From a virus, in the IMG/VR virus record IMGVR_UViG_3300032083_004035, positions 1 through 40,029 of that record: 40,029 nucleotides of DNA; one strand, given 5' to 3'. Position numbers and translations under genes: made by a program. Of the stretch, positions 1 through 40,029 are shown one piece after another. The notes under the pieces are model-generated. The model ran no database searches and was not told the origin of the DNA. It saw nothing but the letters and a program-made list of their open reading frames with translations. Position 1 is the stretch's first letter, and each line of letters starts with the position of its first letter.

Positions 1-3
1 GCC

Positions 4-273
4 ATGATGACCGAGGCAGATATGATGAGAGTTCAGTATCCGCACGAAAAGAAACTCGGCGTGAACCTCCCCGATAACGAAACAGGCGGAGATATAATTC
101 CGTTCCCGCGCGTTGCCACCGCTTACCCCGGCGCGCGGAGAGTGAGCCAGCGACGCCTTTCTCTCTCCCCCAGAGTGCGTCGCTGGCTCCAAGGTTTTCT
201 AGGCGCGCTTTTCCTTGCTCTGTGCATATCGCCATGGATCGCCGCCGCCATTCTCTTCAACGCTACTAATTAG
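4..273 (+). CDS. Hypothetical small membrane protein
   Basis: An 89-codon reading frame with a polar, Arg-rich N-terminal two thirds and one hydrophobic C-terminal segment (about residues 63-86, GFLGALFLALCISPWIAAAI), so probably a single-pass membrane protein with its tail in the cytoplasm. In-frame ATG codons lie at 4, 7, 22 and 25. A GAGG at 13-16 places the best ribosome site in front of ATG 22 or 25, so the true start may be there. The family is not recognised. It is the first of a run of small early phage genes, and upstream context is cut off by the window edge. Confidence 0.5.
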   Translation: MMTEADMMRVQYPHEKKLGVNLPDNETGGDIIPFPRVATAYPGARRVSQRRLSLSPRVRRWLQGFLGALFLALCISPWIAAAILFNATN

Positions 274-285
274 GACGTGAACGGA

Positions 286-399
286 ATGAACCACACAAAG
301 CACAGTCGCGCAAGCCTTCGCAACCGCAGCATGTTTTGTGCAGCATACAAACAAACGGCGGATGTAAAAAGAGCAGTCAGTGCGCTGACGATGCGGTGA
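286..399 (+). CDS. Possible 37-residue basic peptide
   Basis: A 37-codon frame (ATG 286, TGA 397-399) fills most of the gap between the preceding membrane protein and the next gene. The product is strongly basic (many Lys, Arg, His) with no hydrophobic segment. AGGA at 272-275 is a weak and rather distant ribosome site. No family is recognised and a chance ORF is quite possible; the only support is its exact fit between neighbours. Confidence 0.3.
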   Translation: MNHTKHSRASLRNRSMFCAAYKQTADVKRAVSALTMR

Positions 400-415
400 T
401 TTGGAGGGGATGGCA

Positions 416-718
416 ATGAAAAAGAGCACAGTGAGGCCGCTTCCGGAGAGCGAGTTTCCGACCGTGAGGGACCTAGCAGAGGCGGTTAAGTCGCTCATAG
501 AGCTTGGTCTCGGCGAACATCCCGTTCAGCTTGTCGTCATTCCGGACAGCACGCTTCAGTCCATCGTTATCTCAGCGCTTCCGCACTTGCCCGACGATCA
601 ACGCGAAAAGCTCGGGGACAATCCGGCGCTTATGATCGAGCAAGACGGTGTCAGCTTTATCTCAACAAAAGCGCTTGAGAGGCTTGGCGGTAATGTAAGC
701 AAGCGAGCGCGGCACTAG
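416..718 (+). CDS. Hypothetical early phage protein
   Basis: The frame can be read from a TTG at 401, but a strong GGAGGGG (403-409) lies six bases before ATG 416, so 416 is chosen, giving 100 residues. The product is soluble, mixed alpha/beta in appearance, with alternating hydrophobic stretches (QLVVIP, SIVISALPHL) and a basic C-terminus. The family is not recognised. Its stop at 716-718 is almost contiguous with the next small ORF, consistent with one operon. Confidence 0.65.
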   Translation: MKKSTVRPLPESEFPTVRDLAEAVKSLIELGLGEHPVQLVVIPDSTLQSIVISALPHLPDDQREKLGDNPALMIEQDGVSFISTKALERLGGNVSKRARH

Positions 719-719
719 C

Positions 720-887
720 ATGACTCTCTTCAAAACCCTAACCACTGGTTTCCTTTCCTACCTTATAGCCTGCGCTCTTTTTGTAGCAGCGGCTCAATTC
801 TTTATTGGTCTTTGGTTCTTCTTTGGCCTTGCGATCTTGTTCGCAAGCGCTCTGGCTTACGGCATTCGTATGATGTGGAGGGGATAG
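720..887 (+). CDS. Small two-helix membrane protein
   Basis: A 55-codon ORF starting at ATG 720, one base after the preceding stop, and ending at TAG 885-887 directly before the ATG of the next gene. The product is almost entirely hydrophobic, with two probable membrane helices (about residues 12-29 and 31-48) and a short basic end (RMMWRG). The tight packing between two plausible genes supports translation. The function is not recognisable; small early membrane proteins of this type occur in many phages. No clear Shine-Dalgarno is seen, so coupling to the upstream gene is likely. Confidence 0.6.
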   Translation: MTLFKTLTTGFLSYLIACALFVAAAQFFIGLWFFFGLAILFASALAYGIRMMWRG

Positions 888-1193
888 ATGAGCGAACAAT
901 TCGTTCCGATTGAAGGGCAGTGTTTTCGCAGTCACCAAGATTGGGTCAACCGCGCAAGCCGGGCGCTTACCGCACATCCCGAATATTTCAACGCAGAGCA
1001 CGCCGAGACTACAGGATGGCGTGGTTATCACTTCGCCGCCATGTGTTTTGACCAGAAGGGGCGGCGAGTTCGAAATGGTGGTGACTTTAAGCGCGCCGAA
1101 GAAGAGAGGGCTTTCCCGGTTTATTGGATTTGGCCAGATCAAATCGTTACCCTGATCACGGCCGCCGCAAAGCAAGCGGAGCCCGCCCAATGA
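888..1193 (+). CDS. Hypothetical phage protein (101 aa)
   Basis: The start ATG 888 follows the previous stop directly and is preceded by GGAGGGG at 877-883, a good ribosome site. The product is a soluble 101-residue protein with a compact aromatic/Cys core (CFRSHQDW, CFDQKGRRVRNGGDF, FPVYWIWP). I recognise the general look of a conserved unknown phage protein but no function. The stop TGA overlaps the next start (ATGA), indicating translational coupling to the DnaA-like gene. Confidence 0.75.
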   Translation: MSEQFVPIEGQCFRSHQDWVNRASRALTAHPEYFNAEHAETTGWRGYHFAAMCFDQKGRRVRNGGDFKRAEEERAFPVYWIWPDQIVTLITAAAKQAEPAQ

Positions 1194-1840
1194 CCGCCCC
1201 CCAAACACCCGAAGCGGTTAAGGTTACCGTGAGCATGAGCGCGACGCTCACTCACAACCAGAGAGCTTACATAGGCCGTCAGCAGGCTTTTGATGCTGTT
1301 GAGCGAGCCGTATGCGCGCGATCTGCATCCTGCGTTACGGTGGAAACCTTGAGAGGAAAGCCGCAGGGCCGGGTTTACACGATGCCCCGGCAGTGGTGCT
1401 GGTTCATCCTTTCCAATCACCCGTTCTTCCGCGACGAATATTCAAGCCTTCGCTTGGGCAAGCTTTATAACCGCGATCATACCACAGTTTTAAGCGGATT
1501 GCGCCGGGCAAAATCATTTATCGCTGTTCGGTCGTGCCCGGAATATGCGCGCAGGCTTCAGCTTGTCTGCGACGATCTTCAGCACATCATTGGGCCGTTC
1601 AACATCTGGCATCACTGCGGCTTTTCGGACCCGCGCCCACGGATTGCGGCGCCGGTTATGCCGAAAGTCGCCGAGGCCGAACCAGAGCCGCCCGCCGTCT
1701 GCGCAGAACTCGACGAGCGCAACCGCAAAATCCGCGCGCTCTACAAGTCAGGCTATGACGCAAACCTTCTGGCCGAGCGCTTTGGCCGCGCACAAAAGAC
1801 CATCCGTGAGATTGGCAATATGCCGGAGGCTCAATCATGA
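1190..1840 (+). CDS. DnaA domain IV-like DNA-binding protein
   Basis: From ATG 1190, which overlaps the upstream stop as ATGA, the product is 216 residues; a longer in-frame start at 1124 would overlap the previous gene heavily and is not preferred. Residues about 68-110 (WCWFILSNHPFF, then RLGKLYNRDHTTVLSGLRRA) match the C-terminal DnaA-box-binding helix-turn-helix of DnaA, whose signature is GRDHSTVLHA. There is no AAA+ ATPase domain, so it is a stand-alone DNA-binding module. A Pro/Glu-rich linker (about 165-185) leads to a second HTH-like segment (ALYKSGYDANLLAERFGRA). Inferred role: control of replication or early transcription, perhaps by competing for or acting at DnaA-box-like sites. 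Confidence 0.8.
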   Translation: MTAPQTPEAVKVTVSMSATLTHNQRAYIGRQQAFDAVERAVCARSASCVTVETLRGKPQGRVYTMPRQWCWFILSNHPFFRDEYSSLRLGKLYNRDHTTVLSGLRRAKSFIAVRSCPEYARRLQLVCDDLQHIIGPFNIWHHCGFSDPRPRIAAPVMPKVAEAEPEPPAVCAELDERNRKIRALYKSGYDANLLAERFGRAQKTIREIGNMPEAQS

Positions 1841-2037
1841 CCTCCCGCGCGCTCATTCTCCAATACATGCGTCACAAGCGCCTTGCCTGTTCGGTCGGCG
1901 AGATCAAAGCGGCGACGAAACGCTCTCACGCTACCATTCATGGAACCCTTTCCAAGATGGAAGGCGAGGGCATCGTCCGTTCGCGCAAGAACGCTGACGG
2001 CTCTGTCATCTGGTTTCTGGTGGAGATTTCAAAATGA
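1837..2037 (+). CDS. Small winged-helix DNA-binding protein
   Basis: A 66-residue protein whose whole length fits a winged helix: helices at MTSRALILQYMRH and VGEIKAATKRSHATIHGTLSKME, then a beta wing (GIVRSRKNADGSVIWFLV). This is a MarR/GntR-like fold without an effector domain. ATG 1837 overlaps the upstream stop as ATGA. It lies in a run of four consecutive small DNA-binding proteins, suggesting an early regulatory cassette. Specific targets cannot be told. Confidence 0.75.
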   Translation: MTSRALILQYMRHKRLACSVGEIKAATKRSHATIHGTLSKMEGEGIVRSRKNADGSVIWFLVEISK

Positions 2038-2393
2038 AAGCATCCAGAGAAATAGAAGCGTGCAGGCTTTATCAGATGGGTTTCTCGGGCGGTGAGGTCG
2101 CTGACCGTTTTGGAGTTGGCGTCGGGTCCGTCTACTACGCGCTAAGAAAACACAAGATTAAACGGCGCTCAAAGCGTGCAGCGATAGAGATTGCTTCTGC
2201 AAAGGGTCGGCTTGGCGGACCTAAGGGAACGAAATCATACAACCTTAAGGATGAGGCGCGCGTTATTGGTCTGTTAAACAAGGGCCTGTCACTTCGTAAA
2301 ATCGCAGCGCGCACGCAGCTTTCGCTCGGCAAAGTTGCGGGCCTAGTAAAACGCCACAAGGATCGCGCGAATAGCGCAATGAGGGCCGCATGA
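2034..2393 (+). CDS. Double helix-turn-helix protein
   Basis: A 119-residue basic protein with two HTH motifs: residues about 6-33 (IEACRLYQMGFSGGEVADRF then GSVYYALRKHKI) and about 75-108 (VIGLLNKGLSLRKIAART then LGKVAGLVKRHKD). Both resemble the resolvase/Hin-type HTH seen in small transposon- and phage-borne regulators. The start ATG 2034 overlaps the previous stop. A Lys/Arg/Gly-rich linker joins the halves. Probable DNA-binding regulator; no catalytic domain is visible. Confidence 0.75.
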   Translation: MKASREIEACRLYQMGFSGGEVADRFGVGVGSVYYALRKHKIKRRSKRAAIEIASAKGRLGGPKGTKSYNLKDEARVIGLLNKGLSLRKIAARTQLSLGKVAGLVKRHKDRANSAMRAA

Positions 2394-2692
2394 CCCTCCA
2401 ACAGCAAGACCTCCTAAGCTGGACCCCTCCCAACATGGACAGGGGAGGAACAACATACTCCCACTCCTTCGATTACGACCGTCTAAACAGGCAACAGAGA
2501 GCCGTATACGACGTTGTTAAGGATGGAGCATGGAGAACGCTTCAGACAATTGCTGGCGCTGCCGGGGCTCCTGAGGCGTCTGCAAGCGCTCGCTTGCGCG
2601 ATCTGAGGAAACTTGGCCTGACCGTTGACCGCGAGCGCGATCCGGTATCGCCGGGGCTGTTCTGGTATCGGGTGAGGTGCGCGCCGCAATAA
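2390..2692 (+). CDS. Winged-helix-like hypothetical protein
   Basis: A 100-residue product starting at ATG 2390 in an ATGA overlap. After a polar N-terminus, residues about 33-100 look like a winged helix: RQQRAVYDVVKDGAWRTLQT, ASASARLRDLRKLG, then a beta hairpin ending in FWYRVR. The pattern of deciding how an open site is chosen from sequence repeats the neighbouring small regulators. It is the last gene of this tightly coupled block, followed by a hairpin at 2700-2713. Confidence 0.7.
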   Translation: MTLQQQDLLSWTPPNMDRGGTTYSHSFDYDRLNRQQRAVYDVVKDGAWRTLQTIAGAAGAPEASASARLRDLRKLGLTVDRERDPVSPGLFWYRVRCAPQ

Positions 2693-2699
2693 CAAAAGA

Positions 2700-2713
2700 C
2701 CCGCCGAAGCGGG
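2700..2713 (-). terminator. Hairpin with terminator geometry on the - strand
   Basis: CCCGC-CGAA-GCGGG forms a perfect 5-bp stem. On the + strand it is followed by CCTCAGTAT with no T tract. Read on the - strand it is a TTCG-loop hairpin followed by TCTTTTGTT, the usual layout of an intrinsic terminator. It would therefore stop leftward rather than rightward transcription. Inferred from sequence only. Confidence 0.5.
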
Positions 2714-2746
2714 CCTCAGTATATCACATAACAACGGAGATTTAGC

Positions 2747-3655
2747 ATGTTTCTTCAGAAATCCAAGCAGGCATCTGGTGTCCAAGAGGCGCTTTTTTCG
2801 GCGCCACAGACGCCGGCGACGAGACGCGACGAGAACTGGTTGAAGGCGCGGCTCGTGAAGGGCGCTGAGCGCATTGAGTTTAGTGAACGCGTAACGGTGA
2901 CACCTTGTCTGGCAGAATTGATGCTCCGCCGAAACGTGCGCAATCGGCCTATGGTTGAGGGCAATGTGGACAAGTTTGTAAAGCTTATTGAACGCGGCGA
3001 ATTCCGTGTCACGCATCAGGGCGTTGCGTTTGACTGGAACGGTGATTTGCTGGACGGGCAGCACCGGTTGGCGGCTGTAATCGAGACTGCAAAATCAGTC
3101 GAGATTATCGTTGGCTTTGGTTATGATCCAAAGGTTTTCGATGCGCTAGACGGCGGACGAAAGCGCACGGTGGGTGATGTGCTGAGCCTGAAGGGCGAGG
3201 GAGACCCCAACAATCTGGCCGCGGCCATTCGGTTCTGTATGAGCTACTACGAGACCGGACATCCGCGAAACATTACACCTTCCGCTGCCCAAACTATAGA
3301 GTTTCTTGAGGCTAACCCGAGCATCAGGAACAGCATCAAGCCTGCGCGGCGCGTCAAGCGCGAATTCGGCAATTCGCTGAGCCTGTGGGCGTCGCTTCAC
3401 TTTATTTTTGCGCAGATTGATGCCGAGGGCGCAGACAAGTTCTTCTACAATGTCGCAACTGGTGATGGACTGAAAAAGTCAGAGCCTGAGGCAGTTTTGC
3501 GCAGCCGCCTTATTACGCATCTGTCCGGAAAATCAGAACTCGGACGGATTGAGTATCCGGCCGTTGTGATTAAGGCGTGGAATCTGCGACGCACCGGCCA
3601 AACCCGCAGGCTACTGTCTTGGAAGGCCGATGAGTCCTTTCCGGAGGCGGTGTAA
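2747..3655 (+). CDS. ParB/DGQHR-type fold protein
   Basis: A 302-residue protein. The central part (about residues 58-112) has the layout of a ParB/DGQHR fold: RNRPMVEGNVDKFVKLIERG, HQGVAFDWNGDLLDGQHRL, where DGQHRL corresponds to the nucleotide-binding loop of ParB-like proteins. The remaining C-terminal half is mostly helical. Proteins with this motif are common in phages, with roles not firmly established. GGAGA at 2736-2740 precedes ATG 2747. It ends in a TAATG overlap with a second ParB-like gene, so the two probably act together, perhaps in DNA binding or partition-like functions. The exact function is not claimed. Confidence 0.75.
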   Translation: MFLQKSKQASGVQEALFSAPQTPATRRDENWLKARLVKGAERIEFSERVTVTPCLAELMLRRNVRNRPMVEGNVDKFVKLIERGEFRVTHQGVAFDWNGDLLDGQHRLAAVIETAKSVEIIVGFGYDPKVFDALDGGRKRTVGDVLSLKGEGDPNNLAAAIRFCMSYYETGHPRNITPSAAQTIEFLEANPSIRNSIKPARRVKREFGNSLSLWASLHFIFAQIDAEGADKFFYNVATGDGLKKSEPEAVLRSRLITHLSGKSELGRIEYPAVVIKAWNLRRTGQTRRLLSWKADESFPEAV

Positions 3656-4452
3656 TGTCTAATCATCTTGAGGCGAGTGAGTTGAACGCAATTGACGCCC
3701 CCATAAGTGCGATCATTGTTGCGGAGCGGCACCGAGAACCAAATAAAAAAAAGGTCAAACAGCTCGCAGAGTCAATGAAGGAAATTGGTTTGCGCACGCC
3801 GCTTACGGTTGAATACGAAAGGGTGGATCGCAAGAACCCGACCTATCGTCTCGTAACTGGACACTCACGCCTGCAAGCCGCAATGCTGCTCGGTTGGGAA
3901 ACTATTCCGGTTTCCCCACAGTCCTTCGAAAACGAGGAAGAGCGCGAGCTTTGGGAGATTGATGAAAATCTCATGCGGGGTGAGTTGAGCCCTGCGGAGG
4001 AGGCGGCTCACCTTTCAAGGCGGAAAGAGCTTTTCGAACTGATTAAACTGGAAACTGGGCGAAGTTCGCCCAGTTTAGGTGGGCGCGGAAACAAAGAGTT
4101 TGCAGCGGACACAGCGGAGCGCACGGGAACACCTAAGCGCACCGTGAATCAAAAAATAGCCCGTGCCGAAGCGCTCGGCGCCGATATTCACGAGGTCGCT
4201 GGAACTTCCCTCGATAAGGGTACCGAGCTGGACGCCCTCTCCAAAATGTCGCCGGAAGCCCGTAAACCGCTCATACAGGAGGCAAAGCGCGGTGCGCCGG
4301 TGTCTGCGGTCCGAGAAATCAAATCAGACACAGACGTTGAAATTGACCAGCGCAACGCCCTGCTACGCGCATGGAACAAGGCGAGCCCTAGCGTCCGCAA
4401 GTGGTTTCGCGAGCATATTGACACGCCAATTATGGACAGAGGGGCTGCTTAG
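3655..4452 (+). CDS. ParB N-terminal domain protein
   Basis: A 265-residue protein with an N-terminal ParB/Spo0J nuclease-like domain (residues about 18-95: RHREPNKKKVKQLAESMKEI, RLVTGHSRLQAAMLLGW, IPV). GHSRLQA takes the place of the GERR CTP-binding motif. Residues about 140-195 (AADTAERTGTPKRTVNQKIARA) form an HTH expected to bind DNA. The start overlaps the preceding stop as TAATG. Within the coding sequence lies a perfect 12-bp inverted repeat (4052-4076) between the two domains. Chromosome- or plasmid-type partition, transcriptional control or a nuclease-like role are all possible; no ParA partner is present in the window. Confidence 0.8.
   Translation: MSNHLEASELNAIDAPISAIIVAERHREPNKKKVKQLAESMKEIGLRTPLTVEYERVDRKNPTYRLVTGHSRLQAAMLLGWETIPVSPQSFENEEERELWEIDENLMRGELSPAEEAAHLSRRKELFELIKLETGRSSPSLGGRGNKEFAADTAERTGTPKRTVNQKIARAEALGADIHEVAGTSLDKGTELDALSKMSPEARKPLIQEAKRGAPVSAVREIKSDTDVEIDQRNALLRAWNKASPSVRKWFREHIDTPIMDRGAA
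4052..4076. repeat. Perfect 12-bp palindrome inside the ParB-like gene
   Basis: AAACTGGGCGAA (4052-4063), a single G (4064), and its exact inverse complement TTCGCCCAGTTT (4065-4076). It falls in the linker between the two ParB-like domains. It may be a protein-binding site of parS type, an RNA hairpin, or chance. Confidence 0.75.
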
Positions 4453-4454
4453 TT

Positions 4455-5210
4455 GTGTCAAGCCTGCCAGAGCCTTTAACGCCCACAGAAAGCGACCTTC
4501 GCGGCTTCGACAACTTGCAGCTTGACGTGGACCTGCTGCCGAAGTCGAAGCTTGCGAACTATGCCGAGGCCGAGGCCTTCAGGGCCGCCGTGCTGCTCTG
4601 GTGCGAGGCGTGGAAGCAGGTTCCGGCCGCAAGCCTTCCTGACGACGATCTGGAGCTGCGGGCTATCTGCGGTCTTCAGAGAGATGCCGCGACATGGGAG
4701 CGGATCAAAAAGGACGCGCTCCACAAATTTATCAAGTGCTCTGACGGACGCCTTTACCACAAGGTGCTGGCTGAGAAGGCAAACAAGGCATGGGAGTCGA
4801 GGCTTCGCTATAGAGCGCTCGGCAAAGCGGGCGCTGAAGCGCGCGCCAAAGCGTACGCCAAACCGGACGGCACACCTGAGGCGCAGCAATCAGAATCTGA
4901 AGGTGAAGAGAGAAGGTTGAAGGAGAAGGTTAATCCAGAAGATTCTTCCCAAGAAAAAATCACTACATCGCCGCGCGCGAGGCAGGATTTTGATGTTTTA
5001 AAATATTTGGGGGGAGAAGAGATAGTTGCGGCTAAGGCCCGCGCTCCTGGTTGGGACGTGTACTACCTCGCCGGCCTCTACAACGATGCGATTGCTGACG
5101 GAAAGCTTGACCCGCCGCGTCTTCCGAGGCGCGCGTTCCCGGCATGGTGCGGGAAATTCACGAAGGGCAGGGCGCCGCCGGGAAAGGGCAGCGGAAACTA
5201 CGATGCGTAA
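4455..5210 (+). CDS. DUF1376-like phage replication protein
   Basis: A 251-residue product starting at GTG 4455, directly after the previous TAG. Residues about 38-130 (AEAFRAAVLLWCEAW, VPAASLPDDD, CSDGRLYHKVLAEKA) match the pattern of DUF1376, a winged-helix-like domain found in phage and prophage replication initiation or helicase-loading proteins. A charged, low-complexity linker (about 130-175) leads to a C-terminal domain (about 178-251) of unknown fold with many aromatic residues. No strong Shine-Dalgarno precedes the GTG, so coupling with the ParB-like gene is likely. Role in replication is inferred from family behaviour. Confidence 0.7.
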   Translation: MSSLPEPLTPTESDLRGFDNLQLDVDLLPKSKLANYAEAEAFRAAVLLWCEAWKQVPAASLPDDDLELRAICGLQRDAATWERIKKDALHKFIKCSDGRLYHKVLAEKANKAWESRLRYRALGKAGAEARAKAYAKPDGTPEAQQSESEGEERRLKEKVNPEDSSQEKITTSPRARQDFDVLKYLGGEEIVAAKARAPGWDVYYLAGLYNDAIADGKLDPPRLPRRAFPAWCGKFTKGRAPPGKGSGNYDA

Positions 5211-5249
5211 ACTGCAGCAAATGCTCCACGTGGAACAATTCTCGACGCC

Positions 5250-5438
5250 ATGAAAACAACTTGCTCTAACCGTCTGTGTTCAAACGAAATTGAGCCGGAA
5301 CGTCTCGGAAAGCAGCGCTACTGCAGGGCGTGTCACGCAGAGGCGTCACGAAAACAGAGGGCGCGGAAGAAAGCCGAACGCGAACGAATTGAACAAGAGT
5401 TGGCGGTTTTGAAGCGGTTGCTTCGGGTCGCCGCCTAA
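5250..5438 (+). CDS. Small Cys-rich zinc-binding protein
   Basis: A 62-residue protein with N-terminal Cys5, Cys10, Cys26 and Cys29 (CSNRLC, then YCRACH), a typical four-Cys zinc knuckle, followed by a long, strongly basic then heptad-like helix (RKQRARKKAERERIEQELAVLKRLL) likely to dimerise as a coiled coil. Looks like a small nucleic-acid-binding protein. The 39 bases before it carry a CCACGTGG palindrome (5225-5232). Family not recognised. Confidence 0.65.
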   Translation: MKTTCSNRLCSNEIEPERLGKQRYCRACHAEASRKQRARKKAERERIEQELAVLKRLLRVAA

Positions 5439-5454
5439 CAGGGAAGGAAGAGGG

Positions 5455-5640
5455 ATGAGCAAGCACGCAGTTCATAAATGCCCGGTCTGTAGCAAGCCGT
5501 TTGGGCGCGAGTTTGATCTTGTGCGTCATCAAAAATCGAAGCGGCATAGTGCGTTCAAAGCGCCAGACGACGTGGCAAGAATGCAGCGATACCATGAAGA
5601 CAAGATGCGCGAATTGCGCGAGCAGCCGACTAACCCCTAA
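5455..5640 (+). CDS. Classical C2H2 zinc-finger protein
   Basis: A 61-residue protein with Cys9-x2-Cys12-x12-His25-x5-His31, the spacing of a classical C2H2 finger, with Phe16, Phe20 and Leu22 available for the hydrophobic core. A charged helical C-terminus follows. GGAAGAGGG just before ATG 5455 is a good ribosome site. Such single C2H2 fingers are unusual in bacteria outside Ros/MucR and phage proteins. DNA or RNA binding is inferred; no target is known. Confidence 0.7.
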   Translation: MSKHAVHKCPVCSKPFGREFDLVRHQKSKRHSAFKAPDDVARMQRYHEDKMRELREQPTNP

Positions 5641-5657
5641 CAGTGGAGCGGGAGAAA

Positions 5658-5921
5658 ATGAAAACCGAAGCAGTTGGCATTCAGCAGCTTGTTCATGTGA
5701 CCGTTGATGAGGACAAGTTTACGCCGGAATTCATGGAAGAGTTCCGCAAATCGTTTTACAACTTCCATACGCTTAATGAGCATATCGAACACCTTGGGCA
5801 AATGTACGCACGCGGAATAGTCAGCAACTTCGATAGCTTCATTGAAGGATACGGCGATCCGGCGGAATTTGGAATTAAATTCGCATCGGCAGGCCAAGAA
5901 GTGGAGATCGTAGACCTATGA
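5658..5921 (+). CDS. Hypothetical protein (87 aa)
   Basis: The frame opens at GTG 5643, but GGAG at 5651-5654 precedes ATG 5658, which is preferred. The acidic product (pattern TVDEDKFTPEFMEEFRKSF) has a compact N-terminal half and a conserved-looking Gly/Phe-rich C-terminal half (DSFIEGYGDPAEFGIKF). No family recognised. The stop TGA overlaps the start of a 17-codon ORF. Confidence 0.65.
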   Translation: MKTEAVGIQQLVHVTVDEDKFTPEFMEEFRKSFYNFHTLNEHIEHLGQMYARGIVSNFDSFIEGYGDPAEFGIKFASAGQEVEIVDL

Positions 5922-5971
5922 AGTTCCGCCACAGAGAATCCGAGAACAACACACAGAAGGAAATTGCATAA
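5918..5971 (+). CDS. Possible 17-residue bridging peptide
   Basis: ATG 5918 overlaps the upstream stop as ATGA, and its own stop TAA 5969-5971 overlaps the next start as TAATG. The 17-residue product is polar and charged. The double overlap suggests that ribosomes pass through it and reinitiate; it may be a leader or bridging ORF rather than a functional peptide. The ribosome site for the next gene (AGAAGGAAA) lies inside it. Confidence 0.35.
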   Translation: MKFRHRESENNTQKEIA

Positions 5972-6312
5972 TGGCTCACCACTCTTCAGAAAACCCGTTC
6001 GAACACATTCGCCGCGACGATGAAGATATGGCGGTTAAGCGCGAACAGTTGCTCCAGAAATTGCTGGACACCACCGGATTTAAAGGCGCTCTCGGCACCT
6101 TTCCGGAGGGCCAGTTAACACCAAATGACGAGGGCGCAATTCAGTTTGGTTTTGGCGTTCTTGATGGCAAAGTGACCATCGACTTCGGAACTCCGGTTCG
6201 GTCCGTTGGAATGACTCCGCAACAGGCATGCGACTTTGCGGGCGATCTTGTGAAGATGGCGCGCGCCGCCGCACGAGAAAAGGGTGAAATGGTTGCCCTA
6301 ACCATCCGATAG
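5971..6312 (+). CDS. Hypothetical protein (113 aa)
   Basis: ATG 5971 is preceded by AAGGA at 5957-5961 and overlaps the upstream stop. The first 30 residues are charged; residues about 45-113 seem to form a small beta sheet followed by a helix (FGFGVLDGKVTIDFG, then GMTPQQACDFAGDLVKMARAA). No function is recognisable. It belongs to the coupled early operon. Confidence 0.65.
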   Translation: MAHHSSENPFEHIRRDDEDMAVKREQLLQKLLDTTGFKGALGTFPEGQLTPNDEGAIQFGFGVLDGKVTIDFGTPVRSVGMTPQQACDFAGDLVKMARAAAREKGEMVALTIR

Positions 6313-6322
6313 GAAGGCCACC

Positions 6323-6910
6323 ATGAAAAACGATTACAGAGAATCCGAGTCCGGCGGTCGTAAATGGCTTGCAGATGAAGGAGCTAGAGAAGCGAAGTAT
6401 GATGGAATGGGGAGTTTAGTTTCCCTTCCTGAGAAAGTGACGAGTGCGGATAAATATGATACTCTGCTAAACAATCTTTATGAAATTGCGACGGAGATTG
6501 CGCAGTTTCACGGTGGCGATCCGGCGACAATTAGCAGCGCATTGGAGAGTTTTAGCACGCGCCTTGCGAGGCTGGATGAAGCAGCGGCCCATCAAATCAG
6601 CGCCGGACTCCGCGACGCCTCCAAGTCTACCGCAAAACGAGGGGAAGGGGAAGGCGAAACTCTCCAAGGCATAACGGTAGGGACGATTTCGGCGGAGGAC
6701 ATTATCACCTTGCGCGATGCTCCGCCCACAGACCACCCCGCCAGCCCTTATAGCGAGGACGATGTGTACACCGTAAGATGCTGGCGTCACCACTATGTTA
6801 GCTATGAAGGAATTGCGCAGGACTGCTTGGCGGGCAACTTGCTTTTTGCAAAAGGCCGCGAAGAATATTTCGCCTCCATCGCCCGTCACCTAGCAGAGAT
6901 GGGGGAGTAG
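6323..6910 (+). CDS. Hypothetical protein (195 aa)
   Basis: ATAGGAAGGCCACC before ATG 6323 supplies a good ribosome site. The protein has a charged N-terminus, a helical middle (DKYDTLLNNLYEIATEIAQF to about residue 95), a low-complexity Lys/Gly/Glu region, and a C-terminal part with aromatic and His residues (YTVRCWRHHYVSYEGIAQDC). I do not recognise a family. The stop abuts the ATG of a Cys-rich gene. Confidence 0.6.
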   Translation: MKNDYRESESGGRKWLADEGAREAKYDGMGSLVSLPEKVTSADKYDTLLNNLYEIATEIAQFHGGDPATISSALESFSTRLARLDEAAAHQISAGLRDASKSTAKRGEGEGETLQGITVGTISAEDIITLRDAPPTDHPASPYSEDDVYTVRCWRHHYVSYEGIAQDCLAGNLLFAKGREEYFASIARHLAEMGE

Positions 6911-7129
6911 ATGGTGAAGCGCCACTGCAGGGATTGTGACCACTATACGCCAAGCGTGCGGGAGGGGAAGGGGTACTGTTGCTATGCGGTTGATGAGCTG
7001 CCAACTCCGATTCGGCGCGCGCTTGGAATGGAAGACAACATGCCTGAAGTGCAAGAGTCCGATGCCATTATGTGTCCGTGCTTTCGGCTTCCGCGCTCAG
7101 AGCAGCCCCAAGAGGCAGGCCCCGCATGA
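6911..7129 (+). CDS. Cys-rich, probably zinc-binding protein
   Basis: A 72-residue protein with Cys6, Cys9, Cys23 and Cys24 near the N-terminus (HCRDCDHY and GYCCYAV) and CPC at about 55-57, a spacing consistent with one zinc site. It starts directly after the preceding stop, and its own stop overlaps the next start (ATGA). Third or fourth tiny zinc-type protein of this early block. Function unknown. Confidence 0.65.
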   Translation: MVKRHCRDCDHYTPSVREGKGYCCYAVDELPTPIRRALGMEDNMPEVQESDAIMCPCFRLPRSEQPQEAGPA

Positions 7130-7665
7130 CGGCTCTTAAGATAGAGGCTTCGGACTGGATCAGGTCTCCGGTTAATGCTGGGATCGCCCGCAAGGCTGTC
7201 GAGGCGGCGCGCAGGGCGCTTGTTTCAGAAGACCGGGACGCGAGCCCCCGCGAAATCGTTTTCTGGCTCCTGCGCGAAGCTGCGCAGACTGAGCGGGCCA
7301 TGAAGGGGCCGGGTCCTCGCGGCCATGTCTCTTGTATGCCGGAAGTATACCACACAAACGGCGAAATCTTCGCTACGGAAGTTGCGATGGTGGCGGATAA
7401 AATCGCCTATCCGCCGAAGGTTCGGGTGATTGTGACGGCCAGCGCAGCCAGCCGATACCTGGAGGTAACGAAGTGGCTTCGTTTCGTTCGCGGAAAGACG
7501 CTGGAGCGCGGCAAGAATGCGCTGTGGATGATGGCGAACAACTACCCGCCGTTCGTAATCAGCAGGCAGACGGGCTATGCGGAGGGCGCCCCGCAGCGAG
7601 GAGCGAAGTTCCGCCTTCTTGGGCAAATCGTTGAAAGGCTGGAGAAAGAAGAAATTTTCGATTGA
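7126..7665 (+). CDS. Hypothetical, possible DNA-binding regulator
   Basis: ATG 7126 overlaps the upstream stop as ATGA and gives 179 residues; a GTG at 7072 would overlap more and is not preferred. The region from about residue 60 (GPGPRGHVSCMPEVY, then WLRFVRGKTLERGKNALWMM, then SRQTGYAEGAPQRGAKFR) has the layout of a DUF6362-like protein with a sigma-region-4-like HTH at the C-terminus; this match is by memory of the pattern and is weak. It ends the early block and lies immediately before direct repeats and the noncoding RNA-like region. That position would suit a late regulator, but this is inference. Confidence 0.6.
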   Translation: MTALKIEASDWIRSPVNAGIARKAVEAARRALVSEDRDASPREIVFWLLREAAQTERAMKGPGPRGHVSCMPEVYHTNGEIFATEVAMVADKIAYPPKVRVIVTASAASRYLEVTKWLRFVRGKTLERGKNALWMMANNYPPFVISRQTGYAEGAPQRGAKFRLLGQIVERLEKEEIFD

Positions 7666-7669
7666 CCGC

Positions 7670-7701
7670 GAACGCGAACCAACGTAACGAACGCGAACCA
7701 A
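7670..7701. repeat. 13-bp direct repeat, candidate operator
   Basis: GAACGCGAACCAA occurs at 7670-7682 and again at 7689-7701, a centre spacing of 19 bp, close to two DNA helical turns. It sits between the stop of the preceding gene and the structured region. Two same-face sites of this type commonly bind a regulator. A TTGACC at 7662-7667 could be a -35 box but no good -10 is seen at 16-18 bp. Confidence 0.65.
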
Positions 7702-7745
7702 TCCAGAATTTGGAAATTCCCGTCCCCGCCAAGCGGGGCAGAGAG

Positions 7746-7899
7746 ATTCAAGAGTTTGGGCTAGCAGCCCTAAACGGGTGGGGAAACGCAGGCGCTCTTT
7801 CGGCGGAAGGCTTGCAGCCTAGGGAACAGTAAGTTGGAAGCCGTCTGAGAAGGGCCGGACCCCGGCGAAAGTCGGGCCCCGTGAAATTCAAGAGTTTGG
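7746..7899 (+). repeat. 14-base direct repeat inside the structured region
   Basis: ATTCAAGAGTTTGG occurs at 7746-7759 and 7886-7899. The first copy runs into a stem (GTTT-GGGCT paired with AGCCC-T-AAAC). A shorter related string (AAATTCAAAGA) occurs at 8338-8348 just before the terminator. Repeated single-stranded linkers of this kind suggest modular RNA structure. Confidence 0.7.
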
Positions 7900-8342
7900 C
7901 GGCCCCGCTTCTGGTAACAGTTTGCGGATAGTCGGGAATCCCCACGAACGCCCGACAGCCTGCGCGGCGCATAAGTGGGAACCGCCGCGCCCGCCAATCC
8001 CTTCCCCTAGGGGAAGCCAAGCCGGAGCTTTGGGTTGGGCATTTCCCGGCCGGGCTCCGGCCCCAAGTTTAGGCCCACGGGCCTTAAGAGAGGCGCGGCG
8101 GCGTGAGCTTTAAGCACGCTGAGAGTGTTTGCACCGACCTAGTACCGCCCGACAGGCCGCATGGCCGCGAACAAGCAGGAAGCGCACTGCTATCGGGTAA
8201 AGTCGGCAGGCGGAGTAGCGCCCGCCCCGCGCCCCCGCATAGACGGGGAGAGATTGGACCAGCGGAAAGGGTAGCGCCCTTTAGCGCAGTCCGGCGGCGA
8301 AAACCAAGGGATCGCTTCCCGCGAGAAGTAACCGCGAAATTC

Positions 8343-8382
8343 AAAGACCCCGTCGCACCTAACCCTGCGGCGGGGTTTCTTC
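8343..8382 (+). terminator. Intrinsic terminator closing the structured region
   Basis: ACCCCG (8347-8352) pairs with CGGGGT (8371-8376), and within it CGCA (8354-8357) pairs with TGCG (8366-8369); TTTCTTC follows. This is a rho-independent terminator layout and gives a natural 3' end for the RNA-like region before the gene at 8462. Confidence 0.75.
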
Positions 8383-8461
8383 ATTCCTAAGCCAGTGAGA
8401 AGAGCGAGCCGGACGCGTTTCCGGCATCCGATGCGGCTGAGGCCGCAGAAAGGAAAAGACC

Positions 8462-8785
8462 ATGCCTGCCATTCATGAGAATACCGTTTCCGAGTACAGG
8501 GTTCGCCCCGTTACGCGCTACGTTGTGACGCGCTATCGCTTCCTCAACGACACCGAGAGCCAAAAGGGCTCGTGCGGGTCTGAATGCCTTGGGGAATTCG
8601 ACCGATCCAATCAAGCTTACGCCGTCGCTTACGCGCTTGCGAGTGAGGAAACGAGAACCCGCGAGCTATCGCCCGGCGATGAGCGCGTGATGTACCCGCA
8701 AGAGGTTGCGGAAACGTCAGGCAACATTATCGGCGACGCTATCGAGTCGGTTCTTCCGCAAGCCGTTCTTGACGCAACGCGCTGA
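8462..8785 (+). CDS. Hypothetical protein (107 aa)
   Basis: ATG 8462 has AAAGGAAAAG at 8449-8458 as ribosome site. The first 35 residues are Arg/Tyr/Val rich (YRVRPVTRYVVTRYRF), suggesting a beta structure; the rest is acidic and helical. It contains two Cys (GSCGSECLG). No family recognised. It stands alone between the terminator at 8382 and the palindrome/promoter at 8793-8821, so it may be expressed from a promoter inside 8383-8450 that I could not identify. Confidence 0.65.
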   Translation: MPAIHENTVSEYRVRPVTRYVVTRYRFLNDTESQKGSCGSECLGEFDRSNQAYAVAYALASEETRTRELSPGDERVMYPQEVAETSGNIIGDAIESVLPQAVLDATR

Positions 8786-8792
8786 TAACGCC

Positions 8793-8821
8793 TTGATTTC
8801 ATACCACATTGTTGGTATAAA
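8793..8821 (+). promoter_or_regulatory. Promoter-like site with palindrome (or IS605-type left end)
   Basis: TTGATT (8793-8798), 17 bp, TATAAA (8816-8821): a good sigma-70-type match with ideal spacing. Overlapping it is an inverted repeat ATACCA (8801-8806) / TGGTAT (8813-8818), which could be an operator. Alternatively TTGAT resembles the target motif (TAM) of the ISDra2 type of IS200/IS605 element and the palindrome would then be the left-end hairpin of a TnpB-carrying element. Confidence 0.55.
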
Positions 8822-8895
8822 GGCGAACGCGCCGAAGGCCTGCCAGCCGACGACGCGCTCTTGACCGAGACTGAGAAAGCAGCCAACGGCCCGCG

Positions 8896-9966
8896 ATGAG
8901 CATCATCACTTACAAATTCCGCGTCAAGGACTCCGGCGTTAAACGCCAACTTGAGCGCATGGCAATCGCAACGAACCAGGTTTGGAATTTTTGCGTTTCA
9001 ACACAACGGGAAGCGCAGCGTCGCCGGCTCGGCGGAGCGGCGGCTCGCTGGCCCGCATATTTTGACTTTGACGCCATGACGCGTGGGGTTGCGCGTGATC
9101 TTGGGGTTCACAGCGATACCGTGGCGCGGGCGTGTAAACAGTTTGCGTATTCCCGCGACCACCACGGCCGGTGTCCGCGGTTCCGCGCTAGCGTCGGTCC
9201 TAAGCGGGCGCTGGGATGGGTTCCATTTCGAGTGAGGCACGGCACCAAGGTAGAGGGTGACGCCTTTCATTACTTGGGCCGCAAATACCGCTTCTGGAAG
9301 TCGCGAGAGATCGAAGGTGTTTGTAAAGGCGGCGCTTTCGTTCAGGACGCTCGGGGTCGGTGGTACGTCACGTTTCAGTGCGAAGTTGTGGACGACCTTC
9401 CCGCGCGCGCCGGAGCCATCGGCATAGACCTTGGCCTGAAAGACCTTGCGACGTGTTCTGACGGAACGAAGGTTCCGGCGCTGCAGCATTACCGGCGCTA
9501 CGCCGATGCGCTCGCCAGAGCCCAGCGCAGCCGAAATAAAAAGCGCGTTCGTGCGATCCACGCCAAGATCGCCAACTCGCGGCGTCACCATCACCATGTC
9601 GAATCCTCGCGCATTGCGCGGGAAAACAAGATCGTCGTCGTCGGCGACGTGAGCGCAAGCCGCCTCAAGAAAACGAGAATGGCGAAATCCATCTCGGATG
9701 CTGGTTGGTATGCGTTCAAGGAAATGCTCCGGTACAAGACAGCCAGAAGGCGCGGAGTATTTCTTGAGGTCTCCGAACGATTCACTACCGTAGCCTGTTC
9801 TGAGTGCGGCGCGCTCAGTGGCCCCCAAGGTCAAAAAGGGCTGCGAATAAGAGAGTGGAAGTGTTCCGAATGCAGAGCGTCGCATGATCGCGACGTGAAC
9901 GCTGCCCGGAATATTCTCCGCCTCGGGCTGGAATGCCAGCCTCCTGTTGAGGAAATCGCTGCTTAG
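8896..9966 (+). CDS. tnpB: TnpB-like protein (IS200/IS605 OrfB family)
   Basis: A 356-residue protein with the layout of TnpB, the RNA-guided nuclease family ancestral to Cas12: a basic N-terminal half, RuvC-I at GAIGIDLGLKDLA (Asp178), RuvC-II region KIVVVGDVSASRL (245-256), zinc ribbon Cys301-x2-Cys304 and Cys323-x2-Cys326, and RuvC-III SHDRDVNAARNI (Asp331/Asp333). The usual catalytic Glu of RuvC-II (pattern vvvEdL) is replaced by Gly250-Asp251, a state also known in some OrfB relatives, so cleavage activity is uncertain. No TnpA transposase is present nearby. There is no strong Shine-Dalgarno before ATG 8896. The guide RNA of such proteins usually overlaps the 3' end of the gene and continues downstream. 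Confidence 0.85.
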   Translation: MSIITYKFRVKDSGVKRQLERMAIATNQVWNFCVSTQREAQRRRLGGAAARWPAYFDFDAMTRGVARDLGVHSDTVARACKQFAYSRDHHGRCPRFRASVGPKRALGWVPFRVRHGTKVEGDAFHYLGRKYRFWKSREIEGVCKGGAFVQDARGRWYVTFQCEVVDDLPARAGAIGIDLGLKDLATCSDGTKVPALQHYRRYADALARAQRSRNKKRVRAIHAKIANSRRHHHHVESSRIARENKIVVVGDVSASRLKKTRMAKSISDAGWYAFKEMLRYKTARRRGVFLEVSERFTTVACSECGALSGPQGQKGLRIREWKCSECRASHDRDVNAARNILRLGLECQPPVEEIAA

Positions 9967-10010
9967 TCAGTGAAGGTATTACGAGACACCCCCTCAACTC
10001 AGACAGTGAA

Positions 10011-10039
10011 CCTCGGAGCGGACAGCTTCGGAGCCGGGG
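10011..10039 (+). other. Stem-loop downstream of tnpB, candidate part of omega RNA
   Basis: CCTCGG (10011-10016) pairs with CCGGGG (10034-10039) with one G-T pair; the 17-base interior contains GCT-TCGG-AGC. The 92-base gap between the tnpB stop and the next start is where reRNA/omega RNA scaffolds of TnpB systems lie. The end of the scaffold and start of a guide cannot be fixed from one sequence. Confidence 0.4.
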
Positions 10040-10058
10040 ACTATTTCAGGAGAGCGAG

Positions 10059-10661
10059 ATGACCATCACCCTTGAGCAAATTCAGGATGAGCTCCGCGCA
10101 GCCCATGCATGGCGCATGGCAGGAGAAGGCAAGATCGCAATGGAGTTCGTCCTATCCGCAATTTGCGGGATTACCGCGCTGTTCTTTGCGCATTGCTGGC
10201 GGCCGCGAGGCTCAATGACCACGATTGCATTCGACGGCAAGACGCTCGCTGGGGATACGCTGGGTGGAGGAGGGTGTTTTCTCTACGAGAACGGCGACAA
10301 GCTCTTCGCGCATGATGGGGCAATCTATGGTGTCGCCGGTGAGCGGCAGGCAATTGAAATCTTCAAGGAATGGATTTTCGACGGAGCCCAAAAGGACAGA
10401 CGCCCAGCCCTTAACGAAGAAGGCTGCATTAACGTCCTAAAGTGGGACGGAAAAACGCTCTGGTGCATAGAAAATCGCCTTGCCGCATTTCCCGTGTCAG
10501 TACCGCACGCCATCGGCTCGGGCTGCGAGAAGGCGATGGGCGCGCTCTTGGCCGGAGCCGACGCGAAGCGATCAGTGGAGATCGCGGCGCAACTCGACCC
10601 TCACACAGGCGGAAAGATAACGACTCTTACGCTGGACGATCTTCCGCCGGTAAACACATAA
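10059..10661 (+). CDS. HslV/proteasome-like Ntn hydrolase with membrane N-terminus
   Basis: The 200-residue ORF starts at ATG 10059 with AGGAG at 10049-10053. Residues about 26-46 form a membrane segment. From Met53 the sequence MTTIAFDGKTLAGDT, then NGDKLF and later HAIGSGCEKAMGALLAGA, matches the proteasome-beta/HslV family of N-terminal threonine hydrolases: Thr54 (nucleophile), Asp66 and Lys81 stand where HslV has Thr1, Asp17 and Lys33. That family needs the Thr at its N-terminus. An internal ATG at 10215, with GAGG just upstream, would expose it after Met removal, giving 148 residues (10215-10661). So either internal initiation, processing, or a fusion. The gene lies just before terS; a role in capsid or host protein turnover is only inference. 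Confidence 0.7.
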   Translation: MTITLEQIQDELRAAHAWRMAGEGKIAMEFVLSAICGITALFFAHCWRPRGSMTTIAFDGKTLAGDTLGGGGCFLYENGDKLFAHDGAIYGVAGERQAIEIFKEWIFDGAQKDRRPALNEEGCINVLKWDGKTLWCIENRLAAFPVSVPHAIGSGCEKAMGALLAGADAKRSVEIAAQLDPHTGGKITTLTLDDLPPVNT

Positions 10662-10673
10662 GGATTTCCTGAT

Positions 10674-11138
10674 ATGACGGAGACGAGCGGCGACGCCGGT
10701 CGTCCAACGGCATACAAAGACGAATACGTCGATCAGGCCCGTAAGATATGCGAACAATTCGGCGCGACAGATTACGAACTCTCTGTTTTCTTTGGCGTTT
10801 CTGAGCGCACAATCTATCGCTGGAAAGTAGCTCACCCCGAATTTTGTCAGGCCCTAAAAATGGGCAAGGAGGTGCCTGACGACAGGGTTGAGAAGGCCCT
10901 TTATCATCGCGCACTTGGATACACGCACGAGGAAGAGCACCTTTTCCACTATCAGGGCGAGGTAATCAGGGCCGAAACGGTCAAGCATTATCCGCCGGAT
11001 GTGACCGCCTGTTTGGCATGGCTTAATAACCGCAGACCGGATCAATGGCGGCAAAAGCCTGAAGGCAGCGGGCTAGATCAGGATCAATTAATCAGTCTGC
11101 TAGACGGCTTGCGCAGTGCTGCCCGGGCCAACGTCTAG
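10674..11138 (+). CDS. terS: Terminase small subunit
   Basis: A 154-residue protein with an N-terminal HTH (residues about 14-55: YVDQARKICEQFGATDYELS, FFGVSERTIYRWKVAHPEF), then a helical middle (VEKALYHRALGYTHEEEH) and C-terminal PDVTACLAWLNNRRPDQW, the usual pattern of phage small terminases, which recognise the packaging site and assist the motor. AAGGA precedes ATG 10674. It overlaps the large subunit gene by 23 bases, which strongly supports the assignment. Confidence 0.9.
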   Translation: MTETSGDAGRPTAYKDEYVDQARKICEQFGATDYELSVFFGVSERTIYRWKVAHPEFCQALKMGKEVPDDRVEKALYHRALGYTHEEEHLFHYQGEVIRAETVKHYPPDVTACLAWLNNRRPDQWRQKPEGSGLDQDQLISLLDGLRSAARANV

Positions 11139-12450
11139 GTGGTTTGAGCGCCCCGAGAGGGTCGCGGCTCACCATAAAAGGGCGGAATACGCGAAGGCCC
11201 TTCTAGGCAACGAGTTCCGCTACGTCTTCAACCATTCCGGCCGCCGGTCATGGAAGACAGAGACAGCCAAGCGGGCGCTTGTCTCCCGGGCGATGGACGA
11301 AAGCGAGCGCCGGTTTCTGGTCGGCGCCCCGACGAACAAGCAGGTCAAGCGGATTTACTGGCCCGACCTCAAGGCACTGATCCCGCGCAATTGGGTGGAG
11401 GAGAAGTCAGAGGGCGAGCTCTGGATAAGGCTCGTCAACAAGACTGAAATCCACCTTGCAGGGATGGACGCGCCGGACAGGGTGGAGGGCCAAATCTGGC
11501 ACCTCGCGCTTCTCGATGAGACGGGCAACATGGCCGAGCGGGTCTGGCCCGAGGTAATCTCGCCGATGCTTGCCGACACGAAAGGCATTGGTTGGCTGAT
11601 CGGCGTTCCTGAAGGGCGAAACCACTACTTCGATTACACTCAGGCCGTGAAGGCGGGGAAATGGGGAGACGACGCCAAGGTCTTCCACTGGCCTTCGTGG
11701 GAGATCATGGATCCGGAGGAGATCGAGAAGCAAAAGGGCATTCTCGACGAACTCACTTTCAACCAGGAATTCGGCGGGGAGTTCGTCCACTTCGCCGGCC
11801 GGGCCTACTACGCCTTCGATGAGAAAATACACTGCGCGCCCTTAAGGGAACGGTACAACCCGAAAGCGCCGCTGGTCTTCTGCTTCGACTTCAACGTCGA
11901 TCCGGGCGTTGCGGCTGTTCTTCAGCCCATGAAGCTGCCTAACGGGCTGGATGGAGAGGCGGTCATCGGGGAGGTGTACGTTCCCCGGAACTCGAATACG
12001 GAGATTGTCGCGCGCGAGCTTGCGCTGAAATGGCGCGAGCATCAGGGGCGCATTCACCTCTACGGCGACTTCACGGGCGGAGCGCGCGGGTCTGCAAAGC
12101 TTCGCGGGTCCGACTGGGACATCATTCAGCAGATACTCCGCGCGACTTTCGGAGCTGATCGCATCCATATCGACGTGCCGCAGAACCCGCCGGTCCGGAG
12201 ACGGGTCAATGCGGTCAATGCACGGCTGAAGTCGGTCAATGGCGATGTTCGCCTGATGGTCGATCCGGCGCACGCGCCGCATGTGGTGAAAGACCTTGAA
12301 GGCGTGACCATTCTTGAAGGCACGTCGGGCGAGATCGACAAGAAGTCGTCGCCGCAGCTTTCGCACATATCTGACGCGCTGGGCTATTACATTCATCGCC
12401 TCTATCCGCCCGGGCTGGAGAAGGAGGCCAAAATCGGAAATCTCTACTGA
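11116..12450 (+). CDS. terL: Terminase large subunit
   Basis: A 444-residue DNA packaging motor. ATPase motifs: Walker A variant SGRRSWKT (41-48) and Walker B LLDE (132-135). Nuclease (RNase H-like) acidic residues: Asp258 in VFCFDFNVDP, Asp318 in HLYGDFTGG and Asp420 in HISDALGYYI. It begins at GTG 11116 inside the end of terS and ends by sharing one base with the portal start. This is the two-domain Terminase_6-type layout; length is typical. Packaging strategy (cos or headful) cannot be read from the sequence. Confidence 0.95.
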   Translation: MLPGPTSRWFERPERVAAHHKRAEYAKALLGNEFRYVFNHSGRRSWKTETAKRALVSRAMDESERRFLVGAPTNKQVKRIYWPDLKALIPRNWVEEKSEGELWIRLVNKTEIHLAGMDAPDRVEGQIWHLALLDETGNMAERVWPEVISPMLADTKGIGWLIGVPEGRNHYFDYTQAVKAGKWGDDAKVFHWPSWEIMDPEEIEKQKGILDELTFNQEFGGEFVHFAGRAYYAFDEKIHCAPLRERYNPKAPLVFCFDFNVDPGVAAVLQPMKLPNGLDGEAVIGEVYVPRNSNTEIVARELALKWREHQGRIHLYGDFTGGARGSAKLRGSDWDIIQQILRATFGADRIHIDVPQNPPVRRRVNAVNARLKSVNGDVRLMVDPAHAPHVVKDLEGVTILEGTSGEIDKKSSPQLSHISDALGYYIHRLYPPGLEKEAKIGNLY

Positions 12451-13997
12451 TGGGCGTTGAGACCTTTGGTCCTTTTCGGGAGGTGATGGACCCGTATTGG
12501 GAGCAGGCGCGCCTCTTGTGCGGGGGCACGCTCGCTATGCGAAAGGCGGGCGGGGAATACCTGCCGCGCTTCGAGAGCGAGACCGAGAAGAACTATCAGC
12601 GCCGCCTGACCATGGCGAGCCTTACGAACTTTTACGTCAAGGCCCGAAACCAGATGGTCGGGGAGATGTTCCGCGACGACGTTCAATACAAGGACGGCTC
12701 GCTTCCCAAGGAGATCATAGAAGACCTCGACCAGCGGGGAACGGACCTTACCGGCATGGCGGAAAAGCTTGCCGAGGAGCTTCTAACCAAGGCGGTTTGC
12801 GGCATTCTTGTGGACCATCCGGAGTCGGACGGGCAGGGCACGCTAAAGGACGACATAGATCGCGGTCTGCGCCACTACTGGACCTTCATCAAGCCGGAGA
12901 ACGTGGTCGATCTTGTGATCACCTACGAAGGCGGGAAGGAGACGGTTCTTCACCTGCGCTGGTTTGAGGACCACACGGTTCCCGACCCGAACGACGAGTT
13001 CGCCTTCAAAACCGAGCGGCAGATATTCGTTCTTGACCGTCAGGTAACCGAGGACGAGAACGGCAAGAAGTTTATCGAGAAGCCCCGGTTTCGCAAATAT
13101 GTGAGCGACACCACGGACCGGCGCCTCGGGACCGTCAAGCAGGACGACACGGACCGGAACGCAGGCAACATCTATTCGGTTTCCGGGTCGTACAAGCCGG
13201 AAGGCGACTGGCGCGATCTGTCGGGGTACGACGAAATCCCCTTCGTGCCTTTCTACAGCAGCCGGGACGGCGTCTGGCGCGGCAAGCCGCTGTTGGCGGA
13301 CATTGCTGAGAAGAACATCCAGCATTGGCGCCAGTCATCGAATTACGGGAATGCGCTGGAGATCGGGGCGTTTCCGGTGCTGGTCCGCTACGGGCTGAAC
13401 AAGACGACGCCGATTTCGCCGCTGGAGGACGATCTTCCGAAAAGCGACGACGGGGAAAACATCGTCGGTCCGCATATCATCATGGACCTGCCCTCTCAAC
13501 TGGAGGGAACGAAGGCCGAATACCTGGAGCCGACAGGCCGGGCCTATGAAGCGCTTGAGCGCAATCTTGACCGCCTCATAAGCGAGGCGGAGATCATGGC
13601 GCTGGACCTGCTTGTAAAGCAGTTTCAGAAGACGGCGACGGAAGCCAATTACGACCGCCTTCAGAGCCTTGCGCCCTTGCAGCGTATCGCCATCGAGATT
13701 GAAAAGGGCCTGACCCGCGCGCTGGAGATCACGGCCAAGGCCAGAAAGCGCAACGAGAAGCCGGGCTTTGCGGTGATCAACAAGGATTTCGGCGTGTCGG
13801 CGTCCGATGTGATCCGGGTGCAGGCGCTTCGGGATGCGCGCGCCTTGGGCGATATTACAACGGAAACCTACCTTTCCGAGCTTCAGCGGATCGGCGCCCT
13901 GAGCGCATATCTGAACGTGAAGCAGGAAGCCGCGAATGTGCAGGCGAACGACGACAACCTAAGCGGAGGTTCGCCCTTTGTGGCCGGTGGTGGTTGA
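12450..13997 (+). CDS. Portal protein (DUF4055-like)
   Basis: A 515-residue protein directly after terL. The order of segments (N-terminal helical RLTMASLTNFYVKARNQMVG; central WTFIKPENVVDLVITYEGG and IPFVPFYSSRDGVWRGKPLL; then DIAEKNIQHWRQSSNYGNAL and a C-terminal helical crown region LISEAEIMALDLLVKQF) is that of DUF4055 phage portal proteins, which form the dodecameric DNA gate. Position between terL and the head morphogenesis gene agrees. Its 3' end overlaps a methyltransferase gene by 20 bases. Confidence 0.9.
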   Translation: MGVETFGPFREVMDPYWEQARLLCGGTLAMRKAGGEYLPRFESETEKNYQRRLTMASLTNFYVKARNQMVGEMFRDDVQYKDGSLPKEIIEDLDQRGTDLTGMAEKLAEELLTKAVCGILVDHPESDGQGTLKDDIDRGLRHYWTFIKPENVVDLVITYEGGKETVLHLRWFEDHTVPDPNDEFAFKTERQIFVLDRQVTEDENGKKFIEKPRFRKYVSDTTDRRLGTVKQDDTDRNAGNIYSVSGSYKPEGDWRDLSGYDEIPFVPFYSSRDGVWRGKPLLADIAEKNIQHWRQSSNYGNALEIGAFPVLVRYGLNKTTPISPLEDDLPKSDDGENIVGPHIIMDLPSQLEGTKAEYLEPTGRAYEALERNLDRLISEAEIMALDLLVKQFQKTATEANYDRLQSLAPLQRIAIEIEKGLTRALEITAKARKRNEKPGFAVINKDFGVSASDVIRVQALRDARALGDITTETYLSELQRIGALSAYLNVKQEAANVQANDDNLSGGSPFVAGGG

Positions 13998-14544
13998 CGC
14001 AACGGCGTCGCTGTTTGCGTTTTCGGCAAGGATGGCTCCTGAGGCAGGGCTCGTTTGCGAGTTCGGCGTGAGGGGCGGCGGTTCGGTCCGGCATATCATC
14101 CGGGAGTTCGGCCGGCCGGTTTACGGCTTCGACAGTTTTGCAGGCCTTCCCGAGCCTTGGTTTAAGGGGCCGAGCTTTGAGGCGCCCATCGGGTATTTTG
14201 CTTCAGAGGTTCCCGAGATCGGCGGGCTTACCGTTGTCGAGGGGCTGTTTGAGGACACGGTTCCGGCGTTTTTCGCAGAGTACAAGGAGCCGATCCGGTT
14301 CGCGCATATCGACTGCGACCTCTATTCGTCCACCAAGACGGTTCTTGATGCGATGCGGCCAAACCTCGTTCCGGGGTCGGTCATTCAGTTCGACGAACTC
14401 TGCAAGTTCGAGCTTTCGAATTACGACTATTGGCGGGACGGAGAGTGGCGGGCGCTTGAGGAAAGCGGCCTTGAATGGGAGCCGCTGGCGAGAACCAGGC
14501 ACGAGCAGGCGGTGATAAGGATCGTCGGCAATGGCCGTAAATGA
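13978..14544 (+). CDS. TylF-like SAM-dependent methyltransferase
   Basis: A 188-residue Rossmann-type protein. Motif I is CEFGVRGGGSVRHI (27-40), followed by YGFDSFAGLPEPW (49-61, acidic Asp52) and a metal-site-like AHIDCDLYSS (109-118, Asp112, Asp114), then VIQFDEL (Asp139). This is the macrocin O-methyltransferase (TylF) pattern, enzymes that methylate sugar hydroxyls in a metal-dependent way. The start TTG 13978 has GGAGG eight bases upstream (13965-13969) inside the portal gene. Shorter than TylF at the N-terminus. Placed among head genes it may methylate a glycan on the virion or host surface; substrate unknown. Confidence 0.8.
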   Translation: MWPVVVDATASLFAFSARMAPEAGLVCEFGVRGGGSVRHIIREFGRPVYGFDSFAGLPEPWFKGPSFEAPIGYFASEVPEIGGLTVVEGLFEDTVPAFFAEYKEPIRFAHIDCDLYSSTKTVLDAMRPNLVPGSVIQFDELCKFELSNYDYWRDGEWRALEESGLEWEPLARTRHEQAVIRIVGNGRK

Positions 14545-15529
14545 CGACCTCGCCGATGACGCGCTGTTGCGCAGCGTCCGCTACATGCGCGCAACCAATG
14601 CGACATGGCAAACGCTGTTGCCAATCCTGCGCAGGGCCGAACGCGACTTAATCGCGAAAATCGAGGATGGCGCGCCGCGCACGCTCGCCAGCCAAAGGGC
14701 GGAGCGGCTTCTAAGGTCCGTCCGGGAAATCATCGAGAACGGCTCGGAGGCGTTCTATAAGGAGCTTGAGCAGACCGGCAAAAGGCTGGCTGAAGTCGAG
14801 GAAGCAGCGGCGCTCCAGTCGTTGCAGGCCCGCGTTCCCGTTGATGTGGAATGGGTTCGGCCATCGGCCCGCCTTCTGGAGGCGGTTGCTGTTTCCAAGC
14901 CGTTCGAAGGGGCGCTCTTAAAGGACCATCTCGCCAAGTGGTCTGCGGATACGATCTTCGCCATGCGGGCCGAGATCAGAACCGCGATAGTCGTTGGCGA
15001 GGGCATAGAGCCGATGCAGCGCCGACTGCGCCGTGTCGCCGACATCAAGATCAGGGAAGCGCGGACGATTGCGCGGACCTATACCAGCCACGTTACCAAC
15101 GAGGCGCGCGCTATCCTCTACGCCGAGAATTCGGACGTAATCCTGAAAGAGCAATGGGTCGCGACGCTGGACGACCGGACCTGCCCGATCTGCGGCGCGC
15201 TTGACGGCAAGACCTACGAGCTGGGGAAAGGCCCTCGGGCGCCCATTCACCATAACTGCCGGTGCGTGAGAATTCCTATCACGCGGGCGGCGAAGGCTCT
15301 CAGAGAAAAGGGCCTTATCGGTCCGCGCGCGGCCAAGGACGCGGAAAGCAAGGGCATGACGGGCAAGGTTCCGTCAGACATGACCTTCCCGCAGTGGTTG
15401 AAAAGACAGCCGGAAAGCGTCCAGAAAGAGGTATTGGGCGCCTCGCGGTATGAGATGTTTAAAGACGGCGCGAATTTTGATAAGTTCGTCAACGACGAAA
15501 ACGAAATTATTCCGTTGAGGGATTTATGA
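14531..15529 (+). CDS. Head morphogenesis protein (SPP1 gp7/Mu F-like)
   Basis: A 332-residue protein; residues about 175-255 show the family core: REARTIARTYTSHVTNEARA, WVATLDDRTCPICGALDGK, and PIHHNCRCVRIP, a Cys/His site characteristic of phage Mu F / SPP1 gp7 head morphogenesis proteins, minor capsid components bound to the portal. The N-terminal half is helical. The start overlaps the methyltransferase end by 14 bases. Its last codons (LRDL-stop) lie in the first of three copies of a 15-base repeat. Confidence 0.9.
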   Translation: MAVNDDLADDALLRSVRYMRATNATWQTLLPILRRAERDLIAKIEDGAPRTLASQRAERLLRSVREIIENGSEAFYKELEQTGKRLAEVEEAAALQSLQARVPVDVEWVRPSARLLEAVAVSKPFEGALLKDHLAKWSADTIFAMRAEIRTAIVVGEGIEPMQRRLRRVADIKIREARTIARTYTSHVTNEARAILYAENSDVILKEQWVATLDDRTCPICGALDGKTYELGKGPRAPIHHNCRCVRIPITRAAKALREKGLIGPRAAKDAESKGMTGKVPSDMTFPQWLKRQPESVQKEVLGASRYEMFKDGANFDKFVNDENEIIPLRDL

Positions 15530-15732
15530 TTTTCGAGACAATCGCTGCCCTTGCTGTCCTCGATGAAATCGAAAGCCAGAATCAGCCACGGCGCCCGTTG
15601 CCTTACAAGCGGCGCACGCCGCGCGACGATTGTTATCATGGCGCTTGGAATTGGCGCGACTGCGGGGAGTGTTCAAAGCTTGGCCGCAAGGTGATGACGC
15701 ATGAAGATGCCGTCGCCAATACGAATATTTGA
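15526..15732 (+). CDS. Hypothetical protein (68 aa)
   Basis: ATG 15526 overlaps the upstream stop (ATGA) and has GAGGG six bases before it, inside repeat copy 1. The 68-residue product has a short hydrophobic N-terminus and a basic middle with a Cys/His cluster (DDCYHGAWNWRDCGECSKLG) that could bind zinc. Family not recognised; probably an acquired accessory gene. Confidence 0.6.
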   Translation: MIFETIAALAVLDEIESQNQPRRPLPYKRRTPRDDCYHGAWNWRDCGECSKLGRKVMTHEDAVANTNI

Positions 15733-15739
15733 GGGATTT

Positions 15740-15916
15740 ATGACGCTTGAGCAATTAAAGCGACTGCCGAAACTTGATGAGAATGCGACATTTTTCGGCA
15801 TTAAAGTTTCGGAGTTGGACCGAGATGGCCTGTTAGTATTGGCCGAATGCTTGCGCAGCGAGACCGCCTCAGCCCGCGAGCGTGTTAAAGAGATTGTTCG
15901 GCTGAACAGCCTTTGA
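15740..15916 (+). CDS. Hypothetical protein (58 aa)
   Basis: Starts at ATG 15740 in repeat copy 2, with GAGG six bases upstream; a longer in-frame ATG at 15701 lies within the previous gene and lacks a ribosome site. The product is soluble, acidic and largely helical (SELDRDGLLVLAECLRSETA, RVKEIVRLNSL). Not recognised. Confidence 0.6.
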   Translation: MTLEQLKRLPKLDENATFFGIKVSELDRDGLLVLAECLRSETASARERVKEIVRLNSL

Positions 15917-15923
15917 GGGATTT

Positions 15924-16067
15924 ATGATGCGCCTGCGTGAATGGCAGAAAGAAATCCTGATCGGTGTTGTGATCGCGGCGCTGTTAGCGCCTGCGCTAAT
16001 TTGGGCAGAGCAGGCGCAGAAAAACGGAGTGTTTTGTTTGGCCGGCCCCTGCGCGCGCAGTGAGTAG
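15924..16067 (+). CDS. Small single-pass membrane protein (47 aa)
   Basis: Starts at ATG 15924 in repeat copy 3, preceded by GAGG, and ends at TAG 16065-16067. Residues about 10-28 (EILIGVVIAALLAPALIWA) form a membrane segment behind a basic N-terminus; the C-terminal part has two Cys. It overlaps the GTG start of the next gene. Function unknown. Confidence 0.55.
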   Translation: MMRLREWQKEILIGVVIAALLAPALIWAEQAQKNGVFCLAGPCARSE

Positions 16068-16341
16068 CGGCGAATACCGCTGCCCAAACTGCCTGAAAGA
16101 AGGAAGGTCCGGCCTCAACCTAGGCCTGCAACTTCCGGGTGTGCCGCTTCAATACGGCGCCCCCATGATAGAGATAGTTCCTCCATACTGGATCGTTTGC
16201 CTCACCTGCTACGCAGCAGATGTTCCCGGCGTGAAGGGTCAGCGCGGCGTTATCATGGAGGTGGCCGAGTGGGGCGAGGTTCTGTCGCTCCCGCCTGACG
16301 GAATATGGCGACCAACTAAGCCGAATTCGCCTTCGGGATAA
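16060..16341 (+). CDS. Zinc-ribbon-like hypothetical protein
   Basis: A 93-residue protein from GTG 16060. Cys8-x2-Cys11 (YRCPNCLKEG) and a second pair CLTCYAADVPG further on form a probable four-Cys zinc ribbon. The remainder is beta-rich with a conserved-looking hydrophobic stretch (IEIVPPYWIVCLTC). Unknown function. It is the last gene before the hairpin cluster and terminator at 16374-16427. Confidence 0.6.
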   Translation: MSSGEYRCPNCLKEGRSGLNLGLQLPGVPLQYGAPMIEIVPPYWIVCLTCYAADVPGVKGQRGVIMEVAEWGEVLSLPPDGIWRPTKPNSPSG

Positions 16342-16373
16342 TCGAATTCGACTAACAACCGCGAAACCATATC

Positions 16374-16427
16374 GGGCGCAAGCCCCTTGCCGGATGGTCC
16401 GGCAGCCCCGCTTCGGCGGGGTTTTTT
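16374..16427 (+). terminator. Three contiguous hairpins ending in a strong intrinsic terminator
   Basis: GGGC-GCAA-GCCC (16374-16385), TGCCGGA-TGG-TCCGGCA (16388-16404) and CCCCGC-TTCG-GCGGGG (16406-16421) followed by TTTTTT (16422-16427). The last is a textbook terminator; the first two are perfect stems, one with a GNRA loop. They separate the head morphogenesis block from scaffold and capsid genes. A short sRNA or an attenuator is possible. Confidence 0.85.
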
Positions 16428-16470
16428 CATGCCCGGCGTCAGCCGGATTGCTCTAGGAGTAAATGAGACT

Positions 16471-17280
16471 ATGCCGCAAGAACTGACATTTTCGTTGCCG
16501 GACGTGGATTCAATCGACCAGGTTCCGGAGGAGTACCGCCCCTTTTACTTCGAAAAAGAAGGCAAGGTTCAGAAGCAAAACCCGGCGGCCATGGCGTCAA
16601 CCATGGCGAAAATCCGCAGGGATAACGAGAAGACGGCGAACGAGCTTCTTGAAGCGCAGAATACGCTCGCATCCTACCGCGACGTGTTCGGCGACGACGC
16701 TCCAGATCTTGACGAGATCAAGGCGCTAAGGGCCAAAGCCGCTCGCGCTGATGAGCTGCCGACCGATCAGGAGGTGGAAAAGCGCATCAAGCTTGTCGAA
16801 GAAAACTTCAAAAAGCAGCTTGCGCTCAAAGACAGCGACATCAAAAGCCGCGAACTCACCATCGAAAAAGTCACCATCTCCGGAATGCTCAAGGAAGCGC
16901 TCCGGGCGGCGGATGCGAATACGGACGGGCTCGACCTCCTCCCGGACATCATGCGCAAGCGCGTCGAGAAAGTCATTGAAGCGGACGGCAGCGTGAAGCT
17001 CCACCCCCTCGATGAGGACGGCACGCGCATGTATGCGGAGGACGGCTCCGAGGCGACGCTTGTCGATCTCGCAAACGAGTTCCGCAACAAAAGACCGATT
17101 TTCTTCAACGGCTCCGGCGCCAGAGGCACGGGCTCGAATGGAGAGGCTGCCGTTGTCCCGGCCGGATCAAAGGACTGGTACAAAATGAGCCCGCAGGAAA
17201 AAGCGGACTTCAGGAAGAAGCATGGACCCGCCGCAGCGCGGGCGCTTATGCAGAAGTCGTCGGCTCCCGCAGGCCACTAA
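16471..17280 (+). CDS. Capsid scaffolding protein
   Basis: The frame is open from 16387 but passes through the terminator; ATG 16471 is the credible start, with AGGAG at 16455-16459. The 269-residue product is charged and mostly helical, with a long coiled-coil-like region (about residues 45-150: ENFKKQLALKDSDIKSREL) and a Lys-rich C-terminal helix (SPQEKADFRKKHGPAAARAL), as usual for internal scaffolds. Position directly before the major capsid gene supports the call. No protease domain is seen. Confidence 0.8.
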   Translation: MPQELTFSLPDVDSIDQVPEEYRPFYFEKEGKVQKQNPAAMASTMAKIRRDNEKTANELLEAQNTLASYRDVFGDDAPDLDEIKALRAKAARADELPTDQEVEKRIKLVEENFKKQLALKDSDIKSRELTIEKVTISGMLKEALRAADANTDGLDLLPDIMRKRVEKVIEADGSVKLHPLDEDGTRMYAEDGSEATLVDLANEFRNKRPIFFNGSGARGTGSNGEAAVVPAGSKDWYKMSPQEKADFRKKHGPAAARALMQKSSAPAGH

Positions 17281-17287
17281 GTCAATC

Positions 17288-17344
17288 CAATCCCCATGGA
17301 TTGCAACGCCGCGCCACGAGCGCGTTGCCGGTTAGGCCGGTTTT
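17288..17344 (+). promoter_or_regulatory. Two or three hairpins between scaffold and capsid genes
   Basis: CAATCC-CCAT-GGATTG (17288-17303), GCAACGC (17303-17309) pairing with GCGTTGC (17322-17328), then CCGG-ttagg-CCGG followed by TTTT (17341-17344). The last resembles a weak terminator. Such structures may limit transcription or stabilise the capsid mRNA end. Seen by eye only. Confidence 0.5.
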
Positions 17345-17380
17345 CATCGTTGAAACTGCCAAACCGCAAGGAGACATATC

Positions 17381-18394
17381 ATGGGTATTGGCGTCATCGG
17401 CACTGACGTTGGTCAGTTTGCTGAAAACTTCTCGATGGGCGAGGAAGAAATGATCGCCCAGAATATCAATGCTCTCGCGCAAGCGGGCGGCATGTTTCGC
17501 GTTGTAGACCAACGCTTCAAGGGACAGTACGTCTACAACAACGTGCGTCGCCGGTATGCTGCGGGCGTTTCCCGCCGCGATCCGACCTCCACGTCTGGCG
17601 CGACTGACATTCCCGTGCAGGCGACTTCCGACACGCGCGTCAAGCTGAAGCGCACGTGGGGTCCTTTCGCCAACACGAAAGACGCCTGGTATGAAATGAT
17701 CTCCGATGCAGGCGGCTCTGTCGAGGCGCTGGCGCAGGAGAAAGGCCGCGAGGCTGCGGAAGATCAGGTTCAGGACTGGCTCAACACCGGCCTTCGCGCC
17801 TGCCGCGCAGCGCTTGTGACCGACGCCACGAACGAGCATGACATCACCGGCGCGTCAACGACCACGCTGAATTCTGGTGCGCTTATCGACGGCGCTGCGA
17901 AGTTCGGCGACGCCTTCATGAGCCGCATCGTCGGCTGGATCGGCCACTCTACGGCGTTCTTCAACCTCATGAAGGACCAGACCGTCACGCTCAAAACGAC
18001 CGGCATTTCGGACGTTTCGCTGGCGGAAGGCACGGTTCGCACCCTCGGCAAGCCGTTCATCGTGACTGACTCGCCATCGCTGGTAGTCACGACCGGCACG
18101 GGCACGGCGCAGGTGACGAAATATCACACGCTCGCCCTTGTCGCAGGCGCCATCCACCTGGACAACTCGCGTCCTCTCGACGTGGCGATTGACCAGATCA
18201 CCGGCCTCAACAACCTCGTGGTCCGCCTGCAGGGCGAATACGACTTCAACGTCGGCCTGAAAGGCTTCCAGTGGGATACGACCAACGGCGGCGCCAACCC
18301 GACCGACGCCAACGTCGGCCTCGGCACCAACTGGGATCAGACCGGCACGTCGAACAAGGACCTTCCGGGCCTTGTCATCACGTCCCTTGGTTAA
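17381..18394 (+). CDS. Major capsid protein
   Basis: A 337-residue protein with AAGGAG before ATG 17381, the best ribosome site in this region, as expected for an abundant product. It follows the scaffold gene and precedes the connectors. Segments such as VYNNVRRRYAAGVSRRDPTS and GSVEALAQEKGREAAEDQVQDWLNTGLRACRAAL (split here by composition, helical spine-like) and a beta-rich C-terminal half fit an HK97-fold coat. The family itself is inferred mainly from position and composition. The gene for a glycosyltransferase-like protein begins inside its 3' end. Confidence 0.85.
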   Translation: MGIGVIGTDVGQFAENFSMGEEEMIAQNINALAQAGGMFRVVDQRFKGQYVYNNVRRRYAAGVSRRDPTSTSGATDIPVQATSDTRVKLKRTWGPFANTKDAWYEMISDAGGSVEALAQEKGREAAEDQVQDWLNTGLRACRAALVTDATNEHDITGASTTTLNSGALIDGAAKFGDAFMSRIVGWIGHSTAFFNLMKDQTVTLKTTGISDVSLAEGTVRTLGKPFIVTDSPSLVVTTGTGTAQVTKYHTLALVAGAIHLDNSRPLDVAIDQITGLNNLVVRLQGEYDFNVGLKGFQWDTTNGGANPTDANVGLGTNWDQTGTSNKDLPGLVITSLG

Positions 18395-19235
18395 TTGGGG
18401 CGTTTACGGAGATTCGCGCCATTGCGTGGAGCTCCGAACCTTTATGGAGGGGCTGACAGCTTCAGCCCTTCCATACAAGGAAAGACATCATAACGGCTTT
18501 GCTCCAAGGGGGCAGACCGAAGACTTCTGCCCGGTTGTGGTGACGGGCCTTCGGGCCGAGGGCGCCATGATCCGGGACGCCTATAACGAGCTTGGCGTTC
18601 CATGCATCGTTATTGACTACGGCTACCTATCCCGGGTGTCCGGCAAGGCGACGTTTCAGACGGGGCACTGGCAAGTCGGCGTTGACCGGCTGGGCTGGGT
18701 TCCGAAATTCGCCTGTCCTTCGGATCGCTTCGACGCGCTCGGCATAGAGCTTCTGAAGCAGCCGCGTCAGGGAAAACGGATTTACGTCTGCGGACAGCAT
18801 GACGGTGACCCGTCGCACGGCCTCTCCCGCAAGGGAATTATCGAATGGGCCATGACGACGATCAACGATCTGCGCTTTGTCACGGAGCGGGAGATTGTCT
18901 GGCGGGCGCACCCGGACAGCCAGATCGGCATCGGAAATGTTGAGAACTCAACGGGGCCGATTGATTGGGGCGATGTTCACTGCATCGTCACGATCAACTC
19001 GAATATCGGTCATGAGGCGCTGATTAACGGCGTGCCGGTCATCTGCGATCCAGGCGCGCCTTATGCGGAACTGGCGAACGACTGCTTTTCGGAAGGCCTG
19101 TTCATGCCGGATGCAAAGCTCCGGAAGAAGTATTTCTCGCGCCTCGCCTACGGGCAGTGGACGCTTGAGGAAATCAGAAGCGGCCTGCCGCAGCGCTGGC
19201 TGGTCGAAAACGGACTGACAGAGAAAAGGAATTGA
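18372..19235 (+). CDS. KpsC/KpsS-like glycosyltransferase candidate
   Basis: A 287-residue protein of GT-B appearance. The C-terminal half holds REIVWRAHPDSQ (173-184) and DVHCIVTINSNIGHEALING then VPVICDPGAPYAELA (201-235), which resembles the nucleotide-sugar-binding region of capsular polysaccharide (KpsC/KpsS, Kdo transferase-like) enzymes: a His-Pro, a Ser/Asn turn, then Glu in GHEAL. The N-terminal half has Rossmann-like strands (VVVTGLRAEG, CIVIDYGY). It starts at TTG 18372, overlapping the capsid end by 23 bases, with AAGGA at 18356-18360; later TTG/GTG starts are possible. It may add sugar to a virion protein or a host surface glycan. Confidence 0.65.
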   Translation: MSSRPLVNWGVYGDSRHCVELRTFMEGLTASALPYKERHHNGFAPRGQTEDFCPVVVTGLRAEGAMIRDAYNELGVPCIVIDYGYLSRVSGKATFQTGHWQVGVDRLGWVPKFACPSDRFDALGIELLKQPRQGKRIYVCGQHDGDPSHGLSRKGIIEWAMTTINDLRFVTEREIVWRAHPDSQIGIGNVENSTGPIDWGDVHCIVTINSNIGHEALINGVPVICDPGAPYAELANDCFSEGLFMPDAKLRKKYFSRLAYGQWTLEEIRSGLPQRWLVENGLTEKRN

Positions 19236-19237
19236 CG

Positions 19238-19609
19238 ATGAAAGCCGTTCTTTATTTCAGCGCGGGCGATCTCGACAAGGCGCGCCTTGCAATGGCGAAG
19301 CTGAAGGTTGCGGGATACAGCATTCATTGGGCGCCGTCCGATGACTTCAACGATCCGCGCGACATGGAAGTCGTGGACGAGGTGTTTCTTGTCTCCGAGG
19401 CGCCGAAGGTTGAGGCGGCATACGCTGCGCGAGGCGTCAAGGTCACGAAGGCGTTCGACGATGCGCCGACCAACATGCTCTATGTTGTGAATGACGGTCC
19501 AGTACCGGTTCCGGACCAAGAACCACCCATTGCCGATGCAGCGGAGAGCGAGGAGCCGGAAACGCCTTCGCGCCGCCGTGGGCGGAAGCGCTTCGACGCT
19601 GAAGAATAG
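19238..19609 (+). CDS. Hypothetical protein (123 aa)
   Basis: AAGGA at 19226-19230 points to ATG 19238 rather than the TTG at 19232. Residues 1-75 look like a small alpha/beta domain (KAVLYFSAGDLDKARLAMAK, SIHWAPSDDF, VDEVFLVSEAPKVEAAYAA), followed by an acidic, Pro/Glu-rich tail ending in a basic patch (SRRRGRKRF). No family recognised. Lying between the capsid and connector genes, it may be a head accessory or belong with the preceding enzyme. Confidence 0.65.
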   Translation: MKAVLYFSAGDLDKARLAMAKLKVAGYSIHWAPSDDFNDPRDMEVVDEVFLVSEAPKVEAAYAARGVKVTKAFDDAPTNMLYVVNDGPVPVPDQEPPIADAAESEEPETPSRRRGRKRFDAEE

Positions 19610-19626
19610 CCCGGCGCTCATGAGCT

Positions 19627-20217
19627 ATGTCCGATGGGTTCGGTGCTGATGGTTTCCTCTACGATGTCGAAACCTATGAGGAAGTGTACGAGACGATGCT
19701 GACCATTGAGGACGGCTCTATCGTTGAGGACGCGGACTCGTACTGCGAAATTGCGGACGTGGAGACCTATGCGACCCGCTACGGCTTCTCCTTCTCCGCC
19801 GAGGATCTGGCGCAGGAGCAGGCCATCCTTCGGGCCATGATCTATATCGAGAGCTTCGAGGATTACTTTCAGGGAAGCCGGGTGAGCGCGCTTCAGGAGC
19901 TTTCGTGGCCGCGCGCCTATGTGCCGAACAAGCTGGGCACGGCTTACCTCGCGAGCGACGCCATTCCGAACGGCGTCAAGAATGCCCTGAGCGAGGCCGC
20001 GATTGCGGAGCTGGCGTCTCCCGGCGTTTTGACGGCGACCGTCAGCCACAGCAACGCCAATGTGAAGCGCAAGCGCGACAAGATCGGGCCGCTCGAAACA
20101 GAAGTTGAGTATTTCGGCGGGGTATCGCTGGACGCGAAAACCTACACCCGCATTCTTGAGTTTCTGCGGCCGTACTTCAGAACCGCAAAATCCGCCTATT
20201 CGGTGCGCGGCCACTAA
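19627..20217 (+). CDS. Head-tail adaptor (DnaT-like phage family)
   Basis: A 196-residue protein. Residues about 35-115 (YCEIADVETYATRYG, LAQEQAILRAMIYIESFEDY, LQELSWPRAYV, AIPNGVKNALSEAAIAEL) match the phage family often labelled DnaT-like ssDNA-binding, in practice placed as the head-tail adaptor or head completion protein after the major capsid gene. The C-terminal IGPLETEVEYFGG strand is usual for that family. It ends in a TAATG overlap with the next connector. Confidence 0.8.
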   Translation: MSDGFGADGFLYDVETYEEVYETMLTIEDGSIVEDADSYCEIADVETYATRYGFSFSAEDLAQEQAILRAMIYIESFEDYFQGSRVSALQELSWPRAYVPNKLGTAYLASDAIPNGVKNALSEAAIAELASPGVLTATVSHSNANVKRKRDKIGPLETEVEYFGGVSLDAKTYTRILEFLRPYFRTAKSAYSVRGH

Positions 20218-20588
20218 TGACCCTCGGAACTGACTTTGCAGAGCTGGCTGTTGAGAAAATCACCAATGGCGAGCTGTGGACCCATTCGGCGACGTTCACC
20301 TACGGCCCCCGGCGCGTGAAGGCCAACCCGTGGGAAGAGGCGACGGACGGAACGGCGATTGATCCGCAGACGCTTCAGGTAGCCGCCTTCCCGGTTGAAA
20401 AGGCGCTGGAAGAAGGCGGCGTGAAACGGGCCATGTGGGAAATCTACGTTCCTGCAACGACTATAACGGTGCGGCCCACCGAAGAGGACACGGTTACTCT
20501 GGACGGTCTGCGCTGCGAAATTCTTTCCTGCACGCCCATCGGGGCTAACGGAACTAACGCGGTTTACCAGATCATGGCGCTGCGCTGA
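20217..20588 (+). CDS. Head closure/stopper-type connector
   Basis: A 123-residue beta-rich protein (patterns AAFPVEKALEEGGVK, WEIYVPATTITVRPTEEDT, ILSCTPIGANGTNAVYQIMAL) placed between the adaptor and an HK97 gp10-like gene, the standard place of the head closure or stopper. Assignment is by synteny and by the barrel-like strand pattern. One-base overlaps with both neighbours. Confidence 0.65.
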   Translation: MTLGTDFAELAVEKITNGELWTHSATFTYGPRRVKANPWEEATDGTAIDPQTLQVAAFPVEKALEEGGVKRAMWEIYVPATTITVRPTEEDTVTLDGLRCEILSCTPIGANGTNAVYQIMALR

Positions 20589-20929
20589 TGGCTGAGTGGG
20601 AAATCGACCTAGACGAGTTTTTCGACGAGGCGGAAAGCAACCTGCTCGCGGACTTCCGCGCTCTGGGGCTCGAACTGCTAGGGCGGCTCATTCTCCTGAC
20701 GCCAGTGGATACGGGACGGCTGCGCTCAGCGTGGCTAATCTCTGTCGATGGGCCATCCTTTGAAGAAACCGCGCCCGGGCGCGGGCAGGGGCAACTGGTC
20801 AAGGCGGACATTACGTCCCGCATCTATCTGCAAAACAACGTCGAATACGGTCCATACGTCAACTCCGGCACGGAGCGCATGGCGGGCCGGTTCTTTGTCG
20901 AGGGCGCGATTGAGTCGCTGCAAGGGTAG
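20588..20929 (+). CDS. HK97 gp10-like neck/tail protein
   Basis: A 113-residue protein containing LLTPVDTGRLRSAW, the hallmark TPVDTGxLRxSW of HK97 gp10-like tail completion proteins, and VEYGPYVNSGTERM near the C-terminus. Acts at the head-tail joint. The start shares one base with the preceding stop (TGATG). Confidence 0.85.
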   Translation: MAEWEIDLDEFFDEAESNLLADFRALGLELLGRLILLTPVDTGRLRSAWLISVDGPSFEETAPGRGQGQLVKADITSRIYLQNNVEYGPYVNSGTERMAGRFFVEGAIESLQG

Positions 20930-20932
20930 GGC

Positions 20933-21367
20933 ATGTTCACCGAGGCGCTTGAGACGGCTTTCAAGACAAAGCTGAAAGCCTTCGCGCAGACGAATACGCT
21001 TGCCGTCGATTGGGGCGACGAGAAGGAATACAAGCCCGTCAAGGCGAACTGGCTGAGGCCGCGTCTCAATCCGGCGCCTACTGTTCCGGGGCCGACGCAG
21101 GCCGGACCGCTCAGGGGCACGCTGCGCGGCATGTACTCCGTCGAGTGCATGACGCCGATTGAAAGCGGTCATGCTGCAGCATACGCGCTGGCCGACGACA
21201 TAGGCCAGCACTTCATGCCGGACTGGTCGGAGCCGGGTTATCTCGACTCTGACGATTGCGTCATTCGCCTGCGGGTTCCGACTATCGACAGGCTCGATCC
21301 GTTTCCGGTCTTCAACCGGGCCGTCATTCACATTCCATACCTCGTCTACGCCATGACAGTTGCGTAG
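20933..21367 (+). CDS. Tail terminator-like protein
   Basis: A 144-residue protein three bases after the gp10-like stop. Its outline (N-terminal helix MFTEALETAFKTKLKAF, NWLRPRLNPAPTVPG, GMYSVECMTPIESG, long helix HAAAYALADDIGQHF, and two C-terminal strands) is that of tail terminator (gpU/DUF4128-like) proteins, which cap the tail tube. Synteny directly before the tail tube gene agrees. Confidence 0.75.
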   Translation: MFTEALETAFKTKLKAFAQTNTLAVDWGDEKEYKPVKANWLRPRLNPAPTVPGPTQAGPLRGTLRGMYSVECMTPIESGHAAAYALADDIGQHFMPDWSEPGYLDSDDCVIRLRVPTIDRLDPFPVFNRAVIHIPYLVYAMTVA

Positions 21368-21406
21368 CGGGGCCTTTCAAAAGCCAAAACCGAAGGAGAC
21401 TGACCA

Positions 21407-22624
21407 ATGGCCGATGTCGCCATGACGAGGCAGGTTGACCGTGCGGTCGATCTTGTCTTCGCTGAACAAGCTGCGAAGGGCACGCTCCCCAGCGCATCCA
21501 GCCCGGGCGGCATTCGCTTCCCGTTCTCGACCCACAACAACATTGCGATCAACCAGACGCGTATCGGCGATCCCCGCAACCGCAAAAACGGAATGACGGG
21601 CGCTTCCAAGCTGGGCCGTACAGGCTACCAGATGACTGGAGTTCAGGGCCCGCTGATGGTCAACGCCTACGATCCTCTGTTCGAAGGCGCGCAGCGGGAA
21701 AGTTTTACCGCACAGGCGACGATCACTCAGGCGGAAATTTCGCAGCTTCAATCCATGACCACAGGCGGGCTGGCGACGTTTTCTGCTTCGCCGATTTCGG
21801 CAGGCGTCCGGGTGGGGCAGTGGCATTTATACGCCTCCGGACTTGATGCGGCGGATCGCGTTCCCATTCTGGTCACCGGCGTTACCGCGACCACCATTCA
21901 GTATGCGCTGCCGCGCCACGGCAACTTCACCGCCGTCGGCTCGGCTACGGACTTCTCGCTTGCCGTCAAGAAGAATGCGCCGAACGCCGCTGAACGCTGG
22001 CCCTTCGCTATTGAAGATCGCTCCGACAATACAGACGAGTCGGAAGTGCTTGACTTCGCCCTCATCTCGCAAATGGTGTGGGCAGGGCAGGGGCAGGGTC
22101 CGGTTAACCTGACCTTCGACTTCCTCGCTGCGGCCCTGCAGAAACTGGAAGCCGGGAACGCCCCTTATTTCACGGCGATCTCGGAAACATCCGGCGAGTT
22201 CCTGACCACTGTCGAAACGCGCCTTAATGTTGGCGGCGTATGGGTCAATTTCGAAAGCTTCTCGTTCACCTGGAACCTGAACGCCTTCGTTGACAACACG
22301 AACGCCGCAGAGGCGATTGATATCGCCTACGGCTCGACCATCATAAGCGGCAACTTCACCGTGCTGGATGATTCCGACAGCCTCGACATGCTCGATGACG
22401 CGCTTGCCGACGAATATAGCTGGGTGGCGGTCGAGTCCATCGACGCAGAAGGCAAGTTCGTGGGCGCGTTTTTCCCGCGCGTCAAACTGCTTCAGCCGTC
22501 CCGCTCCTCTAAGGGTGAGGACCGGTTTTCCTCGCGCACATTCCAGATGGAAGTCTCGGAAGACACGCGCGGCGGCGCCTATGTGAACACCATGGCGCTG
22601 ATTTCTAGCGACACTGCTGCATAA
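21407..22624 (+). CDS. Major tail tube protein
   Basis: A 405-residue protein with AAGGAG at 21392-21397 before ATG 21407. The beta-rich sequence with a tandem two-domain look (residues 1-200 and 200-405: e.g. FSTHNNIAINQTRIG, VTGVTATTIQYAL, then TTVETRLNVGGVWVNFESFS, YGSTIISGNFTVLDD) fits two-domain tail tube subunits of long-tailed phages. It lies before the chaperone and tape-measure genes, as required. Confidence 0.85.
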   Translation: MADVAMTRQVDRAVDLVFAEQAAKGTLPSASSPGGIRFPFSTHNNIAINQTRIGDPRNRKNGMTGASKLGRTGYQMTGVQGPLMVNAYDPLFEGAQRESFTAQATITQAEISQLQSMTTGGLATFSASPISAGVRVGQWHLYASGLDAADRVPILVTGVTATTIQYALPRHGNFTAVGSATDFSLAVKKNAPNAAERWPFAIEDRSDNTDESEVLDFALISQMVWAGQGQGPVNLTFDFLAAALQKLEAGNAPYFTAISETSGEFLTTVETRLNVGGVWVNFESFSFTWNLNAFVDNTNAAEAIDIAYGSTIISGNFTVLDDSDSLDMLDDALADEYSWVAVESIDAEGKFVGAFFPRVKLLQPSRSSKGEDRFSSRTFQMEVSEDTRGGAYVNTMALISSDTAA

Positions 22625-22635
22625 GGAGGGTGACC

Positions 22636-22842
22636 ATGACAGCAAAAACGGCAGCCGAGCGATTTGACGCCGCTCTGGCGGAGATCAAGAAGCTTCAGGA
22701 CGAGGGATACGATTGCGGCCCCGTCCACCGTCTTTCTCTATCGGCGACCGGCAAGGTGAAAGAACCAGAGCCGGAAAAGAAGGCTCCGGCAAAAGCGCCC
22801 TTCAGCCTTTCGAAAGCCGATAAAAGCGAGGACAAATCGTGA
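22636..22842 (+). CDS. Small Lys/Ala/Pro-rich tail-region protein
   Basis: AAGGAGG (22623-22629) precedes ATG 22636 by six bases; a GTG at 22630 overlaps the ribosome site and is rejected. The 68-residue product has a short helix (AAERFDAALAEIKKLQDEGY) and a low-complexity basic tail. The stop overlaps the next GTG. Function unknown; perhaps an accessory of the tail tube. Confidence 0.6.
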   Translation: MTAKTAAERFDAALAEIKKLQDEGYDCGPVHRLSLSATGKVKEPEPEKKAPAKAPFSLSKADKSEDKS

Positions 22843-23327
22843 GCCGCCTAGCAGCGAAAAAAGACAAGCACTTCGTAGAGCTGAAAACCTTCGAGGTTTA
22901 CGACCCGAGTGGAACCTATGTTCTTCTGGATGAAAACAAGGTTCCGTTCACCGTCGAGATGTACGCGCCGCAAACAAAGCGAATGCTGGACTATGACAAG
23001 CAGACGGCCCAGCACACCTTGCAGCAGAGCGCCCGCACGAACGGGGCCTCTGAACGCAACATCAATCTGCAGATGAAGCGCGGCGCCGCCCGCCTGTCAC
23101 ACGCCATCAAGTCGTGGCATCCGGTTTCCCCGGACGGGGAGTTTCTCGAAGAATACGCCAATCTCAGCGAGGACAAGCGGGCCGAGTTGTTCATTCCCTC
23201 CGGCGAGGACGGCTTGGACATTTCGTGGTTGACGGACCAAATCCGTGATTTTTTCAGCAAGGGCAATTTCGTCGTGATGACGAGCGGGACGACGGATGCC
23301 CCGAAATTGACGGAGACGGCCTCCTAG
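22839..23327 (+). CDS. Tail assembly chaperone, short form (gpG-like)
   Basis: A 162-residue protein from GTG 22839 between tail tube and tape measure, the position of the gpG chaperone of phage lambda. Sequence patterns: beta-rich N-terminus (FVELKTFEVYDPSGTYVLL), helical middle, and LTDQIRDFFSKGN near the end. A slippery heptamer at 23249-23255 lies in the last sixth of the frame; most ribosomes read on to the TAG at 23325-23327 and make this product. It prepares the tape measure and tube subunits for assembly. Confidence 0.85.
   Translation: MSRLAAKKDKHFVELKTFEVYDPSGTYVLLDENKVPFTVEMYAPQTKRMLDYDKQTAQHTLQQSARTNGASERNINLQMKRGAARLSHAIKSWHPVSPDGEFLEEYANLSEDKRAELFIPSGEDGLDISWLTDQIRDFFSKGNFVVMTSGTTDAPKLTETAS
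23249..23255 (+). other. Slippery heptamer TTTTTTC for -1 frameshift
   Basis: In the chaperone frame the codons read GAT TTT TTC AGC, so the heptamer is T-TTT-TTC, the X-XXY-YYZ form. The -1 frame is closed by a TGA at 23246-23248, directly before the heptamer, and is then open to 23710. Slippage gives a 290-residue fusion. The same arrangement is known for gpG/gpGT of lambda-like tails. Confidence 0.85.
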
Positions 23328-23710
23328 ACTTTCACGAAGAGCTTTGCCGGTTCATCAAAGAGCAGGCAAGGCTCGACACGCCAAAGTCGCAAGGCAAGGG
23401 GCTGGCCCCCCGCTCAACCCGTCAGATGTTCCTCGAAAAGGAGCAGTACAAAGACGATCCCGTCCTGAACGGCCAACACGACAATCCGGCCATCGCCTAT
23501 GTCTGGCGGCTTCTAAACGACTATGCCCTCCCCCCTACGGGCGGGGGCGGCATGGGTCCATCCTACCACACCCAGCAAGACATCACCCACTACCAGCGCA
23601 ACATGCGGGAAAAACTGGACCCGCTGTTTATCCGCGCCGTGCTCATGGCGAGCAGGGTTCGGGCGAATGCGCGCATAGAACACGAGCAAGAGCTATCCGC
23701 AAATGCGTAA
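23249..23710 (+). CDS. Frameshift extension of tail chaperone (gpT-like)
   Basis: This -1 frame has no good start of its own at its 5' end and is reached by slippage at 23249-23255; the fused product begins at 22839 and ends at TAA 23708-23710 (139 residues of the first frame plus 151). The extension reads as a real protein: EIDGDGLLDFHEELCRFIKE, KGLAPRSTRQMFLEKEQY, then NPAIAYVWRLLNDYALPP-like segments and a helical C-terminus (LFIRAVLMASRVRANARIEH). A free-standing ATG at 23426 has no strong ribosome site. The last bases overlap the tape-measure start (ATG 23703). Confidence 0.8.
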   Translation, partial: FFQQGQFRRDDERDDGCPEIDGDGLLDFHEELCRFIKEQARLDTPKSQGKGLAPRSTRQMFLEKEQYKDDPVLNGQHDNPAIAYVWRLLNDYALPPTGGGGMGPSYHTQQDITHYQRNMREKLDPLFIRAVLMASRVRANARIEHEQELSANA

Positions 23711-26700
23711 TCGTCTTGAAGTATCGCTGGAGGTGCCGAACGCCGAACAAGGCATTCGCAAGCTCCGCGCCACAAAGACGGAAATGCGCGACGTTCGCGA
23801 CGCGGCGAACGATGCAGAGCGCGGCGTTGACAAGCTGGGCGATGAGTTCGACGAGACGGGCCGCAAGGCCGACAGCTACGGCCGGTCAGCAGATCGCGCC
23901 AGCCGCCAGACCGATGGGCTCGCCAAGATTGCGGGCGGCGCTGTCAGCCGCCTTGCCGCTATGGGCGCAGCGGCGGCAGGCGCGGCGGCAAGTCTTGCAG
24001 CAGTGGGGACCATCCGCGTCTCTACTGAATTTGAGCGCGAGTTCTCGCAGGTCAACACGCTTCTGGACGATGCGAGCTTCAAAGCCGGGGCGCTGAACGA
24101 CAATATCGCAGGACTGAAGGTAGGGCTTCGAGAACTAAGAGCGGAAAGCGGCGACAGTTTCGCCAACCTGTCCAAGGGGCTGTTCGATCTCGTTTCGGCG
24201 GGCGTTGCGGCTGAGGATTCAATCCGGGTTCTCAACGACGCGAATGTCCTCGCCAAGGCGGGCGTGACGGACGTGTCTGTTGCTGTGGACGGCCTTACCA
24301 CCGTCATTAACGCCTATGGAGAGTCTGCCGAGCGCTCGGAAGTTCTGGCGTCTAAGTTCTTCACGGCGCAGAAGTTCGGCAAGACGACGGTTGAGGAGCT
24401 TGCCGCTGGTATTGGGCGAGTGGCAGCGTCTGCCGCAAATTTCGGAATATCCTTGAATGAGTTGCTGGCGGCTCAGGCTGCTGCAACGGCTGCTGGTATC
24501 AACCAAGCAGAAGCCTTTACCGGGATGAGGGCCATATTTGGGAACCTTGTTCAGCAAGAGGCGCGCGCGCGCGAGGAGGCCGAAAAGCTCGGAATCGAGT
24601 TTAGTGCGGCAGCTGTTCGAGCTAAAGGATTTACGAAGTTTCTTGAGGAAATACAGTCCTCCGCAAACTTCACAGAGCAAAGTTTTGAAAACCTGTTTCG
24701 ATCCACAGAGGCGCTCAATTTTATTCTGGCCATTACCGGGGAAACGGGGGCCAGTGTCTACGCCAAGACCCTGCGCGAGCTTGGCGATGAAACGCAATCC
24801 GTCATCACGCTTAATGAAGCGTATAAGGACGCCGTCAGCACGGCGGATGAGGCGAACAAGCAACTCGCCGGGTCGCTGGACCAGATTCTGGTCATTGCTG
24901 GCGAGGCGGGCGCCCTAGAGGCATACACGCAGATCATTCGCGAATTAACCGAAGTCTTGCGCTCGGATGCAGCGAAGGAGTTCGCAGAGAACTTCGGCGG
25001 GGCGATGAAACAAGCGGCGGACGCTGCCGCCGGTCTTCTTGCGATCCTGAAAGACATTCAGGAAATTACCTCGTTTGTGGGTCGCGAAGGAACGCCCGTC
25101 AATGCAGCGCTGGGCGTTACCGGGTTTATCGAGCGCGCCACGCCGTTCGGTTCTGCACGCGAAGCAGCCGGCGATGTGTTCGGCTATCTCGCGGAGAGGG
25201 GCCGGGAAGCCCGCGCTGTGAAGTCAACGGACGTAATCGCATCGGAAATTCCCGATGACATTGCAGACATTGTAAGCGCGCTGGGCGATGCCGATCTTGC
25301 GGCGCAGGTTTTTCAGGAAAGGCTCTCCAGCCTCGGCGAAGGATCGGTGCTGGGCGGGGCGCTTAGCGCCTTTGACGGGCTCATTGCGAAACTGTCGAAG
25401 ACGCAGGAGCAAGCTGCTCTCACCTCAGAAAGCGTTGAGTCGATCGGTGACGCAGGGAAAAGCGCCGCCACAATTACGCAGGCGCTGTTTCAGGATGAGA
25501 TTTCCCGCTCACAGCAGCTTCTCGCCGCCGCAAAGTCTTCCATTGCGGATTACGAGCGTCTGACGCGCGAGTTTAAAATTCAGGACGAAATCAAAAAGGT
25601 TGTGGATGACCTTACGACCGCAGGGATCGATTTCGACCCGAAAACGGTTGAGGTCAGCGTTCGCACCATTATTGACACGCGAGACGCTGCAGAGGCGCTG
25701 GTCGAGGCCGCCGAAGGATTTGGAAAACGCCTTGAAATGGCGGCTGACGAATTCGCCCGGCAGAATGAGGTTCGGCAAAACGCGCTTGACAATGCGCGGG
25801 ATGCGCTTGGAGGGCGGAGCACTTCAGACCCGATCTACAGGGATCTTCTGGAAACCCTTCGCCGCGACAGGCAAGACCTTATCAGCGCTATCGAGCGGCA
25901 GGCCGTAGAACAGCGCCGGTTCCTGACGCCAGAGGACAAAAACAGGATTGCCGAGGCTGAGGCGGAGCAGCAAGCCATCGAGGAGGCGATCCGCAACGGA
26001 GCGCGGGATGGAGTAGCGGACGGGCTGCGCAACCTTGAGGCCGTGTTTTACGGCATTGAACGCGCATTCTCTCAGATAGATTCCGGCTTCGGGCAGCTCC
26101 GGGACGGCCTCAGCGATCTTGGAGCCAACCTCCTTCAGGGAATAAGCGGCCTCGCCAGCGGCGCTGCGGATGTTTTCTCGGGAATCTCCTCCGGCTTGAC
26201 CAGAGTGTTCGGCGAAGCGGCAAGCGGCATTAGCGGAGTGCTTGGCACGGTTGGCAGTGCTTTGGGGGCTGCGGGCGCAATCGCCTCGACAGTCTCTAGC
26301 GCTATCAGCTTCTTCAAGGACCTGTTTGGAAAACGCTCGGATTTCACAGCGCAGGCGGTCTTTAACCCGATCACCGGCGACGTGGCTGGCAGAGCGCAGG
26401 ACAAAGGCGCCGACGACAATGCACGCGCTCGCGATGCGTTTCTCGACTCTGCGCTTCAACTCACCGACCGCTTGACCGCTCTCACCGGCGGTCGGCTGGC
26501 TAATGACCCTTCCACCCCCGCCAACGAAGCGTTCATCAACGTGGCGTTCCGTAGCGACAGAAAGACCGGAAACCCGTTTATCGATATCGGCTATCAGGGG
26601 GCCAACGGAGAGCCGACGGGAGGCGGGCGCTTTACTGACGTACAGGACGCTCTTGACGAGGCAATTCGCCTGACCATCGGCGCGCTGAAAGGCGGCAGCA

Positions 26701-28028
26701 ACGCATTGGTGGAGTACGCCAAGGCGGCTGCGCTGGCCGGACGTTCATCCGATGAGATCATCGACGGCCTGACGGCGCTTAAAAACATCGCCGAGCTTAC
26801 GGCGGACCCGCTCTCTGAGGTTGAGCAGCAACTGAAACAGATTGACGATGTGATCGGGCCGGTACGCGACGACCTCAAATCGCTGGGCCAGTCTCTGGCC
26901 GGGCTTGAGGAGGCGGCGCAGAAGGCGGACCGCGCCGTCGGCGAGAACTTTATTGATCGCATTCAAGGCGACATTGACCGGCTGACAAACGCCACCCTCG
27001 CTGACTTCAAAGAGCTTCTGGAAGCTCAAGCGCAGGACATCAAGGATGCGCAGACCCTGCTTGCGCGCGGCGCGATCACGCAAGACGAATTTAACCTTGT
27101 CGGACAGCGCAACGCCCTCCAGCAAACAAGCTTTTTCGAGAACCTTGACCAAGAGGCGCTGAACGACCTTGGCGACTATCTCGGCCTCATTCGCGAGAAT
27201 GGCGGCGAGACCGCCGTTGCCTTGCTTCTCTTCAACCAGGAACTGGACCGCACCAAGGAAAGTCTGACCTCCGGCCTTTCCAAAATGCGCGAGGAGGCGG
27301 ATCGCTTCTTCGCCGCCGCAGAAGCGAACTTCAAGCTTTCGGACGACATAAGCCGCCGCCTGTCGAGCGAGACGGGAACGGCTCAGCTTGCGACCTTCCG
27401 GGCGGAACTTCAAGGGCTCCTTATCCGCGCTCAGGGCGGGGATGTATCAGCCGCAGAGACGGCGCCGGATGTGGCGCGACAGTTCATTGATCTTGCGGAG
27501 CGTCAGTTTCAGGGAGCGGCAGGGCTTGGGGCGGCGCGTGATTTCGTCACCGACATTCTGGACCAGATTGGCGTTGCCTCTCAAGGGTTTGGAAACGAAC
27601 GCGTAGACGCCATTTCTCTTGCAGAGCAGCAGGTTGGCGTTCTCGACGACATCAAGGAAATTCTCGGAAGCCCTGACCCGGCGCTGGATTACCTTCAAAG
27701 CATTCTCGCCAATGGCGAACTGCAGAGCGCCACGCTTCGAGACCTGCTCGACCAGTATGTCCAGCTTGCCTACGACTCCCCGTCGCAGAACTTCACGCCG
27801 GGGCAGGTGCAGCAGGCGGCGCAGCAGTTTGTCATCCCGTCCGATCTGAAGATCACGAACACGGTCTCGACGGACGCGCCGGGGACTACGCTGGCGATCA
27901 ATAATGCGGCCAATCAGGCCCGCACGGACGCAGAGGCTACGCGCGAAATTCTCATTTCGCAGGAGCGCCGGTTGAACGAGATGCAAGAGGCAATAACGAA
28001 GCTCGATGCGACGCTGCGCCGGGCATGA
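23703..28028 (+). CDS. Tail tape measure protein
   Basis: A 1441-residue protein, by far the largest gene, following the frameshifted chaperones. Residues about 105-320 (FEREFSQVNTLLDD, ANVLAKAGVTDVSVAVDGL, FGKTTVEELAAGIGRVA, MRAIFGNLVQQEARAR) match the TP901-type tape measure domain. An Ala/Gly hydrophobic stretch near residues 80-100 and one around 800-880 (GISGLASGAADVFSG, LGTVGSALGAAGAIASTVSS) may insert into the host membrane during ejection. Long helical regions fill the rest. By the usual rule of about 1.5 angstrom per residue the tail would be roughly 200 nm, an estimate only. Confidence 0.95.
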   Translation: MRNRLEVSLEVPNAEQGIRKLRATKTEMRDVRDAANDAERGVDKLGDEFDETGRKADSYGRSADRASRQTDGLAKIAGGAVSRLAAMGAAAAGAAASLAAVGTIRVSTEFEREFSQVNTLLDDASFKAGALNDNIAGLKVGLRELRAESGDSFANLSKGLFDLVSAGVAAEDSIRVLNDANVLAKAGVTDVSVAVDGLTTVINAYGESAERSEVLASKFFTAQKFGKTTVEELAAGIGRVAASAANFGISLNELLAAQAAATAAGINQAEAFTGMRAIFGNLVQQEARAREEAEKLGIEFSAAAVRAKGFTKFLEEIQSSANFTEQSFENLFRSTEALNFILAITGETGASVYAKTLRELGDETQSVITLNEAYKDAVSTADEANKQLAGSLDQILVIAGEAGALEAYTQIIRELTEVLRSDAAKEFAENFGGAMKQAADAAAGLLAILKDIQEITSFVGREGTPVNAALGVTGFIERATPFGSAREAAGDVFGYLAERGREARAVKSTDVIASEIPDDIADIVSALGDADLAAQVFQERLSSLGEGSVLGGALSAFDGLIAKLSKTQEQAALTSESVESIGDAGKSAATITQALFQDEISRSQQLLAAAKSSIADYERLTREFKIQDEIKKVVDDLTTAGIDFDPKTVEVSVRTIIDTRDAAEALVEAAEGFGKRLEMAADEFARQNEVRQNALDNARDALGGRSTSDPIYRDLLETLRRDRQDLISAIERQAVEQRRFLTPEDKNRIAEAEAEQQAIEEAIRNGARDGVADGLRNLEAVFYGIERAFSQIDSGFGQLRDGLSDLGANLLQGISGLASGAADVFSGISSGLTRVFGEAASGISGVLGTVGSALGAAGAIASTVSSAISFFKDLFGKRSDFTAQAVFNPITGDVAGRAQDKGADDNARARDAFLDSALQLTDRLTALTGGRLANDPSTPANEAFINVAFRSDRKTGNPFIDIGYQGANGEPTGGGRFTDVQDALDEAIRLTIGALKGGSNALVEYAKAAALAGRSSDEIIDGLTALKNIAELTADPLSEVEQQLKQIDDVIGPVRDDLKSLGQSLAGLEEAAQKADRAVGENFIDRIQGDIDRLTNATLADFKELLEAQAQDIKDAQTLLARGAITQDEFNLVGQRNALQQTSFFENLDQEALNDLGDYLGLIRENGGETAVALLLFNQELDRTKESLTSGLSKMREEADRFFAAAEANFKLSDDISRRLSSETGTAQLATFRAELQGLLIRAQGGDVSAAETAPDVARQFIDLAERQFQGAAGLGAARDFVTDILDQIGVASQGFGNERVDAISLAEQQVGVLDDIKEILGSPDPALDYLQSILANGELQSATLRDLLDQYVQLAYDSPSQNFTPGQVQQAAQQFVIPSDLKITNTVSTDAPGTTLAINNAANQARTDAEATREILISQERRLNEMQEAITKLDATLRRA

Positions 28029-28046
28029 TAACAGGGACCGGATGAT

Positions 28047-29780
28047 GTGTCGTTTCTTGGCGATGGCTTTCTCGGCGATGGCTTTTCAAGTCAGGTCGAT
28101 GTCGCAAATCTTCCGGACAGGCTTGCGTTTATTCGCGAGGGTCGCGGCGTCAACCTCCTTATCGAGATTGAGGTACAGCCGCGCCTTGCTGATCGACCGG
28201 ACCCGCCGGACGCCGTTCAGACATGGTTCGGCGACGGCTTTATCGGAGACGGCTTTACCGGCGACAACTTCTTAACGGACGTTTCGACCGCTCCGCAGAT
28301 CATTCGGGTTTCAACCCGGCCAACGAACTTCAGGGCCGACGACCCGGTTGCGCCTAACACGACCTCGAAAGCGATTATCCGCAGGGGCGTTCGCTATAAG
28401 CGCACGTTCGATGAGCAGATAGACGGATCGTCCGCCCATATTCAATTGGGCAATATCGAGCTTGACGATCTCGACTATTACATTTCGAATATCGCTGCAT
28501 CGACGCGTGTGGATGGTCGCCCGGTTCGCTTCTATGTGCTTCCAGTAGGCGGTTCATACGATGAAGCGGTCCTAATCGCCTCGGCCTATGGCGAGCAGTG
28601 GCAGACTGACCAGACCTACGGCCGGGCTCGCACTGCAACGCTGAAACTGACGGACCTGTCCACGACGCTGAACAGGCCCCTTCAGGTTTCGCGGTTCTCC
28701 GGACTCGGAAGCCTCGGGGGCGATCCCGCGCTTGCAGGCGTGACCAAGCCAACGCTTGTCGGGCGCCGCAAGAATATCGAGGGGAGGCTCTACGACGCAG
28801 CCAACCTGCTCTACATGGTCAATGACGGAGCGGCCACATTCTTCAATGGCTATTTCGGCGGAGAGGCCGCGACTTACTACGGCGACTTCGACACCGAGGC
28901 TGACCTTATTGCAGCCCGCTCCTCCATTCCGGAAGGGCAGTGGGCGACTTGCGCAGCGCTAGGCATTTATACACCGCGTCCGGTCGGGGATGGTTCTGTA
29001 GATTACACGTTTACGGTGGAGGCTGCAGGCTACGGCGTTACGCAGATCGGCGATTGCGTCATTGCTGTGCTTTCGAACTTCACGCCGCTGACGGAAAACC
29101 AGATCAGCTACTCAGGCCTTGCGGCGCTTAATATCGGCGACGGCGGATATTACAATTCCGGGGATACGGAAGTCACGGTCCAGAGTGTTGTTGAAGACCT
29201 GACGCGCGGCGTGTTCGGGCGTCTCGTGATCGGGGACCAGATCAGCGCGGTTCTGCTTCGAGACCCGACAGAGGTTTCCTACGACCGGGAAGTCAGCCAC
29301 CTCGCCATCGGGCGCTCGCTGCGCAAGAAGCGCCGCATCGGCATTGCCTATCGCAACCTTGTTGTCACCTATTCCCCGAATGACAGGCAACTGTCTTCGG
29401 ATGAAATCGTCCTTCCGGGCGAAGGTGACACGGATTTCAAGGCGGAAATCCAGCGGCCTTACGAGTCGCTGATAGCGCTTCCGGGCGAGCTGACGGCCGT
29501 AGAGCATCTGACAGCAGGCGAGACCTACACCCACGCCAGCAACCTGAATGACGCCTCTGCGGCTGCGGACGTTCAGCAGCGTTTGAAGCGCTACGGACAG
29601 TATGAGCGCTATGTCTGGGAAGTCGAGTTCCGGGCGGATGAGATTGATATTCCGCTTGGCTCAATCATCTACATGGCCATTCCGGAGCATCCGGCATGGT
29701 CAACCGGGCGCAACGCCCTCGTTGTCGGCGTTGAGCCGCAATTTACAGACAACACGATCCTGGTGGACTTGCTGGTCTAA
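28047..29780 (+). CDS. Distal tail/baseplate hub-like protein
   Basis: A 577-residue beta-rich protein after the tape measure, where distal tail and hub proteins lie. The start is GTG 28047. Two Gly-Asp clusters are striking: FLGDGFLGDGF (residues 3-13) and FGDGFIGDGFTGDNF (61-75). The middle includes ELDDLDYYISNIAASTRVDG and TATLKLTDLSTTLNRPLQ, the C-terminal part GETYTHASNLNDASAAADVQ and ERYVWEVEF, reminiscent of tail hub segments. The exact family is not recognised. Confidence 0.7.
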   Translation: MSFLGDGFLGDGFSSQVDVANLPDRLAFIREGRGVNLLIEIEVQPRLADRPDPPDAVQTWFGDGFIGDGFTGDNFLTDVSTAPQIIRVSTRPTNFRADDPVAPNTTSKAIIRRGVRYKRTFDEQIDGSSAHIQLGNIELDDLDYYISNIAASTRVDGRPVRFYVLPVGGSYDEAVLIASAYGEQWQTDQTYGRARTATLKLTDLSTTLNRPLQVSRFSGLGSLGGDPALAGVTKPTLVGRRKNIEGRLYDAANLLYMVNDGAATFFNGYFGGEAATYYGDFDTEADLIAARSSIPEGQWATCAALGIYTPRPVGDGSVDYTFTVEAAGYGVTQIGDCVIAVLSNFTPLTENQISYSGLAALNIGDGGYYNSGDTEVTVQSVVEDLTRGVFGRLVIGDQISAVLLRDPTEVSYDREVSHLAIGRSLRKKRRIGIAYRNLVVTYSPNDRQLSSDEIVLPGEGDTDFKAEIQRPYESLIALPGELTAVEHLTAGETYTHASNLNDASAAADVQQRLKRYGQYERYVWEVEFRADEIDIPLGSIIYMAIPEHPAWSTGRNALVVGVEPQFTDNTILVDLLV

Positions 29781-30532
29781 TGGCCCTCTCAGATGAATGG
29801 TGGTTCAGCTACCTGAACAGGGTGGCGCAGGCCACGCTTGACGGTGGAGACGAAATCGTCGGGTTCGAACCTGAGAACGTGACCAACGCGCGCGAAGATA
29901 ATGTGTGGCGCGTTGCGGATGCGACGATGACGCTCAAGGGAACGCTTGATTCGTCCCTTTCCATGCAGGGCGTCATCATCCGCGTTTATCCGGGCACTGA
30001 ATGGGATGCGTCCGACGAGGCTACGTTGATGCTGTCGGACGTAGACGATGAAAGCAACGATGTCGCCGAGTGGACAATTCCGCTGGATGCCGACCTGTTC
30101 ACTGGCTGCGTTGTTTATCTGAATGCAAGCGAGGTTTCGGCGCAGTACTTCAACCTGTCAATGCCTGCGCAGGATATTGAGCATGTGCATATCGGCCCGC
30201 TTTTCCTTCCGCAGAACTTCAACAGGGGTCCGGATACGGCGCCGGAGTTTGCAGGCGTCATAGAGCGCTCGCTGTTCACCAGCCAGAAGACTGTTCAGGC
30301 AGGGCCTCAGACGGATCGCTTCAACGGGCAATTCGAAGCATGGAACCTCGCCGATTATCAGGCTTGGCGCACGTTTGCGCGCACCGTTGGCCTGACGGGC
30401 TCTTTTGCTTTCGGCGTCTCGCAAACGACGCAGCGCGCTGAGAGCTACATCTCACATCTGACAACCTCGCTTTCCATTCGTCCGGTGGACAACCGGTGGA
30501 TCGGGCAAATTCAACTGGAGGCCCTTCGTTAA
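29780..30532 (+). CDS. Tail tip protein (250 aa)
   Basis: The start overlaps the previous stop (TAATG). The product is beta-rich with an aromatic N-terminus (EWWFSYLNRV), a middle typical of virion proteins (VYPGTEWDASDEATLMLSD, EWTIPLDADLFTGCVVYLNA) and a C-terminal FAFGVSQTTQRAESYISHLT. No family recognised with confidence. Its place between the hub-like protein and the tailspike suggests a baseplate or tail tip component. Confidence 0.65.
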   Translation: MALSDEWWFSYLNRVAQATLDGGDEIVGFEPENVTNAREDNVWRVADATMTLKGTLDSSLSMQGVIIRVYPGTEWDASDEATLMLSDVDDESNDVAEWTIPLDADLFTGCVVYLNASEVSAQYFNLSMPAQDIEHVHIGPLFLPQNFNRGPDTAPEFAGVIERSLFTSQKTVQAGPQTDRFNGQFEAWNLADYQAWRTFARTVGLTGSFAFGVSQTTQRAESYISHLTTSLSIRPVDNRWIGQIQLEALR

Positions 30533-31233
30533 TGTCAAATCAGTTAGCAGGGTTTCGCGCAACCGGCACGGTCACCGGGACGGGAAACATCAGCCTCACA
30601 AGCATCGTTCCGAACGTCGGCTCAATCCCAGCCTCCAACCTGACCGTTGGGCAAAAGGGCTGGGCGATTGTGCAGGCCGGGTCCGCTTCAACGCTTCAGC
30701 GCGAAATCGTCTATCTCACCTATACGGCGGACACGCCCGGCGCCGGGATTATGTCGCGCGGCGAGGTGAAGTTTTCCACCAGCTCCAACACCAAGATCAA
30801 CTTCGCCGCCGACACGACAGTTATCGTTGAATTCGACGTTCCGGACGACAACATCGTTCACAAACTTGGCGACAGCGAAGGCTGGCACCTCATCGACGAG
30901 TTGGCGACGGCGCTTGGCCTTGAACAGACCACGGACGACCAGACTGTTACGGCGGGCAACGTCACAACGGTACTGACGGCGAACGGCATTAACAAGCGCT
31001 ACGACGTGACCGTCATGAACGAGGCAGACCCGACAGAATATGTTTCCTTCTTCGTGATCTCCGGGCCTGACGCAGGCGGCGGCAGCGCAACGGCGTCTCA
31101 GCCGGACAACATCATCGAAGAAGGCGATCTCACGCTGGAGTGGTCTGGCGTGACTTACAACGTCCGGAACAATTCTGGCTCCTCCGTGACCTTCACCAAG
31201 ATGGTCCGCACCTCCCGCGCAGAAGCCGCCTAA
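30532..31233 (+). CDS. Virion structural protein (233 aa)
   Basis: ATG 30532 overlaps the previous stop (TAATG); a GTG at 30496 is not preferred. The Thr/Ser/Gly-rich, beta-strand-rich product (TGTVTGTGNISLTSIVPNVG, GWAIVQAGSASTLQREIVYL, VTYNVRNNSGSSVTFTKMVR) looks like a fibre or collar protein without catalytic motifs. The next gene codes for a beta-helix tailspike, so it may be the adaptor that attaches the spike. Confidence 0.65.
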   Translation: MSNQLAGFRATGTVTGTGNISLTSIVPNVGSIPASNLTVGQKGWAIVQAGSASTLQREIVYLTYTADTPGAGIMSRGEVKFSTSSNTKINFAADTTVIVEFDVPDDNIVHKLGDSEGWHLIDELATALGLEQTTDDQTVTAGNVTTVLTANGINKRYDVTVMNEADPTEYVSFFVISGPDAGGGSATASQPDNIIEEGDLTLEWSGVTYNVRNNSGSSVTFTKMVRTSRAEAA

Positions 31234-31251
31234 CACTAAGGGAACAACAGA

Positions 31252-33270
31252 ATGGCTATCGCACCTCGCCTCGTAAAGAGCGCGAACAAGATTGTTGCGC
31301 GTGATATTCAGCCCGGAATGCAGCCGCAGTCTACGCTTACGCTCTCGGGCGGCGTGGCGGTTCCCGTATATGGCGCGCACGTCATTGCGGCCGAAAGCGG
31401 CACCACCGATAACTTCGACAGCGTTACTCTCACAAACCTGCGCGCGGGCGATGTTGTCGAGTGGACCGTAGACGCAGGCGATAGGATCACGTTCACCAAC
31501 GGCGTCGGAAACATTACGACCAGCACTGGCGCCAGCATCATTGCTTTGGCCGGCCAGACCGTTCGGACTAAAGTGAACGCTGCAGGCAACGGCGTTGTCG
31601 CCACACTTATTGACAGACAAATTCATTATATTGCGTCGTTGACGGCGTTAACGGCCAAAAGCACTGCAAACCTTACGTCCGGCTACATGCTTTATGTAGC
31701 AGAGCTTTCGCGCGGCGGTCTGTTTGTGTGGGACTCCTCCAATCTTTCGACGGAAGTGGGCTATGAGACAGCCGGGAACGAGGGCGTTTATTTTGCGCCA
31801 GACAGTGACGATACGGGCGCGTCCGGCGCTTGGGTTCGTCAGTCATATCGGGAAGGCAACAGTTTAAACATTGACTGGTTTGGCGCGCTTCCGGATGCCT
31901 CATCGGATAGCACGGATGCGGTGCAGGCTTGCATCGACTTTACGCAGGCGTCCGACAGGCGACCGATCCGCGTTCCTGCAGCACGATATCAGCTTGACGG
32001 ATCGTTGAGCGTTCCGCACGGCACGGCGATAGAAGGCTCCGGCTTCTGGTCTGAGGAAAGAAACTATTTCGGTTCTGCAGACTGGGACGATGCCGAGACC
32101 GACGGATCGATCCTTGAGTTTACCATAACGTCTGGCGTGTTCATAGAGTTGGGCGGAGACCGCGATCTCAATCCGTCGAGCTTTCAGTACGGCGGGCGCT
32201 TTGAAAAGTTGCTCATTATGGGGCCGGGAACGGGCACTGCAACAGCAGTCAAAATGAAAGACGCGCTTTGCTGGCATTACGAGCAGGTCGCTATTGCGAA
32301 CTCCTATCGCGGTCTGTGGTGGGATTTTGTCGAGGAATCCCGCTTCCATACGATTTCGTTCTGGGGCTGCGTCGAAGGGTTCCTGAGCGATGCGGACGAA
32401 GACGATTACGGCAACAACGAAAACTCGGTGTACGGATTCGAAGCGAACCGCTGCTGGTATCCGATCACTGCGATCAACGGCGAAGGCAACGCGTTTTACA
32501 AGGGCCTGCTTCAGCACACCCACCAGGACGCGATCCGTCTTACCAGAGACGATGTAAACGACGCCGCAAACCCGCTGAACATTCTCACGATGTTTGCGTT
32601 CTACGACTTCTGGGTTGAGAACGGATCGACGGGACAAGCCTCCGAGGATCCCACCAATACGCGCATGAACGGCGTGCTGTTCAGGATCAGCGGCGATAAC
32701 AACTACGGCCATACGTTCGACAATTTCCGGCTGTCGAACTCCATCTCTCCGAGCCTCACGGGCGGGTCCGATTGCGGATATCACCGCTTTAGCAACATTA
32801 TCAAGGTGTCCGGCCCGGCGGTGAACTTCACCATTCCTTCAACAATGCCAAAGTGTGAGGTGACTCGCCGGAAAAGCGTCGGCTTCGTTGATAACAGCAG
32901 CACCGGTGACGTTCAAATTCGGGACGATCTCACGCTCACTGTGACCGACCTTACGGGCGTGGCCAGCGCAACTGTGCACGCTGTGAAAACCGGCGGCACG
33001 GCGCACCTTCGCGTCATTGGAGCAACCGGCACCGGCGCCAGCGATATCATCACGATTTCCGGACTGACCGAAACTTACAGACCGCGAAAAAATACTGGCT
33101 TCTTCCCGGTCCGCGTCGTGGATAACAACGTCTACGGTTTCGGAATGTGTCGGGTCACAACGGCGGGCCTGATTGAGATTTACAAGGATGCGGCGGGCGC
33201 GTCGTTCGGATCGAGCGCGAATACGGGGTTCTCGACGTTTGACATTGATTTCGCTACCGAGGTGATTTAG
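31252..33270 (+). CDS. Tailspike with pectate-lyase-type beta-helix
   Basis: A 672-residue protein with AAGGGAACAACAG before ATG 31252. Residues 1-130 form a beta-rich head-binding-like region. Residues about 204-290 (LNIDWFGALPDASSDSTDAV, QACIDFTQASDRRPIRVP, then LDGSLSVPHGTAIEGSGFW) match the start of the pectate-lyase-3/tailspike right-handed beta-helix; the helix appears to run to about residue 540. The C-terminal 130 residues (NSSTGDVQIRDDLTLTVTDL onward) form a distinct beta domain, perhaps for trimerisation. Such spikes bind and often cleave host surface polysaccharides. The 3' end overlaps the oppositely directed sulfotransferase gene by 17 bases. Confidence 0.85.
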   Translation: MAIAPRLVKSANKIVARDIQPGMQPQSTLTLSGGVAVPVYGAHVIAAESGTTDNFDSVTLTNLRAGDVVEWTVDAGDRITFTNGVGNITTSTGASIIALAGQTVRTKVNAAGNGVVATLIDRQIHYIASLTALTAKSTANLTSGYMLYVAELSRGGLFVWDSSNLSTEVGYETAGNEGVYFAPDSDDTGASGAWVRQSYREGNSLNIDWFGALPDASSDSTDAVQACIDFTQASDRRPIRVPAARYQLDGSLSVPHGTAIEGSGFWSEERNYFGSADWDDAETDGSILEFTITSGVFIELGGDRDLNPSSFQYGGRFEKLLIMGPGTGTATAVKMKDALCWHYEQVAIANSYRGLWWDFVEESRFHTISFWGCVEGFLSDADEDDYGNNENSVYGFEANRCWYPITAINGEGNAFYKGLLQHTHQDAIRLTRDDVNDAANPLNILTMFAFYDFWVENGSTGQASEDPTNTRMNGVLFRISGDNNYGHTFDNFRLSNSISPSLTGGSDCGYHRFSNIIKVSGPAVNFTIPSTMPKCEVTRRKSVGFVDNSSTGDVQIRDDLTLTVTDLTGVASATVHAVKTGGTAHLRVIGATGTGASDIITISGLTETYRPRKNTGFFPVRVVDNNVYGFGMCRVTTAGLIEIYKDAAGASFGSSANTGFSTFDIDFATEVI

Positions 33271-34330
33271 CGAAAGCCACTTGCGCTCTTCTGGAGTGAG
33301 ACGCAGAGTCCGCCAACTCTATCAGCACGTCCGCAAGCGATGCCATGTCACGATCCATTTCAAAAATGTCAGCGCTGCCTGACATTGCGAATGGGCGGAA
33401 CAAGCATTCACGTTCTGGAAAGAATTGCGAGCGCACCCACTCGTTTGAATCGCTGAACGCGGCGTCATAGGCCGAGATCTGTTCGCTCGTAGGGTGAAAC
33501 CGGCCAAGTCCCGCAAAGTGTCGCTCCAGCGCCTGCAGAATCCGGCCATGCGCCGGGTTCTCTGTTCCATTTACAAACGGCGCAGTTTTCGCATTTACCG
33601 CGTTCAAGATGCGAAGGGCCGGTTTGGACAGGGATGCGTTTTCCGGCGGAGGCAACGTCATTCCGGAATCCGGAACGATCCCGGTTGCTGCGCAGAAATC
33701 CGCGATCAGCGAGCCGCCAGAAAAGAAGTCGCGGTCGAAAAGGCGCACGCTAATGTCTCTGGAACAATGGCTGGTCCATCGCTCAATCGTGCGCCGGTGA
33801 TTGCAGATGTTCTCATAATAGGCGTGCTTAGGTCCGGGAAAGGCTTCGTAATGAACGCCTGCCTTCATTCCTGTGGACATAAGCGAGGTCGCGGCTTCGA
33901 TAGGGTTTCGGATGTAAAGGACTATCGAGACCGTATCGAACAGTGAAAGGAGATAGCGCTGAAGGTTCTGGATTTCCGCATCCTTGCGCAAGCGAGATTG
34001 CAGAAACTCTGAACTAACGATCCAGGTATCGCAGCGCGAGGTCGCGACTTCGCGCGCAAACGCTTTTCTCCATTCGCGGGAGAGGCGCTTGCGTTCATCG
34101 GCAGTACGCACGCCCTTCCTTTCGAAGAACGGGTCTGGCGTGTCGGGAGCAAGCGAGGACAAATAGAGGCGCTTGTTATTCAAGTCGCCGAGCGCCGCAG
34201 GAATGGCAATCCCTTGGCGGTTTAGCCATTCCCTGTTTGCGCCCAGAAATTTCTGTATCGAGGTGGTGCCGGTCTTCTCGGTGCCGATATGCAGAAATAA
34301 GCGCTTTTTCCTGTTCGCTCCAAAAATCAT
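33254..34330 (-). CDS. PAPS-dependent sulfotransferase
   Basis: On the - strand, 358 residues from ATG at 34330; a longer start at 34387 would overlap the amidase gene and is less likely. The 5'-phosphosulfate-binding loop is HIGTEKTGTTSIQ (14-26) and the 3'-phosphate motif is IRNPIEAATS (140-149, Arg141 and Ser149), together the signature of the PAPS sulfotransferase fold. A later region (FHPTSEQISAYDAAFSDSNE) is in keeping with bacterial carbohydrate sulfotransferases. It would transfer sulfate from PAPS to a sugar or other hydroxyl. It is one of only two - strand genes and runs tail to tail with the tailspike gene, suggesting separate acquisition and its own promoter. Confidence 0.85.
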   Translation of the reverse strand: MIFGANRKKRLFLHIGTEKTGTTSIQKFLGANREWLNRQGIAIPAALGDLNNKRLYLSSLAPDTPDPFFERKGVRTADERKRLSREWRKAFAREVATSRCDTWIVSSEFLQSRLRKDAEIQNLQRYLLSLFDTVSIVLYIRNPIEAATSLMSTGMKAGVHYEAFPGPKHAYYENICNHRRTIERWTSHCSRDISVRLFDRDFFSGGSLIADFCAATGIVPDSGMTLPPPENASLSKPALRILNAVNAKTAPFVNGTENPAHGRILQALERHFAGLGRFHPTSEQISAYDAAFSDSNEWVRSQFFPERECLFRPFAMSGSADIFEMDRDMASLADVLIELADSASHSRRAQVAFAKSPR

Positions 34331-34370
34331 AAAGCGGATTACTGCAAATCCTTCAATGAAAGGCAAGTCC

Positions 34371-34793
34371 ATGAGCATCACGCTCATTTGTATTCATTGC
34401 AGCGCTACAAAGCCTTCTCAGGATATAGGCGCTGCGGAGATTGATAGCTGGCATCGGCAAAGAGATTGGGCCATGATCGGCTATAACGACGTAATCCGCA
34501 GGGATGGACGCCTTGAGCCGGGGAGGCCGTGGGGCGCGGCGCTCGCTCACGCCAAGGGATTTAACGAAGGGGCCATTGCAGTCTGCATGGTCGGCGGGAT
34601 TAGCGAAACAGGCGAGCCGGAAGCGAACTTCACACCGGCTCAATGGAAAACGCTTGACGCCTATCTTGCCTTCGCGAAGCTCCGGTATCCAGATGCTGAT
34701 ATTAAGGGGCATCGGGATTTGAACGGGGTGAATAAGGCATGTCCGAGCTTTAGCGTTGCTCGTTATCTACAAACGGGCGAAGTGGTTGCTTAA
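34371..34793 (+). CDS. Endolysin: T7-lysozyme-like N-acetylmuramoyl-L-alanine amidase
   Basis: ATG 34371 has AAAGG at 34359-34363 and gives 140 residues; the frame is open further upstream but only opposite the sulfotransferase gene. Zinc ligands expected from T7 lysozyme are His9 (CIHCSAT), His114 (GHRDLNG) and Cys124 (KACPSF); Tyr38 and Lys122 match the catalytic pair. The enzyme cleaves the bond between muramic acid and the L-Ala of the peptide stem. No signal peptide, so a holin is needed for export. The 3' end overlaps an HNH gene on the other strand by 44 bases. Confidence 0.9.
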   Translation: MSITLICIHCSATKPSQDIGAAEIDSWHRQRDWAMIGYNDVIRRDGRLEPGRPWGAALAHAKGFNEGAIAVCMVGGISETGEPEANFTPAQWKTLDAYLAFAKLRYPDADIKGHRDLNGVNKACPSFSVARYLQTGEVVA

Positions 34794-35298
34794 GATACTC
34801 TTTCGGCAAAAATTCTTCGCTGCGTTTCTTTGCTGCGGCAAGATATGCATCGGAAGCCTCTTTAATGGTGTCAAACGCTCCAAGATACTGCAATCGGCTG
34901 TTGACACTCAGGCACGCTTGAAAGCGGCCTGAAGGGAGTCTGTGAACACCTCTTGGGAGTCGGCTTTTGCGGCGGCGAATGTTTTTGTTGATGGCATTTT
35001 CAGATGCGCTGGCATCTCTCAGGTTTCGCCACGCGTTGTTGGTGTGGTCCATGTCCTTGTGGTCCACCTGTTGGGCTGGCCATGCGCCGGTCATGTAAAG
35101 AAACGCAAGGCGGTGCGCAAAATAGATTTGTCCATCAATCTTAATTTGACGCCTGCCTTTGGTGTCAATTGAGCCCGCAATGTTGCCTGCTTTAACGCAT
35201 CCGCCGCGCCCCGGCAGGGTTACTTTCCAACTGAAAACGCCGGACTCTGCGTTGTAGTTCAGCAATTCACAAAGTCGCTTATGCGTGAGTTCAGCCAT
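34750..35298 (-). CDS. HNH homing endonuclease with AP2-like domain
   Basis: On the - strand, 182 residues, with AGGAG five bases before the ATG at 35298. An N-terminal segment (LTHKRLCELLNYNAESGVFSW) is followed by the HNH core (GQIYFAHRLAFLYMTGAWP, QQVDHKDMDHTNNAWRNLRD, SASENAINKN) with the His and Asn residues of the fold, then an AP2-type DNA-binding domain (GVHRLPSGRFQACLSVNSRL, YLGAFDTIKEASDAYLAA). Free-standing HNH-AP2 genes are mobile in phages. Its end overlaps the endolysin gene and its front faces a 239-base gap, consistent with an insertion. Confidence 0.85.
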   Translation of the reverse strand: MAELTHKRLCELLNYNAESGVFSWKVTLPGRGGCVKAGNIAGSIDTKGRRQIKIDGQIYFAHRLAFLYMTGAWPAQQVDHKDMDHTNNAWRNLRDASASENAINKNIRRRKSRLPRGVHRLPSGRFQACLSVNSRLQYLGAFDTIKEASDAYLAAAKKRSEEFLPKEYLKQPLRPFVDNEQR

Positions 35299-35537
35299 CT
35301 CATCTCCTAGTGATGCGCGCGGGCCGGGCGTAACTCCGGCTACAATCTATTCCGTCAGCGGCCTTTTTAACGAGCAGGTAGCACGCTCTGGCGCATCCTC
35401 GGAGATCAACCCTACTGAGCCAACGCTGACGGCATACCGTAATCGCGGTGCGAGCGCTTCTACTTTCAGCGCCGCCGCGCGCCTAACGATTCTACCGAAA
35501 ACCGCCTGATTATCAAGCAAAAGAGGGAACCTGACGT
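35299..35537 (+). other. 239-base gap with a possible gene remnant
   Basis: No well-supported gene. A + strand frame from GTG 35285 to 35509 encodes up to 74 residues whose second half (IYSVSGLFNEQVARSGASSE, then AYRNRGASASTFSAAARLTI) looks like the beta-rich end of a virion protein but has no good start. It may be the stump of a gene broken when the HNH gene arrived. A small stem, GCCGG (35323-35327) / CCGGC (35336-35340), lies at its left. Confidence 0.35.
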
Positions 35538-38069
35538 ATGTTGAAAACCATGCGCCATGCAGGAATGTTTATGGCGGCGCTCGCCTTTGTGGCGATGCTG
35601 TCGTGTGTTGAAGTGAGGGGGCAGGAAGCGCCCGGAGCGCAACTGGACGCCCGGGACGCAGCGCAGGATAAGGCGCTGGAGGACCTCGCCGCCGAACTGG
35701 CCGCAAACGGGGCCAAGGACGGCTCACAGGACGCGGCGATTGCCGAGGCCATGCAGAGGCTCGACGATCTGAAGGCCGCTCACGAGGCTCTGGCGGCGGT
35801 TGTGGCGGGCATTGAAACGCCAGAGCCGGAACCCGAGGAACCCACGGAACCGGAAGAACCCACCGACCCCGAGCCCGAGGAGCCGACCGTACCGGCATGG
35901 AGCCTCTCGCTCCTTGACCTTGACGCCAAGGTCTCCACCCCCCTCACAGGCCCCGTGACCCTTCCTGCCGGACGCTATACGATTGCAGCGGGAGACGCCG
36001 CACAATCGCCGGTGACGTTCACGATCAACGGCACGGTTTGCGCCAAGGAGAACATCAAACCCTATCATGCCTGCGGGGACGAGCGCCCGGCGCCGTTCAT
36101 GACCGGCGACAACACCGTGACCGTGACGGATGGGGCGGGCGCGACTCTCAACGCCGCGCTCATCCTGCTGGCGCCCGAGACTCCCACGGAACCGGAGGAG
36201 CCGACAGAGCCCGAGGAACCGACGGACCCCACGCCGACGGAACCCGAGCCGGAGGAACCTGCCGAGCCCACGGACCCGGTCCCGACCGATCCGAACGCGC
36301 CGCCGCTCTCGGCCACGAAATTCCAGATCGGGCCCATTTTCTCCTTCGGCGTTCTCGATCCATTCATCAACAAATTCTGGTCGTCTACGGCGCCGTTCAT
36401 CAACGGAGCTTCGGCGAAGAACGGTCTGCCGCTCGATCAGGTGGATCCCGAGACGGGCCTTCCGCTTGTCCTCGCCGATGGGGATATGTGGATCGGCAAC
36501 ATGATCTCCGGTTCTGACAAGGACGGGGATTGGGTCTTTGAATGGGAGTGTGAAGGCGGCGGTTCTCAGTGCGCGGACTTCTCGATCTGGGCCGGCGGTC
36601 CGAGCTCGCCCTCGTCGCCGGGCCGCATGGAGTTTACCAGAGAATACGCCAAAAACCAATGGCTCGGCTTCCGAATTCACCTGAAGCGCCTCGACGGAAA
36701 GCTCTCGCGCATCGCCCTGTTCAGGGCTGAAGACGAGGCGGACTATCGCGCCGGGAAAATCCTGCGCCGCAAGGTGGTCGAAGCGATTGAGCCCTACGAC
36801 ATCCTGCGCACCATGGACTGGCAGAACACGAACAACGCGCATCCGGTATCGGTCGATGAGTTGCCGGGCATGGAGGCCGCGTTCTGGGCGCTGACGGACT
36901 TTGACGGGCGCAATTACGATCCGCCCTATATCTCCATGCCGCTCCGGGCTGTCGCGCGCGTCGCCATGGAAACCGGCAATGAGTTGTGGATGCAGGCGCC
37001 GGTCTATCTCGGCTTTCCGGAGAGAATCGCTGACATCCAGATTTCTGAAGGCAAGAAGATGGAGGCCTATATCGGCGAGCATATCGCCGACATCTTCGCC
37101 AGCAACGAATGGGACCGCTACGCGGACGCTCTCGTTGAGGCCCTTGAGGCGGAAAACTATCCGGCCGACCGGATGCTTTATGTGTCCGTCGGGAACGAGG
37201 TCTGGAACTGGGGCTCCGCCTTCTGGTGGGGTTCGACCTATGGCCTCGGCGTCGGCGACGCCCTGAAATATCAGGAGCGCGGACTGCCGGGCTCGAAGAT
37301 CCAGCTCGGCTACGGCGCGCTTATGGCCCGCTGGAAACTGGCGATGGACGGAGCCCTTGAACGCGCCGGGCGTGAGCAGAAAATCACCTATGTCATCGAA
37401 CAGATGCAGGGCGGATACAACGCCCTCGGCGCCGTTCTCGGAGCGAAGACATGGCTCGCGGACAATGGCGAGTCCTGGGACGATCATCGCGACGGCTTCG
37501 GCCTTGCCTATGCGCCGTACTTCAAGGGCGAGTATGACCGCTTCGTGATGACGGCTGAAGAGCTGAAGGTCATCGACACCGACAACCGCCGCAAGACCCC
37601 GGAGGAAATAGCAGCGCTTGATGCGGCGAAGAAAGCGATTCGCGATCAGGTTCCGGGCCGCTGGCAAAAGCTCATCGCCGAACAGCCGGAAGAAACGAAG
37701 AAAGCCTTCGCAGACTACCAGATCGAATACTTCCGCAACGAAGGCTACATCTGGGCGGAGCAGGTGGAGCAGGTCGCCAAGGACCACGGCGTTCACGTCG
37801 TCGGCATGTATGAGGCGGGCAACCATCTCAACAAAACTCCGGCCTATGTGGACAAGGCGTGGCGCGACGCCTTCATCTGGGGCGAGGAGGGAGGCCGGGC
37901 CAACTACGAAATCTATCTTATGATGGCCAAACGCTTCCCCGGTATTGTCATTGCGAACTACACGCTTGCGGGTCCTGTCGGCGGCGATCCGTGGGGAGAC
38001 GGAATGCTCGGCGAGGATAATCCGTATGCCGCAAGCTACCGGAAACTTATGGAAACCGTGCGTAAATAG
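35538..38069 (+). CDS. Exported clan GH-A-like glycoside hydrolase with Pro/Glu linkers
   Basis: An 843-residue protein with AGAGGGAA before ATG 35538. Residues 1-29 form a signal peptide (hydrophobic FMAALAFVAMLSC; a weak lipobox ends at Cys23). Residues about 33-92 form a charged coiled coil. A first Pro/Glu-rich linker (93-119), a small beta domain (120-212) and a second linker (213-257) lead to a large catalytic-type domain (258-843). There, YVSVGNEVWNWG puts Glu554 in the acid/base place of clan GH-A TIM barrels, and VVGMYEAGNHL puts Glu759 in the nucleophile place. Inferred activity: beta-glycan hydrolysis, perhaps of host surface or matrix polysaccharide. A signal peptide is unusual for a virion protein, so secretion or periplasmic action is possible. 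Confidence 0.75.
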   Translation: MLKTMRHAGMFMAALAFVAMLSCVEVRGQEAPGAQLDARDAAQDKALEDLAAELAANGAKDGSQDAAIAEAMQRLDDLKAAHEALAAVVAGIETPEPEPEEPTEPEEPTDPEPEEPTVPAWSLSLLDLDAKVSTPLTGPVTLPAGRYTIAAGDAAQSPVTFTINGTVCAKENIKPYHACGDERPAPFMTGDNTVTVTDGAGATLNAALILLAPETPTEPEEPTEPEEPTDPTPTEPEPEEPAEPTDPVPTDPNAPPLSATKFQIGPIFSFGVLDPFINKFWSSTAPFINGASAKNGLPLDQVDPETGLPLVLADGDMWIGNMISGSDKDGDWVFEWECEGGGSQCADFSIWAGGPSSPSSPGRMEFTREYAKNQWLGFRIHLKRLDGKLSRIALFRAEDEADYRAGKILRRKVVEAIEPYDILRTMDWQNTNNAHPVSVDELPGMEAAFWALTDFDGRNYDPPYISMPLRAVARVAMETGNELWMQAPVYLGFPERIADIQISEGKKMEAYIGEHIADIFASNEWDRYADALVEALEAENYPADRMLYVSVGNEVWNWGSAFWWGSTYGLGVGDALKYQERGLPGSKIQLGYGALMARWKLAMDGALERAGREQKITYVIEQMQGGYNALGAVLGAKTWLADNGESWDDHRDGFGLAYAPYFKGEYDRFVMTAEELKVIDTDNRRKTPEEIAALDAAKKAIRDQVPGRWQKLIAEQPEETKKAFADYQIEYFRNEGYIWAEQVEQVAKDHGVHVVGMYEAGNHLNKTPAYVDKAWRDAFIWGEEGGRANYEIYLMMAKRFPGIVIANYTLAGPVGGDPWGDGMLGEDNPYAASYRKLMETVRK

Positions 38070-38077
38070 ACGGGGGA

Positions 38078-38341
38078 ATGGTGCAGTTTGAACGGCATAT
38101 CCAAACGGGCCTACTCACTCTGATAACGGGCCTCATGGCGTGGGTTTTGGTGTCCACAGAGCAGCACGGACGTGATATAGTCCGGCTCGAAACCAGAATG
38201 CTCGCCATGGAGGAAAAGATCGAATCCAATATGGACGACCGTTACCGGAAGCAGGACGCACGGGAAGACTTCGCAGTTGTGTACAGCGAGTTAAGTGACA
38301 TCAAGCAGCGTCTGCGGGCGCTTGAAACTCAGGAGCATTAG
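38078..38341 (+). CDS. Membrane-anchored coiled-coil protein
   Basis: An 87-residue protein with CGGGGGA before ATG 38078. A membrane segment (about residues 8-26, QTGLLTLITGLMAWVLV) is followed by a long charged helix with heptad character (DIVRLETRMLAMEEKIESN, ELSDIKQRLRALETQ). Layout resembles XhlA-like phage proteins or accessory lysis proteins. It abuts the next gene (TAG-ATG). Confidence 0.65.
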   Translation: MVQFERHIQTGLLTLITGLMAWVLVSTEQHGRDIVRLETRMLAMEEKIESNMDDRYRKQDAREDFAVVYSELSDIKQRLRALETQEH

Positions 38342-38617
38342 ATGGCTGCACAGGACGATTACAATGCGGCGCGGGCCGATCTCGACGCGAAGGGATCGGC
38401 ATACGTCGCATCGGCCAAGACGGCCTATCAGACGCTAAAGAACAGCGGGTACGTGGGGCCGGGCGATCTTGGCTTGGTTCGCGCCGCCTTCCGCGCAGTG
38501 GTCGGCGTCATGCTCTGGCTTTGCGCAAGGCTCAACCATTGCGCTGGTCAGGTTCCGGGCGTTCAGCCTCTCTCTGGCGGCGGCCCCAAGATTGATGACG
38601 ATCCTGACAATCCGTAG
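38342..38617 (+). CDS. Hypothetical protein (91 aa)
   Basis: ATG 38342 follows the upstream stop directly; AGGAG at 38331-38335 is its ribosome site. A helical N-terminal half (NAARADLDAKGSAYVASAKT) precedes a moderately hydrophobic stretch (LVRAAFRAVVGVMLWLCARL) that may be a membrane or amphipathic helix, and an acidic C-terminus. Role unknown; the setting suggests lysis. Confidence 0.55.
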   Translation: MAAQDDYNAARADLDAKGSAYVASAKTAYQTLKNSGYVGPGDLGLVRAAFRAVVGVMLWLCARLNHCAGQVPGVQPLSGGGPKIDDDPDNP

Positions 38618-38622
38618 GCGTT

Positions 38623-39138
38623 ATGGACTTCTGGACAATCTTTCACTTCGGCGTGGCGCTGCTGATAATCCTGTACGCGATATGGGATTTGCGGCCCCTC
38701 GTCGGGCGCCAATTCCTGTTCGGCGCCGAGATACATGCGGGGATGCTGTTCGCCAGCTTCCTCGCGCGCTTCATAAGCGGCGATCCGTATCCGGTGCTTT
38801 GGTATGGCTTGATCGACGCAACGGCGGTCTCTCTCTACGCGCTCATCATGTTTCGGAAGAAAGCAATCTGGGCGGCGGTTTGCGTTCTTATCCAAAGCGT
38901 GATGCTGTTCATGCACCCGGCGTATGTAGCGTTCGGACAAATTAACCAGAAGGAATATCTCTGGGGCCTCGGGATCATGACGTTCCTTTCCGCCCTTGCT
39001 ATCTTCATCGGAACAATGGCGGGGCGTCATGAATTTGGAAGGGGATGGGACGATTTTCTTTCTTCTCACTTGCATGGGTGGTCTTGGTCTGGGGCTGTCT
39101 CTTCACGCATTCAGACTTATAAAAAGCAGGTGGGTTGA
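38623..39138 (+). CDS. Multi-pass membrane protein, holin candidate
   Basis: A 171-residue protein with about five hydrophobic segments (FHFGVALLIILYAIW; MLFASFLARFISG; PVLWYGLIDATAVSLYALIM; AAVCVLIQSVMLFMHPAYV; LGIMTFLSALAIFIGTMAG) and a short polar C-terminus. It lies between the endolysin and the spanins. Larger than most holins; another membrane role such as superinfection control is possible. Its last 110 bases overlap another candidate ORF in a different frame. Confidence 0.6.
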   Translation: MDFWTIFHFGVALLIILYAIWDLRPLVGRQFLFGAEIHAGMLFASFLARFISGDPYPVLWYGLIDATAVSLYALIMFRKKAIWAAVCVLIQSVMLFMHPAYVAFGQINQKEYLWGLGIMTFLSALAIFIGTMAGRHEFGRGWDDFLSSHLHGWSWSGAVSSRIQTYKKQVG

Positions 39139-39187
39139 GTGGCGGACCAGAGCCCGGAGAGCTGGACGGCGCTCTTCCAAGCGCTAG
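39029..39187 (+). CDS. Candidate overlapping small membrane protein
   Basis: A 52-codon frame from ATG 39029, with GGCGGGGC just upstream, that overlaps the end of the previous gene and the front of the next. The product has a single membrane segment (TIFFLLTCMGGLGLGLSLHAF) and a very basic C-terminus (SRWVEWRTRARRAGRRSSKR), a topology seen in small holins and pinholins. Overlap on both sides makes it uncertain. Confidence 0.35.
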   Translation: MNLEGDGTIFFLLTCMGGLGLGLSLHAFRLIKSRWVEWRTRARRAGRRSSKR

Positions 39188-39411
39188 AGAAATACGGCTT
39201 TCCGATGGGCGTCATAGTCGGAGCCATAGGGCTCGGCGTCGCCATCAAGCGTGGCTGGCTGTTTATCGGAGACCGGACCAAGCTCGCTGTTGCGTTGGCA
39301 GTCGCTCAAAAGGAGCTCGAACACGAACGCCATCTAAACGAAGACCTTAAGAAGCAGCTCGCGGAAGCGCAGTCGTTGCTTGTTGCCGACATCGCGCCAG
39401 ACACCGCCTGA
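39139..39411 (+). CDS. Membrane protein with C-terminal coiled coil
   Basis: A 90-residue protein from GTG 39139, just after the previous TGA. Residues about 20-36 (GFPMGVIVGAIGLGVAI) form one membrane segment, followed by a charged helix (LAVAQKELEHERHLNEDLKK QLAEAQ). It may be a holin or antiholin; a spanin-like role is less likely since a better spanin pair lies downstream. Confidence 0.55.
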   Translation: MADQSPESWTALFQALEKYGFPMGVIVGAIGLGVAIKRGWLFIGDRTKLAVALAVAQKELEHERHLNEDLKKQLAEAQSLLVADIAPDTA

Positions 39412-39491
39412 CCCGCACTCCTTTCTGACAATTCCCGCACCCGGCCCCATGGTTCACCCCTCGACCGCCCGAGGCCGGAGCGTAACCCCAT

Positions 39492-39534
39492 GCCTCGCGA
39501 CCGCTAGTGCGGGAGCGGCGCGAGGCGCCTTTCT
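39492..39534 (+). terminator. Intrinsic terminator
   Basis: GCCTCGCG (39492-39499) pairs with CGCGAGGC (39519-39526), and within it CCGCT (39501-39505) pairs with AGCGG (39514-39518), giving a 13-bp interrupted stem with an 8-base loop; GCCTTTCTC follows. It separates the membrane-protein block from the spanin block. The gap 39412-39557 holds nothing else recognisable. Confidence 0.75.
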
Positions 39535-39557
39535 CAACCATTGCAATGGAGAAACTT

Positions 39558-39731
39558 ATGAGTGAATCTGTCATCCAGAATGTCCGTGAGAAAATCGACG
39601 ATCTCATCGACCAGCTGGAAAACGAAATCGACAAACTGCCCGGCATTCCCAAGCTGATCGCAACGCAGGCCGTCGGCGTTCTTCGCGGAGTTCTTCAAAT
39701 CCCCGACGACATCGGCGGCGACGAGGACTAA
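39558..39731 (+). CDS. Hypothetical small protein (57 aa)
   Basis: ATG 39558 with GGAG at 39548-39551; an upstream GTG in frame lies in the terminator and is rejected. The product is acidic and helical (VREKIDDLIDQLENEIDKLP) with a slightly hydrophobic second half (KLIATQAVGVLRGVLQIP). No family recognised. It precedes the spanin genes. Confidence 0.6.
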   Translation: MSESVIQNVREKIDDLIDQLENEIDKLPGIPKLIATQAVGVLRGVLQIPDDIGGDED

Positions 39732-39735
39732 TCCC

Positions 39736-39960
39736 GTGAGCTGGCTAGACAGCATCATGAAGATTCTGGAGCGGTTGTTAAAGGCCGCTCCGGCCTTTCT
39801 CGCGTACCTGGCTGGGAAAGGCGCAAAGCAACGTGAAATCGAGAAGGCCGAAACCAAGGCGCTGGAAAAAGAGCTTGAGCAAGAACATGAAGAAGATGCT
39901 ATTCTGTCTGACCCTGATAAGCTTGAGCGGATGCGGGACCGTTGGAAAGATCACGAATAG
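39736..39960 (+). CDS. i-spanin (Rz-like) candidate
   Basis: A 74-residue protein from GTG 39736. An N-terminal hydrophobic helix (IMKILERLLKAAPAFLAYLAG, about 7-27) is followed by a long charged coiled coil (AKQREIEKAETKALEKELEQ) and a short polar end (DPDKLERMRDRWKDHE). This is the plan of an inner-membrane spanin. A lipoprotein-like ORF is embedded out of frame in its 3' third, the classic Rz/Rz1 arrangement. Confidence 0.7.
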   Translation: MSWLDSIMKILERLLKAAPAFLAYLAGKGAKQREIEKAETKALEKELEQEHEEDAILSDPDKLERMRDRWKDHE

Positions 39961-40029
39961 TTTCTGTGCGAAGTTTCCAGACGAGCCGCCCGTGAAGTAT
40001 TTCGACGGCGACGGCCCGAAAGAAACCAC
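39896..40029 (+). CDS. o-spanin (Rz1-like) lipoprotein, partial at window end
   Basis: From ATG 39896, in the +1-shifted frame inside the i-spanin gene, the first 44 codons are open to the window edge. The N-terminus MLFCLTLISLSGCGTV is a short lipoprotein signal with the lipobox LSGC (Cys13), followed by a Pro-containing segment (FPDEPPVKYF). With the i-spanin it would bridge and fuse inner and outer membranes at lysis. A Gram-negative host follows from this. AAGAAG lies just before the start. Confidence 0.65.
   Translation, partial: MLFCLTLISLSGCGTVGKITNSFCAKFPDEPPVKYFDGDGPKET

Follow-up and report, generated by a model that had tools for sequence, protein, structure and literature searches.

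Among the noncoding RNAs described from phages, GOLLD and ROOL are the closest to the candidate reported here. GOLLD is a phage-encoded, multibranched noncoding RNA, with many examples longer than 800 nt. It is often located near tRNA islands and is characterized by covarying stems and a conserved 3' domain (PMC12286853). ROOL is a noncoding RNA of phages and prophages, several hundred nt in length, in which loop-loop contacts were described, and both conserved kissing loops and homo-oligomeric assembly are among its features (PMC12286853). Nothing in the literature was found to be closer to the candidate than these large phage RNAs (PMC12286853).

The sequence studied was an IMG/VR virus record of 40,029 bases, the whole of which is referred to as the window. 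A first-pass annotation of this sequence had claimed a large structured RNA at 7702-8382.

Locus and coding status

The gene neighbourhood of the candidate was as follows.

7072-7665: DUF6362-like gene, 5' neighbour of the noncoding interval (match below the Pfam cut-off)
7666-8461, plus strand: noncoding interval of 796 nt, from codon-usage gene calling (ORFs inside it had no meaningful protein-family match)
8462-8785: ORF of 107 aa, 3' neighbour of the noncoding interval
8896-9966, plus strand: TnpB gene, about 500 nt downstream of the candidate

Genes were called by codon usage, with the contig's long ORFs as training set. The longer ORFs in 7666-8461 were strongly negative in this scoring, and the short ones were near zero with a maximum of about +6. 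No ORF inside 7666-8461 was matched in Pfam, and only one meaningless match (E 0.3) was obtained for them in PHROGs. The interval is noncoding, and the nearly 800 bases that had been described as lacking a credible gene correspond to these 796 nt free of coding signal. The same annotation regarded the interval as a gap in an otherwise nearly gapless genome; the gap itself was confirmed, but further gaps of 239-432 nt were left by the same gene caller.

The DUF6362-like gene covers most of its profile, and the 107-aa ORF begins like its relative in another phage record (L002). Both flanking genes therefore look complete, the latter by the L002 comparison, which makes an intron within a gene unlikely. 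A group I or group II intron was rejected on this ground, as no gene appears to be interrupted. The position between early and late genes, as had been claimed, was found again: ParB-like and replication genes lie on the 5' side, and terminase subunits and portal on the 3' side, with the small ORF, TnpB and an HslV-type peptidase gene also in between. No tRNA (ARAGORN) or tmRNA was present in the 40-kb window. No sigma-70-like promoter was detected in 7400-8900, where the scan covered this promoter type only, which may not be that of the host. The only minus-strand genes called were 33254-34387 and 34750-35298, and the second of them encodes an HNH_3 endonuclease.

Predicted fold

Three features were defined from the predicted folding of the region.

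7700-8385, plus strand: candidate structured RNA (MFE z -3.9, minus strand -0.8; third of 59 windows by z; 5' end approximate)
7931-7990, plus strand: two adjoining hairpins (7931-7956 and 7962-7990) with complementary loops CCCAC and GTGGG, from fold prediction
8134-8292, plus strand: most consistently predicted part (pair probabilities mostly 0.6-0.98 with three span settings)

The MFE z of 7600-8400 was -3.9, and none of 20 shuffles folded equally well. For 7700-8390 the value was -3.9 on the plus strand versus -0.8 on the minus strand, so the modest excess of stability belongs to the plus strand. When 690-nt windows of the same genome were compared on the plus strand, the mean z was -1.29 (sd 1.43) and the candidate reached -3.7 in that run, with a lower z in two of the 58 other windows. 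The lowest plus-strand z of the contig (-5.5) was that of the 690-nt window starting at 33811. The 250-nt sub-windows of the region were unremarkable (z -1.3 to about -2.1). Structure in the region is moderately beyond chance.

The predicted ensemble was diffuse, with a mean base-pair distance of 114 at a span limit of 100 and of 161 at a span of 700. A long-range helix (7788-7797/8123-8132) was predicted with long spans only and competes with a local alternative. In the part that was predicted most consistently, a three-way element closed by 8134-8138/8202-8206 would be followed by hairpins at 8233-8248 and 8256-8292.

A dozen or more perfect or near-perfect stems had been reported for the candidate, which proved weaker than claimed. 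Perfect hairpins of 6 bp or more numbered six, versus 3.2 +/- 1.9 after shuffling, and this number was reached in 33 of 300 shuffles, so the count is within chance. The GAAA-capped hairpin was present at 7861-7876. The proposed kissing loops, CCCAC (7941-7945) and GTGGG (7975-7979), do sit in the loops of neighbouring hairpins, but their match is within chance, and hairpin 7931-7956 was favoured only under limited base-pair span. Two 13-nt loops of such composition share a 5-bp complement with a probability of 0.076 (about 8%), and the kissing loop alone is therefore no evidence.

Terminator-like hairpin and repeats

The hairpin at the 3' end and the direct repeats were located as follows.

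7669-7701, plus strand: CGAACGCGAACCAA in two copies (7669-7682 and 7688-7701) at 19-nt spacing, just 5' of the candidate
7743-7759, plus strand: 17-nt repeat GARATTCAAGAGTTTGG, copy 1
7883-7899, plus strand: 17-nt repeat GARATTCAAGAGTTTGG, copy 2
8345-8378, plus strand: terminator-like hairpin of 13 bp, its stem ending in UUU, with CTTCATTCCT after it (pair probability 0.96)

No hairpin other than that at 8345-8378 combines 11 or more pairs with 8 or more GC on either strand of the contig, and the tail after this one is moderately U-rich. Among GC-rich terminator-like hairpins it ranks first in the 40-kb contig, in agreement with the intrinsic terminator that had been placed at the 3' end of the candidate, and it provides the intrinsic terminator expected of a stand-alone, terminated noncoding RNA. 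Whole-genome shuffles gave 0-3 hairpins of this quality (at least 11 pairs and 8 GC), so that where it sits, close to the end of the interval, counts for more than its existence. A generic terminator scan returned one site versus 2.6 expected.

The 14-base direct repeat ATTCAAGAGTTTGG that had been noticed was found at 7746 and 7886, and it extends to 17 nt with one difference. A 17-mer repeat of like quality appeared in none of 60 shuffles. Its 9-nt core GAAATTCAA is present again at 8336-8344. A third copy of CGAACGCGAACCAA with one mismatch is located at 5375-5388, about 2.3 kb upstream, and three matches were reached in one of 100 shuffles; the CGAACGCGAACCAA pair is possibly a regulator site or a site of a promoter region. 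A 197-nt internal duplication in the region was tested and was at chance level. Taken as a whole, the first-pass annotation holds in part: the noncoding interval, the direct repeat and the 3' hairpin are confirmed, but several other features that it had recorded as seen are weaker than it claimed.

Search for relatives and positional analogues

No match to the candidate was obtained by blastn in 50,697 GenBank phage records or in 72,556 plasmids. The paired repeat motif returned nothing from IMG/VR or from GTDB genome contigs, and looser motif matches in IMG/VR were dismissed as chance, being largely in coding sequence or of low GC. The nearest terminase relatives are about 53% identical. In 25 related whole phage records, only short chance matches occurred. 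A single-sequence covariance model of 8132-8294 recovered the window itself and chance-level matches only (53 sources, 27 records). A blastn search of one bacterial class (369 genomes) was likewise without a match, which is weak evidence in that the class may not be that of the host. When genomes were scanned for terminase, a single distant relative was obtained, in Pseudoduganella lurida. By these comparisons the candidate is an orphan at present, with no homologue in the collections searched.

Four terminase relatives (L018, L021, L022 and L024) contain noncoding gaps that lie some 1.7-2.7 kb ahead of the terminase gene and have a plus-strand z of -4.6 to -8.6. These gaps are mutually homologous and rich in direct repeats. 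They share no sequence with the window, and they were rejected as positional homologues for these reasons. They show that foldable noncoding intervals recur at this genomic position, without demonstrating a shared RNA. In L018 (5346-6235) and the same interval of the three others, GAGTTCACACGCGGGCGCTCG is repeated, and 26-nt tandem repeats of variable number occur in three of the four.

Other gaps were set aside as well. The gap at 2783-3395 of L040 is at least partly coding, as an ORF is present at this place in the overlapping L044. Elsewhere in L040, 1229-1613 and 1691-1775 are noncoding and contain spaced repeats of 38-90 nt (core CGACGAAGGAGC), then a 17-nt tandem array. The motif match in L130 (1500-2090) fell in unrelated GC-rich tandem repeats of about 150 nt each, containing GGGCGAAATTCAAGCG. 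In L002 (5986-6734), a homologue of the 8462-8785 ORF (60% over 50 aa) is followed by a noncoding stretch of 527 nt; this stretch (fold z -3.9) was not accepted as a relative, having no significant similarity to the candidate.

Interpretation

The best reading of the interval, which we hold with belief and doubt about evenly balanced, is a stand-alone noncoding RNA of the phage, structured and terminated. It is favoured by the lack of coding signal, the strand-specific z, the 3' hairpin, the 17-nt repeat and the complete flanking genes. It is weakened by the lack of a homologue, the two of 58 windows with lower z, the unremarkable 250-nt sub-windows, the stems and kissing loop that are within chance, the diffuse ensemble and the lack of a sigma-70-like promoter. 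We infer that the segment is transcribed, takes up a particular fold and acts as RNA. Rightward transcription would begin at a putative promoter near the 5' end, or would arrive by read-through from the early genes, and would give a noncoding phage RNA some 600-690 nt long with a multibranched fold, whose 3' end would be formed at hairpin 8345-8378. Such an RNA would most likely be stand-alone and structural, and would be made around the early-to-late switch. It could even represent an undescribed class of large (600-690 nt) structured RNAs of phages, expressed between the early and the late genes, in which repeated single-stranded GARATTCAAGAG joints organise or multimerise the molecule, a proposal that we regard as speculative and rather unlikely.

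The reading that competes most with it is a boundary between early and late transcription, in which an early terminator and late promoter or regulator sites occupy the interval and no large functional RNA is made; the long 5' part would then be an untranslated leader or spacer, with fold stability mostly from its GC content. We judge it somewhat unlikely, though plausible. Its attraction lies in the location between early and late genes and in the strong terminator-like hairpin, and in addition the 14- and 17-nt repeats could be protein-binding sites, the stem count is within chance, and the terminase relatives have noncoding gaps of unrelated sequence at the same place. Against these stand a length of 796 nt, which is long for a boundary in a compact genome, the strand-specific fold stability, and the lack of a recognisable promoter in the sigma-70-like scan of 7400-8900.

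A DNA-level site composed of repeats and inverted repeats, such as a replication origin, a partition site or a packaging site, would account for the direct repeats at 7669/7688 and 7743/7883, and ParB-like genes and a DnaA-C-like protein are encoded elsewhere in the phage. However, each direct repeat in 7666-8461 has two copies only and no tandem array was found there, and the stability differs between strands, a difference that DNA hairpins would not show, which makes such a site improbable. The interval might also be a decayed or recently acquired functionless segment (a pseudogene or a mobile-element remnant), as its orphan sequence and the mobile genes of this phage (TnpB, HNH endonuclease) would allow, but no fragment gave a Pfam match or a convincing PHROGs match, and terminator and fold are intact; we consider this very improbable.

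The terminated, structured RNA thus remains the preferred reading. Only a small number of large RNAs have been described from phages, with functions still open, and one more independent case would help to decide on a common role in infection, provided that transcript and fold are confirmed. At present the candidate is a single orphan sequence for which structure is moderately supported, and is a lead rather than a discovery.

TnpB downstream of the candidate

In TnpB, the repositioned RuvC glutamate is defined by the pattern E-x6-CxxC (PMC10711439). The phage TnpB (8896-9966) conforms to this pattern, having the repositioned RuvC glutamate (SERFTTVACSEC, DLG motif). With a z of -5.45, 9751-10058 at the tnpB 3' end was the most stable of the 250-nt stretches in the window, and no match was given there by Rfam. 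Guide RNAs of TnpB derive from the gene's 3' end; in this phage, 9751-10058 is probably the guide RNA, judged from its position and predicted stability.

That the candidate is itself the guide (omega/re) RNA of this TnpB is hardly credible: the gene shares the strand of the candidate and begins about 500 nt further downstream, but guide RNAs arise from the gene 3' end, which is the highly foldable part here, while the candidate lies upstream of tnpB with its own terminator-like hairpin and a complete ORF in between, and no match to 7700-8380 was seen in the examined DNA of TnpB relatives of 56-65% identity. As tnpB has a stable 3' end of its own and no trace of 7700-8380 was seen in the examined DNA of those relatives, the candidate was treated as independent of TnpB, as it appears to be.

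Comparison with known systems

Rfam covariance models (cmscan, 4227 families) gave no match at gathering score in the window. When 7500-8900 was searched with E up to 10, neither GOLLD, ROOL nor any other family was returned, and only weak terminator-like matches appeared; the best sub-threshold ones, at the terminator (ar14, E 0.12; CrfA, E 1.7), were read as generic terminator similarity. Covariance models of HEARO, OLE, RNase P, tmRNA and group I/II introns were also without a match. The suggestion that the candidate is a diverged GOLLD or ROOL is therefore unsupported, as there is neither an Rfam match nor a tRNA in the window and the loop contact is within chance. Of the earlier interpretation, a noncoding, terminated and probably structured transcript is kept as the best reading, but not the membership of GOLLD or ROOL.

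Other known RNAs were compared as well. The lambda-type 6S/late leader RNA and the put-type antiterminator RNA are noncoding, terminated and located ahead of late genes, as the candidate would be, but are about 70-200 nt long; no sequence match to them was found, nor was a gene for an antiterminator recognised in this phage. The omega/reRNA of TnpB overlaps the tnpB 3' end, whereas the candidate is near a TnpB gene but upstream of it.

Unlike GOLLD, the candidate has no Rfam match, no nearby tRNA and no recognised conserved 3' domain, but both are large and phage-encoded, and the candidate is multibranched and noncoding by prediction. It resembles ROOL in size and in its phage setting, while it has no Rfam match and the single loop contact proposed for it does not exceed chance. 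The candidate would thus be an RNA in the style of GOLLD and ROOL, and a member of neither family.
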